NCBI GenBank assembly: GCA_018650285.1
Contig: JABIGF010000027.1
Location: 1-64,000, forward strand
DNA: 64,000 nucleotides
Direction: 5' to 3'
From: Methanobacteriota archaeon
GTDB taxonomy: Archaea > Thermoplasmatota > Poseidoniia > Poseidoniales > Thalassarchaeaceae
Shown: in pieces, positions 1 to 64,000 of the stretch
Position numbering within the stretch: the stretch's first letter is position 1
Layout of the letters: each line of letters starts with the position of its first letter
Program-made: the position numbers and the translations under genes
The notes under the pieces: model-generated
The model's database searches: none
Seen by the model: the letters and a program-made list of their open reading frames with translations, nothing else
Told to the model about the DNA's origin: nothing

Positions 1-1
1 C

Positions 2-241
2 TTCATTCAATCACTTTCTTTGGGGATTGAATACCAAGGAGAGTATCATTTCGAAGGGTTTTGGGGTGGAAGAGGAGTGGTCAATGAATCACAAAAAATT
101 GAGCAGATTCAAAGAAGGGACCAAGAAAAGAGAGATGCTTGTAAATTAGTAGAAATTGTTCTAGTTGAAATCCCATTTACTTGGGATCGCTCCAAAGAAT
201 TCGTAGAGAATGCATTAATTGATGCAGGAATCACGATTTGA
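2..241 (+). CDS. Partial nuclease-like protein (3' end only)
   Basis: An open frame enters from the left edge and ends at the TGA at 239-241, so only the last 79 residues are present. A TTG lies at position 20, but the frame is open before it and the real start is probably outside the window. The visible part carries a pattern EYxGxxHF, then QRRDxxKRDAC, then a hydrophobic strand and IPF. An acidic residue, a conserved H and a downstream RD/K pair of this kind are seen in small restriction-like (PD-(D/E)XK or Vsr-like) endonucleases that end in a similar strand. The family assignment is an inference from pattern only. The next gene is convergent. Confidence 0.5.
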   Translation, partial: FIQSLSLGIEYQGEYHFEGFWGGRGVVNESQKIEQIQRRDQEKRDACKLVEIVLVEIPFTWDRSKEFVENALIDAGITI

Positions 242-327
242 ATTGTCGCTATGGGTTGAGCATAGAATTCAATGGATAAACAGTGGTTGTTGCAGGTTGC
301 ATTGAGGGTTGACGCAGTGACTAGCGT

Positions 328-831
328 CTAGTTAGCACGGTCATAAGAAGCAAAAGCCATGTCAAAAGTATTCTTTTCATCAGCCCTAAGTGTTTCTCGG
401 CTAATCTCTTCCCAGTCATCCCAGTTGATGTAAGGGAACCAAGTGTCACCGCCTCCAACTTTTGCTTTGACATGAGTGACAAGAAGACGGTCGCAACGAG
501 GTAGCATGGTGGCGTAAATCGCGCCTCCACCAATTACCCAAGCCCAACCATCAGCGCCAGCATCAATCGCTGAGATCTCTAGGGCCTCGCCAATATCATG
601 AACGATTTCAACACCATCAATATACCAATCCATGTCTCTTGTGAGAACAACATTTAGTCTACCAGGTAAAGGTCGTCCAATCGCCTCGTATGTTTTCCTA
701 CCCATGATGATTGGGCATCCCATTGTTGACCTTTTGAAATGAGCCAAATCAGCAGGTAGGTCCCATGGCATCACACCATCTCTACCAATTACGCCGTCTT
801 CGTCCATTGCAACAATCATTCCAAGTTTCAT
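328..831 (-). CDS. folA: Dihydrofolate reductase
   Basis: This 167-residue protein reduces dihydrofolate to tetrahydrofolate with NADPH, regenerating the cofactor consumed by thymidylate synthase. The N-terminus has the DHFR signature: A8, then GVIGRDGVMPWDLPADLAHFK with W23 and the catalytic acid D28. The NADPH-binding GRKTYEAIGRPLPGR follows at about 44-58, and a VIGGG loop lies near residue 98. Length is normal for bacterial DHFR. It starts 10 nt after the thyA stop on the same strand, so the two genes form an operon. The reading frame is intact. The closest-looking relatives are bacterial, which suggests ancient transfer (inference). Confidence 0.95.
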   Translation of the reverse strand: MKLGMIVAMDEDGVIGRDGVMPWDLPADLAHFKRSTMGCPIIMGRKTYEAIGRPLPGRLNVVLTRDMDWYIDGVEIVHDIGEALEISAIDAGADGWAWVIGGGAIYATMLPRCDRLLVTHVKAKVGGGDTWFPYINWDDWEEISRETLRADEKNTFDMAFASYDRAN

Positions 832-841
832 TTAATTCACC

Positions 842-1636
842 TCATACACTAATCGGGGCGGCTATATGTGGGTGGTGATTGTAGCCAACAATCTCAATGT
901 CGTCGTAGGAGAAGTCATCAATTTCAGTACATTCTGGATTGAGTTTTAATCGTGGTAATTCAAGTGGCACTCTCCCAACTTGTTCTCTCGCCTGTTCAAG
1001 GTGATTGAGGTAAAGATGAGCATCACCAATTGTGTGGACAAAGTCTCCTGGTTTTAGGCCACATACTTGCGCCATCATGCAGGTCAATAGGCTGTAGGAT
1101 GAGATGTTGAATGGTACTCCGAGAAATACATCTGCGCTTCTTTGGTAGAGTTGGCATGAGAGTTCACCATTTGCTACATAGAATTGGAAAAAGGCGTGGC
1201 AAGGCATCAAGGCCATCTCATCAAGTTCGCCAACATTCCAAGCTGAAACAATTATTCTGCGGGAGCCGGGATTTTCTCGAAGTTGGGCGACAGCCCTCTT
1301 TACTTGGTCAATCACTTGACCATCTTTTCCTTCCCAAGCACGCCATTGTTTGCCGTATACTGGCCCCAAGTCTCCGTTTTCGTCGGCCCATTCATTCCAG
1401 ATTCTTACTTTGTTATCTGTGAGGTATCGGGTATTTGTGTCACCAGATAAGAACCAGAGTAATTCGTGGATGATGCTAGGCCAGTGTACTCGCTTTGTGG
1501 TAATGGCTGGAAAACCTCTTCGCAAGTCGTATCGTGTTTGGTGACCAAAGACCGAAATTGTGCCAGTGCCGGTCCTGTCATCACGTTCAACACCCTCTTG
1601 GAGAATGGTTCGCAGGAGTTGTAGATACTGGTCCAT
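842..1636 (-). CDS. thyA: Thymidylate synthase (ThyA type)
   Basis: ThyA converts dUMP to dTMP using methylene-tetrahydrofolate and releases dihydrofolate for FolA. The protein is 264 residues, the same length as the E. coli enzyme, and the nucleophile falls at C146 in [11 protein letters not shown]. Other family motifs are [11 protein letters not shown] at 21-31, [20 protein letters not shown] at about 46-65, the RRIIVSAWN phosphate-binding stretch at 126-134 and the C-terminal dUMP-contacting [14 protein letters not shown] segment. It is the promoter-proximal gene of thyA-folA. Many archaea use the flavin-dependent ThyX instead, so this classical pair has a bacterial flavour. Confidence 0.97.
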
Positions 1637-1788
1637 ACTGACGCCGAGTAAGTCGGGGGAATTGACGCCCTATGAACATAGCCACTGTGTCTGATATTTT
1701 TGCTAATTTGTAACCTATCTCTTGAGGCAAATATTATTTTTCATTTGAAGCAAATAGTGGCCCTATGCAAACTTTGTTTCCATATCAA

Positions 1789-2568
1789 TCAGGGAGCACC
1801 TAGTGCAGAAATTGTTGCAATTGATTGGTTGGTAAATTTCCGGTAAAGTAGACCAATTTCATCACGCATATCATCTTTTGTCATTTTTTCTAATGCGGCG
1901 ACTTTTGCATCGGTTATTCCGCCGCCATCTTTGTGACTTACCCAATCATTCCAAGTAATTGGGCTTGAGTACTTCAAATTGGTTTTCTTCCATGTTTTCG
2001 GGAGGAAAGGTTCTCCTGGGGCGAGAATATCTCTTGCGCCGTTGATTCCACAAAATACAACTGGGACATCTGGGAAAGATGCAGCAATCCTAGCAATTCC
2101 TGTTTTCCCTCTTCCTAAGTATGGTGGCGAGGTATTGCGTGAGCGAGTTCCTTCGGGAAAGATTCCAAGCGGCATCCCTGCTGCCAACACATCTGCAGCT
2201 CTAGCAATCGCATCGGCACCACCTTTTGTCCGATCGGTTTCAACTTGTCCGGTGGCTAACATCAATTGTCGCCATCCGGCTTTCTGAAAGTGTTCGTCTT
2301 TTGCAAGATAGAATAATTTCCGGCGTGAACTGTGGATGACCAGTATCGGGTCAAGATGAGAAAGATGGTTTGCAGCAATGATTACTGGGCCATTGCGGGG
2401 GATATGTTCAGAGCCGTGAATTTGTAATCTAGTGACCAAGTTCATCAGTGGAATTACGAAAGTGAGCAATCCAGCATACATCGGTGTTGCGGGAATTGGA
2501 CGACCAGCCGGTTCTACAGCCGTGAGTTTGGCGAGGCGCTGACGCGCATCATCACTCAATTCGCCCAT
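1789..2568 (-). CDS. plsC: PlsC-family 1-acylglycerol-3-phosphate acyltransferase
   Basis: A 259-residue protein of the lysophosphatidic acid acyltransferase family, which moves a fatty acyl group onto 1-acylglycerol-3-phosphate at the inner membrane face. The catalytic HX4D box is H68-LSHL-D73 in ANHLSHLDP, and the glycerophosphate-binding FPEGTRSR lies at 137-144. A hydrophobic stretch at 31-46 may anchor it. Archaeal membranes are normally ether-linked isoprenoids on glycerol-1-phosphate, so a fatty-acid acyltransferase is unexpected, although such genes have been reported in Marine Group II. Its acceptor may be something other than a bulk phospholipid. The start codon sits inside a 12-bp palindrome. 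The gene stands alone and diverges from the surface-protein gene at 2658. Confidence 0.88.
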   Translation of the reverse strand: MGELSDDARQRLAKLTAVEPAGRPIPATPMYAGLLTFVIPLMNLVTRLQIHGSEHIPRNGPVIIAANHLSHLDPILVIHSSRRKLFYLAKDEHFQKAGWRQLMLATGQVETDRTKGGADAIARAADVLAAGMPLGIFPEGTRSRNTSPPYLGRGKTGIARIAASFPDVPVVFCGINGARDILAPGEPFLPKTWKKTNLKYSSPITWNDWVSHKDGGGITDAKVAALEKMTKDDMRDEIGLLYRKFTNQSIATISALGAP

Positions 2569-2574
2569 ATGGGC
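2563..2574. promoter_or_regulatory. 12-bp palindrome across the plsC start codon
   Basis: GCCCATATGGGC reads the same on both strands and contains the ATG of plsC on the minus strand. It could be a protein-binding dyad or chance. It belongs to a set of palindromes seen at several start codons in this window. Confidence 0.35.
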
Positions 2575-2657
2575 CGATTCCGTGTTGGGGTTTTGATGGT
2601 TACCGACTCAGGTTGCTAAACCATGCCTTTCATGACCGAGTTACGAGTCGGCGGTCT

Positions 2658-3857
2658 ATGCGAGTGTGTCTAACTGAGATTCACGCTTGGCCACGTGTAG
2701 TCGCCTTGGCACTTTTCTTTCTTCTATTGACTCCACTAATCTCTCCAGTAGCGGCAGAATGGGAAGAGGATTCGTGGTTGGTGAACATCATTGGACCGGA
2801 GCGTCTTGCGATGGGTGATGAATTTGGTTGCCATGGGATTCCTGACAAGGATGTTAGGATTGAGCAAGAGGCAATCAAAGAATGTCGTGATTACCTTACT
2901 CAACGCACTAATGCTTCAAAGTGGGGTGGAGAGCCACTTTCATTTGGATTACCTGATGGCGATGTTGAGAGTATAACTATTGATGCTGTAAGGTCTCAAA
3001 ACTTCCTTGCTATAGGCCATAATGAATTGGAAAGTGTTGCATATCCTGAGATGAGGATGTTCAATTTCTCAGGTGGTTCTTTGGAAAAGAGCATAGGTTC
3101 TGTGACTCAGTTTAATGAGGCAAAGAATTCAGGGGCGGAGATAATCAATCTCTATTGGCAGGCGCGCAACCATGATGTCGTTGTCAGACCAGATAGTGAA
3201 TTAGTTTCAGCAATAGAATCCACAGAGGCTTGGTTTACGACTTGGGGCGAATATACCTCCTATCATTTAATTCAGAAAGAATTTGTCAGTTCTGATATTG
3301 GTAATGAGACAATATCTGTTGAATTTGAACCCTATTCGGAGATATCACAGGCTTGGTATGTGCCAACCACGAATGTGCTGACTGGGTTCAGTGGAGATGT
3401 TGTCATGGTCTATGGCGATAGTGGCATGTTGATTGAATTAGATGCTGAAGAACCTCACCTGCAAGAGGGGTGGAGGCAGGAGGGTGATTCTCTCTTCTTG
3501 ACTCTCATGCCAAATAATCCGGTGTTTGTTCAATTTGATGCAAATCCTTCATTCAATTCCACATCTATTGAAAAGGCTGGATTCAATGGCCACGATGTTG
3601 CAATTACTGTTACAGGAATACATACAGATGATTTGTTCGATTGGTCTCGTCGTTGGGACGATACACCAATGCGCTTCACTTGGTTAGTTGAACCCCGTGA
3701 AGTTCTTCAGTTTGGCTGGTTTTTACCAACAATTGCTGTATTGTTGGCATTAGCAGCCCCAGTTGGTATTATCTGGCTAGTAAAAAATGATAGACGGGCG
3801 CAACAAGCAGTGTCGGTGCTAAACTCGTTGGATAACCTGAGTTTTGCTGAAGAGTGA
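2658..3857 (+). CDS. Membrane-anchored surface protein, unknown function
   Basis: I do not recognise the family. From the ATG at 2658 the protein has 399 residues. It has a basic start, a hydrophobic signal-type segment (VVALALFFLLLTPLISPVAA) ending in an AxA-like cleavage site, and a long polar, acidic ectodomain with scattered cysteines. A single C-terminal transmembrane helix (FLPTIAVLLALAAPVGIIWLV) is followed by a short basic cytosolic tail. A TTG 45 nt upstream would extend the frame, but the ATG places the signal sequence better. A weak dyad (GACCG/CGGTC, 2634-2656) lies just before the ATG. It converges with the next gene, leaving 3 nt between them. Confidence 0.75.
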   Translation: MRVCLTEIHAWPRVVALALFFLLLTPLISPVAAEWEEDSWLVNIIGPERLAMGDEFGCHGIPDKDVRIEQEAIKECRDYLTQRTNASKWGGEPLSFGLPDGDVESITIDAVRSQNFLAIGHNELESVAYPEMRMFNFSGGSLEKSIGSVTQFNEAKNSGAEIINLYWQARNHDVVVRPDSELVSAIESTEAWFTTWGEYTSYHLIQKEFVSSDIGNETISVEFEPYSEISQAWYVPTTNVLTGFSGDVVMVYGDSGMLIELDAEEPHLQEGWRQEGDSLFLTLMPNNPVFVQFDANPSFNSTSIEKAGFNGHDVAITVTGIHTDDLFDWSRRWDDTPMRFTWLVEPREVLQFGWFLPTIAVLLALAAPVGIIWLVKNDRRAQQAVSVLNSLDNLSFAEE

Positions 3858-3860
3858 AAT

Positions 3861-4949
3861 TCAATATCGTGATACTTGTTCTGTGCGAGTAATGTCGGCA
3901 CCAACTTGACGTAATTTATTGACGATTTCTTCTAAATCAGAGGTGTAATCATCAGGGGATTGAATGCCTGAAATATCCCCTGATAGAAGTGCTTCACAGG
4001 CGACCAAAAATGGAATGCCAGTTGCTAATGCCATCGAAGGCCAAACTCTTCCCGCATCTCTGTTTATTCCCGGGATGTCTAACTCCCAACGTACCATTGG
4101 TCCATTGTGTGGCGTGATTGTGATGTCCATGTAGGTGAACTCTTCGCGCCCAGTGTTGTATGCCCATTGATTTACCAATTCGTCCTCATCTATTTCGCCC
4201 GTCTCTTGTAAATCGAGGAATTTTTGTATGTGCCCAGGCCAACGAACAGTGTATTCAGTTAGTGTATCACTAGTGATAATTGGGTTAGATAGCAAGGAGC
4301 GTAATCCGTCGGTCAAAAAAGCCTCCATTTCGCCATGTTTCCCTGCTGTGAAGAGATGCCTATCGGATATTGCCGGAACTTCAGTTTCTATTGTTTCCAT
4401 CCGTATTCTTGCAGGGCGGGTATATTCTTCGATCACATCAGTAGGTGAGAATGGGGCGCAATAACTCCAATTATCATCTGTCTTTATTGGATTCCCACCC
4501 ACTCTTATTCTGATGGATTTGTGGGGGGGTTTGCCTCTTTGCTCTGTTATTGCAATCATATTTGAGACACCAGGGGCGATTCCACAGTCGTGAATCATTT
4601 CCGCCCCAGTTTCTTCAGCTAAAGTTTTGAATCGTTCAGGAGAATTGTCACAAAATGCTAGGTCGCATATTTTCGCACCAGATGAAATCAGTGGTTGGCG
4701 AATTGAATCTCCAATCCGCCCCGGAAGTAGATTTAGAATCAAATCATATTCAGAAATGTCACATTTATTCAGATGGGAGAAGGCATCCTCTTCAATCAAT
4801 GTGAAATCTAGGTTTTCCCTAACCGTTCTCAATAGTGGGACTTTCTCATGATTAAGTGCCACAGCAGTGACATTATGGCCACTTTTTGCTAATTCATCAC
4901 AAATGTATGAACCGACCAGTCCAGCGCCGTAGGCCAGTATCCGTGCCAT
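3861..4949 (-). CDS. Saccharopine dehydrogenase-like NAD(P)-dependent oxidoreductase
   Basis: The 362-residue protein starts with a Rossmann nucleotide-binding motif, YGAGLVGSYICDEL (about 7-20). It continues with the NLLPGRIG and DLAFCD segments typical of the saccharopine dehydrogenase/lysine-6-dehydrogenase superfamily. The middle has HDCGIAPGVSNMIA, the family's substrate-domain entry. Members act on amino-acid-type imines, such as saccharopine, lysine or carboxynorspermidine. The substrate cannot be chosen from sequence alone, because no lysine or polyamine pathway gene is adjacent. The C-terminal half contains the usual alpha/beta dimerisation domain. The start ATG is the only one that keeps the whole glycine-rich loop. 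Confidence 0.8.
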   Translation of the reverse strand: MARILAYGAGLVGSYICDELAKSGHNVTAVALNHEKVPLLRTVRENLDFTLIEEDAFSHLNKCDISEYDLILNLLPGRIGDSIRQPLISSGAKICDLAFCDNSPERFKTLAEETGAEMIHDCGIAPGVSNMIAITEQRGKPPHKSIRIRVGGNPIKTDDNWSYCAPFSPTDVIEEYTRPARIRMETIETEVPAISDRHLFTAGKHGEMEAFLTDGLRSLLSNPIITSDTLTEYTVRWPGHIQKFLDLQETGEIDEDELVNQWAYNTGREEFTYMDITITPHNGPMVRWELDIPGINRDAGRVWPSMALATGIPFLVACEALLSGDISGIQSPDDYTSDLEEIVNKLRQVGADITRTEQVSRY

Positions 4950-5128
4950 TATTCTAGTGGGGTAACTATCACTCTAATAATACGCCTGCGGTTGATAACC
5001 GAATACATTTCAACCCAGTTCCTTTCTAAATTTGGTAAATGCATGAACCTTTAGGAAAGCCCTTTGACTGAACTTCGGCATCCTAACATTCATGCCATTG
5101 ATGCTGCCGAGTCCGGTTCGGGGAGCAT

Positions 5129-6514
5129 ATGGGAGACGACGTTTCAATTGACCCATGGTCATCAAGTCAGTCTACTGACTATGACAGAATCATCCAACAG
5201 TTTGGCCTACAGTCGGTAGACCCAACATTACTTCCAAATCCACATATGTTGCACAGGCGAGGGATTGTCTTTGCTCACCGTGATCTAAACTTAGTATTAG
5301 ATGCTCATTCAAGTTCCAAGCCTTTTGGGGTATTGACTGGACTAATGCCATCTGGAAAAATGCATCTTGGGCACAAGATGGTGATTGACCAAGTAAAATG
5401 GTTTCAAGAACAGGGTGCGGACGTTTCTATCGCAGTTGCTGATTTAGAAGCTCATGCCACTCGTGGCCTTTCTTTGGCTGAATGTCGCCGTGTGGCTTTA
5501 GAAGAATACGTGGCTAATTATGCAGCACTAGGGCTAGATGTGGAGAATACTTCTGTTTATTTCCAATCTATGAGGCCAGTAGTACAGAGGTTAGGGTTCA
5601 CTCTTGGGAAGAGGACAAATTTGTCGGAGTTCGAGGCAATCTACGGATTCAAAGGCGAAACAAACCTTGCACATGTGCAGGCTCCCTTAGTTCAGGCAGG
5701 GGACATTTTACACCCTCAACTTGAGGAGTTTGGCGGATTGCGTCCCATCGTAGTACCTGTGGGTGTTGACCAAGACCCACATTTGAGATTGACTAGAGGG
5801 CTTGCAGGTAAGACAAATTGGTTTAATGTAAAACCAAGAAAATCAGGCGGGCTTGTGATTGGAGTTTCTGTTCAAGATGAAAATTCAGAGGCTTTGGGTA
5901 TTGCTAAGGATGGCCGAGTAAACAAAGAGAAAAGACAGTCTATTTTTGATAAAATCTGTTCGCTTCTTACAAATCTTGGATTTAGTGATATTCTTTCTAA
6001 TCCAAAACACGGTTCTGTTGAAATCCCAGCGGCTACAAGTCGTGACCGTGATTTGATACGTCCTGAATTGCTCAGGTTGGAAAGAGAGTTGGGCGGACTT
6101 GGTTTACTACAGCCTTCAAGCACATATCATCAATTTGCAATGGGGATGACTGGTGATAAGATGTCATCAAGTCGACCTGAGACGACAATTTTCCTTAGCG
6201 AAGATGTAAAAGTGATGGGAAAGAAGGTGAAATCATCATTTTCTGGCGGTCAGCCAACATTGGAAGAACATCGTCGTTTAGGCGGTAATCCTGATATTGA
6301 TGTTGCTTTCCAGTATCTTCGTTACTTCTTTGAAGATGATGACAATGCACTTGGTGAGATTGAGTCTGGTTACCGTAGTGGAGAAATACTCACAGGGCAG
6401 ATGAAGCAAATTTGCATTGACAAAGCTAGTGAATATCTCTCTAATCTTGGAGAGATGCGTGATCAAAATGCTCACATTGTTGAGAGTTTTCTCGCAAACG
6501 ACGCTCTTCTTTGA
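5129..6514 (+). CDS. trpS: Tryptophan-tRNA ligase (archaeal/eukaryotic type)
   Basis: This class I aminoacyl-tRNA synthetase charges tRNA-Trp. In the 461-residue protein the HIGH box is HLGH at 79-82 (PSGKMHLGHK) and the KMSKS loop is KMSSS at 344-348 (TGDKMSSS). The C-terminal FSGGQPTLEEHRRLGGNPDIDV is a hallmark of archaeal/eukaryotic TrpRS. The stretch between the VGVDQDPH segment and KMSSS is long (about 110 residues), which makes the protein longer than many archaeal TrpRS. A GGGGAG-like element precedes the ATG. Its 3' end nearly meets the convergent ZPR1 gene. Confidence 0.93.
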   Translation: MGDDVSIDPWSSSQSTDYDRIIQQFGLQSVDPTLLPNPHMLHRRGIVFAHRDLNLVLDAHSSSKPFGVLTGLMPSGKMHLGHKMVIDQVKWFQEQGADVSIAVADLEAHATRGLSLAECRRVALEEYVANYAALGLDVENTSVYFQSMRPVVQRLGFTLGKRTNLSEFEAIYGFKGETNLAHVQAPLVQAGDILHPQLEEFGGLRPIVVPVGVDQDPHLRLTRGLAGKTNWFNVKPRKSGGLVIGVSVQDENSEALGIAKDGRVNKEKRQSIFDKICSLLTNLGFSDILSNPKHGSVEIPAATSRDRDLIRPELLRLERELGGLGLLQPSSTYHQFAMGMTGDKMSSSRPETTIFLSEDVKVMGKKVKSSFSGGQPTLEEHRRLGGNPDIDVAFQYLRYFFEDDDNALGEIESGYRSGEILTGQMKQICIDKASEYLSNLGEMRDQNAHIVESFLANDALL

Positions 6515-6521
6515 TTCATTG

Positions 6522-7142
6522 TCAAGAATCATCGCTAGAACTCATGATGAGTGGATTTGGTCCGGAATCTAGGTTTTCAGCCTCTTCTATACTGAGTTCT
6601 CGCTTGACTGCATCATCGTGGCCGATGATGCTGTGTCCCTTTGGGTCAAGAATTTCTAAGGATAAGTCGCCAAACAATTTTCCATCTGCCAATGCTGTTA
6701 GCGCCATTTCAAGTTGAAATAATTTCTTCAATTGTTCAGGGGCATCTTCTATTCCTTCATCAACATCAACGCGCATTTGCCGCATCATCATTCTGATAAT
6801 GTCAATAAAACGATTGAGCACCCCTTCTACATTGGAAATATATCCTGTTGATTGATTACCAGGTGCTACTTCTAAATCTAGTTCAGGGATTCTGACAGTT
6901 CCCGAAGAACCTCTTACAATACGTGCTTGCAAATGCTCTGGTTTATCTATAGACAAAGTAAATGCAAGCGCTCCACGCTCTTCAGCAGGGATGAAATCTG
7001 TTTGCCGCATGCCGCATTTTTCACATAGTAGAGTAATTTGTGTATGCTCACCAAAGTATGGTATTTCTGAGGACATTGAGAGCAGTTTTAGGGTGCCGTC
7101 TGATTTACAGACAGGGCAAGGGATGTCGACATCGCTCTCCAC
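6522..7142 (-). CDS. ZPR1-type zinc-finger protein
   Basis: A 206-residue protein with a single ZPR1 domain. The C4 finger is C9-x2-C12 and C40-x2-C43 (CPVCKSDG ... LLCEKCGMRQ), followed by the beta-rich ZPR1 core (RIVRGSSGTVRIPELDLEVAPG). Eukaryotic ZPR1 has two such modules and binds translation elongation factor 1A. Archaeal single-module versions are common but their role is not settled. It lies 9 nt downstream of the SepF gene on the same strand and is probably co-transcribed with it. The C-terminus is acidic and disordered-looking. Confidence 0.85.
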   Translation of the reverse strand: MESDVDIPCPVCKSDGTLKLLSMSSEIPYFGEHTQITLLCEKCGMRQTDFIPAEERGALAFTLSIDKPEHLQARIVRGSSGTVRIPELDLEVAPGNQSTGYISNVEGVLNRFIDIIRMMMRQMRVDVDEGIEDAPEQLKKLFQLEMALTALADGKLFGDLSLEILDPKGHSIIGHDDAVKRELSIEEAENLDSGPNPLIMSSSDDS

Positions 7143-7151
7143 TTTTTCACC

Positions 7152-7571
7152 TCAGTAAGAGTTCTCAAATGCTTCTTTTTCTAAACCTGCAACACCGCGA
7201 ACACTTGGTGGCAGTATTAAGACTCGATCTTCTCCAAGTTGAACTAGAGACCCACCTACATCGCGGACAATGAATTCTGAAATTTTTTCAATGGCCGTTT
7301 CAAATTCAAATCCTCTGTTTAGAATTTCTCCTAATTCGACGATTGCGACTTCTCCATCAGCAGCCCAATTGAGAAGGTCTTCAAGACCGGTTACATCGTG
7401 CAGAACGGCTCTTCTAATGACTAATTCGCCCTCTCGGCGAGGCACTGGTGCGTCAGGATAGAGATTGCCTAGGTCGTGGTAAAGTTGTCCTGGTTCAGGT
7501 CTAGGCAAGTCACCATCATCCATGCTAGGTATGTCAATCCAGCGAGGTCCGGTATCTTCGTCTGCTGACAT
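7152..7571 (-). CDS. sepF: SepF-like cell-division protein
   Basis: A 139-residue protein whose C-terminal two thirds match the SepF/DUF552 core: an ELVIRRA strand, a helix, the GEVAIVELGEIL strand, an FIVRDVGGSLVQLGEDRVLILPPSVR segment with the family's central glycines, and a final strand. SepF binds the FtsZ tail and, in many archaea, anchors the division ring through an N-terminal amphipathic helix. Here the first 45 residues are acidic and proline-rich and I see no such helix. The ATG at 7571 is preferred to an upstream TTG. It is the first gene of a pair with ZPR1. Assignment is by pattern, not alignment. Confidence 0.7.
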   Translation of the reverse strand: MSADEDTGPRWIDIPSMDDGDLPRPEPGQLYHDLGNLYPDAPVPRREGELVIRRAVLHDVTGLEDLLNWAADGEVAIVELGEILNRGFEFETAIEKISEFIVRDVGGSLVQLGEDRVLILPPSVRGVAGLEKEAFENSY

Positions 7572-7811
7572 CTCAACCACACTTCGGTTGGTGCCCTACC
7601 CCATAACCAATTGCCTAAGTTTGGGGGATTGATTAGCGAAAGTGAAAAAGTTTCAATTTGCGAGTGTATTACTTATGAGACCTATTGCTTGCAAATATGG
7701 TAGGGCTAGGTTTCGTCGGGTTGATAAAGGGTCATTTACTCGACAAGTTTGCCGGAGTGGACATTCTGCTGAATGCGAATGTTCAAAGACGGGCGATTAA
7801 GGGGTAGTATC

Positions 7812-8438
7812 ATGGATGCAGAGATGAAGGCGATGAAGACCGGAACCAGTACGCTGGGAATTTGTTTTGATGGCGGTGTCGTTGTTGGTGCTGACCACCG
7901 TGCGACCATGGGTCACTTCGTGGCAAACAAGAATGTACAGAAGTTGTTCTCTATTGCGGATAACATCGCCCTTACCACTGCTGGATTAGTCGGCCACGCA
8001 CAAGTTCTTTCCCGCGTTTTGGCGGCTGAAATAGCAATTTTTGAAATGAAGCGTGGCGGTTTAATGAAGGTTGAAGCAGCTTCAACCCTTACTGCTAATA
8101 TTCTCGGTGGCCGCCCATATTGGGTTCAATTATTGATTGCTGGCGTTGATGAAGATGGTAGTCACGTGTACTCAATTGATTCCGCTGGCGGTTCAATCGC
8201 TGACACATATTGCGCAACTGGCTCAGGTTCTCCATACATGTACGGTGTCTTAGAAGACCAATACAAAGATGGCATGACAGAAAAGCAAGCTTTGACGGTT
8301 GCTGCAAAGGCTCTGTTAGCATCAGCACAACGTGATGCAGCAAGCGGAAACGGCATGGACCTCTGTGTTATTACAATGGATAAAGGATTCCAACTACTAT
8401 CTGAAGCAGAGATTGCAAAATTGATCAATTCAATTTGA
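7812..8438 (+). CDS. psmB: Proteasome subunit beta
   Basis: Catalytic subunit of the archaeal 20S proteasome, which assembles with alpha rings for energy-dependent protein degradation. From the ATG at 7812 the precursor has 208 residues. Autocleavage should fall between G11 and T12 (MKTG/TSTLGI), leaving the N-terminal nucleophile threonine. Downstream features are VVGADHRATMG (the Asp and Lys/Arg region) and SGSGSPYMYGVLE near the Ser/Gly catalytic support. An ATG at 7773 in frame would give a longer propeptide; the shorter start fits the usual short archaeal propeptide. fttA follows on the same strand, a neighbourhood common in archaea. A small hairpin (GGCAG-TTCT-CTGCC, 8458-8471) lies in the gap. 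Confidence 0.95.
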   Translation: MDAEMKAMKTGTSTLGICFDGGVVVGADHRATMGHFVANKNVQKLFSIADNIALTTAGLVGHAQVLSRVLAAEIAIFEMKRGGLMKVEAASTLTANILGGRPYWVQLLIAGVDEDGSHVYSIDSAGGSIADTYCATGSGSPYMYGVLEDQYKDGMTEKQALTVAAKALLASAQRDAASGNGMDLCVITMDKGFQLLSEAEIAKLINSI

Positions 8439-8533
8439 GTAATCAACTCATATTCCCGGCAGTTCTCTGCCATTTGCCCTCTAACTAAGGATGGCAGTGT
8501 GCTCGGGAGATAAACATACACGAGGTGTGAAAA

Positions 8534-10435
8534 GTGAGATTGACATTTAAGGACATCAAAGAGAAGTTGCTAGACATGATGCCTAGCGGAGCCGATTATG
8601 AAATCGACTTGGAAGCGGCTAGTATTGCTATTATTACCAAAACACCGGAAGAATTCAATAATTCTCTCATTGGAGAGATGGCAAAAACCGTTAAGAGAAG
8701 AATAATTGTTAGGCCACATGAATCAATATTGATGGACATAAACGAAGCAAAAGAGATTATCAAAAAGGAAATCCCAGATGAAGCGTTAGTCTTGGATATT
8801 TGGTTTGACCCTGCAATTGGCGTTTGTACAATTGAATGTAAAGACCCAGCATTAGGAGTCGGTAAGAGAGGAGTGCATCTCAAAAAATTACGCGACCAAA
8901 TCGGTTGGCATGTCAAAATTATCCGAGCATCACGAATGGACAGTAGAACAATTAACGATGTTCGAATGTTTAGGGCTGAACATTCTGAAGAACGAAAGAA
9001 AGCATTGCGGAGATTCGGCAATAATGTATACCGCCCACAAAGGCCAGGTGAGAAATGGGTTAGATTGACCGGACTTGGAGCCTATGGGGAAATAGGTCGT
9101 GCTTGCCATTTGATTACAACAAATGAAAGCCGTGTAATAATTGATGTTGGAGCCAAACCTGGGCGTGAAGAGACATCGATGCCTTACTTTTCAGCCCCTG
9201 AAATGTTACCTCCAGACAAGATTGATGCTGTGGTAATTACCCACGCGCACTTGGACCATGTTGGGATGCTTCCAGTCCTGTACAAGTATGGATATCGTGG
9301 GCCGGTGTACTGTACCCCTCCTACACGTGATTTGATGGTAATGCTGCAATTAGATTTTATCAAGGTTGCACAATCTGAAGGTCGCCGCCCTCCATACACT
9401 CTCGAAGATGTGCAAGAAATGATGTTGCACGTTGTTGATGTTGATTGGAACCAAACAACAGATATTGCACCAGATATCAAGATGACTTTCTTTAATGCAG
9501 GACATATTCTTGGTTCCTCCTCGGTTCACATGCATATTGGCGATGGTTTACACAATGTTGTCATTAGTGGTGACATCAAATTTGAGAAATCATGGTTATT
9601 TGATGCTGCAACAGTGCGTTTTCCGCGAGTGGAAACGCTAGTAATTGAGTCAACATATGGTGGGCCAAAGTCTTTCCAACCATCAAGGGCTGAAGCGACG
9701 CAAGAATTGCAAGATATGATGAAACGTGTTTTGGCTCGTGGTGGCAAAGTTTTCTGCCCAGTCTTTGCAATTGGCAGAAGTCAAGAATTGATGTTAGCAA
9801 TTGACCAACTATTCAAATCAGGAGAATGCGAACCAGTTCCTGTATGGCTTGATGGAATGATAACCGAAGCAACAGCTATTCATTCCATGCATCCTGATTA
9901 TCTAAATCAAGAATTGCGCCAAGCAGTATTGAAAGATGATGAAACAAATCCATTTTCTTCAAAGTGGTTTAGAAAGGTGGAAAGTAGAGATCAACGTGAA
10001 ACAATTATCAATACCCCTACTCCTTGTATTGTTTTAGCTACTAGTGGAATGATGTCTGGGGGTCCAATCATTGAATATTTCAAGAATTGGGCCGGTGATA
10101 GCCTCAACACTTTGGCTTTTGTTGGATACCAAGCCGAAGGTACACTTGGCCGTCGGTTGAGGGACGGATTCAAAGATGTGCCAATTAGTGACGGTGGCCG
10201 CGGAACAGACATGGTTAGAGTTGAATGTGACATGGTAATTGTTGATGGGATGAGCGGTCATTCTGATCGCCGACAATTGATGGATTATGTCAAACAGATG
10301 AATCCTAGACCACGTTTCGTAGTAGTCCATCATGGAGATCCCAAGGTTTCAAATCAATTCAGACAGGCTTTACGAGAAGCATACCGTATGAGAACAGTAG
10401 CCCCATCAAATCTTGAGACAATTCGGTTAGCGTGA
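8534..10435 (+). CDS. fttA: aCPSF1/FttA KH-domain beta-CASP ribonuclease
   Basis: A 633-residue archaeal CPSF73-like protein that acts as an endonuclease and, as FttA, in factor-dependent transcription termination. Residues 1-145 form the two KH-type RNA-binding modules. The metallo-beta-lactamase core follows, with the zinc ligands HAHLDH at 237-242, then GHILGSSS and the SGD motif. The beta-CASP insert includes ESTYGG and GGKVFCPVFAIGRSQE. The late histidine motifs are the conserved SGH (MSGHSDR) and VVHHGD near the C-terminus. Initiation is at GTG. Length and domain order are standard for the family. Confidence 0.96.
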   Translation: MRLTFKDIKEKLLDMMPSGADYEIDLEAASIAIITKTPEEFNNSLIGEMAKTVKRRIIVRPHESILMDINEAKEIIKKEIPDEALVLDIWFDPAIGVCTIECKDPALGVGKRGVHLKKLRDQIGWHVKIIRASRMDSRTINDVRMFRAEHSEERKKALRRFGNNVYRPQRPGEKWVRLTGLGAYGEIGRACHLITTNESRVIIDVGAKPGREETSMPYFSAPEMLPPDKIDAVVITHAHLDHVGMLPVLYKYGYRGPVYCTPPTRDLMVMLQLDFIKVAQSEGRRPPYTLEDVQEMMLHVVDVDWNQTTDIAPDIKMTFFNAGHILGSSSVHMHIGDGLHNVVISGDIKFEKSWLFDAATVRFPRVETLVIESTYGGPKSFQPSRAEATQELQDMMKRVLARGGKVFCPVFAIGRSQELMLAIDQLFKSGECEPVPVWLDGMITEATAIHSMHPDYLNQELRQAVLKDDETNPFSSKWFRKVESRDQRETIINTPTPCIVLATSGMMSGGPIIEYFKNWAGDSLNTLAFVGYQAEGTLGRRLRDGFKDVPISDGGRGTDMVRVECDMVIVDGMSGHSDRRQLMDYVKQMNPRPRFVVVHHGDPKVSNQFRQALREAYRMRTVAPSNLETIRLA

Positions 10436-10451
10436 TTGTAGGGTGACCTAG

Positions 10452-11288
10452 TTATTGGTATCCAAGTTGGACTTTGTCAATTTGTTTTCCAAGGATATAC
10501 AATACTAATCCTGAAACAAGAGATAAGACTCCAATGAATGTGACTGCAAAAGCAGTTAGGGCAACGCCAATACTAACGGTATCATGAGGTCCGCCAACAT
10601 CAATTAATGCTGAAGCCATTTGATATCCAACAGTGAAAAAGATGATTCCAGGAATTCCAAGCACAATTAATGGATGTTTTGATTCAAGCATCCAGTAGAA
10701 TAATTGGGCAAAACGAGAAGCACTAGTTAGCGATTCTAATTCCTTTCGTACTGGCGCTGCATCTAGTTCAATGATTCTGACACTGAGTTCTTTGGGGAGG
10801 TCTGCTGGTTTATCTACTACATCTGCTAATGCTAGGGCTGAAAGCCCCTTTGGAGTGAAGGCACAAACCGATATGGCGGCATCTTGGTATGAGTATGAAG
10901 CGATAGTGATGGCTTGTTTTTCATCAGGTATTTGTTTTATACGAAGATTGTCAGAACGATGTTTGAAGGCGATGTAAATGTCATGCCGACTTCGAGAAAG
11001 AGCGATATGGCGAGGTAAACTCTTCAGTTTCCAATCTTTATCAAGTCCGATTGCAACAGTGTTTTCGGATTCTGGTAAGTTTAGTTTTTCCAACGTTCGG
11101 GCTAGGTCTGGGGCGTGTGGTTCGCCCTCGTGAATGACAAAAATACCACCTGCATCTTCAACCATTTTTTTCTGCTCATCATCTTCCCCTAGGGAGATGA
11201 CAATTACTTCGTCAGCAAAGTCAGCACCACGAGTCACAGCAGAACCTAATCGAAGGGCTTGATTTCTAGCAACGAAGACCAAACGCAT
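10452..11288 (-). CDS. Glycosyltransferase-like membrane protein lacking the GT-A catalytic motif
   Basis: I can only partly recognise this 278-residue protein. The C-terminal 95 residues carry KHPLIVLGIPGIIFFTVGY and a second hydrophobic helix. This is the paired-helix tail of archaeal DPM1-like family 2 glycosyltransferases, and the gene at 28829 has the same architecture. The N-terminal part begins MRLVFVARN and has Rossmann-like strands (DEVIVISLG, GIFVIHEG, TVAIGLD), but no DDGS or DXD nucleotide-sugar motif. It may be a non-catalytic relative or a fusion of the tail to another sensor-like domain. It diverges from a true GT2 gene at 11392. Confidence 0.6.
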   Translation of the reverse strand: MRLVFVARNQALRLGSAVTRGADFADEVIVISLGEDDEQKKMVEDAGGIFVIHEGEPHAPDLARTLEKLNLPESENTVAIGLDKDWKLKSLPRHIALSRSRHDIYIAFKHRSDNLRIKQIPDEKQAITIASYSYQDAAISVCAFTPKGLSALALADVVDKPADLPKELSVRIIELDAAPVRKELESLTSASRFAQLFYWMLESKHPLIVLGIPGIIFFTVGYQMASALIDVGGPHDTVSIGVALTAFAVTFIGVLSLVSGLVLYILGKQIDKVQLGYQ

Positions 11289-11391
11289 TGTGCTCAGAGT
11301 TCGCTCGTGCTATTAGAGGGTTAATGATTCGCCCTTATTTAGTGAAAAAAGGTGGAACTTTTGAAAGACTGGACGCGCCACCGGCTTAGCA

Positions 11392-12324
11392 ATGCGAAGT
11401 GGTTGGCGGCTTGCTGTAGTCATGCCAGCCTACAATGAAGAGGCGAATATTGAACAAGCAATTGGATCAGTGCCAGAATATACTGATTTATTGGTGGTTG
11501 TTGATGATGGTTCAACAGATGCAACGAATGGTATAGCAAATAGTGCTATTTCAGCACGAGGATTAGTCATAAAAACAGAAAGAATAGGAGTTGGCGGAGC
11601 CATAGCAAAAGGTTATTCGGAAGTAAGAAAATATGTCGAATCTCAAGAAGCAATTGAAGAAAAGTGGGCTATTGTAGTAATGGCAGGAGATGGGCAGATG
11701 GACCCAAGCGACATTGATGCCTTACTAGAACCATTATCGCGTGTCCCATTTGTCAAAGGAGACCGCTGGGCACATCATGAGGGATTAGGCAAGATGCCAA
11801 GAAATAGAAAGATTGGTTCTTGGTTTTTAGGAGCTTTAACATCTCTTGCTAGTGGGAGAAAAGTTCGTGACCCTCAATGCGGATATACCGCCGTGACATT
11901 AGAGGCATTGAAAGAGTGGGATTGGGTAAACAAATGGCAAGGATATGGCTATCCCAATTGGTGGATGTTGAATATCGGTTCAAATTCAATACCTTTTGAA
12001 TCAGTCCCTGTTAAATCGGTCTATAGAAATGAAAAATCTGGGATACGTGTTTTCAAATTCTTGCCGAAAATCTCTCTTCTTCTGTTGTCAGGGCTGTGGA
12101 GAAGAGGTTGGAATTGGTATGTTAAAGGGAGTGGAAATACCCCACTGCCTTCTCGATTAGTTGTCTCTTCTACATGGTTTACATCGTTATTGGTGTTACT
12201 TACTCTGCCATTTTTAGTTTGGATGGAAAATTTAAGCATCGTAATGTTGCCTGCTGTTGCCGGATTGATGTTGGTTACTTGGAAGTTGGACCAAGATGAG
12301 GTCCAACGTCGTATGATAAATTGA
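11392..12324 (+). CDS. Family 2 glycosyltransferase, membrane-associated
   Basis: A GT-A fold transferase of 310 residues, probably acting on a lipid-linked acceptor at the cytosolic face of the membrane. Seen: MPAYNEEANI at 11-20, the nucleotide-binding VVDDGSTD at about 36-43, the metal-site region AGDGQMDP near 103-110, and the DPQCGYTA motif typical of dolichol-phosphate sugar synthases. Two hydrophobic segments close the protein. The sugar is unknown. It is divergently transcribed from the glycosyltransferase-like gene at 10452, and a tRNA-Pro gene lies on the opposite strand just downstream. Confidence 0.85.
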   Translation: MRSGWRLAVVMPAYNEEANIEQAIGSVPEYTDLLVVVDDGSTDATNGIANSAISARGLVIKTERIGVGGAIAKGYSEVRKYVESQEAIEEKWAIVVMAGDGQMDPSDIDALLEPLSRVPFVKGDRWAHHEGLGKMPRNRKIGSWFLGALTSLASGRKVRDPQCGYTAVTLEALKEWDWVNKWQGYGYPNWWMLNIGSNSIPFESVPVKSVYRNEKSGIRVFKFLPKISLLLLSGLWRRGWNWYVKGSGNTPLPSRLVVSSTWFTSLLVLLTLPFLVWMENLSIVMLPAVAGLMLVTWKLDQDEVQRRMIN

Positions 12325-12354
12325 CGATACTTTCGTTGTAATGAAATTGTTAGG

Positions 12355-12429
12355 TGGGCCCGTCCAGATTTGAACTGGAGTCTAAGCGTCCCAAACGCCC
12401 AAGCATAGGCCAGGCTAACCCACGGGCCC
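12355..12429 (-). tRNA. tRNA-Pro (anticodon UGG)
   Basis: The minus strand folds into a cloverleaf: acceptor GGGCCCG with CGGGCCC, anticodon stem GGGCG/CGCTT around loop TTTGGGA (anticodon TGG), T stem TCCAG/CTGGA with loop TTCAAAT, discriminator A. Two C residues follow but the terminal A of CCA is not encoded. No intron is seen. A TATA-like ATAAATAGG and a GGGAGG run lie upstream (12449-12475). Confidence 0.95.
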
Positions 12430-12468
12430 TAACAGGGTTGCCGACCTACCTCCCTTTCATGAACCTAT

Positions 12469-12918
12469 TTATCCTAGCCACCGCCATTCATCTGAAGAAT
12501 GGCGGAGTAGTAATCCTTGAGATTCTACCATATCAATCAATTCTTGACCATTAGGGCTTTCTATTTGCCGTTTATCTAAGGCGTTTTGGACAATCTGTAA
12601 GTTAATTAATCCGTTTTCATCAACGATGTTACTAATGATTTTCAAGAGGGCTCTTGGCGATTTGGTATCCTCCTCAAAACTTTCATAATTATCACGCCGC
12701 ATTCTTTTGTTTAATTCTGCACGTAATTCAGGTGGAGTATTGGCCAAAGAGACTTTTTCTCTTAGGTCTTCACTATCATTTGCTCGTTCAACAATAGGGT
12801 TTTCTCCACGGGTTCCACAACCAGGGCATTGGGACGATGGAACTTGAGTTAAACTACCAAAATGTCGTTCACATTCTTTGCAGCGAATCACGAGAAACAC
12901 TCGTTCTTCATCACTCAT
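12469..12918 (-). CDS. Zinc-ribbon protein, unknown function
   Basis: A 149-residue protein with an N-terminal rubredoxin-like zinc ribbon: C13-x2-C16 and C31-x2-C34 (RCKECERHF ... CPGCGTRG). A charged linker and a helical C-terminal domain of about 70 residues (KSPRALLKIISNIVDENGLI ... GQELIDMVESQGLL) follow. The C-terminal part could be a winged helix, but this is only a guess. It lies 9 nt downstream of the PvlArgDC-like gene on the same strand and is probably in one operon with it. I do not recognise a named family. Confidence 0.7.
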   Translation of the reverse strand: MSDEERVFLVIRCKECERHFGSLTQVPSSQCPGCGTRGENPIVERANDSEDLREKVSLANTPPELRAELNKRMRRDNYESFEEDTKSPRALLKIISNIVDENGLINLQIVQNALDKRQIESPNGQELIDMVESQGLLLRHSSDEWRWLG

Positions 12919-12927
12919 TGTGTTGCC

Positions 12928-13575
12928 TCAGAATTGGAAACTAAAATCTCCGCTATTGCTGCTTTTTGCTGGGCGGCTAGAGCCACTTCCTTGTGAAAAC
13001 CCACTTCCAGCGCTCTTGGTTAGCCCGCCTCTTACTCTTCCAACTTGGCTAGTTTGCATGTTTAGTGTATCTGGGAGAATTAGTGCAGCGATGGCACATC
13101 CTTCGTGGTCTTCTGCGGCAGTCACTTCGTCAACAGCAATTTCATGTGACACCACTTCTAAATCACGTGAAGCCAATTTCATTTTCAAGCTTCTTTTGAG
13201 TAATAGTTCGGTTTCTTCGTAGGATTGGTTACTTGAGATTGTTGCTACAATCGCACATTCATCTCCTTCAGGAGTCACACATTGTGCCCAAGCCACTCCT
13301 GCGGAAGCAACCTCTCCTTTGGATGCGTAGGCTTCAGCAATATGGCATTCTACTAGTGAGCCCATTGGCAGATCTTCTGGTGGGGTTGGTTCAAATCCCA
13401 TTGGAAGCATTGCACCTTGCATTCGGATGAGGCGAGAATCTCCTAAACCGAGTTCTACAAGACATTGGTCAAAAGCATCTTCCTTGGTATCACCCCAAGG
13501 TGCTACTGATGTCATCAACCATCCGGTACACGAACCCTCTGAACGCTTTCGTCCAGTGTCCATTTTGAAGTCCAT
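12928..13575 (-). CDS. Pyruvoyl-dependent arginine decarboxylase-like protein without the cleavage serine
   Basis: From the ATG at 13575 the protein has 215 residues. Its core recalls PvlArgDC: EGSCTGWL, a DAFDQCLVELGL helix, the RLIRMQGAMLPMG strand-turn, GSLVECHIAEAYA, GVAWAQ, and an HEGCAIAAL helix. In true PvlArgDC the SSI/F-PP turn carries the serine that self-cleaves to form the pyruvoyl group. Here the aligned residues are about Q53-G54, so self-processing looks impossible and the protein may be a structural or regulatory homologue. The C-terminal 40 residues are Gly/Ser-rich. A longer frame starting at 13632 would overlap the divergent gene, so the internal ATG is preferred. Confidence 0.5.
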   Translation of the reverse strand: MDFKMDTGRKRSEGSCTGWLMTSVAPWGDTKEDAFDQCLVELGLGDSRLIRMQGAMLPMGFEPTPPEDLPMGSLVECHIAEAYASKGEVASAGVAWAQCVTPEGDECAIVATISSNQSYEETELLLKRSLKMKLASRDLEVVSHEIAVDEVTAAEDHEGCAIAALILPDTLNMQTSQVGRVRGGLTKSAGSGFSQGSGSSRPAKSSNSGDFSFQF

Positions 13576-13626
13576 ATTGGCCGGATAGGGGTTGGGTTCA
13601 TCAAGTGGCCGGCGAATGGATTGATT

Positions 13627-13917
13627 ATGCAATGGAGGCGCCTCGCACCTGCGGTTTTGGTAATCCTCCTGTTTTTAATCGTCATAATAATGAAAACGGG
13701 TGATGCTGGAGGGATGTCTCAAGAGGCGTTTGCAGTCCTTCTTATCCTATTCATTGGAATATTCGTATTTGTCTTTATTTCTGCTCCTGATGAAGAAAAC
13801 ATTGAAGCCATTCAAACCTCAACAAAAACTGAAAATCTGCAACAATCTGGGACGAAACAACTTGAGTCGGTACTTCCTGACCCCTTGGATGAAGGTTTTG
13901 ATTCTCCACTTATGTGA
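13627..13917 (+). CDS. Small two-helix membrane protein
   Basis: A 96-residue protein not recognised by family. It has a short basic start (MQWRR), two transmembrane helices (APAVLVILLFLIVIIM and FAVLLILFIGIFVFVFI) separated by a short glycine loop, and a 40-residue polar cytosolic-looking tail. A TTG 6 nt upstream is an alternative start. It is divergent from the PvlArgDC-like gene and convergent with asnS. Confidence 0.55.
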   Translation: MQWRRLAPAVLVILLFLIVIIMKTGDAGGMSQEAFAVLLILFIGIFVFVFISAPDEENIEAIQTSTKTENLQQSGTKQLESVLPDPLDEGFDSPLM

Positions 13918-13937
13918 TACTAATTAATCCTTGAATT

Positions 13938-15272
13938 TCAAGGAGTAACTCTTCGCGAGTCACGTGGGAATGGAATTACTTCTCGGATATGGTCTGCTCC
14001 AGCAAGCCAAGAACAAACCCTGTCAACCCCAAGGCCAAATCCACCATGTGGTACACCACCATATCGGCGTACATCAATGTAAAATTCGTATGCGTCTCTT
14101 GGAGTTCCTTCTTCGTCAATTCGCTCTAGAATTTCTTTTTCGCTCCAAGTTCTTTCGCCACCACCAATAATTTCTCCATAACCTTCTGGTGCAAGCAGGT
14201 CATGACAAAGCACATACTTTGGGTCATCTGGATCTGGTCGGTGATAGAACGGTTTTGCGATTCTAGGATAGTGGGTTAAAAAGTGCGGCACATCAAAATC
14301 TTGGGTCAATACTTTTTCTTTGCTGTAATCTAAATCTTGACCCCATTCAATATCTACACCCATTCCTTGTAGGGTTTCAACAGCCTCGTCGTAGCGCATT
14401 CTTGGATATGGTGTGTCGGCATATCTTGCGATTAAATCTAAATCTCTACCTAGGGTTTCAAGTTCATCTGAGCGCTCATCAAGGAGAGTTTTTGAAATGT
14501 TTCGCACCAATGCTTCTCCATGCTCCATGACATCAGAGTTTCCGCCCCATGCAATCTCCATTTCAGCATGCCAAAATTCTGTCAAGTGACGGCGAGTTCG
14601 GCTCTTTTCGGCACGGAATGATGGTGCTATCGTGTAGAGTCTTTCAAGAGCAGGCATTGCGGCTTCAGCATATAGTTGCCAAGATTGTGTTAGGTAGGCT
14701 TTGCGTCCAAAATAGGGGACTTCAAACAATGTTGAACCACCTTCAACAGCACCAGCAACAAAATTTGGTGCTTGATATTCTATGAAATCTAAATCTCTAA
14801 AGTATGAATGGATCGCACCAAAAACCGATGAGCGTATTTTCAACATTGTTGTCATACGGTTAGTTCTCAAGTAGAGATGGCGATTGTCAAGTAGAAATTC
14901 CGTTTCACCGCCTTCTGCACCTTCCATCGCTGATTCAGTAATTGGGAATGGATTATCTGGATTGACAGGACCTATTACTTCCCCTCCTGTGACTACAATT
15001 TCGTGACCGCCTGGTGCTCTTTCGTCAACATTGACTTTCCCAGTTATTGTGATACTTGATTCAATAAGCGCGGATTTTAGTGTTTCAAAGCACTCTTCGC
15101 CGACCTCATTTTTTTTCAGGACACATTGGATGTTGCCTGTTGAATCTCGCAAAACAAGGAACCAGATTTTATTCGAGCCGCGCGCCCTATGCACCCAACC
15201 TTTCAACTCAACATCTTTGTCATCGTGTGCACCATTATGCACATCGCTGACCCACACGTCTTTGGCCACCAT
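13938..15272 (-). CDS. asnS: Asparagine-tRNA ligase (archaeal type)
   Basis: Class IIb synthetase of 444 residues. An N-terminal OB-fold anticodon-binding domain (VELKGWVHRARGSNKIWFLVLRD, about 22-44) precedes the catalytic core. The core shows FRAEKSRTRRHLTEFWHAEMEIAW (motif 2 region) and the C-terminal GFGLGVDRVCSWLAG (motif 3). The EGGSTLFEVPYFGRKAYLTQSWQLYAEAA segment and the closing FPRDSRRVTP match archaeal AsnRS rather than AspRS, which normally has a QSPQLYKQ sequence here. A perfect short dyad lies immediately upstream of the ATG. Intact and of normal length. Confidence 0.9.
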   Translation of the reverse strand: MVAKDVWVSDVHNGAHDDKDVELKGWVHRARGSNKIWFLVLRDSTGNIQCVLKKNEVGEECFETLKSALIESSITITGKVNVDERAPGGHEIVVTGGEVIGPVNPDNPFPITESAMEGAEGGETEFLLDNRHLYLRTNRMTTMLKIRSSVFGAIHSYFRDLDFIEYQAPNFVAGAVEGGSTLFEVPYFGRKAYLTQSWQLYAEAAMPALERLYTIAPSFRAEKSRTRRHLTEFWHAEMEIAWGGNSDVMEHGEALVRNISKTLLDERSDELETLGRDLDLIARYADTPYPRMRYDEAVETLQGMGVDIEWGQDLDYSKEKVLTQDFDVPHFLTHYPRIAKPFYHRPDPDDPKYVLCHDLLAPEGYGEIIGGGERTWSEKEILERIDEEGTPRDAYEFYIDVRRYGGVPHGGFGLGVDRVCSWLAGADHIREVIPFPRDSRRVTP

Positions 15273-15273
15273 G

Positions 15274-15287
15274 AACCACCCGTGGTT
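15274..15287. promoter_or_regulatory. Dyad just upstream of asnS
   Basis: AACCAC-CC-GTGGTT, two 6-bp arms around 2 nt, beginning 2 nt upstream of the asnS start codon on the minus strand. It may form a small hairpin in the leader or act as an operator. Confidence 0.35.
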
Positions 15288-15370
15288 GTCCGAATCGGCT
15301 CCACCATTTGAACCGAGCCCTTACAATGATTGGATACAACTATGCCTAAGTAGCATTGCGAAAGGTATCC

Positions 15371-16363
15371 ATGTCAGATGTTCCAATGCGTAAATCTGCC
15401 CGTTTGGCAGTGTATGCAATTGGCGGCAATGCACTTTCTGACCCTTCATTATGTGGTGCAGAAGCTATGCAAGAATCTGAATTAGTTATGGCCGATGTTC
15501 TTGAAGATGTAGTTGACTTACTTGAGGCAGGCATGAGGGTTGTAATGACGCATGGGAATGGGCCGCAGGTTGGCGAATTATTGCTTATGGAAGAGGCGCT
15601 TTTTGATAGGCGTAGTGAAAGTTCTACAACACCTACTCCGATGCCACTTGGGTTGGATAATTGGGTTGCTGCCACCCAAGGTACATTGGGCCATGAAATT
15701 GCCACTCAACTCGAAAATGTCTTGAGAAGAAGGGGGCGGCATGAACAAGTTGTGACCATTCTTACTAGAGTTCAAGTTGCAGAGGATGATTCAGCATTCA
15801 CACATCCTACAAAACCAATTGGGCCAGTGATAGATGATTTGGATGCAGTTCCAGATTCATGGGTTGTAGGTGTAACAAATGCTGATGTGGGGGGACGTCG
15901 AGTAGTTGCATCTCCAAAACCAATTTCAATTGTTGACTCAGATGCTATTGCCACATTAATTGATGCAGGTGCAGTGGTATTATGTGGTGGCGGCGGAGGC
16001 ATTCCTGTAATCGAAAAAAATGATGGGATTGAAGGCGTTGAAGCAGTCATTGATAAGGATAGAGTTAGCGCTCTGTTGGCCGTGTCATTAAATGCTGACT
16101 ATCTTTTTATTTCAACTGCAATAGATTCGGTAAAACTGAATTTTGAAGAAGATGATGAAGAGAACCTCAGGGAGATGTCGGTTTCAGAAGCGAAGCGTCA
16201 TTTAGACGAAGGCCAATTCCCTGTCGGTAGTATGGGGCCAAAGATAGAGGCGATGCTTTTTGCCAAAGAAAAAGTCGAAAAAATGCATGTTTCTTTGTGT
16301 CGCCCTGGTGACGTGATTGATGCATTGCGGGGCGTAGCTGGTACTACCATTACTGATAACTGA
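15371..16363 (+). CDS. arcC: Carbamate kinase
   Basis: Amino acid kinase-fold enzyme of 330 residues that interconverts carbamoyl phosphate plus ADP with carbamate plus ATP. Family motifs are YAIGGNAL near the N-terminus, VMTHGNGPQVGELL, GYxxDN-like MPLGLDNWVAATQGTLGHEI, VLCGGGGGIPV and the nucleotide-site segment ALLAVSLNADYLFISTAIDSV, followed by GSMGPKIEAM. The ATG at 15371 is chosen over a TTG 15 nt upstream. An ornithine carbamoyltransferase gene lies far away at 58521. No arginine deiminase is in the window, so catabolic or anabolic use of carbamoyl phosphate remains open. Confidence 0.9.
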   Translation: MSDVPMRKSARLAVYAIGGNALSDPSLCGAEAMQESELVMADVLEDVVDLLEAGMRVVMTHGNGPQVGELLLMEEALFDRRSESSTTPTPMPLGLDNWVAATQGTLGHEIATQLENVLRRRGRHEQVVTILTRVQVAEDDSAFTHPTKPIGPVIDDLDAVPDSWVVGVTNADVGGRRVVASPKPISIVDSDAIATLIDAGAVVLCGGGGGIPVIEKNDGIEGVEAVIDKDRVSALLAVSLNADYLFISTAIDSVKLNFEEDDEENLREMSVSEAKRHLDEGQFPVGSMGPKIEAMLFAKEKVEKMHVSLCRPGDVIDALRGVAGTTITDN

Positions 16364-16369
16364 AAAATA

Positions 16370-16443
16370 CGGGCCATACGGGGTTCGAACCCGCGGCCTA
16401 CGGATTAAGAGTCCGTCGCTCTACCTGACTAAGCTAATGGCCC
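16370..16443 (-). tRNA. tRNA-Lys (anticodon CUU)
   Basis: Cloverleaf on the minus strand: acceptor GGGCCAT/ATGGCCC, D arm with GCTTAGTCAGGTAGAGC, anticodon stem ACGGA/TCCGT around CTCTTAA (CTT), T arm GCGGG-TTCGAAC-CCCGT, discriminator G. Upstream on the minus strand is AAATAGGGGAGG (16459-16468), a likely promoter region. Confidence 0.97.
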
Positions 16444-16491
16444 ACTCCGGCGGGAACGCCTCCCCTATTTGACCGCGACGGAAAAGGGCAA

Positions 16492-17226
16492 TCAGGAGAG
16501 CCGACCATTCGGCTTCATTCTCACTTCGGTCCCCGCAGTTGAACCTATGATTACGGCATCTGCCATGTGAGTGAATAGGCCAACTTCAACGACTCCAGCA
16601 ATACCTCTGATGTTTGCTTCCATTGTCACTGGTTCGGTGATTGTTGCTCCAAATTGGCAATCAATAATGAAATTTCCATTATCGGTCACGAATGGTGAAT
16701 CTCCCCCTCTGCGTGAAACTGTGCTAGGGCAGAGGTCAGCGAGATGGCGACTAGTCACTTCCCATCCAAATTGAATGACTTCAACTGGCAGGGGGAATTT
16801 TCCTAGAGTGCCGACATCTTTGCGCGGATCTGTGACTATTACCATTGCATCAGATACCTGTGCAACAATTTTCTCACGGGTAAGGGCTCCACCTCCACCT
16901 TTGATGAGGTGGAATGCTGAATCAAATTCATCCGCGCCGTCAATTGTGACTGCAAGAGTATCTACTTCATGCCATTCTAATAGTGGTATTTTGAGGCTTT
17001 TTGCGAGTTTTTCGGTCTCTATACTGGTAGGGACACCCCTGATTTTCAAACCCTCTTCCACCATTCTTCTCCCTAACTCAATGACAGTGTATTTTACAGT
17101 TGAACCGGTGCCTAGGCCTACATCCATTCCTGAACTAACAAAATCGCATGCTGCAATGCCTGCCGCCTGCTTTGCCATCTCCACCTCGTCCATCTCAATC
17201 AGTTGGTCGTGTGGCAGGCAGGGCAT
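16492..17226 (-). CDS. rpiA: Ribose-5-phosphate isomerase A
   Basis: RpiA interconverts ribose-5-phosphate and ribulose-5-phosphate for nucleotide synthesis. Hallmarks present are VGLGTGSTVKYTV (phosphate loop), TIDGADEFD, and KGGGGALTREKIVA, which carries the catalytic Glu and Lys, plus a C-terminal GTEVRMKPNG. In-frame ATGs exist at 17286, 17226 and 17193. The family normally begins only about 15 residues before the AA-helix, so 17226 or 17193 fits better than the longest form. The middle one is used here. It diverges from the giant surface-protein gene. Confidence 0.93.
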   Translation of the reverse strand: MPCLPHDQLIEMDEVEMAKQAAGIAACDFVSSGMDVGLGTGSTVKYTVIELGRRMVEEGLKIRGVPTSIETEKLAKSLKIPLLEWHEVDTLAVTIDGADEFDSAFHLIKGGGGALTREKIVAQVSDAMVIVTDPRKDVGTLGKFPLPVEVIQFGWEVTSRHLADLCPSTVSRRGGDSPFVTDNGNFIIDCQFGATITEPVTMEANIRGIAGVVEVGLFTHMADAVIIGSTAGTEVRMKPNGRLS

Positions 17227-17293
17227 ATCATTTTGGGGGGGGTGAGGCTGATTTTCACAGATACCAATCCGCCGAATCATTGACAAACCCGAC

Positions 17294-17310
17294 CATGTAC
17301 TCCGTACATG
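17294..17310. promoter_or_regulatory. Perfect hairpin overlapping the start of the giant surface gene
   Basis: CATGTAC-TCC-GTACATG: 7-bp arms around a 3-nt loop. The second arm ends in the ATG at 17308-17310. If transcribed it would sequester the start codon; as DNA it could bind a dimeric regulator. Confidence 0.45.
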
Positions 17311-20300
17311 ATGGGGCGTAGTCTATGTCGGGCGACAATGCCAACAATGTTGGTGCTTTTGCTCGTCATATCTTATATGGCTCCGATTTTTGAAGTCACA
17401 GATTTAGAACAAAATTCTACAAACTACACTTCATTGAATACTGAAACAACAGTTTCAGTTTCTAGTTATCCGAATGGGACATCAGATACGCTAAAACTGG
17501 AAGTGCCGGTAAATCATGCTGTCACAAATTTAGACCTTAGCATATCCCCTCATATTCTTCCTCGAAGTGAATCAATTTCGTGGGATTCAGTTTCAGATTG
17601 GAATATGTCTGGGGTGATAACAGATGGCGTTGATTTCAATGGCACAGAAGGAATGAAGGTCCAACCAAGGGAAATAAGTTGGGATTTTGAATATCCAAAT
17701 AGCGCTGCATTCGCTGCTTCGGGTTGGACACTGGGTACAGGGTGGTATTGGGGATATGATTCAAGCCTAGGTCAAAACGGTGGCGTTCATGCTGGGACCA
17801 AAGCGATTTACACATACAATGGAAATTACCCAAATAATGTCCCATCTTCAGGATATTTTGCGACATCACCGGTTGTTGATTGTAGTTCTTGCTCAGGCAG
17901 TTGGCAGTTGAAATATTGGAAACGCCTAGGGATTGAATCATATTACTATGATCAAGCCCAAGTCCATATCAAGAACCAGCAAGGGAATTGGGTGACTGTT
18001 TGGAATTGGGCTGGATATTCCGTAAACCCAAGTACTTGGACGCAAATGTCCCATGACATCTCAAGTCATGTTAATGGAAACTCTAATCTTCAGGTTCGAT
18101 TCAAACTTGGAAGAACTGATGGTTCGGTCACATACACTGGTTGGAATGTAGATGATGTTGAATTCAAACCAGCAGGTGGAGGATTAGGAACGGGGGCGAA
18201 TTGGACATCTCCTGCCTTTGGCCCATCTGCTGTTGGCCCTCTGCAATCTCAAAAAGGCGCATATGGTTTGATGAGTATTGATGCAACAGTTCCACCCGGC
18301 TCATCTCTCACTTGGTCAGTTCTTGATGGATATTCTAAACAACCAATTGCTGGATATGTAGATATTAACTCATTTTCTGCGGATTTAGGAGCAATAGATT
18401 CAGAGAAACACCCCACCTTGAGGATTCGTTTGTATATGAATCAACCAACAGGGGCTAGTTCACCAATTATTCATGGATTGTATGCCCAAGGGCGATATGT
18501 ATCATCATTCCAATCCGATCCCGGTTGGACTGGAACAATTGGTTGGGATGGCGATTCATTCCCCGGCACTGGTTATATTGAATCTGATGTGTTTGAATCA
18601 AGACGTCCGATATCTAGGGTTAGGACTGATATTACTACTTCAGGTACTGGCGCTTGGCAAATGAAAGTCAATGATGAGACATGGGGATATGCTCCTCAAG
18701 GCTCGTGGCAAACAATGCCTACTTATGTTCACAAAGTACAGTTCCGTTGGTCATCAAATGTTGCGTCATCAGATTTCCGTTCGGTAGATATCAAAATTGA
18801 TACCGGTGGAATGCCAGAATCTCCAAGAATTGATACTGGCCTCGACGGCCTTGTTGAATGGGGTATTGAATCTCAAAGTATAGGGCAATGGGGTTGGCAA
18901 GACCGGCTTTCAACAGGAGGGTATTCCAAGGATTTCACTTGGACCACTTCAGGCACTAAACAGATTGGCGTTTGGCTTCCAAAGGATGGTTTGGAGGCAT
19001 TGAGTTACACATTGACACCAAGCACAGCTGGAATTCAGAATTTGAATACAAGCCTCACAATTTCAGGTACTGAGATAATGAATAGGCAGATGGGCACAAC
19101 CGGTTCAGTAAATCTTGTAGTTCTTTCACAAACAGAGATTTCAGAACTCAATTCAAATCTTTCAAACGCGACTGCAATTTGGCCCCCTCCTGGTAAACAA
19201 GTAGGGGTTGAATATATTCAAGGAGTATTTTCGGTATCTGCTGATTACGGCGGTATCCAACTTGGAGGTTTAGCAGCAGTACACCACCCTATAGCAAATC
19301 TCAGTTATTCAGCAACGGACGAAATGATATGGTCTATCAACGATATTATTCCAGCGAGCGGTACTTCTGGAAGCACGAAATTAGTCCCATTAACCGTACA
19401 AATGGCGAATAGTGGTTCTCTTAAAGCAACGATTACTGATTTTTCCTCAACTAGTGAAATAAGTACAGATTCTCTTGAAATTATTAATGGTACTACCACT
19501 CTTGCTCCATCACAACAATGGCTTGAAGTCAATTCTACACATACTGCACCAATCGGTACTGTGGCAGCAGTTCAATTGGATTTGATGGGTACTCTACATC
19601 AAGTACGCACACTGTGTCAAAATGATGGTTCTTTAGCCGCAGTTCCAGGGTCTACAGATTTAGAAATGGTACAATGGAAGCAGGGTGACGGTTGTCAGAT
19701 TTCAATAAATGGGACATCTGTTACTACCTCTATGAGATTCCGTTTGAATGCTTCTTGGGATGATGACCCAAGCATGATACTAAAGGTTAGATTAGTATTG
19801 ATTGATGGCAGAACTAGCGTGCCGAAGTTGCAGCCATTTGGAGTGGGTTCACAATTTGCAATTGAGAATGATGTTGAGGTGAAAGCTTGGGAAATGTACA
19901 ACGATTTAGGCGTGCCAATCCCAGTAAATAGATTATTTTTGAAATCAAACGCCCCTATTACAGTCAAAGTAGACCTTGGCTTCCCTAGTTTGGATAGTTG
20001 GTTTGCCCCACGTGCAAATGATGTGATGGTGAGGGTATTTGAGAACGATGTTGTCGTCGCCAATTCAACTGCCATCATCAATGGTTCAGTATCTATTCCT
20101 TTGATGACTCCTATGAGTTCTCAACCGGTGGAGTATCGAATTGACACCTTCACACTATTCGGCCAAGAAAATATTTCGTATATTTCTTTGAACAGAACTT
20201 ACCAAATCGACTCATTGGCACCAATGGTGATTAATCAAAATATTCGTAAATATGATCATTTACAGCAGTCACTTACACAGGAAATCAAGGTTGAAGTGTA

Positions 20301-22539
20301 CGACCGTCCAATATTGCCTGATTATCTTTCATTGATGTTATGGAGAGATTGGATTGATGATACCAATTACGATGGTTCACCAAATGCTACTGAATATATT
20401 GAATATCAAATGCAGACTCCATCTAATACGAGTCAAGCCCAAGGGAATTACACATTCCTCTTTGATGATACAGATGGCCCAAATGGTGGCATTGTAGCAG
20501 GTTATGTTGTTGGTTCTGATGCTGCGGGCAATCTAATCACACGTGGCGGTGGCTCGGGTATTGATGAACAACTTTTCACCTATCAATTGGCGCAAGATGG
20601 TGAGCCTTTGATCATTGGTCAAGGTGGCTTTGTTGATGGTGAGCATTCTTGGTTACACCCTGCCACACAGTATGAAATTGCCATCCCATTTGATGAGCCA
20701 AATGGTTTGTCGGACTTAGATTTTGTACGTTTACAACTCGCTAGCAATTCAATAGTAGATTCACTTGAAGTATTGTGGGATGCATCCACAAATCGTTGCA
20801 ACGGGACAGGCAGTTATCTGATAGTTAATTCATGTCATATTCATGCACGAGAAGGTGAAATTAGTCCGTTTACTTCTGAATTAGAAATCAGATTAGAATT
20901 TACTTTGGATTGGGGTTTGCCTTTAGAAAATGACCTCAGGCGCGCCCCAGCACTTACTGTCCAAGACCGTAGTGGTTCAGAATCGTGGCTTGAATTACCT
21001 CAATTGCGTTGGAGATTTTCACCAGACTTGGCAATAACTTCAGAGAGTATCCTACTCGAAGCAGAGAATGGTGCAGTTATTGGACAAAGTGCATGGGTGC
21101 AACCAGGTACTGGTTTGAATATTTCAGGACAGGTGACATTTGTTGAGACCGACTTAGCGCCATCTCTACCTTTCAATGTCTCAATTCTATTGGATGGTCA
21201 GCGTTATGTGGTTTCCACTACATCTGGATATTTCCTCGCACAACTATCAGCGCCTAGCGAATCAAAGAGTCATGCACTTTCATTTGAATTGGCAGGATTA
21301 CCTCCTGAAGCAGTTGATGCGACAGACCCTTCGGGAACTCTATTTTGGATAGAAGTTGATGATAACGCACCCACACCGGTATTGATTGATTCACCTAGAG
21401 AAGGTACAGAAATAGCAATCACTGACCTTTCTGCTGTAACTATTGAGTTGCGCCTTTCAGAACAAGAAAAGCTCAATGTAGACACATTAAATCTATACTT
21501 CAAAGTCGCATTAGCAAGTCAGCCCAATGGTGCAGCATTGATTGAAGGATCAACTCCGTTGACTGTCACAGGTTCTCCTGTAGGGCAATCAATTTTGGTA
21601 TTTTCATCAATTGATGTTGCTAGTAGACTACCTGATGATGCTTTCAATGATGCTCTGATACTTTCAGTTTGGGTGAAGGGAAGTGATATGGCTGGAAATG
21701 GTATGGAATCTTCAAGCCAATTTAATAGTGGTTCAACGCCTTTCGCATCTTGGGATATTGAGCATCTTGTTGCTGATATTGAATTGACTAAGATTAGTTA
21801 TTCACGTAGTGGTGAACTTGAAATTGGACAGACTACAATGGTTAGTATTGAGTTAAGAAATGCAGGTCATGCTTCGGGCACTGCTAAACTTCTAGCATAC
21901 GAAATGGGCAGAGATGGGGAAAATAGGTCACTCACTCCTGTTTCAATATCTATTGCTGTGCCAATGGGTGAGAGAGTTACTTACGATATTGACTGGATTC
22001 CTGAGGACAAAGGTGAGCGTTGGGTCGTATTGGTTTTGGATGATGGTTCCTCTATGGAAGGTGAACACATCAACATAAAACAGAAAAATTCTGATGACAC
22101 ATTATCCGGTGTATTTTCTGATGTACCAATGACATGGATGCTAGTTATTGCGGTGTTGTTGTTGATTCTGACATTGACGGTGGCTCTTGCACTAAGGACA
22201 GGCGGCGATGGTGAATCATCTCTAGATGATACTGATGATTGGGGTGATGGTTCAGAATGGGAAGATGATGACCAACAGCAGTCAACATATGCGAGCCCTG
22301 CTGAAGCGATGGCGGCAGCCCAATTTGTTTCACATGCAGGGGATGCGACTGCAGACCCTACTGCTTACACGGCCGCTCCTATTCAGCCAACTGGTGGCTA
22401 CCAACAACAAGAAGCATACCCATATGGTGACCAAACGCAACAACAGACACAACAGTGGACTCAGGAGCAATGGCTCGCATATCAGCAACAATATCAGCAA
22501 TATTACAATCAAGATGGTCAGCCGCCACCGCCGCAGTAA
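17308..22539 (+). CDS. Giant membrane-anchored surface protein with Gln-rich cytosolic tail
   Basis: A 1743-residue secreted protein. An N-terminal hydrophobic signal (TMLVLLLVISYMAPIF) is followed by about 1580 residues of extracellular beta-rich sequence. Residues about 130-290 look like a jelly-roll MAM/immune-inhibitor-A-type module (W-rich, ending TGWNVDDVEF). Near residues 1488-1590 there is a CARDB-like adhesion domain (VSIELRNAGHASG ... YDIDW). A transmembrane helix (about 1609-1632) precedes a cytosolic tail that begins acidic and ends in a Gln/Tyr-rich stretch with a final PPPPQ. The function is unknown; adhesion or substrate capture is plausible. RNase P RNA follows. The reading frame is continuous over 5.2 kb. 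Confidence 0.9.
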   Translation: MMGRSLCRATMPTMLVLLLVISYMAPIFEVTDLEQNSTNYTSLNTETTVSVSSYPNGTSDTLKLEVPVNHAVTNLDLSISPHILPRSESISWDSVSDWNMSGVITDGVDFNGTEGMKVQPREISWDFEYPNSAAFAASGWTLGTGWYWGYDSSLGQNGGVHAGTKAIYTYNGNYPNNVPSSGYFATSPVVDCSSCSGSWQLKYWKRLGIESYYYDQAQVHIKNQQGNWVTVWNWAGYSVNPSTWTQMSHDISSHVNGNSNLQVRFKLGRTDGSVTYTGWNVDDVEFKPAGGGLGTGANWTSPAFGPSAVGPLQSQKGAYGLMSIDATVPPGSSLTWSVLDGYSKQPIAGYVDINSFSADLGAIDSEKHPTLRIRLYMNQPTGASSPIIHGLYAQGRYVSSFQSDPGWTGTIGWDGDSFPGTGYIESDVFESRRPISRVRTDITTSGTGAWQMKVNDETWGYAPQGSWQTMPTYVHKVQFRWSSNVASSDFRSVDIKIDTGGMPESPRIDTGLDGLVEWGIESQSIGQWGWQDRLSTGGYSKDFTWTTSGTKQIGVWLPKDGLEALSYTLTPSTAGIQNLNTSLTISGTEIMNRQMGTTGSVNLVVLSQTEISELNSNLSNATAIWPPPGKQVGVEYIQGVFSVSADYGGIQLGGLAAVHHPIANLSYSATDEMIWSINDIIPASGTSGSTKLVPLTVQMANSGSLKATITDFSSTSEISTDSLEIINGTTTLAPSQQWLEVNSTHTAPIGTVAAVQLDLMGTLHQVRTLCQNDGSLAAVPGSTDLEMVQWKQGDGCQISINGTSVTTSMRFRLNASWDDDPSMILKVRLVLIDGRTSVPKLQPFGVGSQFAIENDVEVKAWEMYNDLGVPIPVNRLFLKSNAPITVKVDLGFPSLDSWFAPRANDVMVRVFENDVVVANSTAIINGSVSIPLMTPMSSQPVEYRIDTFTLFGQENISYISLNRTYQIDSLAPMVINQNIRKYDHLQQSLTQEIKVEVYDRPILPDYLSLMLWRDWIDDTNYDGSPNATEYIEYQMQTPSNTSQAQGNYTFLFDDTDGPNGGIVAGYVVGSDAAGNLITRGGGSGIDEQLFTYQLAQDGEPLIIGQGGFVDGEHSWLHPATQYEIAIPFDEPNGLSDLDFVRLQLASNSIVDSLEVLWDASTNRCNGTGSYLIVNSCHIHAREGEISPFTSELEIRLEFTLDWGLPLENDLRRAPALTVQDRSGSESWLELPQLRWRFSPDLAITSESILLEAENGAVIGQSAWVQPGTGLNISGQVTFVETDLAPSLPFNVSILLDGQRYVVSTTSGYFLAQLSAPSESKSHALSFELAGLPPEAVDATDPSGTLFWIEVDDNAPTPVLIDSPREGTEIAITDLSAVTIELRLSEQEKLNVDTLNLYFKVALASQPNGAALIEGSTPLTVTGSPVGQSILVFSSIDVASRLPDDAFNDALILSVWVKGSDMAGNGMESSSQFNSGSTPFASWDIEHLVADIELTKISYSRSGELEIGQTTMVSIELRNAGHASGTAKLLAYEMGRDGENRSLTPVSISIAVPMGERVTYDIDWIPEDKGERWVVLVLDDGSSMEGEHINIKQKNSDDTLSGVFSDVPMTWMLVIAVLLLILTLTVALALRTGGDGESSLDDTDDWGDGSEWEDDDQQQSTYASPAEAMAAAQFVSHAGDATADPTAYTAAPIQPTGGYQQQEAYPYGDQTQQQTQQWTQEQWLAYQQQYQQYYNQDGQPPPPQ

Positions 22540-22626
22540 TTTCTGTCATTATTTCTAGAAATTTTGCAATTCTTGGATAGTTTCATATTCCGTTTCCTTG
22601 ATAGCAGAGAAGGTGCCCGCAAAAGT

Positions 22627-22934
22627 TGCGAGGGAGTAGGAGGGCTGCTGACAGTGTACGACACTGAGGAAAGTCCCCTCTCCACCATGCAGGCGCCCCG
22701 ATTCACTTCGGGAGCCCGGGAGGGCTGGCTCTGCTTAAGCAACGAACCGGTGCAGATGTGTACAATGAATCCGAAAGGAGGAGATTATCTGTTACTGGCT
22801 GAGACGAGCAACCGCGCTGGTGCAAGTCCAAACAGTTCCGTTGAGGCGTATGGAAGAGGAACGGGTAGGACGCTAAGTTGAATGCAGCTAACCGAAAGGC
22901 GAACAAAAAGGGGCTTACTCCCTACTCCCTCGCA
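22627..22934 (+). ncRNA. rnpB: RNase P RNA
   Basis: The catalytic RNA that matures tRNA 5' ends. The ends form a perfect 14-bp P1 helix: TGCGAGGGAGTAGG at 22627-22640 pairs with CCTACTCCCTCGCA at 22921-22934. The conserved CR-I sequence GAGGAAAGTCC is at 22666-22676. GAGACGAGCAACCGC-type core sequence lies in the middle. The CR-V AAAAAGGGGCTTAC is at about 22905-22918, just before the closing strand. Size (about 308 nt) fits an archaeal type A-like RNA. It sits between two surface-protein genes. Confidence 0.95.
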
Positions 22935-22939
22935 CCCAT

Positions 22940-25612
22940 CTAATCTTCAAATAATTCATCAATAATTGGGATTGTTGTTTCCTCAATTAATGGAGAAACC
23001 TCAACTTGACTTGGCATATTTCTCAATTCTTGTTCTACTTCAATAGTAGAGATGTCCATTGGATCTATCCAATTATGCTGCTGCTTTTCTGCTCGATTGC
23101 CACGATTCATTCGAATAATTGAACCTAAGGTGAGAGTAATTCCTATGGCCATCAAAATTGCTAGAAGTGAATCTACTAATGCTGATGATTGCCAAGATTC
23201 AGTTTCTTGTTCGGTGACCTGTGTATCTCCTTCGGCGTCATTCGCATCATCAGTGGTATCATCTACTATTTCGTCAATGATTATTGGTTCTAGTGGCCAG
23301 AATATGTCCACCCGCTTTTCTGCCCATGAATGTTGATGTTCTATTCTAACTACTAACTCATAAGATTCTACTTTTGGTTCGAACTCAATGTTTCTTGTGT
23401 GTGGTGATTGGTCTTCATACCACTCATTATCTATGCTCAAATTGAAAAGACAATCATTTTCGCAACTAGCATTCATTGTAAGAACTGCTGAGTCGTTATA
23501 ACTTGATGGCCAATGTATTACTTCAAGGCTGATTGACATTGAGGGGCAACCACGAATTGACCCAGGGGTTAATTCGCATTCATCTCTTGAGTCAACTCGT
23601 CCATCTCCATCGCTATCACGTTGGCTTGGAGAACAGCCCACTTCATTAGCAACCTCATCTGTTGGTGTAAAGTCGCAGATGTCAATGTCATCAGAGACAC
23701 CATCTTCATCGGTATCAAGTTGTGAAAGTGAACAGCCAACAGAATCTATTTCTGCACCTAATGGCGTGTTTGGGCAGAGGTCATTTTCATCATTAATTTC
23801 ATCTCCATCGCTATCCAGTTGGCTTAGTGAGCATCCATTTACATCCACGTTTTCGCCAGATGGTGTATTTGGGCAGAGGTCAATATTATTCATCACCCCA
23901 TCCCAATCTTGGTCAATTTGATTTTCAGCACAGCCAACAATATTGACGCTCAGGTTAGAATCGGTATTTGGACAGGAGTCTTGGTCATCAGTCACACCGT
24001 CTTCATCACTATCTTTCTGATAGTCTGCACAGCCGTTTGAATCAACAGTTATTCCAACTGGTGCTGATTGAGGGCAGATATCAATATCATCACTTACGCC
24101 ATCATTATCACCGTCTTTTTGGTAATCTGCACAGCCGTTTTCATCAACGATGCTTCCGTTTGATGTCCCAGGGCATTGATCAAGCAAATCATTGATTCCA
24201 TCTTCGTCACTATCTAGGTCTACAAGTCTGCAACCAAAATGATTAACTAAATCTCCAATCGGTGTTTTTGGGCAATTATCAATATTATTTTCAATCCCAT
24301 CTCCATCAGTATCAGGGATGCCAATTTGTTCAATTACATACATGCCCAGCAATTTATGTGTGGTCCCTGTTGGATGAATATTATCAAAGAAGATGAATTG
24401 GTCAACGGTTGGCTCAATGTAATCATTTGAGTCACAAGTAATACCGTCATGGTGGCATGCTGCATGAGTGGAATTGGTTATTCCATAGAATGAACCATTC
24501 CAGTAGATGGTTTCAAACATTTCAAAGATATCAATTAATTGAATGTTGATATTTAGTGCACTTTCCCTTGCAATCATTGCAGTTTCAAGTTTAGCATTGA
24601 AATCAATCATTCTAGCATGCATGGCCTGTTTATCACTATCGCTTTCTCCAGAATATGTGGGTGTTTTCTCAAGGGGTGGCATGTTGAGTACGATAATGTC
24701 AGATGCTCCATCTGAGTTTAAGTCGTTAACATGGTCAACAAGGTAGTTTACCACTTTTTGAGTATTTGTTTCACCACTGTTCAAGAAATTATTACCTCCA
24801 CCCCATACAGCTACTTTTTCATTTGGCCCAATCCAATAATTGTTGGTGTAATCTTCAATTTGTTTCCCGAGATTCGGAATTACAAAGTAGTTGAGGCCAT
24901 CACCTGCTTCAGCCCCACCAAATGCACGGTTTGAACCAGAGTTGCTACCTGTACCAGGGGATGGAGTAAGGCCTAATTCAGTAGCAACATGCTCATTCCA
25001 CATCGGTCCAGTAGAAAATCTTCCGTAATAATAGGGCGGGGATTCTGGGGTGCCATATGTTGCCTTTGAATTGCCCATATCACTTAATGAATCACCAAAA
25101 ACCAAGAATTTTGATGCATTTGGGTTTATCGTTGTTTGAAAGATTACAAATTCCATTTCAGTATAATCCAATAATTGGTTTCTGCTTTGGTCCCAAAGCA
25201 CACATCTGATGGTGTATTCATATGTACCATTTTTCCATAATTCAAAGGTAGGGATAGAGAAGGAAAGAGAGCCGTTCACTGTAGGGAAACCGATTCCCGA
25301 ACCATTGTATGTTTCTGTGCCATTATTTGCATACCCTGCATGGAATGTGTAATCGTAGTGATATTGGTTGTTACTCGAGTTATCAATTCCTTCCCAAGTT
25401 AGATTCCAAGTAAATAATTCACCCGTTTCAAAGATATAGGAATTTGGCAATAAAGGGTCGTTTTCTAACTCGATTCCGATATTTTCATTGCCAGTTATGG
25501 ATTTACTTGTCCCAGCAGATATTGTGACAGTTCCCACAGGAATTAGAATTAGCATTATTATTGCAAAAATAGAGGCGCGCCTTTGACGCAGGTATCTATT
25601 GCGCTTGCTCAC
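22940..25612 (-). CDS. Secreted GDSL lipase/esterase with thrombospondin-3-type repeats and membrane anchor
   Basis: An 890-residue surface hydrolase. It begins at GTG with a basic start and a hydrophobic signal (IFAIIMLILIPVGTVTISA). A beta-sandwich precedes an SGNH/GDSL domain: FGDSLSDMG with nucleophile S175, the GGAEAGDG and WGGGNNF blocks (oxyanion Gly and Asn), and block V DNIHPTG near 415-420, which supplies Asp and His. About nine DxDxDGxxDxxDxCP repeats follow (about 430-690), calcium-binding modules of thrombospondin type 3 with paired cysteines. A further beta domain, an acidic linker and a transmembrane helix (about 825-848) end the protein. It probably cleaves ester bonds in lipids or polysaccharides outside the cell. 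Confidence 0.9.
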   Translation of the reverse strand: MSKRNRYLRQRRASIFAIIMLILIPVGTVTISAGTSKSITGNENIGIELENDPLLPNSYIFETGELFTWNLTWEGIDNSSNNQYHYDYTFHAGYANNGTETYNGSGIGFPTVNGSLSFSIPTFELWKNGTYEYTIRCVLWDQSRNQLLDYTEMEFVIFQTTINPNASKFLVFGDSLSDMGNSKATYGTPESPPYYYGRFSTGPMWNEHVATELGLTPSPGTGSNSGSNRAFGGAEAGDGLNYFVIPNLGKQIEDYTNNYWIGPNEKVAVWGGGNNFLNSGETNTQKVVNYLVDHVNDLNSDGASDIIVLNMPPLEKTPTYSGESDSDKQAMHARMIDFNAKLETAMIARESALNINIQLIDIFEMFETIYWNGSFYGITNSTHAACHHDGITCDSNDYIEPTVDQFIFFDNIHPTGTTHKLLGMYVIEQIGIPDTDGDGIENNIDNCPKTPIGDLVNHFGCRLVDLDSDEDGINDLLDQCPGTSNGSIVDENGCADYQKDGDNDGVSDDIDICPQSAPVGITVDSNGCADYQKDSDEDGVTDDQDSCPNTDSNLSVNIVGCAENQIDQDWDGVMNNIDLCPNTPSGENVDVNGCSLSQLDSDGDEINDENDLCPNTPLGAEIDSVGCSLSQLDTDEDGVSDDIDICDFTPTDEVANEVGCSPSQRDSDGDGRVDSRDECELTPGSIRGCPSMSISLEVIHWPSSYNDSAVLTMNASCENDCLFNLSIDNEWYEDQSPHTRNIEFEPKVESYELVVRIEHQHSWAEKRVDIFWPLEPIIIDEIVDDTTDDANDAEGDTQVTEQETESWQSSALVDSLLAILMAIGITLTLGSIIRMNRGNRAEKQQHNWIDPMDISTIEVEQELRNMPSQVEVSPLIEETTIPIIDELFED

Positions 25613-25628
25613 ACTCGCCGTAGGCGAG
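25612..25628. promoter_or_regulatory. Perfect hairpin at the GDSL lipase start
   Basis: ACTCGCC-GTA-GGCGAGT, 7-bp arms with a 3-nt loop, directly abutting the GTG start on the minus strand. It lies in the 45-nt gap after the RND transporter gene, so it could be that gene's terminator or a leader structure of the lipase gene. Confidence 0.45.
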
Positions 25629-25657
25629 TTATTACCATTTAATTTGTCGTAGAATGT

Positions 25658-28600
25658 TCATCCTGTTAATTCGGCATCCATGGTGTCGCTAGTCAAATGA
25701 GCCGTATCATCGTAATCTTGCCAAGCCCCTTCTCCTTTGATGGCTGATCCTATTGTGCGATATCCTACAAGCATTGCAGGCAGAAGAATTGCGCTTGTTA
25801 GCAGAGCTAGGAAAATTAAGAGCATCATCAAGGTGAAGAAATTTCGCAACCCTGGTATTGCTAAAGTCAGGCCCGCTGCTAATCCAGCAGATGTAGTCAC
25901 TGTGGTTTCAAAAATTGTTTGACCGGTTCTTGCTACCGCCTTGACAATTCCACTCGGTGTTTCGCCTTCTTCCCTAATCCTGTCCATCACATGGATTGAA
26001 TCGTCTACACCTATTCCAAACACAATGGTGCTAATCATTGCAGTGAAGACGTTAACATTCACATCTCCACCACGCATCAGTAAGGGTTGCCATAGAACTA
26101 CAACACCCACTGCAGTCATTGTGAAAAACGCTAATCTTGGACTTCGGAATAGAATTGTCATTGCAATAAGCAATACTAACATCGTGGCAATTGTGGCATC
26201 AGATTGTGCATCGTGTACCCCTTTGTTAATGTCTAATGATACTGGTAAGCCACCAGTTAGGAGGGAATTTTTCACTCCATCGACTCCCATGGCATTGCAG
26301 GAAAGTGCATCTTCACATCCACCATCAGAAAGGTATGTGTCAAGTTGATCCCTTAATTCACTTGCAACAGAAAGGGCAATGTATGGCTGATTAACATAAA
26401 CTAGTGTTTTTGTTTCTCCAAGATTGGCCATTGGCTCATTCATTAACATTGAACGAATTTCGTATGAGAGTGTGTCAAAAGCAATGTTAATCATTACTTC
26501 TCTAGATGTTGCAGTGGTAATTACAATGTCTCCTGTTAGGATGCATTCTAGTTGAGCGGGGTCATCCCAGCAAGGCGAGTGGAGAATTTCCCATAATGAC
26601 CGGTCGTACATTTGTTGCCCTGATAAATTGACGTTAATGTGAACTGCTTTTAGAATCGTTACAAGACTAACAGATGTAGTATTTGCTACATGATCAATTT
26701 TTTCTTCCTGCATATATTCTATCGAATCTAATACTTCTAGATGGCGTATTGGTGCAATATCATCTTGGACACCGCGTTCTTCTGCATCAATAATGAACAT
26801 GTTTGTTTGTCCGCCTTGGAAGACTCTAGAATATTCTGCTAATGCTTCATAGGATTCTAGCCCTGGTGGAACTTCATCGCTTGAACCAGTAATGTCTTTC
26901 CCTAATTCTGCACCTAATATCCAAGCACCAGCGCCACTAATTAACAGGGCTACAATTAGGACTGCCCACCATCCTCTTACTGGGACTTCACCAATTTTCT
27001 CCCATACCTTCTCTGCTTTCTTTCCACCAGTTTTTTTGTAACGAACAATCCACCCTAAAGCAGGTACCAATATTATGCTAAAGAAAAAGGTGCAAGTGAT
27101 TCCTAACACAAGAGTGATTCCCACAGTACGCATTGGTTGAATTGGCACTAACCATTCCCATGCAAGTACGCTAAATCCTATGATGGTGGTAATTGCTGAA
27201 AGTAGTACTGCGTGACCTGTAGTCATTATGGTGTGGACAGTTGCATCTAGGTAGAGTTTCTTGTCCCAAGGGTCTAGTTCTTCTACTGGTTCGCCGTCCC
27301 TTCTTGCAGCCCAAGCCGATTGAGCATTATCCTCTAACATCTTATTTCTTGTTTCTTCGATTCTGTTGATTAGATGGAGAGCGTAATCAACTCCAAGACC
27401 AATTAAGATGGGGCCAGAAGCAATAATCATGGGTGTCAGCATAATATCTAGAATTACTGTAGTTCCAAATGTGACGGCAAGAGAAAGTATGATTGGAGTC
27501 CCACAGATAATTATGACCTTGGGATTGCGGTGAAGAGCAATCATGATGAGGCATACAAACGCAAGGCTGATGGGCAGCATATCTTCTAATACGAGATAGA
27601 TTGCGTCTGAAACATCATGCAATACAGGAGTTAATCCTGTGACAGTTACTGCTTGGCGAGTAGGGATTTCATTCCATCTTTCATCATCCATACTTGAGAG
27701 TTTGATTTCCTCATAATCGCGTCCACAAAGTGGGTCATCAAACGCGTCGTAGCTTCTTGCACATTCTGCAATAACTGATTTGACATGTTGAATGAATGCT
27801 TTATGGTCAAGTATCTCATTGCCATCAGGGTCAGTGCGTGAATCAACATCAGTTCCAGCCATATCGAATCTGATACCCATGACGACGACAGCAGTATCCC
27901 ATACACCATCTCCATTAGTATCTACAACTAGATTCTCTAACGCTCCACCTAGATTTTCAACAGTATTGTTGATTTGGTCTTGGTTCGTTGGAATGACATA
28001 TGTGTCGCGGGGGTCTTGGTTGGTTATTTGACAATCATTTGAGGTTTGGATTGGCAGACCATATTTTTCGACCGAACAGGCAAATCTACTAGGGGCTGAA
28101 TTTGCTTCTTTGATTAATTGGGGGGCGCTGAGTATCCAGACGACTCCATCTTCTGAGCCGCGATCATCTTTATTCCAATCTATTCCTCTCGCGTATCGCC
28201 CTTCCGCTTTGTTATCATCATCCCCTTCAAGATAACTAATTTGTTGAAGAATTGCAACGTCAGTAATATTTTCATTTCCACGAAGAGTGGGGTCTTCTAT
28301 AGCATTATTTGTATGCACATAAAGTAAGACGATATCCGTTGACCATTGCTCTCTGACATCAAGTAGTAATTCTGTTGAGTCAGCCCCATCGGGGAGATAT
28401 ATTTCTACATCCCCATTGATTTGTTGACCAAATTTCATCGCATCTTTGCCAACTAGAAGAGTGAGTAGAACCATCACCAAGACAATTGGTACTGGTGAGC
28501 GGAAGATAGTTCGATAAAATCGTCGAGCTTGACCTTCCATGAAAGAATGGGTCCAGCCTGAAATTTCTGCAACTTTACCACGTGCTTTTTCTGAAATATC

Positions 28601-28753
28601 ATAGTATGTAGAATAGGCTGGATTATTTTTTATTTTACTATTCAATTGGTGGAGCGAATTAATGATGCCTGAAACAACTCCTTCAACCATACTGCTTTCT
28701 TGGCTGCCTTCGCGCGGATTTGCTTGCTTGTCGCCCCCCTGCTCATCCGCCAT
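25658..28753 (-). CDS. RND/MMPL superfamily transporter
   Basis: A 1031-residue polytopic protein with the two-fold RND layout: one helix (about 88-105), a large ectodomain of about 280 residues, a five-helix bundle, a second ectodomain, then another five helices. The helix GPILIGLGVDYALHLINRI and its partner FGIGVDDSIHVMDRI carry the GxxxDY/DD signature of proton-coupling helix 4 in MMPL/Patched-type proteins. Substrates of archaeal members are unknown; lipids or isoprenoids are plausible. It lies between a glycosyltransferase gene and the lipase gene on the same strand, and a second MMPL protein is encoded at 38445. Confidence 0.88.
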   Translation of the reverse strand: MADEQGGDKQANPREGSQESSMVEGVVSGIINSLHQLNSKIKNNPAYSTYYDISEKARGKVAEISGWTHSFMEGQARRFYRTIFRSPVPIVLVMVLLTLLVGKDAMKFGQQINGDVEIYLPDGADSTELLLDVREQWSTDIVLLYVHTNNAIEDPTLRGNENITDVAILQQISYLEGDDDNKAEGRYARGIDWNKDDRGSEDGVVWILSAPQLIKEANSAPSRFACSVEKYGLPIQTSNDCQITNQDPRDTYVIPTNQDQINNTVENLGGALENLVVDTNGDGVWDTAVVVMGIRFDMAGTDVDSRTDPDGNEILDHKAFIQHVKSVIAECARSYDAFDDPLCGRDYEEIKLSSMDDERWNEIPTRQAVTVTGLTPVLHDVSDAIYLVLEDMLPISLAFVCLIMIALHRNPKVIIICGTPIILSLAVTFGTTVILDIMLTPMIIASGPILIGLGVDYALHLINRIEETRNKMLEDNAQSAWAARRDGEPVEELDPWDKKLYLDATVHTIMTTGHAVLLSAITTIIGFSVLAWEWLVPIQPMRTVGITLVLGITCTFFFSIILVPALGWIVRYKKTGGKKAEKVWEKIGEVPVRGWWAVLIVALLISGAGAWILGAELGKDITGSSDEVPPGLESYEALAEYSRVFQGGQTNMFIIDAEERGVQDDIAPIRHLEVLDSIEYMQEEKIDHVANTTSVSLVTILKAVHINVNLSGQQMYDRSLWEILHSPCWDDPAQLECILTGDIVITTATSREVMINIAFDTLSYEIRSMLMNEPMANLGETKTLVYVNQPYIALSVASELRDQLDTYLSDGGCEDALSCNAMGVDGVKNSLLTGGLPVSLDINKGVHDAQSDATIATMLVLLIAMTILFRSPRLAFFTMTAVGVVVLWQPLLMRGGDVNVNVFTAMISTIVFGIGVDDSIHVMDRIREEGETPSGIVKAVARTGQTIFETTVTTSAGLAAGLTLAIPGLRNFFTLMMLLIFLALLTSAILLPAMLVGYRTIGSAIKGEGAWQDYDDTAHLTSDTMDAELTG

Positions 28754-28797
28754 ATTGGTTGCCTGATGGCTTGACTATGATGAACAGTTCGCCTGAG

Positions 28798-28817
28798 AGT
28801 TGCCCTTAGGGGCAACT
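28798..28817. terminator. Intergenic hairpin
   Basis: AGTTGCCC-TTAG-GGGCAACT, perfect 8-bp arms, in the gap between the glycosyltransferase stop (28829) and the RND start (28753). Flanking CGCC and GGCG could extend it with internal mismatches. No T-run follows, so termination is only one option. Confidence 0.4.
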
Positions 28818-28828
28818 TGCCTATGGCG

Positions 28829-29776
28829 TTATTCAATGCCAAAGTTGCGAATCATCAATCTCTTCATGATGGCGCGAGTACCTTGTAGTACTAATCCTGT
28901 AAATATTAGACTAATGCCTAGCATTGAAATCCATGCAGCGGTGAGCCCTGGGCCTACTGTTAGATTTAGATCAATAGACTCGCCAGTGAATTCATTAAAT
29001 CGGTTGAGGGCCCTCATTCCTATTGCTGACCCAAATGTCAATAATCCTGCGCCTGGGAGTCCAAATGCTAGAATAGGTTTCTTTTGAGAGAGGGAAATCA
29101 ATGCGTATGAGAGGACCGTGAATCCATGGCTCATAGCGGTGAAACGAGAACCTTTGGGCACATCATATCGAATAATGGTTGGTACTTCTTTTACAGCGAG
29201 CCCATATTCATTGCATTGTTCTAACATTTCAAGTGTAGATTCCATGCCATCTTGGTCAAACTTTATTCGCTTAAGTGCTGAATTTGAGAATGCCCTGAAT
29301 CCACTCTGGGTATCTCTTACAGAGAGGTTGGTGGTTAGATTAGATGCAGCGGTAATTACCTTGACTCCCAACTTCCTATATGCTGGCATATCATCACCAG
29401 AACCACCTTCGATGAATCTTGAGCCGATGACGAAATCAGCTTCATTTTCAAGAATTGGTTGCAGTAATACGGGGATGTCGCTAGGGTCATGCTGCCCATC
29501 ACTATCTAGGATAATCAAGGCTCTTGCATCCTTTTCTATGGCATATTGAAATATTGATTTTAGAGCAGCGCCATATCCACGGTTTGCTCTGTGTGAAATT
29601 ACTGTGGCTCCCACTTTTCTTGCAATGCGCGCGGAGGAATCTGACGAGCCATCATCTACGCATACTACTTCATCAGCATGAGCAAGAGATTGTATTACGA
29701 CACTACCCACAGTTTCCTCTTCATTATAGAGAGGCATCGCGACGATGAGTGGGCCGTCGTGAGAATATTCTTCCAT
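28829..29776 (-). CDS. Dolichol-phosphate sugar synthase-like glycosyltransferase
   Basis: A 315-residue GT2 enzyme of the DPM1-like type, expected to transfer a sugar from a nucleotide donor to a polyprenyl phosphate on the cytosolic face. Seen: MPLYNEEETVG near 14-24, VCVDDGSSDSS, the metal-site LDSDGQHDPSDI, the SGFRAFS loop and a C-terminal pair of membrane helices (KKPILAFGLPGAGLLTFG and a second one). This tail is shared with the protein at 10452. It is probably involved in surface glycan assembly. It lies upstream of the RND gene on the same strand, with a hairpin between. Confidence 0.88.
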   Translation of the reverse strand: MEEYSHDGPLIVAMPLYNEEETVGSVVIQSLAHADEVVCVDDGSSDSSARIARKVGATVISHRANRGYGAALKSIFQYAIEKDARALIILDSDGQHDPSDIPVLLQPILENEADFVIGSRFIEGGSGDDMPAYRKLGVKVITAASNLTTNLSVRDTQSGFRAFSNSALKRIKFDQDGMESTLEMLEQCNEYGLAVKEVPTIIRYDVPKGSRFTAMSHGFTVLSYALISLSQKKPILAFGLPGAGLLTFGSAIGMRALNRFNEFTGESIDLNLTVGPGLTAAWISMLGISLIFTGLVLQGTRAIMKRLMIRNFGIE

Positions 29777-29848
29777 CTTATTATATCCGCTTGCCGCGCC
29801 CTATTTAGCCGTTTAGCCGTGATTAATCAATAATTATCATTATTATTA

Positions 29849-29880
29849 GTATCAGGGCGACCTTTCAGCCACCCTGATAC
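29849..29880. terminator. Hairpin downstream of the small gene at 29945
   Basis: GTATCAGGG (29849-29857) and CCCTGATAC (29872-29880) are perfect 9-bp arms around a 14-nt loop. The element lies between the end of one minus-strand gene and the start of the next, so a terminator or leader structure fits. Confidence 0.45.
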
Positions 29881-29944
29881 GAGGGCATTTTCATGAATTA
29901 GGCATATTTTGAATACGCCTGGGATTGTATCCTTAGTAAGGATT

Positions 29945-30208
29945 TCACTCATCAATGAATTGGCTGACAGTAGTCACAGCTCTTTCACCTTCTAATACGC
30001 GTCGAAGTGCGTTTAGATTGATGATCAATGGGACATATTGTTGTCCGTCACTAGTGCTGTATGTCGAGCAATCAGCAAAAGCACTACTGTTGATTGACAC
30101 TTTTAGGGCGCCACCAGCATTACTCTTCCTGACATAACCGACCAACAAGGTGGTTTGTTCTTCAGCTTCATTATTTTCAATTTCTTCTTTCTTGGTATTT
30201 TTATTCAT
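29945..30208 (-). CDS. Small hypothetical protein
   Basis: An 87-residue acidic protein from the ATG at 30208; a frame starting at 30250 is also open. The first 25 residues are Lys/Glu-rich and probably disordered. The rest forms a compact pattern of strands and one helix (TTLLVGYVRKS, ALKVSINSSAF, QQYVPLIINLNALRRVLEGE). I do not recognise a family. It is isolated, with a hairpin downstream and a 303-nt gap upstream. Confidence 0.5.
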   Translation of the reverse strand: MNKNTKKEEIENNEAEEQTTLLVGYVRKSNAGGALKVSINSSAFADCSTYSTSDGQQYVPLIINLNALRRVLEGERAVTTVSQFIDE

Positions 30209-30511
30209 TTTTCCAACTCCCCAGCAATTCTTATTCATGTAATAATACAATATTTTCCGTCGCCGAGAACTAGCCCTGAGAAGCGAAGGTCCACCATCAT
30301 TTCTCTAGGGGGTAGGTGAAAGTGAATGCTGATTTTTATTATCCCTTTGGGATGGATTATGAAAGTGAACAAAATTGAAACAAGTATAGATTCTGAGAAT
30401 TAAGTTGTTTTGTATTGATATTTCAAGAGTGATATATTGTACAATGACTGTGAAATATCAATGACCTGTACGCGCAAGCGTCAAAGAGGGCAGCACGGTC
30501 GGTGTGAATCA
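30209..30511. other. Intergenic region, 303 nt
   Basis: AT-rich spacer between the divergent genes at 30208 and 30512. I see no convincing gene or RNA fold. An upstream extension of the epimerase frame to 30437 is open but precedes the natural Rossmann start. Promoters for both genes should lie here. Confidence 0.5.
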
Positions 30512-31456
30512 ATGCACTGTTTAGTGACTGGTGGAGCGGGCTTCATCGGCTCTCATTTAGTTGATTTACTTCTTGAGTCTGGCCATAGAGTAAGTGTGTT
30601 TGACAACTTCTCATCAGGGAGAAGAGATTTCCTCTCCCATCATGGAGATAATATCAAAATTATTGAAGGCGATTTGTTAGATTTGGATGCTGTTAAAGCT
30701 GCGATGGACGGCATTGATATTGTATACCACCTTGCAGCAAATCCAGATATTCGCCTTGGTACAACAGTTACTGATACCGATTTAAATCAAGGTACGGTTG
30801 CCACATACAACGTGCTTGAATCAATGCGTATTGGAGGCGTAAAGAAAATTGCTTTTGCTTCTTCGTCTGTCGTTTATGGTGAAGCAGAAGTGATGCCAAC
30901 ACCTGAAGATTATGGGCCATTATTCCCAATTTCACTATATGGTGCTAGCAAACTTGGTTGTGAAGCACTCATCACTTCTTGGGTTGGTACTTTTGGTTTG
31001 CAAGCATGGCTTTTCCGCTTTGCTAACATTGTAGGCGCACGTGGTACGCATGGAGTGATTTTTGACTTCATTCACAAATTACGCGCTGACCCAAATCGTT
31101 TGGAAGTTCTTGGAAATGGTAGACAGGAGAAATCATACATGGAAGTTATGGATTGTGCGTCAGCGATGATTCATCTTACAACGAATACTGATGATGCAAT
31201 TAACTATTTCAATCTTGGAAGTGATGACACCTGCAGTGTGAGGAGAATCGCAGAGATTGTGATTGAAGAGTCAGGGTTATCTGACGTTTCTATTGATTAT
31301 ACTGGTGGTGATCGAGGTTGGGCAGGAGATGTGCCTAAAGCAATGTTAGACCCAACTCGCATGAGAGATGCTGGTTTTTCCACAAATTACAATTCAGAAG
31401 GGGCGGTCAGATATACTGCTAAGACTCTAATGGAGGAGATTGGACTTGATGAATAA
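30512..31456 (+). CDS. NAD-dependent sugar epimerase/dehydratase (GalE-like)
   Basis: Extended short-chain dehydrogenase of 314 residues acting on nucleotide sugars, probably a UDP-glucose 4-epimerase-type enzyme. The NAD motif TGGAGFIGSH is at 6-15. FDNFSSG, the catalytic serine region FASSSVVYGE and the YGASK pair (Tyr and Lys) follow. The ATG at 30512 places the glycine loop at the usual position. It overlaps the next gene by 8 nt, so it heads a four-gene operon with the oxidative-folding genes. Exact substrate is unknown. Confidence 0.88.
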   Translation: MHCLVTGGAGFIGSHLVDLLLESGHRVSVFDNFSSGRRDFLSHHGDNIKIIEGDLLDLDAVKAAMDGIDIVYHLAANPDIRLGTTVTDTDLNQGTVATYNVLESMRIGGVKKIAFASSSVVYGEAEVMPTPEDYGPLFPISLYGASKLGCEALITSWVGTFGLQAWLFRFANIVGARGTHGVIFDFIHKLRADPNRLEVLGNGRQEKSYMEVMDCASAMIHLTTNTDDAINYFNLGSDDTCSVRRIAEIVIEESGLSDVSIDYTGGDRGWAGDVPKAMLDPTRMRDAGFSTNYNSEGAVRYTAKTLMEEIGLDE

Positions 31457-32141
31457 TGCACGAAGAAATAGAAGTTTTCTGACAGATGAAGATGGAAGCG
31501 CAGCAACTACTGCTGGCTTTGTAATAGCAGGTGGGCTTACCTTCATATTACTTGCAGTCGTTTTGTTCACTGATGTCCCTATTATCGGTCCAAATGAAGG
31601 TGAAATGGCACCAAACCTTGAGGGCCAAATACATACACTTGGTGCTGAAAGTTGGACCAATTTTGAACTATATGATGAGGTTGATGGTACTTGGGATGCC
31701 GAATCAAATCCCGAAGCAAAATGGTTCTTAATTCAATTTATGGATACCGATTGCCCACATTGTTGGAATGAAGCGGGGCCGATGAGTGATATTGAATCAA
31801 ACTTTGGAGACCGATTAACAATGATTAGTGTCGCTGTTAGCCTAAATATTCCAAGTCATGATTCTGACCGTGAAGAAGTGGTTGCTTTCCAAGAAAAAGC
31901 CTCTTTGATGGGTTGCAATAGCGGAAATTCAGATTGCTCTACACGCTCGGGTGAGCCACACGATTGGGCATACTTTGATGATTTAGACGTGACTATAATG
32001 GATACATGGGGTGTTCAAGGCACGCCATTCATTGTGATTATCAAACCGGATGGAGAAGTTGCTTGGAATCAAGGACAAAACCAAGGCCAAGAAATAATGG
32101 AGGCTCTTGTAGAGATGTTACCGGTAGTGGAGGCAGCTTGA
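31449..32141 (+). CDS. Membrane-anchored TlpA/DsbA-like thioredoxin
   Basis: A 230-residue protein with a signal-anchor helix at about 20-43 (AGFVIAGGLTFILLAVVLF) and an extracytoplasmic thioredoxin fold of the TlpA/ResA type. The redox pair is C102-PH-C105 in DTDCPHCWNEAGPM, and the cis-Pro loop is GVQGTPFIVII. A CPHC centre is the DsbA-like, oxidising kind. A second cysteine pair (GCNSGNSDC) is found in an insert. It starts inside the epimerase gene, and the VKOR-like gene begins at the next base after its stop. Together they suggest it is the thiol oxidant of secreted proteins, recharged by its neighbours (inference). Confidence 0.85.
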   Translation: MNNARRNRSFLTDEDGSAATTAGFVIAGGLTFILLAVVLFTDVPIIGPNEGEMAPNLEGQIHTLGAESWTNFELYDEVDGTWDAESNPEAKWFLIQFMDTDCPHCWNEAGPMSDIESNFGDRLTMISVAVSLNIPSHDSDREEVVAFQEKASLMGCNSGNSDCSTRSGEPHDWAYFDDLDVTIMDTWGVQGTPFIVIIKPDGEVAWNQGQNQGQEIMEALVEMLPVVEAA

Positions 32142-32747
32142 ATGATACTCTCTACTACTGTTGTATTGGTCATCTCTGGGTTAACCATTCTATTTGGGGC
32201 GCTATCACGCACAGAAGCATTACGCCCATTGTTCTCAACACTAGGTTTGGGTAGTTTGGTAGATGAGCCAATTTCACGCAGAATGATTGCAGGTGCTTTA
32301 GGTGGCATACTTGGTGGCATTCTTTCTGCAGTATGGGTATGGGTTATTCAGCGACAAGAAATTATCGGCAGCACATCTCTTTGCATACCTGGTAGTGGTT
32401 GTGTTGCCGCACTTTCTCAAGGTTCCTCAAACAACCTCCCATTTACAGGTTTAGAGTTCGGATTGTTTTTCATTCTTCTCTTCAGTATCTTGGGTTGGAT
32501 TGCTTTGACTCTTCATCTTGATCCTAAAGCAAGTAATGCCCTCCGTCTACTTTCATGGGGTAGAATTCTTTCTGGTGCAGGGACTGCAGTTGCAGTTTGG
32601 ATGACTATCATCCACTTGGCTTTCGTAGATGACTCGCCAGCAATATGCCCAGTATGTCTAGTATTGTTAGTTGCTAACATCGTTACATTCGCTCAATTTC
32701 ATTTGTTGTATACTTCACATTCAAATGGTTCTTGGAATGACAAGTGA
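32142..32747 (+). CDS. VKOR-like membrane thiol oxidase
   Basis: A 201-residue protein with about five hydrophobic helices. The cysteine pattern matches vitamin K epoxide reductase homologues: a loop pair C81 and C87 (LCIPGSGCVAALS) after the first helices, and the redox-active C169-PV-C172 in a later helix (AICPVCLVLL). VKOR homologues pass electrons from DsbA-like proteins to quinone. It abuts the TlpA-like gene and overlaps the DsbB-like gene by 4 nt. The assignment rests on the four-cysteine layout and topology; no quinone-site residues could be verified. Confidence 0.72.
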   Translation: MILSTTVVLVISGLTILFGALSRTEALRPLFSTLGLGSLVDEPISRRMIAGALGGILGGILSAVWVWVIQRQEIIGSTSLCIPGSGCVAALSQGSSNNLPFTGLEFGLFFILLFSILGWIALTLHLDPKASNALRLLSWGRILSGAGTAVAVWMTIIHLAFVDDSPAICPVCLVLLVANIVTFAQFHLLYTSHSNGSWNDK

Positions 32748-33337
32748 TTGTCTGCGATGGTGATACTTTGACTCCGGAGGAAGCAGGGACATTATTCGCC
32801 TATCTTTCCATTATTGCAGGCGTAGGCGGAGTAGGTTTGATTGCATTTATTATTGCAAGTAAAAAATCAGAACCGATTGCAGATAAATTATCTCAATTAC
32901 GCTCTGAGCATAATCGTGAAGCACTTTTCTTGGCCGGTTTTATCGCATTATTCTGCATGATGGCTAGCCTCTATCTTTCTGATATTGCACTTTTTTTTCC
33001 TTGCAAGTTATGTTGGTATCAAAGAATAGTCATGTATCCCTTGGCTTTCTTATTGATTTTTGCTGGGTTAAGGAATGATTTTGGAATACGGCCATACGGT
33101 CTTGCACTTTCTGGATTTGGCGCATTTATCTCGATTTACCACTATCAATTACAATTGAATCCTGAACAGCATTCACCATTCTGTGCAGAAGGTCAATCAT
33201 GTACAATGCAATATCTCAATGTGTTTGATTTCATGAGCATTCCCTTCATGGCATTAATGGGATTCCTCTTTATCTTCGGCCTCCTTCTTTTCGCCAAGCC
33301 AATCTCCGAATCACTTGATTCAGATTCAGAAGAGTGA
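32744..33337 (+). CDS. DsbB-like disulfide oxidoreductase
   Basis: A 197-residue membrane protein of the DsbB/BdbC family that reoxidises DsbA-type proteins with quinone. The first redox pair is C87-KL-C90 in FPCKLCWYQR, a near-diagnostic motif. The second pair is C147 and C153 (SPFCAEGQSC) in the following extracytoplasmic loop. There is an extra N-terminal helix (about 18-38). It begins at GTG, overlapping the VKOR-like stop by 4 nt, and is the last gene of the operon. Having it beside a VKOR-like gene is unusual, since the two usually replace each other. Confidence 0.88.
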   Translation: MIVCDGDTLTPEEAGTLFAYLSIIAGVGGVGLIAFIIASKKSEPIADKLSQLRSEHNREALFLAGFIALFCMMASLYLSDIALFFPCKLCWYQRIVMYPLAFLLIFAGLRNDFGIRPYGLALSGFGAFISIYHYQLQLNPEQHSPFCAEGQSCTMQYLNVFDFMSIPFMALMGFLFIFGLLLFAKPISESLDSDSEE

Positions 33338-33351
33338 GTTATTCATTCTCT

Positions 33352-33636
33352 TCATGGTTGGAAAGTTCCTTCCATCTCGAATAGAGCTTCATTTGTGTCA
33401 ATATCAATCGGGATCATTCGAGTAACTGTGACTTCAAGTTTGAATTCTAGAGGGAAATTCTCGCGCAATTCAGAGTACAGTCTTGTCTGTACTTCTTCCG
33501 CACTCCTACCGCGTAATACGGTTAGGCAATGCAGGGTATCTTTCTGTGCGCGCTCCACATAGTACTCAACGAGCCATTCTTTCATGCGTAGCGGTGCACT
33601 GTCGTGCTCCTCTGGTGTTCCGGCTTTCCCTTCCAT
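33352..33636 (-). CDS. Small conserved-looking protein, unknown function
   Basis: A 94-residue protein from the ATG at 33636. It begins MEGKAGTPEE, then a helical stretch (MKEWLVEYYVERAQKD), a strand with a cysteine (TLHCLTVL), another helix and two strands near the C-terminus. The frame is open to 33756, but a TATA-like ATTTATA lies about 29 nt before this ATG and a perfect inverted repeat lies within the would-be extension. The shorter leaderless form is therefore preferred. I do not recognise a family. Confidence 0.6.
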   Translation of the reverse strand: MEGKAGTPEEHDSAPLRMKEWLVEYYVERAQKDTLHCLTVLRGRSAEEVQTRLYSELRENFPLEFKLEVTVTRMIPIDIDTNEALFEMEGTFQP

Positions 33637-33661
33637 TAGTAGTAATATTGTACTGCACGTG

Positions 33662-33668
33662 TATAAAT
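33662..33668 (-). promoter_or_regulatory. TATA-like box for the gene at 33352
   Basis: ATTTATA on the minus strand, centred 29 nt upstream of the ATG at 33636. This spacing suits a leaderless archaeal transcript. Confidence 0.45.
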
Positions 33669-33716
33669 CCCCCGATAAATACACTTGATGCAGGTAGGGG
33701 GATAGTTTATCGGGGG
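33669..33716. promoter_or_regulatory. 11-bp perfect inverted repeat beside the TATA box
   Basis: CCCCCGATAAA (33669-33679) and TTTATCGGGGG (33706-33716) are exact complements with 26 nt between. The repeat touches the TATA-like element. It may be an operator or the terminator of the upstream thioredoxin-like gene. Confidence 0.5.
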
Positions 33717-33752
33717 TAATTGACAAATATTCTATTTTTCCGGAAATGGGGT

Positions 33753-34775
33753 TCATTCTTCTTCATTTCCGCCGCTGTCAGAGCCATCCCTCATTTTTTC
33801 TCTCTTTTCACCTTTCAAAAGCGGAGTGGCAAGTATGAGGCCCACCAAAGCGACGCCGCCAAGGACAAGAGTAGTCACTTCTAGGCCCCTTGCATCATTG
33901 TCAACAGAATGAATTTGCTGTGCGGCGATGATATTTCCATCGCTGTCTTCAGAAAAAATGACGGCCCCTAAATCATTGAGGCTGTGTTCGAGTTCTCCAT
34001 TTTCATCAATTTGTGGAGTGTATTTCAATACGATAACTTTCTTTTCATCTGAGATATTTTGCCAAGAGCCAAATTCTAGGCCATTTTGGCTGCCATTGAT
34101 TTCAACAGAACCATTTTCAGTATTTACAGTAATTCCTGCAATAGCTACATCATTATGTTGTTTGATGCCATTGAAAGCCCCAGGGTTGCTAATCTGTACA
34201 TTATCTGCAGTCACAACCAATGTCATGTTTACCGCTGTCAAACCTACAACTTCAATAGAGATTTGAATTTCATTATCCTCACTCATGGTTGGCTTGGAAT
34301 ATTCAATGCTGAGTGAGTTTTCAGAATCTCTCTTGCCTGAGGATTTAAGATAAGCTTGATGTAATTGACTTTCAGTAAATATTCCTGACATTCTATCATT
34401 TCCATCCATCCAAATAGTGGGGTATTCTGCTTCAGTGGGGTTTTGTCCTAGATGCCAAGTTTGTAGGGTTGAGAAACGATTTCCTAGGTGGTCAATTCCA
34501 TCATTTGGGTGATAGGCGATTCTAGCGACTTCTGCACTTCTTTCCGAAGTGAAATCATTTATTGATGGGTTACTAATTGCACAGATATCGCACCAAATGG
34601 CGGTCAACTCTTGCATTACTATGACATTAGAACCAGTTGTGACTTCAAACGAATCGCAACCTAAACCTCCAGTGCAATCACTAGATTCTGCGGAAACTGG
34701 ATTCATTATGGAGATAGATGTCAACATTATTGCTGTTGATATCAACAGGGCAACCGCTTGTTGTGGTCGCAGCAT
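33753..34775 (-). CDS. Secreted membrane-anchored thioredoxin-like protein
   Basis: A 340-residue surface protein from the ATG at 34775. A signal sequence (AVALLISTAIMLTSISIM) is followed by a thioredoxin-like domain with C62-DI-C65 in AIWCDICAIS and a YPTIWMDG loop that resembles the cis-Pro region of Omp28-like thioredoxins. A beta-sandwich and a C-terminal transmembrane helix (about 300-320) with a charged tail complete it. It converges on the oxidative-folding operon across the small gene, which fits a thiol-redox role outside the cell. Longer starts up to 34886 would overlap the divergent rlmE gene. Confidence 0.75.
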   Translation of the reverse strand: MLRPQQAVALLISTAIMLTSISIMNPVSAESSDCTGGLGCDSFEVTTGSNVIVMQELTAIWCDICAISNPSINDFTSERSAEVARIAYHPNDGIDHLGNRFSTLQTWHLGQNPTEAEYPTIWMDGNDRMSGIFTESQLHQAYLKSSGKRDSENSLSIEYSKPTMSEDNEIQISIEVVGLTAVNMTLVVTADNVQISNPGAFNGIKQHNDVAIAGITVNTENGSVEINGSQNGLEFGSWQNISDEKKVIVLKYTPQIDENGELEHSLNDLGAVIFSEDSDGNIIAAQQIHSVDNDARGLEVTTLVLGGVALVGLILATPLLKGEKREKMRDGSDSGGNEEE

Positions 34776-34825
34776 GGTTCTGCGATAGGTCTCCTTTACA
34801 TAGGCGCGCCGGCGGGGGCGCATCA

Positions 34826-35578
34826 ATGAGTAAGAGGTGGTATAGTGAGCACCGCCGCGACCCATGGCGTCGAAAGGCAAAGTCATCGGGTTATCGTGCG
34901 CGTTCTGCCTACAAACTTCTACAATGCCAAGAAAAGTTCAATTTGATACGAGAAGGCGACACAATTCTTGATATCGGCTCACACCCTGGGGGTTGGTCAC
35001 AAGTGGCAGTAGAACTTGGGGGCGAAGAAGGTCGAGTCATCGGAATTGATCTAAAACCGTGTGAACCAATACCTGGTGCCGAGTTAATTGTTGGAGATAT
35101 TACCGAAGAAGGTACTCAAAATATCCTACTTGATATGCTTGACGGGGAGCCAATACATGCTATCGTGTCAGATATTTCCCCTGGCTTGACAGGGCAATAT
35201 GAGATGGACCAAGCAATTTCTCTTGATTTAGTTTGTATGGTGATGGATTTTTCACTTCCTTTGTTGAATCCTGGTGGTTCATTTGTGACTAAAGTATTCC
35301 AAGGTCGTGGGATTGAAGCGGTAGTCAAAGCGGCGAAAAATCGTTTCTCAAAGGTTCAAAGATTCTCTCCAGTTGCAAGCAGAAATTCATCTTCTGAAGT
35401 GTATCTTGTTTGCCGAAATAAATTGCCTAAGGTTCGCGGCGGTGGGAAGCAAACAATCCGCGAGTCAGTTGAGGCGGAATTAGCCGAACAAGGTTACATT
35501 ACTGATGGTGTTGAGGAAAAAGATTCAACCGCGCATGGGCGTACCGGGTTCACTGTGCACAAATCTCGAAAAGAATAG
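34826..35578 (+). CDS. rlmE: RlmE/FtsJ-family rRNA 2'-O-methyltransferase
   Basis: A 250-residue SAM-dependent enzyme that methylates a 2'-OH in 23S rRNA. Seen: basic N-terminus with YRARSAYKLLQ, the SAM-binding DIGSHPGGWSQV, the VSDISP motif and FVTKVFQG, supplying the K-D-K-E catalytic set together with a later glutamate (SSEVYLV). The ATG at 34826 gives the standard start MSKRWYSEHRRDPW. A C-terminal extension of about 50 residues is present. A GC hairpin follows the stop. Confidence 0.9.
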   Translation: MSKRWYSEHRRDPWRRKAKSSGYRARSAYKLLQCQEKFNLIREGDTILDIGSHPGGWSQVAVELGGEEGRVIGIDLKPCEPIPGAELIVGDITEEGTQNILLDMLDGEPIHAIVSDISPGLTGQYEMDQAISLDLVCMVMDFSLPLLNPGGSFVTKVFQGRGIEAVVKAAKNRFSKVQRFSPVASRNSSSEVYLVCRNKLPKVRGGGKQTIRESVEAELAEQGYITDGVEEKDSTAHGRTGFTVHKSRKE

Positions 35579-35594
35579 TTCACTTTCAGGTGAA

Positions 35595-35607
35595 GGGGCG
35601 TAGCCCC
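35595..35607 (+). terminator. Hairpin after rlmE
   Basis: GGGGC-GTA-GCCCC, 17 nt after the rlmE stop, followed by a pyrimidine-rich stretch (acactttcactttt). It is consistent with a transcription terminator. Confidence 0.5.
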
Positions 35608-35671
35608 ACACTTTCACTTTTCGTTGACCCCCTGCGAAATCCTATACTATCGGATAGCGTTCTCCAACACT

Positions 35672-36082
35672 ATGACTCAAGCAGTTAAACCAAATAGAAT
35701 TGAAAATGATAAACAGATAGCAAGAAGAGCCGCAATTTTGCGGCACATCTATTCAGCGGAGAAGGCTGAAAGTAAATCGGAACCTAAATTGATTAAGGTA
35801 AATCAACTGGTTGCTAGCACACCGGTGGCGAAATTGGAAGTGTTGGTACTTCGTAGATATCCACGCCGCCAAATCAATTCAATGAATTACCGTGGCCCAG
35901 TTGCTGCAGCTTGCGGTAGAGATGAAACGGGTGTTGTTGGACTTGTACTATGGGGTGAACAAGTTGACCAAGTTCGTACAGGGGATGTAGTCAGAATTAC
36001 CAATGGTTGGTGTCGCCGTTCCCACGGCGAAATAGTTGTCAGTTCAGGAAGAACTGGTCAGTTGTCAGTTATTCAGAGTTAA
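35672..36082 (+). CDS. OB-fold protein (RPA-like)
   Basis: A 136-residue basic protein. The C-terminal 90 residues form an OB-fold-type pattern: VNQLVASTPVAKLEVLVLRRYPRRQ, AAACGRDETGVVGLVLWGEQVDQVRTGDVVRITNGWCR. The VxLVLWGxQ ... VRxGDVVRI signature is typical of RPA/Ssb-like and nucleic-acid-binding OB domains. The N-terminal 35 residues look like a charged helix. A single-stranded DNA or RNA binding role is inferred. The TTG-started extension to 35624 is not needed. Confidence 0.7.
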   Translation: MTQAVKPNRIENDKQIARRAAILRHIYSAEKAESKSEPKLIKVNQLVASTPVAKLEVLVLRRYPRRQINSMNYRGPVAAACGRDETGVVGLVLWGEQVDQVRTGDVVRITNGWCRRSHGEIVVSSGRTGQLSVIQS

Positions 36083-36164
36083 ACTCAGTCGCAGTATGCT
36101 TGTCAACTCGATTAGCAACCATCAAAAGGGGGTGGCCTGTCGGCGGCTCGTTCGGTGATTGATA

Positions 36165-36332
36165 GTGGTCAAGAGAGCAACTATTTGCAATGCGTCAGGC
36201 AGACCTCTCGTTGAGAGAGATTCCACTTCATTCCCATGCCCTAAATGCGGTACTCCTGTGGGTCGTTCTGCTCAGTGCCGAAATCAAGGTGTGCCTTACA
36301 TCTGCGTTTCCTGCAAATTCCAGGGACCTTGA
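36165..36332 (+). CDS. Short zinc-ribbon protein upstream of aEF-1beta
   Basis: A 55-codon frame with cysteines at the positions expected for the small archaeal zinc-ribbon family found next to aEF-1beta: an N-terminal IC, then FPCPKCG, then QCRNQGVPYICVSCKFQGP before the stop. Initiation is probably at GTG (36165); a TTG lies 6 nt upstream, and an in-frame TGA just before it excludes earlier starts. The stop is 10 nt before the aEF-1beta ATG. It is related by pattern to a haloarchaeal small zinc finger; the biochemical role is not established. Confidence 0.8.
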   Translation: MVKRATICNASGRPLVERDSTSFPCPKCGTPVGRSAQCRNQGVPYICVSCKFQGP

Positions 36333-36342
36333 GGTGAAATAC

Positions 36343-36615
36343 ATGGGCGAAGTTGCTATTCGATACAAGATAATGTGCCACCCAGATTCTGAAGTATCTG
36401 CGGATGATATTGCTGCAGGACTATCTGCTATGGAAAATGAAGTTGGTGAAGTTCAAACTGTTGAAACTAAACCTCTTGCCTTTGGAATGATGTTTGTTGA
36501 GGCATACTGTGTTATCCAAGAGGGTGACGGCACTGTTGACAATTTTGAAGATGCTATCAAAGAAATCGATGGTGTTGGTGAAATTCAAGTTCTTGAGATT
36601 GGTCGCTTAATGTGA
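36343..36615 (+). CDS. aef1b: Elongation factor 1-beta
   Basis: The 90-residue archaeal guanine-nucleotide exchange factor for EF-1alpha. It starts MGEVAIRYKIMCHPDSEVS and ends GEIQVLEIGRLM, the compact alpha/beta sandwich of the family, with KPLAFGMMFVEAYCVI in the centre. A longer frame reaches back to 36190, but it runs across the zinc-ribbon gene in another frame. The ATG at 36343 is right for length. It is co-transcribed with the zinc-ribbon gene. Confidence 0.93.
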   Translation: MGEVAIRYKIMCHPDSEVSADDIAAGLSAMENEVGEVQTVETKPLAFGMMFVEAYCVIQEGDGTVDNFEDAIKEIDGVGEIQVLEIGRLM

Positions 36616-36663
36616 TTAATTAGATGGTATTTACCATCATTGCCTTACAATATTGTTTACCCT

Positions 36664-38061
36664 TCACGATTGATGAAGCGGCGCTCTTGTAAATTCTCGA
36701 AGAAGAGTTGTGGCGTAGGTGCCAGGCGGTAAAGTGAATTTAAAATTAATACACGCACCTTCTGGATGCCAACGGTCATGTTCTTTTGGTCCAACTTCCC
36801 AGCGAGTGCTAAGTTCAGAAACATCAACAACGTCTGTAGACTGGAATGAAAAATCTGAGTAAGAACCAGTCAATGCTCTTTTTGTTCCTCTTGTGGTTAA
36901 GCGAGGGATCGCATCAATTACCCAAGTTACATCTTGGAGATTTAGTTTCTTAAGAATTCGTTGCTCAATATCTGCAACTTCCCCCTCAGTTTCAGCAGAT
37001 TCGGTGCCTAGTAGTGTACCAGTAACTGCCAAACGCCCTAATTTACAATTTCTTGTAATTCTATCAATCATATGTTCAGAAACTTTTGCTAATTTTTTTG
37101 TGTCAATTTTTGATGAACTATCTATTGGCCCAACAACATCGCCAACGATTGGTTGTGATATTGAAATTCCTGAACGGATTCTTTCTCCCAAAATGTGATT
37201 GAATGCAAGTGACTGTAGTGAATGGATAGTCATCAATTGTAAATTATTAGGTAAACGTCGGTAAGCCGCAATCCAATCGTCAGGCTTCTTTTTCAATGAA
37301 TAAAGGATATCTCGTTCATATCCTAATTGTTTTGGAATTATTTCTATTGCCCCTTCGACATCGTGGTTCTCTCTCCAATGTTTCCGAAATGTTGCAACCT
37401 CTTCATGTTCGTTTAATCCCTTCATGCCGAGATATGCGTTGACAGCATCCTCCCACTCGCCATTGACTACATGCCGCCCTACGACAGGAGTGACAGGGCG
37501 AGTTGAGCCGAATCTTTGTGGACCAACCCAATTAGGAAAGAAACCGTCACCTAATTTTTCAACTAAGGCGGTGTTTATTTTTTCAACTTCAGCAAGCGCA
37601 TCTTCTTTACTCATAGGTGTACCATCTTTGTTGGCACAACCACGAACAGTAATACTGAATCGGTTATTAGAATGAGAACCCATTGAAAGTTTTTGATGGC
37701 TGCGGCCCAATACCTCGAGTTGCACATCTTTGATATCCACTTCTGAAACTCTTTTCATCGGTGCATCAATGACAAATAATTGTGTAGTAATCGCTCTCTT
37801 ATCTTTGGTTCCAGAGAACCAAATTCTCTTACGAGATATTTTTAGAGATTTAGCAAGCCGATTTACGAATCGGTTTGTTTCCCAATTTTCAAGTGTAATT
37901 CGTGCGACAGTGAAGCGACCCTTTGGATCAAGAGCAGGTGTAGCCCCATCTTCCGTTACGCGGAAATCTGCAACTCTGACTTTGATTAGCCCACCAATGC
38001 CGTCGCCCTTGCAAACCCATTGGTCTAGGCCAAGTTCCGCGGCAATGCCAGCAGAATCCAT
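36664..38061 (-). CDS. truD: tRNA pseudouridine synthase D
   Basis: A 465-residue TruD enzyme that isomerises U13 of tRNAs. The catalytic aspartate is D87 in GTKDKRAIT, preceded by LAKSLKISRKRIWFS. The SNNRFSITVRG segment and NWVGPQRFGSTRP are family motifs, and the long insert (about 230-330) is the TRUD domain. The C-terminal TYATTLLREFTR segment is also typical. It lies 12 nt downstream of rpoL, so the two are likely co-transcribed. Confidence 0.93.
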   Translation of the reverse strand: MDSAGIAAELGLDQWVCKGDGIGGLIKVRVADFRVTEDGATPALDPKGRFTVARITLENWETNRFVNRLAKSLKISRKRIWFSGTKDKRAITTQLFVIDAPMKRVSEVDIKDVQLEVLGRSHQKLSMGSHSNNRFSITVRGCANKDGTPMSKEDALAEVEKINTALVEKLGDGFFPNWVGPQRFGSTRPVTPVVGRHVVNGEWEDAVNAYLGMKGLNEHEEVATFRKHWRENHDVEGAIEIIPKQLGYERDILYSLKKKPDDWIAAYRRLPNNLQLMTIHSLQSLAFNHILGERIRSGISISQPIVGDVVGPIDSSSKIDTKKLAKVSEHMIDRITRNCKLGRLAVTGTLLGTESAETEGEVADIEQRILKKLNLQDVTWVIDAIPRLTTRGTKRALTGSYSDFSFQSTDVVDVSELSTRWEVGPKEHDRWHPEGACINFKFTLPPGTYATTLLREFTRAPLHQS

Positions 38062-38073
38062 GTTCTGCTCGCC

Positions 38074-38334
38074 TCAGGAGAGCTTGATGGTGGAGAACTC
38101 TTTGGCGATATCAGCGCTAATCGCCTTCAAAATCTTTGATGCATCCTTACCTTTCTTTGCACGAAGGTACAATTCTGGGTCATCAAGGCCAGGGTGGCCA
38201 GTGAAGTAGTTTGAATATTCCACGTCTTTGTTTTCATTCAATCGTGTTCTAAAGAGCTGAAGTGCCGTGTGGCTTTCACCAATTAGTCGAATACGGAGTT
38301 CGCTTCCTTCGTTGAGTAGTACCTTGATTCCCAT
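38074..38334 (-). CDS. rpoL: RNA polymerase subunit Rpo11 (L)
   Basis: The 86-residue partner of Rpo3 in the polymerase assembly platform. Match to the Rpb11/AlphaCTD-like fold: LRIRLIGESHTALQLFRTRLNENKDVEYSNYFTGHP, a typical GEDHT-LxNLLR plus HP pattern, then ELYLRAKKGKDA and a long C-terminal helix. The frame extends upstream to 38508, but that would overlap the divergent RND gene. The ATG at 38334 has a GGAG sequence about 8 nt before it and gives the normal length. Confidence 0.88.
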   Translation of the reverse strand: MGIKVLLNEGSELRIRLIGESHTALQLFRTRLNENKDVEYSNYFTGHPGLDDPELYLRAKKGKDASKILKAISADIAKEFSTIKLS

Positions 38335-38439
38335 GTCTATCGCTCCGGCGACTTGGGGACCCATTTTGAACCTTTGGAAAAAAAACACCTTCTTTTCAGT
38401 TCTGTTGCCTTCCCCCTTATCAATGAAATGACGGTGGGC

Positions 38440-38461
38440 GCACCATGAGTGCGGATGGTGC
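38440..38461. promoter_or_regulatory. Hairpin enclosing the RND start codon
   Basis: GCACCAT (38440-38446) and ATGGTGC (38455-38461) are perfect 7-bp arms around 8 nt. The ATG at 38445 lies across the first arm and the loop. Confidence 0.4.
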
Positions 38462-41036
38462 AGTACAGCGCATTCAGCGCTTAACGACTGTATTTGAGAA
38501 GGGTTCACCCGGCATTCTTTTCGGAGCAGTCATCATAACACTCATTTTTGGCCTGTTTCTTTTCCCACTTCCATCTTTTCACACGGACTTAAGCGCCTTT
38601 GCCCCTGAAGGGCCCAATGATGCCGTCGAAGAGAGGATTGGTGATGCATTTGGAAATGAGAGAAAGCCACTTTTTGTTCACGTTGAAGTGGATGATGGCA
38701 GCAATATTTTGTCAATTAGTGCATTGCAACAACAGCAATCTGATTTGGCAGAGATATTGAATTGGTCTGACCAACACGGCCCCCTTATCTCTGAATATGT
38801 TGCAATACCAGATATTATCCAAAGGGGATTAGATGAATCATCGCAGCCGTCACAACTGAGTGATGCAGTAAGTTGGGAGCAATTACTCAACGATACTTTG
38901 GACGAAGGGCAAACTTGCGGCGATGGTGCATCAGATGAAGAATTATTGATGTTGGCTAGTTTTGGCCGAGATGCTTTGTTAAATCGTGATTTGAAATTTG
39001 AGGATACAACTTGCCTTTGGTTGGATTCAAACCGCACAAGCGGCGAAGCAACACCGTCTGCTAGCAGTAATCTCTGGATTCTTTACATCAGACCTGATTT
39101 AGATGATGAACAGAGACAAGTGATGGTCAATGAGTTGCGTCATCAGTTCAATGCGGTGGGTGAAGATGGAGATCTGAACTACGGGATAATTTCTGATGAT
39201 GTGCTGAGTTATGATATCAACGAAGGTACGATTGACAATCTCGTCTGGTTAATCGCAGGTGCACTGCTAGTGGTGGTGGTAATTCTTGCATTTGCGTTCC
39301 GTTCTGTGCGTGGAGTTGTTTTTCCTCTCGCCGCACTTTCGATGGCTATTGTTTGGACTTATGGTGCTTTAGCGGCAATGACGTCAACCTTTTCTGTGTT
39401 ACATGTAGCAGTCGCTCCAGTAGTCTTAGGGCTTGGAATTGATTATTCTATACATCTTCAGAGAAGTTACGAAAGACGTTGTTCTCAGGGCGAGGAGACA
39501 GCACGTGCTTGGGCTTTAGCCATTGACGAACTTTATGTTGCACTTACTTTGACAGTTATTACCACTGTTGCCGCTTTCCTCTCTAATGTTGTTTCGCCTC
39601 TACCACCGGTGCAAGCATTTGGAATGGCACTGGCTTTTGGTGTGGTCTCAGCATTCATCACTTCTACAGTTGTAGTGGGTGCTATGCATACAATGATGGA
39701 GAGAAGTAACCATCGATTTAGGCCTGAAAGCCATTGGGAGAAGTTGAAACAGTATGCACGTGAGGTGGTAATTACTCAACGTAAAACCCAGGCATTTGCT
39801 TTGATTCTTGTTGTGATGTTGACTGTTGGTAGTGTTGTTGCTGCTGCAGCAAAACTTGAAACAGAATTTGATTTATCAGATTTCTTGAATGAAGAAATGG
39901 AAGTCATGCAGGTGCGAAATGAAATTTATGATGCTTACGAAGCAACAGGTTGGAGACCTGTATACATTCTTTCGGAACCGATTGATGGTGCTGATAGAAT
40001 CATTGACGACGCTAGTTTTATAGAAGCGAATAACCAGATGAACCATCGTTTGGAATTGGCGCCGCGTGTAGTAATTCCGTTAGCCGTAGGTGATGGTGAG
40101 GCGATGATAGAATCAGTACACTCAGTATTACGAGATGCCATTGAAGAAGATGCGAATTTTGGTGCTACCTATGGGTTAAGAGTGGTGGGAGATGACCTAG
40201 TTCCAAACGAATACGATACTGGGGATAGTATTGCCGCACTTCTTAATCTCCGTGATAATGATTCAACCGGAGACATGCTTTCAGGAGCATCTTGGGCTGA
40301 CCGAGTCAATAGTGTGGCACATTTCTCGTTTGACCAAAGCAATGGTTGTAGTGACGGCTGTTTACTCTATATGAGGGCCGAAGTAATGATTCAAGTGTCA
40401 AGTAACAGCGAATCAATAGAAGCAGTTGAAGGGTTAGAAAATGTTGTTGCGCAATCTTCAGGGAAGTATGGCGTGCAAGCTTCCATGATTGTTAGTGGAG
40501 ATGCAGTTCGGCTCAATTTAGTATTGAAAGGATTGACAACATCTCAATTGGAATCGACTGCAATTAGTTTGATTGTCTCTACATTGGTACTTTATGTTCT
40601 GACTCGAAGGATAGGTCTCGCAATCATTGTCATTACTCCGGTTGCTATTGCCGCCATTTGGGTTGTAGGTGCAATGGCTTTGTTCAATCTAAATTGGAAT
40701 GTATTGACTGTTATGGTAACAGCCCTGACCATAGGTTTAGGTATTGATTACTCTATTCACGTTTGGCGAAAATTTGAGATTTTAAAAGATAAAATGGATC
40801 CGTGGGAAGCAATTAAGGAGATGCATGCAAGCACTGGCTCTGCCCTCATATTGTCTGCTGGTACAACGATTTGTGGATTCTTGGTTCTTCGTCTTTCACC
40901 GATGCCAGTGGTGCAAGATTTCGGTGTAGTAACTTCTCTGACGGTACTTTTCTCTTTAGTGCTAGCACTTGGTTTGATGCCGTTATTGTTGGCTGCTGAC
41001 AGCACTCTTGAAAACGGCAATGAATCATTAGATTGA
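38445..41036 (+). CDS. RND/MMPL superfamily membrane protein
   Basis: An 863-residue protein with the same two-fold layout as that at 25658 but shorter ectodomains: helix 1 at about 24-42, a loop with several cysteines, a five-helix bundle with VVLGLGIDYSIHLQRSY, a second loop, and a second bundle with TIGLGIDYSIHVWRKF. The paired GxGIDYSIH motifs mark the proton-relay helices of MMPL/Patched-like proteins. Substrate is unknown; isoprenoid or lipid export is plausible. It diverges from rpoL. The first ATG (38445) gives a clean signal-anchor start. Confidence 0.88.
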   Translation: MSADGAVQRIQRLTTVFEKGSPGILFGAVIITLIFGLFLFPLPSFHTDLSAFAPEGPNDAVEERIGDAFGNERKPLFVHVEVDDGSNILSISALQQQQSDLAEILNWSDQHGPLISEYVAIPDIIQRGLDESSQPSQLSDAVSWEQLLNDTLDEGQTCGDGASDEELLMLASFGRDALLNRDLKFEDTTCLWLDSNRTSGEATPSASSNLWILYIRPDLDDEQRQVMVNELRHQFNAVGEDGDLNYGIISDDVLSYDINEGTIDNLVWLIAGALLVVVVILAFAFRSVRGVVFPLAALSMAIVWTYGALAAMTSTFSVLHVAVAPVVLGLGIDYSIHLQRSYERRCSQGEETARAWALAIDELYVALTLTVITTVAAFLSNVVSPLPPVQAFGMALAFGVVSAFITSTVVVGAMHTMMERSNHRFRPESHWEKLKQYAREVVITQRKTQAFALILVVMLTVGSVVAAAAKLETEFDLSDFLNEEMEVMQVRNEIYDAYEATGWRPVYILSEPIDGADRIIDDASFIEANNQMNHRLELAPRVVIPLAVGDGEAMIESVHSVLRDAIEEDANFGATYGLRVVGDDLVPNEYDTGDSIAALLNLRDNDSTGDMLSGASWADRVNSVAHFSFDQSNGCSDGCLLYMRAEVMIQVSSNSESIEAVEGLENVVAQSSGKYGVQASMIVSGDAVRLNLVLKGLTTSQLESTAISLIVSTLVLYVLTRRIGLAIIVITPVAIAAIWVVGAMALFNLNWNVLTVMVTALTIGLGIDYSIHVWRKFEILKDKMDPWEAIKEMHASTGSALILSAGTTICGFLVLRLSPMPVVQDFGVVTSLTVLFSLVLALGLMPLLLAADSTLENGNESLD

Positions 41037-41038
41037 CG

Positions 41039-41674
41039 TTATTCATCTTCAGAGATGAGGTTTTTGATGTCAACTCCTAATTCTCTTGCTACGAGTATTA
41101 GTGCCATCCATACTGTGATTGCGCCAAGTGATTTCCTCTTTCTCTGAGCCCGTCTCATCACCTCTTGTCTTGCTAACTTCGACTCTTTTGATACAAGTTG
41201 TAGGAGCGCGGGGACATCGTAATAATTGGGCTTAGTGGTACCAACTATAGATTTCGTTTCGCTGATATTAGGTGTTTTTTGGGGGACTTCAATTTCTGGT
41301 TCTTCGTCAACGGCATCCTTCGTTTTATGGTCGTCATCAGAGGTGATTATTGCCTTTGATGAATCAAAACCATCTGATTTTCGAGGACAATTTGGTGGTT
41401 CTTCAATTAATCGTTGACGGGGAAACCATCCTAGTGGGACATTTACTCCTGATAATTCAACATTGGTTGTCAATTTGTCATCTACTGATAGTAACCATTC
41501 TTTTTCTAGTAATTTCGCTAGCAATGCTTCTGCATCATGTGGGGCTAACCACCCCAGGTCAAGGCTCCACGTTCGAATTATTGAATCAGCATCAAGGGGT
41601 TCATTGCCCCAAGTTCTCCAAGTCATAGCTAGAAGTTGGCGAATGTCATCTTCTGCTTCAGTCGTCCTATCCAT
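41039..41674 (-). CDS. DUF2240-like archaeal protein
   Basis: A 211-residue protein whose two ends resemble the archaeal DUF2240 family: an N-terminal winged-helix-like part (DIRQLLAMTW ... LDLGWLAPHDAEALLAKLLEKEWLLSVDDKLT, then VPLGWFP) and a C-terminal helical part (VSKESKLARQEVMRRAQRKRKSLG ... VARELGVDI). A charged linker of about 60 residues separates them. The function is unknown; a DNA- or RNA-related role is only a guess. It begins right after the stop of the gene at 41675, so the pair is translationally coupled. Confidence 0.6.
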   Translation of the reverse strand: MDRTTEAEDDIRQLLAMTWRTWGNEPLDADSIIRTWSLDLGWLAPHDAEALLAKLLEKEWLLSVDDKLTTNVELSGVNVPLGWFPRQRLIEEPPNCPRKSDGFDSSKAIITSDDDHKTKDAVDEEPEIEVPQKTPNISETKSIVGTTKPNYYDVPALLQLVSKESKLARQEVMRRAQRKRKSLGAITVWMALILVARELGVDIKNLISEDE

Positions 41675-42286
41675 TCACTCACCTAGCATACGTGCTCCAT
41701 CAAGTACCCACCCGGCGATATGGTCATTACTTCTAAGTGGAACTATTTCGCCTTCATCTGGAGCAAGCCACCAACTGAATGAATGGCGTAGTGTTGAAGG
41801 CATTTTATCTAAGACATATGCGAGGTCGCCTCTTCTTTTACTAATTATCAGTGCGCTATTGGGTCCAAATGATTTGATTTCAGTAAGTCGTGGATATAGG
41901 GTGTCTGTGAGGTAAGTAAGTGACACCTTATTTGGCAACATTATTCGGAGGACAACTTGCTCAGTAACTGAGTGCCCTAACATTATTTCTTTATCTCTAG
42001 AAAAAATGTCAATAGTTGCACGGTCACAACCAACCATTAACAGATCCATTACTTCTTTGTGTGATGTTGCAGCGGCATCAACTTGAACTTCATTATTATC
42101 TTCAATAAATTTTCGTAGTTCACCCAATGGCAATCCACTGTTATTATGTCGTCGGAATTCTATGTGTATTGGGTGTGCCAATAATCGCGGGTCATCAAAA
42201 TCTATTGGGCCAGGCCAAAGGCCGTCTTGTGCCCAAACAAACCTCGCCCTCGTCTGCATCGCTCTTGCCACTTGCTGAAAGTGCAT
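41675..42286 (-). CDS. Hypothetical protein paired with the DUF2240-like gene
   Basis: A 203-residue protein, not recognised. The start at ATG 42286 is preferred to a TTG one codon earlier. It has alternating strands and helices (PIHIEFRRHN, NEVQVDAAATSHKEVMDLLMVGCDRATIDIFS, VVLRIMLPN), faintly reminiscent of a phosphate-binding TIM-barrel half, and ends with SWWLAPDEGEIVPL. The resemblance is too weak to name. It abuts the DUF2240-like gene and presumably works with it. Confidence 0.55.
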   Translation of the reverse strand: MHFQQVARAMQTRARFVWAQDGLWPGPIDFDDPRLLAHPIHIEFRRHNNSGLPLGELRKFIEDNNEVQVDAAATSHKEVMDLLMVGCDRATIDIFSRDKEIMLGHSVTEQVVLRIMLPNKVSLTYLTDTLYPRLTEIKSFGPNSALIISKRRGDLAYVLDKMPSTLRHSFSWWLAPDEGEIVPLRSNDHIAGWVLDGARMLGE

Positions 42287-42399
42287 CAACTATCTGTATT
42301 AATGTTGATACGGAAAAACAAAGGTTGAGAAACCTCTGCGCCCGTCAGGGATTGCAAAGTGGTTGCCTAAAATAGGGTGAGTGGCAAGGAGGGCGTTTG

Positions 42400-43602
42400 A
42401 TGAAGAAGTATATTGCACGTGACCCTAAGACAGGCTTGCCTCTTGCAGCAGGTAAAAGAGATGCATTTGCTCATGTTGATGAGGCATACCGTGCGCCACC
42501 GGGATATTGGGATGCCATCAAGCATTTTGAGATACTTCCATTGTGTTCTGGCGAAATAAAAACTCTTGAAGTTAGGTGGAAAGAGATACCTCAGTTTGCA
42601 ACCCGAGTTGACGCAATAAGGGCATTGCCAAGGATAATGAGAAGTAATCCTGATGAGGTATTGACTCAATTGAAATTGGCTTTAGGGGATATAGACCATG
42701 AAATACGCATTTCAGCCCTATTCTCATTACCATATTGTGCATTAATCGAGGCAGAAGAATTGTTTGAACATTTACAGGAGTTGTTGGATGATGTCAACTT
42801 ATCAGTTCGTGTTGCTGCATCTGTTTGTTTGAAAATCGTTGCACCAGTGTTCCCTTCAGCAACAGATATGATGTTGGCTCAAGAATTGCGTTCGAAAAAT
42901 GCATCAAGAAGGAAGCAAGCGTTCATCGCATTGAAAGATATGTGCAAAGTATGGCCTGACGTGGTTGTAGACCATCTCGATGAAATACTTCGTTTAGACG
43001 ATGAGATGTTGCGTATTGAAGCGGCTAAAATATTAGTGCCTCTTGCTAGAACAAAATCCGCATCTGTTTGGGACCTTATTGGCTGGTCACTTAGTGATGA
43101 TTCAGATAAAGTTAGAACCCAAGCAGCAAGAACTCTTCCAACGTTAGCTAGTATGCATCCACGCATGGCAAAAATTCTGATTGAAAACTCATTATTTGAT
43201 ACATGTTCTGCAGTCAGGAAACCGGCATTGAGGGCACTGAATTCAATGGATGTAAGCGGCTTTAGAATGAACCGTTTGTGTCTTGACGGTGCACGACATA
43301 CCGACCCTGCGATTAGAAGGTCATGTATCTTGATGATGCCCCGGTTATTTACTGAGTCCGAGATGCGAAATGAAGCTGCTGAATTGCTACGTCAAGAGAC
43401 AAGAAAAGACTTGATTGAACTGTTGACTGAACTTGCTCTAGATCCTGAAATTGATGGCGGTGAGGACGAAAAGAACAGATTTTTGGCCAAAGCACCGCAG
43501 GCAACGAATGTTGATGGCACACCTATTTTACCACCGTCAGAATTCATGCCGCAAAAGCAACTTCTAGACACAAAAAAAGACTCAGATAATCAATCCACGT
43601 AG
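42400..43602 (+). CDS. HEAT-repeat protein
   Basis: A 400-residue all-helical protein with repeated amphipathic helix pairs from about residue 55 to 340 (for example DIDHEIRISALFSLPYCALIEA, DVNLSVRVAASVCLKIVAP, EMLRIEAAKILVPLAR, DSDKVRTQAARTLPTLA, CSAVRKPALRALNSM, TDPAIRRSCILMMPRLF). Such D-x-VR-xAA-x-L units are HEAT/ARM repeats that bind proteins. The partner is unknown. A GGAGGG box lies 7 nt before the ATG at 42400. The C-terminus is charged and probably disordered. Confidence 0.75.
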   Translation: MKKYIARDPKTGLPLAAGKRDAFAHVDEAYRAPPGYWDAIKHFEILPLCSGEIKTLEVRWKEIPQFATRVDAIRALPRIMRSNPDEVLTQLKLALGDIDHEIRISALFSLPYCALIEAEELFEHLQELLDDVNLSVRVAASVCLKIVAPVFPSATDMMLAQELRSKNASRRKQAFIALKDMCKVWPDVVVDHLDEILRLDDEMLRIEAAKILVPLARTKSASVWDLIGWSLSDDSDKVRTQAARTLPTLASMHPRMAKILIENSLFDTCSAVRKPALRALNSMDVSGFRMNRLCLDGARHTDPAIRRSCILMMPRLFTESEMRNEAAELLRQETRKDLIELLTELALDPEIDGGEDEKNRFLAKAPQATNVDGTPILPPSEFMPQKQLLDTKKDSDNQST

Positions 43603-43650
43603 TGAATTTAGGATTTTGTCTCGTGCGTCATCATTAAAGAGGGGCGTCAG

Positions 43651-43962
43651 GTGGGCCGCTCGCTGAGTGATATCATGAGTGGAAAATCGGGTGATTGGAA
43701 GGCCGAACAGTTTGAGCGTTTGTGGAACGGCCGCAGTGTGAAAGGGGAGAACCCTGTCAAGGCAGCAAAGTTCCGCCAATACATGCGTGAGCATGTCCGC
43801 CAAAAGATTCCAGATATCAAGTCAGTTAGCCGTCGTCGCCAAGAACGAAAAGAGGGCGCTGGTGTCCACATGGACGAAACCCGCTTCTTCACCAAAGAGT
43901 ACTGCCGCAAGTACTGGATGGGTGAGTTGCAAGAGGAAATTCGCGAAGCCGAGTCCTACTGA
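43651..43962 (+). CDS. Small basic protein upstream of the DEAD-box helicase
   Basis: A 103-residue, strongly charged, mostly helical protein (EHVRQKIPDIKSVSRRRQERKEG, RFFTKEYCRKYWMGELQEEIREAES). Start at GTG 43651 with a GAGGGG-like box about 8 nt before it; an ATG at 43675 is the alternative. It ends 17 nt before the helicase gene, so co-transcription is likely. The basic helices suggest RNA or ribosome contact, but no family is recognised. Confidence 0.6.
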   Translation: MGRSLSDIMSGKSGDWKAEQFERLWNGRSVKGENPVKAAKFRQYMREHVRQKIPDIKSVSRRRQERKEGAGVHMDETRFFTKEYCRKYWMGELQEEIREAESY

Positions 43963-43979
43963 GAAGGACGGTTTAGCAG

Positions 43980-45413
43980 ATGGCTCAAGCGACATTATCT
44001 GGTGTCAAGTTTTCATCATGGGATATTGATGCAGACATTTTAGCTGCAATCAACGAAAAGGGTTGGGATTATGCGACTCAAATTCAAGCAGAAGCAATTC
44101 CACTTGCTCGCGATGGCAAGAATGTGGTAGGTCAAGCACGTACTGGCTCAGGAAAAACAGCAGCATTTGGTATTCCCTGCATTGAGAATACTGAAGCAAA
44201 TGGCATTCCTCAGGCAATCATCATTTCTCCTACTCGTGAGTTAGCACAGCAAATTGCTGAAGAGATGCAATGGTTGCAGGGTGACAAAGGTCTTGGAATC
44301 ATTACCGTATATGGCGGTACAGACATAGATAAGCAAGCAAAGAAGTTAGATGCTGGTGTTGAAATCATTGTTGGCACACCTGGTAGAATTATCGATATGA
44401 CGAAGAGAGGCCACCTAAAACTCGAAAGTATCACAACATTATGTCTTGATGAAGCTGACAGAATGCTTGATATGGGATTTTTCCCAGATATCATTTGGGT
44501 TCTTGAGAAGATGGAGAACCGGAAACAAACAATGTTGTTCAGTGCCACATTTCCTGAAGAAGTACTTGATGCGGCAAATACTTTTATTTCCGATGCCGAG
44601 CATGTAATGTCGGATGATTTAGAAGTTGAAATCCCTGAGATTGAACAATTACATATCCCAATTGGTCGAGCCAACAAATTGTGGGCATTGGGCAGAATAT
44701 TGGTGACAATGAATGATGAAGACCAGATGATGGTTTTCACTAATACCAAGAGAATGGTTGACTTGTTAGTTCAGCGTCTCAACAAATTTAGATTCAATGC
44801 TGCAGGTTTGCATGGGGATATGCCGCAAAATAAGCGTGGCAGAATCATTGAATCTTTCAAAGATGGAGGCGAAAAGGTCCTCATCTGTACAGATGTTGCT
44901 GCAAGAGGAATAGATGTTGATGGTGTGACTATTGTTGTCAATTATGACTTGCCCGATGATGTTGAGAGTTACGTCCATAGAATTGGTAGGACAGGACGAA
45001 TGGGGCGCAAAGGAACAGCATGGTCATTTGTTAGCGGCGAAGATAAAGGACAACTACAGAAGATTTCAGCAACTTGGAATCTCGCTATACCTGAATCAGC
45101 AGTACCTGATTTACCAAAAGGAATGGACCGTGATCCAGTGCGAAAGCAGGCGGATTGGTCAGAAGTCTCAAACAATTTCGGCATGGTTCCAGTCAAAGTA
45201 TCTGTTGGCAAACAACATGGTGCAACCAATCACACCCTTACCAACTGGTTTTCGAATGAAGCAAAGTTGGACCAGTTAGCAATTGGTGAAGTATCAATTG
45301 CAGATGACACTAGTCAAGTAGAAATCCATCTTGACAAAGTTGAAACAGTCATCAAAGTAATGGGTAATAGGCAATGGAATGGCGATTCAGTCACTCTAGA
45401 AATTGCTCGCTGA
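43980..45413 (+). CDS. DEAD-box RNA helicase with DbpA-like RNA-binding domain
   Basis: A 477-residue helicase for RNA remodelling, probably in ribosome assembly. Motifs in order: Q motif (YATQIQAEAIPLA), Walker A GSGKT at 56-60, PTRELA, GTPGR, DEAD at 157-160, SAT at 188-190, then domain 2 with ATDVAARGID-like CTDVAARGIDVDG and HRIGRTGR. The last 80 residues resemble the DbpA C-terminal RRM-like module, which in E. coli DbpA binds helix 92 of 23S rRNA. Length fits this subfamily. It follows the small basic protein gene closely. Confidence 0.92.
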   Translation: MAQATLSGVKFSSWDIDADILAAINEKGWDYATQIQAEAIPLARDGKNVVGQARTGSGKTAAFGIPCIENTEANGIPQAIIISPTRELAQQIAEEMQWLQGDKGLGIITVYGGTDIDKQAKKLDAGVEIIVGTPGRIIDMTKRGHLKLESITTLCLDEADRMLDMGFFPDIIWVLEKMENRKQTMLFSATFPEEVLDAANTFISDAEHVMSDDLEVEIPEIEQLHIPIGRANKLWALGRILVTMNDEDQMMVFTNTKRMVDLLVQRLNKFRFNAAGLHGDMPQNKRGRIIESFKDGGEKVLICTDVAARGIDVDGVTIVVNYDLPDDVESYVHRIGRTGRMGRKGTAWSFVSGEDKGQLQKISATWNLAIPESAVPDLPKGMDRDPVRKQADWSEVSNNFGMVPVKVSVGKQHGATNHTLTNWFSNEAKLDQLAIGEVSIADDTSQVEIHLDKVETVIKVMGNRQWNGDSVTLEIAR

Positions 45414-45434
45414 GTTCATTTTCTATTGGAATAC

Positions 45435-46397
45435 TCATTCCTCTTCTTCAGTAGAATTATTCCCCCATTCTAATTTAGTTAGGGAAAATGCGGCTACTAT
45501 TGCACTTACTAGCATTGTACGCCACGCACGGCCAGAAATATTGTCCCAATCTCTAACCTCTTCGGCACATAGTGCTAAAATGATTCCTTCACAACCTTCG
45601 GCTTCAAGCCGTTCTTTCTCAGCATTATCGTCAAAACTTAATGTGTAGGCTGCGGAACTAGCAAAAATTGCTGTAACTAATAGCACTGCAATCAAAGATT
45701 GTGGCAATGGGGAACGCTGGCTAATTTTTGTTGGTAGAGCAAATCTAAGATTGATGTCTCCCATCTCTTCCATTTTCTTAGGTCCGCCAACAGATAGGAA
45801 CCAACCAGTCCATCCAATTAAAATTACAAGCATGAAGCCAATATCAAGCATAAATTCATGAAATTCCCACATTGGAGCCCAACAGCCATATTGGCCCGGC
45901 GCCTCAACACAACCGTTTACTGCTAATGGATATAATACGAGGAGCCTGGCTAAATTCAAAGTGATTAACACACCAGCCATTGTCAGAATACCTTTCTTTT
46001 TCAAGGCTCTAGATATTCCTGGTGTCATCCATATCATAAATGAAACGAAGGCAATTTCATGTAATCCAACACATTCATCTGTCACTTCAAGAGGATTCAT
46101 TGCACTTCCTTCAAAACTTGGGTGGTAGAATTCTAGAATGGTGTTTGGTCCATCATTAGCAACATAGGATACTGTTTCAGGCCCGAAAATCAAACCATGC
46201 ATGTGATACCAAGCCCAAGTGAGTAATTCTTGATAGAGTGCGAAACTGTCATCAGGATGGGTTAACCAACGGTAGGCCAACTCTGCAATAACAAGAAGCC
46301 CTACTACTGCAACTATTATTTTTAATCGGCCAGCAATTTCAGCAAGTGAGACATCGCCGGCAGGTCTCTCCATGGTAGGTCGAACAGCCTCCCCCAT
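45435..46397 (-). CDS. Archaeosortase/exosortase-like membrane protein
   Basis: A 320-residue polytopic protein with about six helices. Three polar residues sit where exosortases and archaeosortases have their catalytic set: C109 in TDECVGLHEIAFVSF, R151 in ITLNLARLLVLYPL, and H180 in WEFHEFMLDIGFMLVI. Spacing (42 and 29 residues) is close to the family's. Such enzymes cleave C-terminal sorting signals of surface proteins and may attach a lipid. A C-terminal soluble part and a final helix extend beyond the core. The assignment rests on the motif order and topology. An alternative start ATG lies 24 nt downstream. Confidence 0.65.
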   Translation of the reverse strand: MGEAVRPTMERPAGDVSLAEIAGRLKIIVAVVGLLVIAELAYRWLTHPDDSFALYQELLTWAWYHMHGLIFGPETVSYVANDGPNTILEFYHPSFEGSAMNPLEVTDECVGLHEIAFVSFMIWMTPGISRALKKKGILTMAGVLITLNLARLLVLYPLAVNGCVEAPGQYGCWAPMWEFHEFMLDIGFMLVILIGWTGWFLSVGGPKKMEEMGDINLRFALPTKISQRSPLPQSLIAVLLVTAIFASSAAYTLSFDDNAEKERLEAEGCEGIILALCAEEVRDWDNISGRAWRTMLVSAIVAAFSLTKLEWGNNSTEEEE

Positions 46398-46463
46398 ATC
46401 AAAACCCTATCTCTGAATGGTTTGAAAAGAGACGGTATTGTCGTAGGTAGCGAGGGTCCATAG

Positions 46464-46682
46464 ATGCTAACCTTGAACTTGCTTGGGTATCATTGCCCGT
46501 TGCCAGTCCATGAGACACGTAAAGCCCTCGAAGGAATGGAGAAAGGGGTGACTCTGACGGTTATTGCTGACGACCCAGAGACAAAGCATGATATCCCCAT
46601 GCTGCTAGAGCGTATTGGTGCGAAATTACTGCATCTTGAAGAAGAGGCTGGCGAAATTATATTCACTATTGAAAAGTTATGA
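46464..46682 (+). CDS. tusA: TusA/SirA-family sulfur carrier
   Basis: A 72-residue protein with the signature CPxP motif: C11-PLP14 (YHCPLPVHETRKAL), a two-layer alpha/beta fold, DDPETKHDIP and an ExxGxIIFTI C-terminal strand. In characterised members the cysteine carries a persulfide for tRNA thiolation or cofactor synthesis. The start of ribA overlaps its stop by 4 nt (ATGA), so translation is probably coupled. The partner enzymes are not in the window. Confidence 0.85.
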   Translation: MLTLNLLGYHCPLPVHETRKALEGMEKGVTLTVIADDPETKHDIPMLLERIGAKLLHLEEEAGEIIFTIEKL

Positions 46683-47329
46683 GGTTGGCAAAAATGAATA
46701 ATTCCAATATCAATGTACGTGAGGCAATGGATATTCCTGCTGAGGCGCGCCTTCCAACAGTTTCTGGAGATTTTCAAATACGAGTTTTCCATGAAGATAG
46801 TACTGGATTAGACCATGTTGCTTTGATATTAGGAGACATGGCTGGACCTGACCCCGTGTTAGTCCGTATCCATTCTGAATGTTTGACAGGTGATGCTTTT
46901 GGCAGTCTTAGGTGTGACTGTGGTCCACAGTTAAATGCGGCCATGATGTTAATTCAAGAGAAAGGTTGGGGTTGTATTGTTTATCTTCGTCAAGAAGGGC
47001 GAGGGATTGGCTTGAGAGAGAAGATCAAAGCGTATCACCTTCAAGATGATGGGGCGGACACATTGGATGCGAATTTGATGTTAGGTCACCCTGTTGATGG
47101 TAGGGACTACAATATCGCATCAGAGATTTTGAAAGCGATAAATATTACAGAAGTCAGTCTATTGACTAACAATCCAGACAAAGTTAGCCAGATGCAAAAT
47201 CTTGGCATTAATGTGGTGGATAAAATACCAATAGTCGTTGGTGTAGGGGTGGATAATGTAGAATATCTTACGACTAAGGCTGAAAGAATGGGTCATTCAA
47301 TAGATGTCAATACTCTAAATGGCGATTGA
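46679..47329 (+). CDS. ribA: GTP cyclohydrolase II
   Basis: A 216-residue RibA-type enzyme that opens the GTP imidazole ring in riboflavin synthesis. The zinc ligands are C68, C79 and C81 (SECLTGDAFGSLRCDCGPQL), and YLRQEGRGIGL carries the catalytic region. NPDKVSQMQNLGI is the usual C-terminal family signature. The N-terminal half of the fused bacterial RibBA is missing, so this is the stand-alone enzyme. Many euryarchaea use the unrelated ArfA (GTP cyclohydrolase III), so a bacterial-type RibA may be acquired. It is coupled to tusA by a 4-nt overlap. Confidence 0.93.
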   Translation: MRLAKMNNSNINVREAMDIPAEARLPTVSGDFQIRVFHEDSTGLDHVALILGDMAGPDPVLVRIHSECLTGDAFGSLRCDCGPQLNAAMMLIQEKGWGCIVYLRQEGRGIGLREKIKAYHLQDDGADTLDANLMLGHPVDGRDYNIASEILKAINITEVSLLTNNPDKVSQMQNLGINVVDKIPIVVGVGVDNVEYLTTKAERMGHSIDVNTLNGD

Positions 47330-47407
47330 TTACAGCCCTTATTGAAGTAAATTGGTTGATACAAGATGCCATTATGGGTGAAAGTATTCACCCTATTTTG
47401 AAGTGAG

Positions 47408-47480
47408 GGCCGCGACCGGGAATTGAACCCGGGCTGGCAGGACCACAACCTACCGTCCTAACCCCTAGACCACCGCAGCC
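47408..47480 (-). tRNA. tRNA-His (anticodon GUG)
   Basis: Minus-strand cloverleaf: G-1 precedes acceptor GCTGCGG, which pairs with TCGCGGC (with wobble pairs), anticodon loop TTGTGGT (GTG), T arm CCGGG-TTCAATT-CCCGG, discriminator C. The extra G-1:C73 pair is the His identity element and is encoded in the gene. A GATTAGGGGGAGG run lies upstream near 47502-47514. Confidence 0.96.
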
Positions 47481-47508
47481 AATAGGTGGCCCGCCCACAT
47501 CCCTCCCC

Positions 47509-47567
47509 CTAATCAACAGTTCTACCTGTCCAACGATGCGACGGGTTGAAGGCTGACTGTTGATTAG
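47509..47567. promoter_or_regulatory. 12-bp inverted repeat upstream of a surface-protein gene
   Basis: CTAATCAACAGT (47509-47520) pairs perfectly with ACTGTTGATTAG (47556-47567). Inside, ACCTGTC and GACGGGT can form a second stem with one wobble pair. The element ends 8 nt before the ATG at 47576 and also overlaps the promoter region of the divergent tRNA-His gene. Confidence 0.5.
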
Positions 47568-47575
47568 CACACATC

Positions 47576-49972
47576 ATGGCACAATCTGCATTTAGAGGGA
47601 CTTCAATTTTTCTTGCAATTCTAATGCTAGCCGCAATCCCCCTTCCTGCAACTGCTGATGTGGTGATACGTTCAGAGGTTGTCGACCTTTTCCCATCTGG
47701 TACTTTGGACAATTCTAGTGATTGGGTCCTCTCATCTCAATACGGGTATACGCCGGAAGTTTCAGCACATTGGACCGACGTGATGGTTACTGATAGTCAC
47801 CTCTCTTTCACCCATGAAAGGCCACAAAATGTTGATCAAGATACAAGTTGGGCATTGTATTCACCAACCGATTCTAATTTATCATTGGGTTTCCCTGATG
47901 GAGGATATAGTTGGAGTAAAGGGCCGGAAATTGAATTGACAAATTTTGACATGTCAGGACATACAAATGACCCATTGATGAACGTATCCTTGATGGTAGC
48001 ATTTGCAATACCAGATACACTTCAAGACGATGAAGTCAGAATTACTGTTGAATGGGATGGGAATATTGAACTTGTGAAGAATTTTGCACATACTCAACAA
48101 GCAATAGACAATATGCAAGGTAATCCATTGGAAATATCACTTGATTCAGTGAATACTTGGTCGTGGTCACAGCTGGAGGATTTACTTGTCACAGTTGACT
48201 ATGTTTCTGTCGGGGGAATTGATGATAGCGAAGTGCGTGTTGATGCAATTGGTATCAATTATGTATTCCAATCACAATGGTCTGGCTTTGATTCAGGTAA
48301 AGCAGTCCATACAACTCCGATGGAGATGTATCCTTTCCATGACTTTGAATTGTCATCGGGGGAACAGAATGATTTGGTAACTACTAGTTGTGGTTTAGAG
48401 ATAGTAGGAGGAAGTAGTTCGGGAGGGTGGTTAACATCTTCTTTGCAATTGCCACACGACCAAACATGGGGTCGCCTCCACTTCTTTGGCAATGCTAGTG
48501 TTGATGTTGAGGTTCAAACTAGCACAGATGGACAAAGTTGGGGCTCAGGCGTAGGTGTGACTGACGGAGTCATTATTTCGGGTGCGAATTATGTTCGTGT
48601 TGATGTAGTAATATTTGATGGCTGTTTGTCAGGATTAAGAATTGATTTTAATGACCCGACCCTTTCAGTTTCTGGTGAAATAACAGGGGATACAGCGGGA
48701 TTAGTAAATAATTACAGTTACCTAAATATTGCGATTGGAACTAATTTGATTACTTCATTACCAATTTCGCCCGGCGCGTTTTCTCTTTCTCTTCCTGTTG
48801 GCAGATATTTGCCATCCATTGGCGACGATTTTGAAGTAGGGATTGGTACGAGATTTTATTGGTCTTCAAATGGTGAACCTGAAACAGTAGTCGCCCAAAT
48901 AGAGGATATGACACTGACTGGTGGATTTGTAGTTGAATGGGATTATGACCCCATTTGTCAAAGGCCCGCAGATGTCTATCTTGATGAAGATGAGAACGGA
49001 AAAATAGTCACATTGAGGGATTCTTGTTCTGATGATATTACTCCTGTTGATGATTTAGTAGTCACTGCAACAAGTCAAGATGAATCAATTGTAAAGGTGA
49101 CAGTAGATGATGGTAGGCTAGTATTCAATCAGCAATCAGAGATGTCTGGATTAGTTCCTATTGACATTGCTGTAACAGACCAAAGAGGAAACCAGTGGCA
49201 GACAATAATTGATGTCCTAGTATCTCCTGTTGACGACCCGCCAACTTATGACAACATTCCTCAAGAGGTGCTAGCTCCCGTAGGTGAGCCTGTTACTATT
49301 GTTCTCAATGTCCAAGATATTGACACAGACCTATCTTCTGTTTCAGTTGTGACCGATTTTTCATGGGCAACAATAGATGAATTTGGTAATCTCAATCTTG
49401 CACCTCTTTCCCCTGGTACATTTGATCTATCAATTTCATTTTCTGATGGCACAACTACTTTGACTGAATATGTGACTGTATTAGCCACTTCTGACCCAGA
49501 CTTAGTTATCGAGCAGGTACTTTTTGAAGCATCTGAAATGAAGGTTGGCTCAGTAGCAGAAATCACCGTTTGGGTGCGAAATGAGGGATTAAGTGCAGCC
49601 TCTCTTGTTTCTATACGTTGTTACAATAATCAAACATTGATTGACAGCGCCAATATCACTTACATTGATGTTGATGGACTTGGTGAGGCTACCTGTTACT
49701 GGCCATTACCAATGCAGGAAGGAAGTACATCCCTGAGAGTTTACGTTGATCCAACACATGATATTCTAGAAGTTTCCGAAACAAACAACGAATATTCATC
49801 ATTGGTCAACATTTTACCAGCCGATGACAATACTGATGATGGTGGTTCATCTGAGGGTAATTCTGAGCCGTTATTTGCCTCTTCAACTATCTGGATAATA
49901 GCTGCGATTCTCATTTTTGGTGGAATTATTGCAATGCAACTTGGCCCTGGTAGAGTCAGAAGAAACTTTTGA
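47576..49972 (+). CDS. Membrane-anchored surface protein with CARDB-like domain
   Basis: A 798-residue secreted protein. A signal sequence (IFLAILMLAAIPLPATA) is followed by an acidic beta-rich ectodomain. Residues about 460-540 contain a cadherin-like tandem pattern (VTVDDGRLVFNQ ... VPIDIAVTDQRGNQ). Residues 641-745 resemble a CARDB domain (MKVGSVAEITVWVRNEG ... ILEVSETNNEYS). A single transmembrane helix (WIIAAILIFGGIIAMQL) is followed by a short basic end (GRVRRNF). That helix-plus-basic ending could be a sorting signal, although no PGF-type motif precedes it. It is a cell-surface protein of unknown ligand. Confidence 0.88.
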   Translation: MAQSAFRGTSIFLAILMLAAIPLPATADVVIRSEVVDLFPSGTLDNSSDWVLSSQYGYTPEVSAHWTDVMVTDSHLSFTHERPQNVDQDTSWALYSPTDSNLSLGFPDGGYSWSKGPEIELTNFDMSGHTNDPLMNVSLMVAFAIPDTLQDDEVRITVEWDGNIELVKNFAHTQQAIDNMQGNPLEISLDSVNTWSWSQLEDLLVTVDYVSVGGIDDSEVRVDAIGINYVFQSQWSGFDSGKAVHTTPMEMYPFHDFELSSGEQNDLVTTSCGLEIVGGSSSGGWLTSSLQLPHDQTWGRLHFFGNASVDVEVQTSTDGQSWGSGVGVTDGVIISGANYVRVDVVIFDGCLSGLRIDFNDPTLSVSGEITGDTAGLVNNYSYLNIAIGTNLITSLPISPGAFSLSLPVGRYLPSIGDDFEVGIGTRFYWSSNGEPETVVAQIEDMTLTGGFVVEWDYDPICQRPADVYLDEDENGKIVTLRDSCSDDITPVDDLVVTATSQDESIVKVTVDDGRLVFNQQSEMSGLVPIDIAVTDQRGNQWQTIIDVLVSPVDDPPTYDNIPQEVLAPVGEPVTIVLNVQDIDTDLSSVSVVTDFSWATIDEFGNLNLAPLSPGTFDLSISFSDGTTTLTEYVTVLATSDPDLVIEQVLFEASEMKVGSVAEITVWVRNEGLSAASLVSIRCYNNQTLIDSANITYIDVDGLGEATCYWPLPMQEGSTSLRVYVDPTHDILEVSETNNEYSSLVNILPADDNTDDGGSSEGNSEPLFASSTIWIIAAILIFGGIIAMQLGPGRVRRNF

Positions 49973-50092
49973 TTGTACGTTTTTATGCCCTATTATAGGT
50001 TATTTATTGCTTTGTCATTGGTTTTTTGTGGCACGATTTTGATGTATTAAGAAGCACCGAATGACGGATAATCACTGATTTTCGGAAAATGG

Positions 50093-50099
50093 TTATAGG
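50093..50099 (+). promoter_or_regulatory. TATA-like box upstream of the 39-codon candidate gene
   Basis: TTATAGG centred about 24 nt before the ATG at 50120. The spacing would suit a leaderless transcript. Confidence 0.3.
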
Positions 50100-50119
50100 T
50101 AGCCCGTGTCTGAAATTAG

Positions 50120-50239
50120 ATGTTCCCGCAAAGTCAGCGCGTTCTGACGGGGGTGGGGACGGGGGAATTTGCGATGGGAAGATTGAAACTTCGACTTGAA
50201 ACAGATGAGTGGATTTACGAAGAATACGATTTGAACTGA
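50120..50239 (+). CDS. Candidate 39-residue small protein in a structured G-rich region
   Basis: The 358-nt gap between the surface gene and truB contains a 40-codon frame starting at ATG 50120 and ending at TGA 50237-50239. The product begins MFPQSQRVLTG and ends TDEWIYEEYDLN. The second half has a plausible strand/helix pattern. A TATA-like box lies about 24 nt upstream and a hairpin follows the stop. The same DNA has a GTCAG/CTGAC stem (50133-50148) and a G-rich run (50149-50165), so it may instead be an RNA element. No family is recognised. The rest of the gap holds nothing I can identify. Confidence 0.3.
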   Translation: MFPQSQRVLTGVGTGEFAMGRLKLRLETDEWIYEEYDLN

Positions 50240-50246
50240 ATGTAAT

Positions 50247-50262
50247 CCAACCATTTGGTTGG
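50247..50262. terminator. Hairpin after the small candidate gene
   Basis: CCAACC-ATTT-GGTTGG, perfect 6-bp arms, 8 nt after the TGA of the candidate gene. Confidence 0.4.
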
Positions 50263-50330
50263 GTGTATGTTGGTGAGATTTGTTTCTAAGGCGTTAGCAT
50301 TTTGTTGATATTGCTAGCATTATTGAACGA

Positions 50331-51293
50331 TTACCAACGTTTTGGGTAGACATCCGTTGCCATCAGAACTAAGTTTGGCCGTGCGATTTCTCCGCCTTTC
50401 ATATTGACTACATCTTCCCCGTTAACACTCATTGTGCCAAGAGCAACTGCTTCTCCTTTCATTGATTGAAGAAGAATTTCATCACCACGTCGGACAGTGG
50501 TATCAAGTGCGGAAACACCGACAGAGGCAAGAGGTGCTCCATGGGTTATGGCTGCTACAGCACCATCTTTGATGATAATTTTAGGTAATTTGGATAGAAG
50601 TGATTCAACAGGCTGGAGAATCTTTTTCATCGCTTCAGGTTGGTCATGTTGTTTCCACAAAAATACGGCATCTGCTAATTGTTGCATTGTCACAGTATCA
50701 TCTTCGGAAAAAGATCCACTGCGGCCTCTTCGCAACTCAAGCAACTCCACATCCCCTCCTAGGAGAAGGCCAAGGTCTCTTGCTAGTGTTCGAACATAAG
50801 TTCCTGCTTCACATTCAATTGAGATTAGGACGATTCTATCATCTCGTTCAACAATTTCAAATGAAGAAATGGTTCGCTGCCGAACTTGAACTTTTACTGC
50901 TGACTCAAGCGGTGGCACATTGTGAATTCTTCCTGAAAGTGATTCAACTCCCTTTGCAAGTGCTTCATCACTTACTCCTTTGGGGATCTTAAGAATGCAA
51001 ATATACATTTTTTCACCTTTCAGAATACGTCCAGTTAATCTTGTAGCATTCCCTGATAGGAGTACTAGCCCACCAGTAGCAAACGGGTCTAGTGTCCCGC
51101 CGTGCCCAAGTTTTTCGACACCTAACATTTCTCTAGCCCAGGCGGCTAGTTGATGGCTGCTAGGACCAGCCGGTTTGTCAAGAAGAATCCAACCTCCAGT
51201 AAGGAGCTCTTCTATGCTACGTAATTCTGGTGGGCATCCAAATTTAGCATCACTTGATGCATCTTTATCAAGAATAGTTAGTTTAGAAATCAA
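50331..51293 (-). CDS. truB: Cbf5/TruB pseudouridine synthase
   Basis: A 320-residue enzyme, either the H/ACA-guided archaeal Cbf5 or a stand-alone TruB. It begins with a short N-terminal extension and GWILLDKPAGPSSHQLAAW. The catalytic aspartate is D69 in GHGGTLDPFATG. Motifs PPLESAVK and CEAGTYVRTLARDLG follow. A C-terminal PUA domain (about 240-320) includes IKDGAVAAITHGAPL. These features place it with archaeal Cbf5, which modifies tRNA U55 and rRNA. Its ATG overlaps the upstream cmk stop by 4 nt. Confidence 0.93.
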   Translation of the reverse strand: MISKLTILDKDASSDAKFGCPPELRSIEELLTGGWILLDKPAGPSSHQLAAWAREMLGVEKLGHGGTLDPFATGGLVLLSGNATRLTGRILKGEKMYICILKIPKGVSDEALAKGVESLSGRIHNVPPLESAVKVQVRQRTISSFEIVERDDRIVLISIECEAGTYVRTLARDLGLLLGGDVELLELRRGRSGSFSEDDTVTMQQLADAVFLWKQHDQPEAMKKILQPVESLLSKLPKIIIKDGAVAAITHGAPLASVGVSALDTTVRRGDEILLQSMKGEAVALGTMSVNGEDVVNMKGGEIARPNLVLMATDVYPKRW

Positions 51294-51835
51294 ATCATCC
51301 CCTTCTTTTTTAGTTCCATGTCAACCAAATTAAGAACTTCGTTAGCATTTAGTGAATCAGATTCAATAATCAAATTGTATGGAGTTTTATCTTCTAGTGA
51401 AATTTCATAGAGATTATTGTAGCGTATTTGGTCTGATTCCATACGTCGTAGGATTCGTTCCATTGCTTCTTCATGCGTCCCACCTTCACGGCGAACCACT
51501 CTATTCGCTCTTTCATTTGTTGAAACTTCAAGCCACAAGCGGATACAGTTAATGTTTTCATTATGCGCCCACCACCCACACAATCTAGATTCAATAACTT
51601 CAGGGCCATCTTCAGATTGCATTGCAATAATTAGTCTCTCATCAAGAGATTTGTCAACTTCAGGTTCTGCATCACATAGTTTTGAGAATTCTTCTACAGT
51701 TAAACCACGCTCTTGAGCTACTGAACGGAATACTGCTCCACCATTCAGATATTCCCATCCATGTAGTTGGCATATTCCTTTGACTAGTGTACTTGTTCCA
51801 CTTCCAGGGTGGCCACTAACGGTGAGGCTGACCAA
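51290..51835 (-). CDS. cmk: Cytidylate kinase (archaeal type)
   Basis: A 181-residue P-loop kinase that phosphorylates CMP. The nucleotide loop SGHPGSGTSTLVKG is at the N-terminus. The YLNGGAVFR segment takes the place of the NMP-binding region, the lid region has an RVVRREGG stretch, and the C-terminus has NLIIESDSLNANEV. A TTG at 51835 is proposed as start because it begins directly after the upstream stop and gives the usual tight start. The frame extends to an ATG at 51871, which would overlap the DUF106 gene by 34 nt. It is the middle gene of the DUF106-cmk-truB operon. Confidence 0.88.
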   Translation of the reverse strand: MVSLTVSGHPGSGTSTLVKGICQLHGWEYLNGGAVFRSVAQERGLTVEEFSKLCDAEPEVDKSLDERLIIAMQSEDGPEVIESRLCGWWAHNENINCIRLWLEVSTNERANRVVRREGGTHEEAMERILRRMESDQIRYNNLYEISLEDKTPYNLIIESDSLNANEVLNLVDMELKKKGMI

Positions 51836-51837
51836 TG

Positions 51838-52791
51838 TTAACGCCTCCAGGTGTTGCGACAGATAACGCAACGTAGGCGTCCATCTGGTGCCCTTTCTAC
51901 CTCGTCAGAGTCACAATCGGGGCAGATAGATGTACTAACTGGATTAGATGATGTCCCTGGTGCCCCAACTAAATCTTCAATTACATCAAAGGCTGAAGAT
52001 GCAATCCCTGCCAATTTTCTAGGTCCATCTCTGCTACGCCTAGATTTCTTTGTTGTAGATGATTTAGATTCTCCACCCTGTAGGTCTTTTAGGTATGGTT
52101 CAGGGATTGTTTCTCCACTGGTTACGATTGGGTGGTTTTTGTATCGAGCCAACTTGATATGCCGGTCAACTACTCTTCCAAGAGGTGCTGATGTTGTGAT
52201 GTAAGTCGCAATCCAAGCAGGGAAAAAAAGTACCTTATCTTCTAAGAGATTCCATTCAGGAACCCAAGGCAGGCTGACATAATTTACTCTATATGATTCT
52301 ACATTTAGTGCCATCCATGAAAATATTGCGATAATGAAAACAAATGTGAACATCATAGGTTTCATCATTGAATTTTGCAATTTCATCTGTTCTGGCATTA
52401 ACCGTTGTTGGATCTTCTGAATTTTATCCATTCTTACTTTGTCGCGGTCAATTCGTGCTTCGTTCATCAATTTGCGAATTTGTTTGTTACGGTGTGCAAG
52501 GTGTGCTTGCTTGATTGGGTCCATGAAAAAAGAGCGGAAAACGGTGTTTACGATCATAATTGCTGAGCCCACAAGAGCTACTGTTAGTACGAACCATATA
52601 TCTGCAAAGGGAATCATTGGGGATAATACAGAGTCAGCACCATTTGCCAAAGTGCTCCTAATTGAAGGGTTGATGATGAGGACTGACATCAAGACGAGAA
52701 GCAAAAGTGGGGTCATCATAGACCCCATTCCGGGCAGTGCCTCGTCTTGGTCTGCTTCAGGCATGAACAGGCGGCTCCACCTGAATCGCAT
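51838..52791 (-). CDS. DUF106/EMC3-TMCO1-like membrane insertase with zinc ribbon
   Basis: A 317-residue member of the archaeal DUF106 family, a YidC/Oxa1-type membrane protein insertase related to EMC3 and TMCO1. Three helices are evident: about 25-45, 58-80 and 150-170. A charged coiled-coil segment (about 90-140) between helices 2 and 3 has RKLMNEARIDRDKVRMDKIQ. A C-terminal extension ends with a zinc ribbon: CPDC and CVIC with 13 residues between, close to the terminus. The ATG at 52791 has an AAGG box about 6 nt before it and is preferred to a TTG upstream. It heads the operon with cmk and truB, a common archaeal arrangement. Confidence 0.82.
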   Translation of the reverse strand: MRFRWSRLFMPEADQDEALPGMGSMMTPLLLLVLMSVLIINPSIRSTLANGADSVLSPMIPFADIWFVLTVALVGSAIMIVNTVFRSFFMDPIKQAHLAHRNKQIRKLMNEARIDRDKVRMDKIQKIQQRLMPEQMKLQNSMMKPMMFTFVFIIAIFSWMALNVESYRVNYVSLPWVPEWNLLEDKVLFFPAWIATYITTSAPLGRVVDRHIKLARYKNHPIVTSGETIPEPYLKDLQGGESKSSTTKKSRRSRDGPRKLAGIASSAFDVIEDLVGAPGTSSNPVSTSICPDCDSDEVERAPDGRLRCVICRNTWRR

Positions 52792-52945
52792 GAACCCTTC
52801 GTTCGCAAAATTACTTCTCAATAGATAAATTATGAATAATTACTCAATATCTCTGATATTATGGATGGTAAGATTGTATTTGGGATGGCTGTACAATATT
52901 GCGGTAGTTTTGAGTGTACCACCCCGACTTGACAGTTGAGCAGGC

Positions 52946-53815
52946 ATGACTAGTCCAGAGGAAGTTTTGCAAACAGTGCGTGAAGCGTTGATTGCTGGCG
53001 ACTTAGATACTGCAGAGGCTTCACTAAAAGATGCTAGCAAGCGTTGGAAGAAGGAACCAGAGTTTGCAGCAAGATATGCAGGTATACTTGTGAAACAGGG
53101 GAAACACGCTCAGGCACTAAAGGTCTATAGAAAAGTGATGAAGCAAGCGCCAGAGCGTTTGGATGCTTGTAAAGGTGCAGCAGAATGTGCAATCCAATTG
53201 GGCAAAGCAAAACAAGCAGAGAAGTTGTATTCTAGGGCAACGGGATTAGGAATGAGCCTTGATGAGGCTACTTTGGGTATTTCTCGCTCACTGGTATTGC
53301 GGTCGCAACACCATACCGCATGGGAGAAAGCAATCAGTCAATTCAAAGCATCAGGTAATAAATCAAAAGAACTTCATGCATTGTTAAAGGAAATTTCACC
53401 TCAAACCGGTAACAGCGTACCAGTATTGGACCAATTTGATTCAGAAATATTAGATGTGGAATTAGAGGGGGTTCGTAGAGTAGCCCCCGACCCAAGATTG
53501 TCAAGCCATTCATTCTCCGCTGGCTCAATTGAGGCAATGGCGGGAGTTGACCGGACCACATTGGTTAGTTCAGGTGAACAGATAGGTGACGAACTTCTTG
53601 CTGCAGTTGCTGGTGAAAGAGGGCATACTAGTCTTGGTATTGATTTATCTGCATTGTCTCAGCCTTCAGAAGTATCTCCGCAAGATTCTACGGATGTTGT
53701 TGAAGATGAACTCGATTTGTCAGAGGCTTCACAAACAGAGGAATCCAATAATGGAGAATCTAATGTTGTAACTGATGATGACCCATTCGATGATTGGCCA
53801 GAATTTGATATTTAG
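52946..53815 (+). CDS. TPR-repeat protein
   Basis: A 289-residue protein with about four tetratricopeptide-type helix pairs in residues 1-140 (DLDTAEASLKDASKRWKKEPEFAARYAGILVKQGKHAQALKVYRKVMKQAPE, GAAECAIQLGKAKQAEKLYSRATGLG). Such repeats bind other proteins. The remaining 150 residues are acidic and look disordered, ending EDPFDDWPEFDI-like. It is cytosolic. The partner is unknown. Confidence 0.75.
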   Translation: MTSPEEVLQTVREALIAGDLDTAEASLKDASKRWKKEPEFAARYAGILVKQGKHAQALKVYRKVMKQAPERLDACKGAAECAIQLGKAKQAEKLYSRATGLGMSLDEATLGISRSLVLRSQHHTAWEKAISQFKASGNKSKELHALLKEISPQTGNSVPVLDQFDSEILDVELEGVRRVAPDPRLSSHSFSAGSIEAMAGVDRTTLVSSGEQIGDELLAAVAGERGHTSLGIDLSALSQPSEVSPQDSTDVVEDELDLSEASQTEESNNGESNVVTDDDPFDDWPEFDI

Positions 53816-53863
53816 TCAAAAATTGTTGTAAGGTTCAATAAGGATGGGGCTTTTTGCTATTGC

Positions 53864-54571
53864 ATGTGTGATTTATTTGGAATGAGTTGCAATAATGTTG
53901 ATCGTGCAACGAAGAGTTTACCTCGTTTTGCTCGTTTTGCAGAAAGCAATCCACATGGCTGGGGAATAGGATGGTATGAAGATGGAGTGGCCATTGTTGA
54001 ACGTGCGCCAGAACAAGGTAACCATGACCCTAGATATTGGGATGCCATAGAAAATGCCAGTAGCGAAGTTATCATTGGCCATGTTCGTTGGGCAACAGGA
54101 ACAGCTCAATGTGAGTGTAATTGTCACCCCTTCACTCGCAAGCATAGGGGTAGAGATTGGATGCTTGCCCACAATGGTTGGTCAAACAATTATTCAATAC
54201 ACCCAGATTCTGAGGGCGATACTGATTCTGAACAGATTTTTCATGAAATAATGGACGAAGTTAATGATTATCAAGAATCTGGCGGCATTAAGGGACTATA
54301 CCCTGCACTTAAGCAGGCAATTAGTGGTGTTTTTGAAAGACACGGTCGTGAAGTAAGATTGAATTTACTAATTAGTGATGGTCGTACATTGTATGCATTT
54401 AATCATTATTCTAGGAAACCAATATACATGTTACGTAGGTCAAAATCTTACGGTGGGGCAGTATTGCTTTCAACGCAGAAACTCACAGATGAGGATTGGG
54501 AGCCAATACCAAAAAACCGGCTTCTTGCTATTGATGGAGGCGAAGTTCAAGTAATGTCAAGCACCATATAA
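53864..54571 (+). CDS. Class II glutamine amidotransferase
   Basis: A 235-residue Ntn-hydrolase of the GATase_4/YafJ-like type. The start Met is removed to expose Cys2 (MCDLFGMSC), the nucleophile that releases ammonia from glutamine. Other motifs are SNPHGWGIGWYEDG, GHVRWATGT, CHPFTR and the LAHNGWSN loop. No synthase domain is attached, so it is either a stand-alone glutaminase or the donor for a partner enzyme not found nearby. It has normal length and continuous frame. Confidence 0.9.
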   Translation: MCDLFGMSCNNVDRATKSLPRFARFAESNPHGWGIGWYEDGVAIVERAPEQGNHDPRYWDAIENASSEVIIGHVRWATGTAQCECNCHPFTRKHRGRDWMLAHNGWSNNYSIHPDSEGDTDSEQIFHEIMDEVNDYQESGGIKGLYPALKQAISGVFERHGREVRLNLLISDGRTLYAFNHYSRKPIYMLRRSKSYGGAVLLSTQKLTDEDWEPIPKNRLLAIDGGEVQVMSSTI

Positions 54572-54636
54572 TGTCCTCAAGCAGCGTACGCACAAGCGAA
54601 ATAGGCTCTTAGTAGAGCCTTTTTTCTAATGGCGAA

Positions 54637-57534
54637 TTATTCAAATTCAAAGTTGCATGTTGAGCAGACATTAGCACCAGGTGCGTTGACTTCACTGCAA
54701 ATATCGCAGACTCGGCCATCTTCACTTGCCTCTTCAGCAGCAGGTTCCGGCTCATCTTCAGCCTCTTCAACTTCGCTACCAGTAATTTGGGCTAGTGCTG
54801 CATCCATTGCATCATCTCCAGAATCATCCTCTTCTTCAGCCTCTTCCTCAGCAGGCTCTTCGGATTCTTCTTCTTCTGTAGATTCTTCAGAATCATCCTC
54901 TTCTTCGGATTCTTCCTCAGCCTCATCCTCTTCTTCGGATTCTTCCTCAGCCTCATCTTCTGTTGCTTCTTCTACTACTTCGTCTTCAACGACTTCTTCA
55001 ACAGTTTCTTCGATGACTTCCTCTTCATCTTCTTCCGCTTCAGGCTCTGCAGGTGGTAGGTCGACATCAAGTTCGTCTCCAAAAGTTGCTCCGTGGAACT
55101 CTTGTGCATCACTTACCTTGTATTCTACACCTGCGTCCCCTACGAGTTCGTAGATAACTTCGATACGCTCATCCTTCTCAATAACTGGGATGTGCCATGT
55201 GACTTTCATTCCATTTTCATCATCAGCCTTCTCCATCTCTGATTCTCTGACTCCAGATGAGTCGCTACGGATGTTGTAGTCTTTGATTTCAAATGCACTA
55301 GGTACAATATCGTGAATTAATAGATTTTGAAGTGCAGAATCTGATCGGTTCTGGAACATTATCATGACTTCGTATCGGCCGGCTCCGCCAGCAGGGAATA
55401 CTTCTTTCCCTGTGCTGAACTTTCTTCGCTTGTGGATGATTCTGATTGAAGGGACATCCTCAATGACTCGGCTAGCGACTGGTCCATAGCGCTCGGCGCT
55501 GAAATCGGAGCGCAAAGGTGCTGCGACAGTGTCGTTTTCAGGTGTTGGGTCAGGTGCGATGAGAGGGTATGTGATAGTCATCTCTTGACCTGGTTCTAGA
55601 CCAATTGGTCCTTTTGTCCCAATTGTCAACAACATTGTGTGGCCGGCTCCATCAGGGCTTAGATTATTTTCTTCTAGAGTGACTCCTTCCTTGACTTCAA
55701 TTCGGAATTGGTCATTTGCTACCTCGTTACCATCAATTGTGCAGGCGACTTGTTCTGTGTCAGGGCTGTTGAAAATCCCAGGTACATCGTCAGTCAAGCG
55801 CATTAGGTTGATAGTAGCCGAACCAGTATTCTTGATTGAAATTTCAGCGTTTACTGTTGCTTCTCGGTATGTGCGCAGAATTTTTGTGGAATAGTTCTTG
55901 CTGACATCTGCTTCTAAGACCTTAATTACATAATTTTCCAATTCAATTGAACCTTCTGTTGAGTGAGTTACTCGTGGAATAACGGTAAATCCTAATTCTT
56001 GGTTAAAATTCGGTTCTTCAGTTGCTGGTACAATAGCAACATCACTTTCCCAACGTCCATCAGGGTGTACATCTTTCTGAACATCTGTGATATCAAAGAG
56101 AAGTTCATCTGTTCCTGCTTGCTTAACTTGTAAGCGCACAAGGTCAACTGCGAACGATGAGCGGTTTTCGAAAACCGCTTGACAGCGCCAGTTATCTGGG
56201 CGTTCGTCTTCATCAACATCCATGTAACTAAAACCACGGCAGAACGCATCTAGTTCAACAATTGTCATTCCTGAAAGGGTTGCATCTGCTGTGTATGTTG
56301 CACTGGTTTTACCTGCTGAAACTTCATCAATGATTTCAGTTACTAAATCAGCGGTAATGGGGAGTTGTCTTTTTGCTCCAGGTGATAGTGTCTCGGATGG
56401 AGTGACATTCCATGTCAGGATATTTTTTACGATTGAGTAGTTGTCTCCTTCACTAGTAATTGTCATCTGTGGGGGTATCTCACGAGTGACTACAATATTG
56501 TCTAGTTCAACAGGTCCAACATTTTCAACTTCTAGTTCTAATGAAATTCCTTGTGTGTCGTCACTACATACTGCAGAAGTACTTCTCTCTTGTGTGCGGT
56601 CGGGTTTTGTGTCAAGGCGCTCACGGACTGCAAGCATTACAGGTCCTGAAACGGAATAATCCATGGTGTGATCTTTTCCTGCTTCTAACTCTTGAATTGG
56701 CATGTGGCCATTTTCTACATCAGTTGATTTCAATTTGTGTAGGAAAATATCAATATCCCAAAGTCTGTCTTTTTCACTTGGATTTCCAATTCGCAACTTT
56801 CCATCAACACTTTGGTTGACAACATCACCGTCTACTGAGAGTGTTGATGTTTCAATTTCATGAAGGGAACCTTCCAGTTTGTCTCCTGGGATTTGGTCTA
56901 CAGTATCCAATGTGCGGATTTCAGCGCCAGCGTGGATGGGAACCTCTTCATCTTCTTCGTCATCTTCAACTTCTTCAGAATCGTCATCATCTTCTTCAGT
57001 ATCATCGCTACTGAGAAGCGCATCACTTTCGGAATCTTCAGGTGCATCTAATGCATCTAGGCTTGCTGCTGCTGCTCCTAACAGGGCATCATCATCGTCT
57101 TCAGCATCATCTGTTGAGTCTAGAGTCAATGAAATTGTACCACCGAGTAAATCTACTGCGGATGATAGAGGTGCTTCAGCCTCTTCTTCAGGTGCTGGTG
57201 GGGCAGATAATGCATCAAGTGCCGACATATCAGGTGGCGCAGGTGGTGCGTCCATTGGAGGTGCGGGTGGTGCATCCATATCTGGTGGCGCAGGTGGTGC
57301 GTCCATACTTGGTGGTGCAGGTGGCGCGTCCATACTTGGTGGTGCAGGTGGTGGAGGTGGCGCATCCATGCTGGGTGGTGCTGGCGGTGCGTCCATTGGA
57401 GGTGCTGGTGGCGGTGGTGGTGCGTCCATACCTGGTGGCGGTGGTGGTGCATCCATGCCTGGTGGCGGTGGTGGTGGCGGTGGCATCATTCCGGGTGGCG
57501 GTGGGGGTGCGTTGTTACTATCTTCTTCACTCAT
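54637..57534 (-). CDS. Large polyproline/acidic cytosolic protein with C-terminal zinc ribbon
   Basis: A 965-residue protein of unknown function with no signal peptide or membrane helix. From the ATG at 57534 (GGAG box upstream) it has four parts. The first is a Pro-rich head of about 110 residues with PPPPPPPP runs and repeats of MDAPPAPPS type. The second is an acidic Ser/Asp segment to about residue 200. The third is a beta-rich body (about 200-800) made of repeated Ig- or DUF11-like sandwiches, for example VENVGPVELDNIVVTREIPP and SIKNTGSATINLMRLTDDVP. The last is a Glu-rich tail of about 110 residues ending with a C4 zinc ribbon (CDIC ... CSTC). It is probably a scaffold or envelope-associated protein. 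The tail is encoded by tandem repeats. Confidence 0.8.
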   Translation of the reverse strand: MSEEDSNNAPPPPPGMMPPPPPPPPGMDAPPPPPGMDAPPPPPAPPMDAPPAPPSMDAPPPPPAPPSMDAPPAPPSMDAPPAPPDMDAPPAPPMDAPPAPPDMSALDALSAPPAPEEEAEAPLSSAVDLLGGTISLTLDSTDDAEDDDDALLGAAAASLDALDAPEDSESDALLSSDDTEEDDDDSEEVEDDEEDEEVPIHAGAEIRTLDTVDQIPGDKLEGSLHEIETSTLSVDGDVVNQSVDGKLRIGNPSEKDRLWDIDIFLHKLKSTDVENGHMPIQELEAGKDHTMDYSVSGPVMLAVRERLDTKPDRTQERSTSAVCSDDTQGISLELEVENVGPVELDNIVVTREIPPQMTITSEGDNYSIVKNILTWNVTPSETLSPGAKRQLPITADLVTEIIDEVSAGKTSATYTADATLSGMTIVELDAFCRGFSYMDVDEDERPDNWRCQAVFENRSSFAVDLVRLQVKQAGTDELLFDITDVQKDVHPDGRWESDVAIVPATEEPNFNQELGFTVIPRVTHSTEGSIELENYVIKVLEADVSKNYSTKILRTYREATVNAEISIKNTGSATINLMRLTDDVPGIFNSPDTEQVACTIDGNEVANDQFRIEVKEGVTLEENNLSPDGAGHTMLLTIGTKGPIGLEPGQEMTITYPLIAPDPTPENDTVAAPLRSDFSAERYGPVASRVIEDVPSIRIIHKRRKFSTGKEVFPAGGAGRYEVMIMFQNRSDSALQNLLIHDIVPSAFEIKDYNIRSDSSGVRESEMEKADDENGMKVTWHIPVIEKDERIEVIYELVGDAGVEYKVSDAQEFHGATFGDELDVDLPPAEPEAEEDEEEVIEETVEEVVEDEVVEEATEDEAEEESEEEDEAEEESEEEDDSEESTEEEESEEPAEEEAEEEDDSGDDAMDAALAQITGSEVEEAEDEPEPAAEEASEDGRVCDICSEVNAPGANVCSTCNFEFE
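54897..54956. repeat. 30-bp tandem repeat within the acidic tail
   Basis: Two exact tandem copies, 54897-54926 and 54927-54956, encode a repeated EDEAEEESE-type motif. Slippage could change copy number in frame. Confidence 0.85.
57226..57513. repeat. Imperfect GGTGG-rich repeats encoding the polyproline head
   Basis: Repeated units of GGTGGTGCGTCCAT type on the plus strand encode Met-Asp-Ala-Pro-Pro modules and runs of up to eight prolines on the minus strand. Unit lengths vary in multiples of three, so the frame is kept. Confidence 0.75.
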
Positions 57535-57690
57535 TGTAACTCTCTCCATAATATGGGTAAGCCTTGGCAACGCGTCTCCTTCTATAACCGTTGTCAAGTA
57601 GTGGGTGCTATGTATTGTTTTGATAGCCTCAATGAATTTGCGTTTGAAATACGAATCCTTGAAGAACCATGGGCTTGGGGGTTGCTACTG

Positions 57691-58521
57691 ATGGCAGCAG
57701 GAGATACAACCGCCCCGCCCGTTCTTTTTGTTGTTGGAACGGCTGGCGCAGGGAAGAGCACATTGGTCACAGCATTTCAGAGATGGGCGAGATTTATCGA
57801 GGTCGACGCCCTAACTATCAACCTTGACCCAGGGGCTGAACGTGTACACTATGACCCTGAATTTGACGTTCGTGATATGGTGTCACTTTCAGAAGTGATG
57901 GATGAATATGATTTAGGGCCAAATGGGGCACAAATTCTTGCTGCAGATTTGGTAGCAGCTCAAGCATTTGATATTCAGGATGAATTGGAGGGTTTATCTG
58001 GTGATATGTTAGTTATTGACACACCTGGTCAAGTTGAATTATTTGCATTCCGTGAGGCTTCTAGTCACTTTGTTGAGGTGCTGGGACAAGGTCGCGCCGC
58101 ATTGATATTCCTTTTTGACCCAATGTTGTCTCAGTCACCATCAGGATTTGTGTCACAAATGTTGTTGTCCAACATTGTTCATTTTAGACTAGGGTTGCCT
58201 ACAGCAAATTTCCTTTCTAAGTCAGATTTGTTAGAGCCCGAAGATCTTGAGCGTATTTTGGAATGGGGTGACCGTCTAGATACACTTGAAGCGGCTCTGT
58301 ATGAAGAGGCTGGTGGCCAAAGGACTGAATTTGCAATTGGTCAACTTCGTATGATGCAACATAGCCAAGTTCAACCTGGATTGATACCTCTTTCAAGTGA
58401 AGAAGAGGATGGACTTGCAGATATTCTTTCATTCGCTCAGAATCTGTTTGGTGGGATGGCGGATACACGAGATGGATTTGCAGAGGATATCGGTTTTGAA
58501 AAAGACGGGTGGAATGAATAA
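57691..58521 (+). CDS. GPN-loop GTPase
   Basis: A 276-residue GTPase of the GPN family, which is found in archaea and eukaryotes. In eukaryotes it helps assemble RNA polymerase II. P-loop GTAGAGKST, the Asp-rich segment LDPGAERVHYDP, the GPN loop itself (GPNG), DTPGQVELF (switch 2) and SKSD (guanine recognition) are all present. The ATG at 57691 places the P-loop about 17 residues from the N-terminus, as usual. The frame is open back to 57553 but overlaps the divergent gene's leader. The OTC start overlaps its stop by one base. Confidence 0.92.
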   Translation: MAAGDTTAPPVLFVVGTAGAGKSTLVTAFQRWARFIEVDALTINLDPGAERVHYDPEFDVRDMVSLSEVMDEYDLGPNGAQILAADLVAAQAFDIQDELEGLSGDMLVIDTPGQVELFAFREASSHFVEVLGQGRAALIFLFDPMLSQSPSGFVSQMLLSNIVHFRLGLPTANFLSKSDLLEPEDLERILEWGDRLDTLEAALYEEAGGQRTEFAIGQLRMMQHSQVQPGLIPLSSEEEDGLADILSFAQNLFGGMADTRDGFAEDIGFEKDGWNE

Positions 58522-59471
58522 TGTCAAATTTATTGGCAATTGACGACATATCAGAAGATTTCGCAGAGATATTAGAGTGGGCTATTACATTCAAAGGCGA
58601 CCAAGAGGTTGCTCCATCATTCACACCTCTTGATGGTATGTCTGTTGGTTCTATTTACGAGAAGCCAAGTACTCGGACAAGAGTTTCTTTTGAGGTGGGT
58701 ATCGACAAGTTAGGGGGTAATGCACTGACTCTCCTGAAGGGTGATATTCAACTTGGTAAATCAGAGACTGTTGGAGATACTGCCCAAGTTCTTTCACGTT
58801 ATCTTGGTGCGATTACTTACCGTTGTTACGCACATGCTGATGTAGTTGAGTTAGCAGAAAAATCCTCAGTGCCTGTGATTAATGCACTTTCTTACAAACA
58901 TCACCCGTGTCAGGCCGCAGCTGATTTGATGACGATAATGGAGAATAAAGATGATTTGAAGAATGTCAAAATTGCTTGGGTTGGTGATGGTAACAATGTT
59001 CTTCATGATTTATTGTTGGCTGGTGCCATTTTGGGTTGTGATGTCTATTGGGCAGTTCCGAAAGGATATGAGCCTGATTCTGATGTTGTTGAAAGGGCGG
59101 AAAAACTTGCTGAGATATCGGGTTCAAAACTTTGTCAAACTCACGACCCTATTGAGGCTGTAACTGATGCAGATGTTGTGTATACAGACGTGTTCATATC
59201 AATGGGTGAGGAAGATCTAGTTGACAAGATAAATGATTTCAAAGGTTTTCAAATAAATGATGAATTAGTGTCACATGCGAAAAAGGATTATTTGTTCATG
59301 CATTGCCTTCCCGCGCACCGTGGGGATGAGGTCACAGATTCGGTCATGGATAGTGATAATTCTGTAGTCTTTGACCAAGCAGAAAATAGGATGTGGGCTC
59401 AAATGTCATTGTTAACTTACTTGATTGACCAAGAAGCATGGTCTACATATTCTGAACTAATGGAATATTGA
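58521..59471 (+). CDS. argF: Ornithine carbamoyltransferase
   Basis: A 316-residue transferase that makes citrulline from ornithine and carbamoyl phosphate. The carbamoyl-phosphate loop STRTR is at 50-54 (KPSTRTRVSFE), followed by HHPCQAAADL and the ornithine-site FMHCLPAHRGDEV. Length and domain layout are normal. It starts within the stop of the GPN gene (TAATG), so the two genes are co-translated. A carbamate kinase gene elsewhere in the window can feed or drain the same carbamoyl-phosphate pool. Confidence 0.94.
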   Translation: MSNLLAIDDISEDFAEILEWAITFKGDQEVAPSFTPLDGMSVGSIYEKPSTRTRVSFEVGIDKLGGNALTLLKGDIQLGKSETVGDTAQVLSRYLGAITYRCYAHADVVELAEKSSVPVINALSYKHHPCQAAADLMTIMENKDDLKNVKIAWVGDGNNVLHDLLLAGAILGCDVYWAVPKGYEPDSDVVERAEKLAEISGSKLCQTHDPIEAVTDADVVYTDVFISMGEEDLVDKINDFKGFQINDELVSHAKKDYLFMHCLPAHRGDEVTDSVMDSDNSVVFDQAENRMWAQMSLLTYLIDQEAWSTYSELMEY

Positions 59472-59498
59472 TGTCAAAGCAGGTATTTCTACTCAATT

Positions 59499-60407
59499 CT
59501 AAAGCGACCAAGAGGTTGCTTTTACGATTCCGCAGGTCATGAATCCTAGTAAACCAAACAGTAGTGCACGTTTGAGATATTTTGATGCCTTGGTATCTTC
59601 TCCTTTCATGATGGGGCCTTTTACCATCAACAAGTAGAGCATTGCTGGACCCATGAATCCGATGAAGGAAGTTGGTAGTAATTTTAATGCGAATGGTAGG
59701 CCCATACTGATGAATCCTATGAGGCCACAAACCCAACTAACCATTCGTGCCTTTTCAGCACCAATTTTCATCGGCAACGTATCTCTTTCAGCATCGCCCT
59801 CCATATCTTCTACATCTTTGATAATCTCTCGCGCAGTACCTATCATCATTGCACAGATGGCGACTAGCCAAGGAAGCGGGTCAGTGCCGTACCCTACGGC
59901 AGCAGCGCCAAAGACAATGACTACGGCAATTAATCCGGAGACCGACAAGTTCCCCCATAATCCACTCTTTTTGAGACACGTCTTGAATGGGATGCCATCA
60001 AATTCATACGCACTCATTAAGATGAGGGCAACAGCCCAGATTGCAACGGAATCAAGCCATTCAAGGTGACCAATATTATTCTCAGCATGTATGATGATAA
60101 GAATCAAGGTTATTGCGGATAGAATCATGGCGCCCCAGGAGAATTTTTTTGCGGCAGTTTCTGTAATGGCTCCTGATGCCAATGGGCGATTCGGGTGATT
60201 TACTTTGTCTGCTTCTATGTCAAGTATATCATTAAGAGCATTCCATCCAGCCATGAAAAACGCCACACTCAATGTGTGTAAAGCCAAAGGCAATGCAATA
60301 TCAGTTTGGCTTGCAGCACCTACAATCAGTGCACCCACTGGTACAGTGATTGCACCCATCAAGACATTAACTCCTCTCGAGAGTGTCCACCATTCCTGAG
60401 TGCCCAT
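59499..60407 (-). CDS. UbiA-family prenyltransferase, probably DGGGP synthase
   Basis: A 302-residue polytopic protein with about eight hydrophobic helices. The two aspartate-rich sites of UbiA enzymes are present: NDILDIEADKVNHPNRP (first) and KDVEDMEGDAERDTLP (second). In archaea this branch usually forms (S)-2,3-di-O-geranylgeranylglyceryl phosphate, the second ether-bond step of membrane-lipid synthesis. Quinone-type substrates cannot be ruled out. It is convergent with argF and upstream of nothing obvious on its strand. Confidence 0.85.
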   Translation of the reverse strand: MGTQEWWTLSRGVNVLMGAITVPVGALIVGAASQTDIALPLALHTLSVAFFMAGWNALNDILDIEADKVNHPNRPLASGAITETAAKKFSWGAMILSAITLILIIIHAENNIGHLEWLDSVAIWAVALILMSAYEFDGIPFKTCLKKSGLWGNLSVSGLIAVVIVFGAAAVGYGTDPLPWLVAICAMMIGTAREIIKDVEDMEGDAERDTLPMKIGAEKARMVSWVCGLIGFISMGLPFALKLLPTSFIGFMGPAMLYLLMVKGPIMKGEDTKASKYLKRALLFGLLGFMTCGIVKATSWSL

Positions 60408-60435
60408 TGAATGGGGTCAAACCGCGCTTGGCACT

Positions 60436-60699
60436 TCATGTCTGCGCTGTTGTGTTGTTATTGGAGGTAGAAGAAAGGTCCCAAACACAAACGGTATAAC
60501 GGCCACCTCGGAAGAAATCTCTTTGATGACCTACCTTTTGAAATCTCAAATCCTTTGCAAGAATATTGCCAACTTGATTCATTGTGGCACCCCAAGAGAA
60601 TCTATCATTAAGGTGATCAAAGATATCTACGGTGTTTGAACTACCGTGTTCTAGCAGATATTCTGCTACTGCCTGGCGCAATCTTTTGGTTCTACTCAA
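60436..60699 (-). CDS. Small winged-helix-like protein
   Basis: An 87-residue basic protein. The order of three helices and a C-terminal beta hairpin (LRQAVAEYLLEHG, TVDIFDHLNDRFSWG, TMNQVGNILAKDLRFQKVG, RYTVCVWDLSS) suits a winged-helix DNA-binding fold. Specific function is unknown. It overlaps the upstream gene by 4 nt, so they are likely co-translated. Confidence 0.65.
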   Translation of the reverse strand: MSRTKRLRQAVAEYLLEHGSSNTVDIFDHLNDRFSWGATMNQVGNILAKDLRFQKVGHQRDFFRGGRYTVCVWDLSSTSNNNTTAQT

Positions 60700-60956
60700 G
60701 CTAACACCTCTGTTGAGAATGAAGCCTTCGCACGTACTTTCAACGTTCTCCAGATTGGCTTACTTTTGCTTTGCTCAGGTACGTGATTCCAATTATTGTT
60801 AGATAACTTACCCGTAGCTGATGTAAGGCGTACAAGTCCAGAACTAACTTCTGTTATCACGCGCCCATCTTCTATGCTAGACACTAGGCTTCTAAATGGA
60901 GTCACTTCAACCACATCTACTCTGTTTACTTTTTTACTCAATATGCTTTGTTGCAT
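60696..60956 (-). CDS. Small hypothetical protein preceding the winged-helix-like gene
   Basis: An 86-residue basic protein. It has two beta-like strands early (VDVVEVTPFRSLVSS, VITEVSSGLVRL), then a polar region and a basic end. I do not recognise a family. Its ATGA overlap with the next gene supports it being a real, co-translated gene. Alone it would be doubtful. Confidence 0.45.
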   Translation of the reverse strand: MQQSILSKKVNRVDVVEVTPFRSLVSSIEDGRVITEVSSGLVRLTSATGKLSNNNWNHVPEQSKSKPIWRTLKVRAKASFSTEVLA

Positions 60957-61093
60957 GGCCTGAACTAGAGAGGGGCGGTATATGAACCAACAATGGACGG
61001 GGGTTGCTTAAAGTGAATGCTAATCGTTGTACTGCATTTGAAATTAAAGTTAAAGTGAAAGTGAATGTGATGATATCCATTCCCCACTTTGTT

Positions 61094-61101
61094 GATATAC
61101 C
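61094..61101 (+). promoter_or_regulatory. TATA-like box for tRNA-Glu
   Basis: GATATACC, centred about 28 nt upstream of the tRNA-Glu 5' end. Confidence 0.45.
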
Positions 61102-61125
61102 GAAGTTAGGTCGGCGGGTTACTTC

Positions 61126-61200
61126 GCTCGCGTGGTGTAGTTCGGCCCATCATTGCGGGCTCTCATCCCGTTGACCCGGGTTCGAATCCCGGCGCGAGCA
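61126..61200 (+). tRNA. tRNA-Glu (anticodon CUC)
   Basis: Cloverleaf on the plus strand: acceptor GCTCGCG/CGCGAGC, anticodon stem GCGGG/CCCGT around CTCTCAT (CTC), T arm CCGGG-TTCGAAT-CCCGG, discriminator A at 61200. CCA is not encoded. Confidence 0.96.
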
Positions 61201-61268
61201 CTTAATTAATAATTTTTAAATAGTGCGAAATAATGGCTAATTCATATCCATAACGCAGCGTTTTGAAA

Positions 61269-61341
61269 TAGTCCCGGCAGGAGTCGAACCTGCGTCCCCT
61301 GGACCAAAACCAGAGATGATGGACCACTACACTACGGAACT
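61269..61341 (-). tRNA. tRNA-Gln (anticodon UUG)
   Basis: Minus-strand cloverleaf: acceptor AGTTCCG/CGGGACT, anticodon stem TCTGG/CCAGG around TTTTGGT (TTG), T arm GCAGG-TTCGACT-CCTGC, discriminator A. It is convergent with tRNA-Glu, 68 nt away. Confidence 0.95.
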
Positions 61342-61416
61342 AACGGGCGCCTCCAAAAGCCACTTGGTTTTGACCTTGACGCTTGATGTCTCTCTTTCCA
61401 TTGTTTAATCAAGCGG

Positions 61417-61437
61417 CCGAGCCCTTCAAGGGCTCGG
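61417..61437. promoter_or_regulatory. Strong GC hairpin 5 nt before the subtilase start
   Basis: CCGAGCCCT-TCA-AGGGCTCGG: perfect 9-bp arms with a short loop. It ends 5 nt upstream of the ATG at 61443, which is an unusual place for a stable hairpin if translation uses a leader. Confidence 0.5.
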
Positions 61438-61442
61438 TATGG

Positions 61443-64000
61443 ATGCGAGCCTTCATGAGGCAATCAGTATCACTCGGAATGCCTCTTTGGATTCTTGTTT
61501 TGATGCTACTCGTACCATGGTCTAGTACAGTTTCATTTTCTGGGGGCATGGTATTTTCAGAAACAACGGATTCAGAAATCAATAATCCACCTCTGTCCAT
61601 ACCTGAATTTATTCCAACTCAACCAGTAATTTGGCCTGCTGAAGATGAATGGTGGCAGCGTGGTGATGAATTATCAGAGATATATGTCATCACTAGGGAT
61701 TTAGCATCACTTGATGCGTGGCAACAAGAATTCGGCTATTCTATACAGCAATCGGCGCTTAAGGGCGGTCAACAATTTATTGAAGCGCCTCCAACTTCTG
61801 GAATAATTGAGCATCGGAAGATGACGCTACCGGCTTACCTAGTGCCAAAATTGCTAGGATTATCAGGAATGATGTCAATTTTTGAAGACCCTGGTTCTCC
61901 TGAACCCTTTTCATCAAATTCTGTTGATCCTCTTTCTGTACGAACAGGTGAACTGCACGGAGCACCCGATTCTTGGGATTTGGGTGTTGATGGAGCGGGA
62001 GTAAAAGTAGCAGTTGTTGATTCAGGAATTGATTTTGCTCATCCGGACCTAAATGGCACACAAGCTAGAGTAAATGACTCTGCTAATCCGTATGACGGTT
62101 GGCCCATTATGTGGGACCCACGTAGTGTAGATATTTGGATGCAAAATGGTGATGCTTATCCAGATAACTCCGGTTCATACTATTCTGATACTTCAAACAC
62201 CGATTTAGACACTAACAATAATTCGATTCTTGATTCAACAGGATTTGATATTTCGGGAATATCACCCTCATTGTCCGGAATATATCATCACGGGCTTCAT
62301 CCTGATTCTGCTTTGAAAAGCAGGGCTGGCGGTGAAGTTGACATATTGGTCGTTGATGATTTAACGGCTGGAGTTTACGATACAGTCTACATTGACATTG
62401 ACCGTGATGGCGAATTTTCTGATGAAAAGGCGGTAAGGAAGGGTAGTGAAACTGCTGGCCTTGATACAACTGGTGATGGTTTGTGGGACCAATCTGCAGG
62501 GTTACTGTATTGGATAAGTGATGGTGTTAACGGAATTCCATATGGGTCCACATACGCTGCACGTGCTGGATTCCAGAACCGTATTGCGGCGGCTGGCAAT
62601 TTGACACTCTTCATGATTGATGACCAAAATGACCCTGGCGGAAATCATGGTACTTTGTGCGCATCTGCTGTTTCTGCACAGGGAGAAATTGCAAATGGGA
62701 AAGTTTTGGGGATGGCTCCAAATTCTGAACTGATTGCAGTTGCAGATTTCTACGCAGGTGGTTCATTCATGGACGCGTGGCGTTTCCTTGCAGAAGGATA
62801 TGATGGTGTAACAGACAGTGGCGATGAAGCACAAATTGGCTCATTCTCTTTTGGTTGGTCAAATATTCACAATGATGGAACTGACCAAATGTCACTATAT
62901 GTTGATTGGTTGACAAGAGTTCACGCTCGTAATACAACATATTTGGTGGCGGCAGGAAATGGTGGCCATGGATATGGTACAACCGCTTCCCCTGGTGGCG
63001 CTCATGGAGTAATTACTGTTGGAGCGTTTTCTTCACAAACTGGTCAGTCACACGGTGGTACTTGGGGTGATGCAGCCGCTTGGTCAAATCGCGGGCCAAA
63101 CTCAGCAAGCCGTTTAGACCCAGACATAGTGACCGTCGGATGGTCTGCAACAGGAGATAGAGGCCTCAATGAGGTTACAGATGCAAATTCAGCCTACAGA
63201 ACATGGGGTGGTACATCTCTTGCAACACCTATTGCCGCTGGTTTAGTAGCACTCATTTATGATGCTTGGTTTGAAGAATTTGGGGTTTGGCCAGATTCTC
63301 AAACAGTACGTGACTTGTTGATGTCAACTGCAGATGACCGTGGATACGACCCACTTGTTCAAGGTGGCGGATTTGCTAATATTAGCCGAGCCGTACAAAC
63401 TATCCAAGCAGCAAACGGTTCAGCGTGGGTGACGCCAGCTTCTTGGATGGCAGGAAGTAATCATGGGGCCCACAGAGATGCAAATACCAACATTCTCTCT
63501 CCAGGTCAAAGTGCTTGGGCCAATTTTACTGTGAATGGAACAGGGGGTGTTCCAGTAAACCTCTCTTGGGATGGGGCAAACTTGGAGCCGACATCTCATT
63601 TCTCAACAGTATGGAACTCTTCAACATCTCTTGGTTGGGATGGTTACCAATCTGGGCGGCCTGACATGCTAATTCCAGTACACATCAAAGGAGATGCAAA
63701 TCTCTCACTTCCAAATGGCACTTCTATAGTGCGGGCTCGTGCAACTCTAGCAGGTGCTGGTTTTGATGGTAATGACGACATGTACGAAGAAAATCGTGTT
63801 CATGTTGAATTACTCCGTTGGCATGATGATGATGGTGATGGGTTGTGGTGGGATGATTCAAACAATAATTCTCTAGTAGATTCAGGCGAGATGGAAGCAG
63901 GTAGTGAATATTCGATGATTACGGCACACACCTACGCTTCAGGTCAAGCTGAAGTTCGAGTAGGTCTACCTCATGAACGTGAAGGTGATGGTCTGTTGTT
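61443..64000 (+). CDS. Secreted subtilisin-like serine protease (3' end outside window)
   Basis: An open frame runs from the ATG at 61443 to the right edge without a stop (at least 852 residues). A signal segment (PLWILVLMLLVPWSSTVSFS) and a prodomain-like region of about 160 residues precede the S8 catalytic domain. The catalytic Asp is in VAVVDSGIDFAHPD (about residue 193), His in GNHGTLCASAVSA (about residue 402) and Ser in GGTSLATPIAAG (about residue 592). An insert of about 190 residues with Asp/Asn-rich stretches lies between the Asp and His motifs. After the protease domain, beta-rich modules continue past the edge. It is an extracellular peptidase. Confidence 0.93.
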   Translation, partial: MRAFMRQSVSLGMPLWILVLMLLVPWSSTVSFSGGMVFSETTDSEINNPPLSIPEFIPTQPVIWPAEDEWWQRGDELSEIYVITRDLASLDAWQQEFGYSIQQSALKGGQQFIEAPPTSGIIEHRKMTLPAYLVPKLLGLSGMMSIFEDPGSPEPFSSNSVDPLSVRTGELHGAPDSWDLGVDGAGVKVAVVDSGIDFAHPDLNGTQARVNDSANPYDGWPIMWDPRSVDIWMQNGDAYPDNSGSYYSDTSNTDLDTNNNSILDSTGFDISGISPSLSGIYHHGLHPDSALKSRAGGEVDILVVDDLTAGVYDTVYIDIDRDGEFSDEKAVRKGSETAGLDTTGDGLWDQSAGLLYWISDGVNGIPYGSTYAARAGFQNRIAAAGNLTLFMIDDQNDPGGNHGTLCASAVSAQGEIANGKVLGMAPNSELIAVADFYAGGSFMDAWRFLAEGYDGVTDSGDEAQIGSFSFGWSNIHNDGTDQMSLYVDWLTRVHARNTTYLVAAGNGGHGYGTTASPGGAHGVITVGAFSSQTGQSHGGTWGDAAAWSNRGPNSASRLDPDIVTVGWSATGDRGLNEVTDANSAYRTWGGTSLATPIAAGLVALIYDAWFEEFGVWPDSQTVRDLLMSTADDRGYDPLVQGGGFANISRAVQTIQAANGSAWVTPASWMAGSNHGAHRDANTNILSPGQSAWANFTVNGTGGVPVNLSWDGANLEPTSHFSTVWNSSTSLGWDGYQSGRPDMLIPVHIKGDANLSLPNGTSIVRARATLAGAGFDGNDDMYEENRVHVELLRWHDDDGDGLWWDDSNNNSLVDSGEMEAGSEYSMITAHTYASGQAEVRVGLPHEREGDGLL

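Follow-up and report, generated by a model that had tools for sequence, protein, structure and literature searches.

Genes at the locus

On the reverse strand of the window (the whole 64,000-nt stretch of DNA that was analysed) we saw an operon of two genes. The first encodes a relative of pyruvoyl-dependent arginine decarboxylase (PvlArgDC), to which we refer as pseudo-PvlArgDC, and the second a protein with a zinc ribbon and a winged helix (the zinc protein, product of the zinc gene); a gene for a small membrane protein lies upstream of the pair and runs the other way (Table 1). Pseudo-PvlArgDC is 215 aa long by its open reading frame and translation, with an ATG start at 13575; the same start, with MDF, was seen in its relatives from the same genus.

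Table 1. Genes of the operon and its neighbour, and codons of pseudo-PvlArgDC at positions important in PvlArgDC
Feature	Position in window	Strand	Description
Pseudo-PvlArgDC gene	12928..13575	-	PvlArgDC fold at residues ~16-172 without the pyruvoyl-forming residues, then a low-confidence tail of ~40 aa with a short conserved end motif
Zinc gene	12469..12918	-	Zinc ribbon and C-terminal winged helix (149 aa); comes second in the operon, with its start 9 nt downstream of the pseudo-PvlArgDC gene
Small membrane protein gene	13621..13917	+	Variable hydrophobic part, conserved C-terminal LPDPLxxGFDxPL(M); TTG start at 13621, ATG at 13627 also possible
Q53-G54-A55 codons	13411..13419	-	Stand where catalytic PvlArgDC has the self-cleavage pair S52-S53, with one residue more (joint alignment)
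R48 codon	13432..13434	-	Position of N47; R in 57/58, ambiguous X in 1 (joint alignment)
T112 codon	13240..13242	-	Aligns with the E109 carboxylate; among 58 sequences T 27, K 18, S 13; catalytic-type homologues have E (40/40)
D36 codon	13468..13470	-	Equals D35 of M. jannaschii; kept in 57/58, X in 1

Upstream of the pair, on the opposite strand, the membrane gene was found in 118 of 119 loci by a model that had been iterated within these same loci, the remaining one (L040) being recovered by another model; it was divergent from the operon in all 118 loci where the first model matched. The last ~14 residues of its product are conserved, and the body is variable. Among the 193 Poseidoniales genomes the model matched 144 (E ≤0.01), some of these matches probably being spurious membrane stretches; next to the 40 catalytic-type PvlArgDC genes of other Thermoplasmatota no membrane gene was found. 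Many Poseidoniales loci lie near genes for proteasome beta and aCPSF1 (e.g. L060:3004-5618; genes identified by eye); aCPSF1 occupies 8534-10435 (+) of the window.

Fold and family of pseudo-PvlArgDC

The product of the first gene matched the Pfam family PvlArgDC (PF01862) with an E-value of 3.2e-9 and 37.3 bits against a cut-off of 22.7, which places it in the family. Its match to TIGR00286 (E-value 5e-10, 39.3 bits) fell below the equivalog cut-off of 106.95, the level at which a functional PvlArgDC is called. The relatives found by sequence in the PDB were 1n2m and 2qqd, entries of the M. jannaschii enzyme, with E-values of ~1e-7.

An AlphaFold2 monomer model built from 58 sequences had a mean pLDDT of 77. 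Ten-residue blocks between residues 21 and 170 ranged from 77 to 96, and both ends were disordered; the least confident of the blocks, 51-60 (block mean 77), is the one that contains the cleavage turn. The model matched chain 2qqd_H (M. jannaschii PvlArgDC) with Z 21.3 over 152 residues at 2.0 Å, and Foldseek placed it with the PvlArgDC entries of the PDB at an E-value of 8e-14. Below these entries came histidine decarboxylase (Z 6.7) and then an unrelated protein, whose Z of only 4.5 was the best outside the pyruvoyl decarboxylases. We regard the PvlArgDC fold of the modelled protein as settled.

The disordered tail has a conserved short motif at the C-terminal end (window 12931-12960, reverse strand), of the types DFSL, DFTL, DFSF and DFGF; in the window it reads FSFQF.

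Loss of the pyruvoyl-forming residues

Functional PvlArgDC is a trimeric assembly, and its residue D35 presumably contacts the guanidinium group of the substrate. Self-cleavage of the enzyme is reported to occur at Ser53, aided by the carboxylate of Glu109 (PMC2720952); structures of mutants at S53, N47 and E109 exist in the PDB, according to the entry titles. We followed these positions in a joint alignment of 58 pseudo-PvlArgDCs, 40 PvlArgDC ORFs from genomes of other Thermoplasmatota and the M. jannaschii stretch.

All four residues, S52, S53, N47 and E109, were present in 40 of the 40 PvlArgDCs of other Thermoplasmatota, so that loss of cleavage residues was seen in none of them (0/40). 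The turn in the window reads R-L-I-R-M-Q-G-A-M-L-P, and the run from N47 to P56 has one residue more in the 58 pseudo-PvlArgDCs than in the 40 Thermoplasmatota PvlArgDCs. The serine pair aligns either to Q-G, with A as the inserted residue, or to Q and A, with G inserted; there is no serine under either alignment. For the pseudo group as a whole the consensus of the turn is R-x-x-x-x-[QEKHR]-G-A-x-x-P, with G in 57 of 58 sequences (one X) and A in 58 of 58: the S53 column holds A in every pseudo-PvlArgDC and S in 40/40 catalytic-type homologues, and the inserted column holds the 57 G and the single X. The first position of the x-G-A turn was Q, E, K, H or R, and Ser, Thr or Cys occurred in this turn in none of the 58 aligned pseudo-PvlArgDCs. 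The replacements of N47 and E109 and the retention of D35 are given in Table 1.

Two other positions changed as well: L31 became E in 58 of 58 pseudo-PvlArgDCs and N32 became D in 57 (one X). Polar residues fixed in the pseudo group, and not fixed in catalytic-type homologues, are E32, D33, R48, E76, H78 and D149; C77 is common to both groups. Judged by the loss of S52-S53, N47 and E109, it is near certain that pseudo-PvlArgDC cannot form a pyruvoyl group by the known route, which would make it a dead enzyme.

One locus has features of both groups: at L185:2381-3004 (+) we saw a PvlArgDC with the SS pair that nevertheless resembles the dead group in its C-terminal extension and in the loop that precedes the E109 strand; downstream of it, a DHS-like ORF takes the place of the zinc gene.

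Distribution, selection and descent

The pseudo-PvlArgDC gene was present in 113 of the 193 Poseidoniales genomes, in 14 of the 21 genera and in 23 of the 34 near-complete genomes. The turn had the form x-G, with the serine lost, in 40/40, 80/80 (79 by pattern and L046 by eye) and 20/20 Poseidoniales loci; the sets of 40 and 80 overlap, and the 20 are further loci from divergent genera. The residue loss was uniform across both families of the order, in every locus examined. The 80 loci were the best 80 of 184 related stretches from a scan of named genomes; these best 80 carried the labels Poseidoniales or its families, Euryarchaeota, Thermoplasmata and euryarchaeote, with two bacteria. The two bacterial entries, L107 and L114, are recorded as Deltaproteobacteria and Rhodobiaceae; both contain the Poseidoniales locus, probably through contamination or mislabelling.

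Of 42 pairs of pseudo-PvlArgDC genes, 9 had pS ≤0.60, and in these dN/dS lay between 0.029 and 0.062; it was 0.015-0.098 when all pairs with unsaturated dS were taken; among 19 sequences, 64 positions between residues 17 and 172 were invariant. By these measures the gene is under purifying selection, and it is maintained, not decaying.

In the tree the pseudo group formed a single clade (100/100), whose branch measures 4.5 changes per site. This tree was midpoint-rooted and included 16 of the 58 pseudo rows, with Thermoplasmatota only on the other side, a scope in which the catalytic source lineage of the pseudo gene is not resolvable. Because the branch is very long and the other side holds Thermoplasmatota only, descent from the enzyme of the operon is argued from synteny (see below) more than from the tree.

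The original prediction, made from the letters of the sequence, had seen a PvlArgDC fold pattern with about QG at the turn where the cleavage serine should be, and had suggested a pseudoenzyme. The Pfam match and the structural model agree with it on the fold, the best structural matches being PvlArgDC entries and not an unrelated fold; the joint alignment bears out the missing serine and extends it by the inserted residue and the replacement of N47 and E109. The check across orthologues that had been proposed found no serine at the cleavage position in any of the three sets of loci, and the absence of the pyruvoyl-forming residues together with purifying selection speaks for the pseudoenzyme.

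The zinc-ribbon/winged-helix operon partner

The zinc gene immediately followed the pseudo-PvlArgDC gene, with the same orientation, in 40/40 and 78/80 Poseidoniales loci, the two exceptions (L102 and L108) being at a contig edge. Its product had four invariant cysteines in 56 sequences. In the structural model, residues 85-149 form a winged helix with a best Z of 7.5, the winged helices of MCM, Rpa2 and MCM8 and many others being tied; on this model, the winged-helix class of these residues is likely, with no single best relative, and the protein is probably a nucleic-acid binder. DUF5817 (PF19134), a model of 57 positions, resembles the zinc-ribbon part and leaves the winged helix outside. 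It scored 11.3 bits (cut-off 31) for the protein in the window and gave weak matches to 4 of 19 Poseidoniales zinc proteins (best E-value 3.3e-4); two of three zinc partners from catalytic-type loci passed its Pfam cut-off. In the search for a named family for the partner, the Pfam and NCBIfam matches were weak or partial, and the structure search returned a generic winged helix.

A profile made from Poseidoniales zinc proteins only had a match immediately after the catalytic-type PvlArgDC gene in 18 of the 40 loci of other Thermoplasmatota (E ≤0.001) and no match elsewhere within those loci. Retrained with 19 hits, and hence partly circular, the profile matched at 29 of the 40 catalytic-type loci, in one ORF each and always adjacent to the enzyme gene; at the other 11 the zinc gene was absent by this extended profile. 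With zinc homologues standing beside catalytic-type PvlArgDCs, the pair therefore predates Poseidoniales. By synteny, the dead gene would be best seen as the counterpart of the catalytic Thermoplasmatota PvlArgDC.

The zinc gene itself was found in 177 of the 193 Poseidoniales genomes, including 34 of the 34 near-complete ones. As it is kept in genomes that have no pseudo-PvlArgDC (177/193 versus 113/193), the zinc protein has an independent role. All 17 loci examined in genomes that lack the dead enzyme have the zinc gene in place near aCPSF1, and in 16 of them the membrane gene is divergent from it (L241 gave no match); these 17 were picked for a visible zinc gene, mostly also for a visible membrane gene, and show that the arrangement exists, not its frequency. 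Since the outgroup has both the enzyme and the zinc gene, loss is the simplest explanation for small genomes that lack the dead enzyme.

We also considered that the C-terminal peptide of the membrane protein docks on pseudo-PvlArgDC; this is disfavoured, as 16 of the 17 loci without pseudo-PvlArgDC retain the membrane gene and the peptide.

At the first pair of cysteines in its ribbon, the zinc protein had CxC in 17/17 loci without the dead enzyme (L225-L241); where the dead enzyme is present, it had CxxC in 56/56 aligned sequences and in 18/20 loci (L243-L262). A single lineage may explain this pattern.

Search for a second PvlArgDC and supply of agmatine

A protein search of the source genome (G000, 88.6% complete) gave a single match and thus no second PvlArgDC. 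None of the 193 Poseidoniales genomes had a PvlArgDC above the TIGR00286 cut-off, and the sub-threshold matches, in 11 genomes, were each at the dead gene. The TIGR00286 genome search is of limited sensitivity: it recovered 11 dead genes where 113 are known, and it gave a signal in three control genomes, above the cut-off in two of them; a Pfam search of the genome missed the known pseudo-PvlArgDC gene itself and is weak evidence alone. The alignment search does recover catalytic-type PvlArgDCs from other Thermoplasmatota families; among the Poseidoniales genomes listed it yielded no second copy of this type, gene pieces aside. Because the family-model searches are weak alone, we base the absence of a second PvlArgDC on the protein and alignment searches.

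The SpeD (AdoMetDC) family was present in 179 of the 193 Poseidoniales genomes and in 21 of the 21 genera. The source genome has one copy, whose ORF adjoins a SpeY-like ORF (identified by eye). At 31 Poseidoniales SpeD loci (~3.3 kb pieces) a simple motif scan showed a SpeY-like ORF in 25 and a SpeB-like ORF in 14; the ES motif was seen, again by a simple motif scan, in 26 of the 31. TiaS, which requires agmatine for tRNA modification, occurred in 167 of the 193 genomes, the source genome included. A SpeD-family member of Ca. Poseidoniales and one of marine group II/III are reported to decarboxylate arginine, without restoring spermidine synthesis; this SpeDA is described as a reassigned AdoMetDC whose gene is found with speB and speY (PMC10407285). 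Given the spread of the SpeD family in the order, the reported arginine decarboxylase (ADC) activity and the speY neighbour, arginine decarboxylation can be covered by SpeDA.

A clean swap of PvlArgDC for SpeDA was rejected, as the two families coexist: a SpeD-family gene was also found in 19 of the 40 genomes with catalytic-type PvlArgDC, the count not distinguishing AdoMetDC from ADC type.

In several Poseidoniaceae genomes (e.g. G109:C10:7150-7425 and G186:C64:15781-16080) the SpeD match lies in an open frame of 430-500 aa, compared with the usual ~140; this points to a fusion, in which the adjacent speY may be the other part.

With regard to its genomic setting, the dead gene had been predicted to share one operon with a zinc-ribbon protein, and a second PvlArgDC gene in the genome had been named as something that would support the pseudoenzyme idea. 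The operon stands, but it is not a new association, catalytic PvlArgDCs of other Thermoplasmatota having the same neighbour; the expected second PvlArgDC did not turn up, and a different pyruvoyl enzyme family, SpeD/SpeDA, is there instead.

Discussion

We think it somewhat more probable than its opposite, at roughly 0.55, that the gene represents, in Poseidoniales, the PvlArgDC of Thermoplasmatota, relieved of its duty by SpeDA and kept, no longer catalytic, as a partner to the zinc protein. A non-catalytic partner role is probable because the cofactor residues are lost, yet the protein is strongly conserved beside its old zinc neighbour. PvlArgDC and its zinc operon partner would have been inherited together; SpeDA would have taken over agmatine synthesis and freed the old PvlArgDC from catalysis, and the dead protein would have been retained for its work with the zinc-ribbon/winged-helix protein. 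The PvlArgDC body may act as a binding subunit, with a ligand-sensing or a scaffolding function, for a nucleic-acid-binding partner. Binding would use D35 and newly fixed residues at or beside the old active-site positions (E32, D33, R48); as far as the alignment tells, these four residues suit a putative binding site. In lineages with small genomes the subunit would be dispensable and would have been lost, and the zinc gene and the divergent membrane gene would have stayed.

That pseudo-PvlArgDC is the non-catalytic partner of the zinc gene product is what we infer, and gene adjacency is the one line of evidence that points to this link. The dead enzyme is not needed by the zinc protein everywhere, as the zinc gene is in places retained alone. 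One could speculate, quite tentatively, that the Thermoplasmatota operon comprises the enzyme and its own zinc-ribbon/winged-helix reader of arginine/agmatine status, that, once SpeDA had taken over the reaction in Poseidoniales, the body of the enzyme remained solely as the sensor for this reader, an enzyme turned receptor, and that streamlined lineages dropped the sensor and kept the reader. If this were true, the phylum would still contain all three steps of the series: the enzyme and its partner, the dead enzyme and its partner, and the partner by itself.

Pseudo-PvlArgDC might instead still be an enzyme, with new chemistry or a metal site built in the old pocket from E32, D33, R48, E76, H78 and D149, along with the shared C77. 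The many newly fixed polar residues and the low dN/dS would agree with such a change; we consider it unlikely, however, as no pathway genes are adjacent, the neighbours that are constant in both families being the zinc-ribbon/winged-helix gene and the small membrane protein gene, and the spatial clustering of the fixed residues is putative.

Far less probable is that the dead protein is an activating subunit which switches on an active decarboxylase, in the manner of the trypanosome AdoMetDC prozyme, where the precedent is a dead AdoMetDC paralogue (PMC5201418). No active PvlArgDC was found with which it could pair (0/193 over the cut-off), so the active paralogue of such a system is missing; the SpeD family occurs in 179/193 genomes versus 113/193 for the dead protein, and SpeDA thus works without the dead protein in many of them. 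SpeDA and the PvlArgDC relative, moreover, we take to have different folds.

A pyruvoyl or another electrophile could in principle be made by some other route in a protein that is still an arginine decarboxylase. D35 and the overall fold are retained as this would require, but the turn has no Ser, Thr or Cys in the 58 aligned sequences, nor was one seen at x-G elsewhere, N47 and E109 are lost and the length of the turn is altered; we find the idea highly implausible. A decaying pseudogene, as might be proposed from the 80 of 193 Poseidoniales genomes in which the gene is unmatched and from the decay of pyruvoyl arginine decarboxylase genes in Chlamydia (PMC2720952), is contradicted by the constraint (open frames in the loci examined, dN/dS of 0.03-0.06, invariant sites over two families) and can be set aside with hardly any reservation.

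A non-catalytic subunit derived from PvlArgDC, the reading that we prefer, can be set beside known proteins. With PvlArgDC proper (PF01862/TIGR00286; M. jannaschii structures 1mt1 and 1n2m) pseudo-PvlArgDC has in common the fold over 152 residues, D35, the LPMG motif and, in Thermoplasmatota, often the downstream zinc gene; it differs in having no S52-S53, N47 or E109, a turn longer by one residue, a longer loop before the E109 strand and a tail of ~40 aa, and in scoring below the TIGR00286 cut-off. SpeDA of Ca. Poseidoniales, as described (PMC10407285), performs the reaction of PvlArgDC in the same order of archaea and belongs to a different protein family.

Dead relatives of pyruvoyl decarboxylases are already known, namely the trypanosome prozyme, a Leishmania AdoMetDC-like protein and Chlamydia aaxB. 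AaxB of Chlamydia trachomatis (PMC2720952) is likewise a pyruvoyl arginine decarboxylase that lost its function; in that report the inactivated forms are strain-level pseudogenes, whereas the loss here is order-wide and the protein is constrained. The trypanosomatid AdoMetDC prozyme (PMC5201418) and the uncleaved AdoMetDC-like protein of Leishmania (PMC3686867) are also kept without self-cleavage or catalysis; these cases, as reported, differ in that an active paralogue is present and in belonging to another family. In a search over titles and the beginnings of abstracts, with most subscription journals outside its coverage, we found no publication on an order-wide dead PvlArgDC with an ancestral operon partner, or on the zinc partner.

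A match to the PvlArgDC family invites the annotation 'arginine decarboxylase', which would probably be wrong for Poseidoniales, where SpeDA is the likelier source of agmatine. Lineages with a catalytic, a dead and an absent enzyme form a natural series around a conserved, unstudied zinc-ribbon/winged-helix gene, and this series may make the function of the partner testable, in the lineages with a catalytic enzyme as well.
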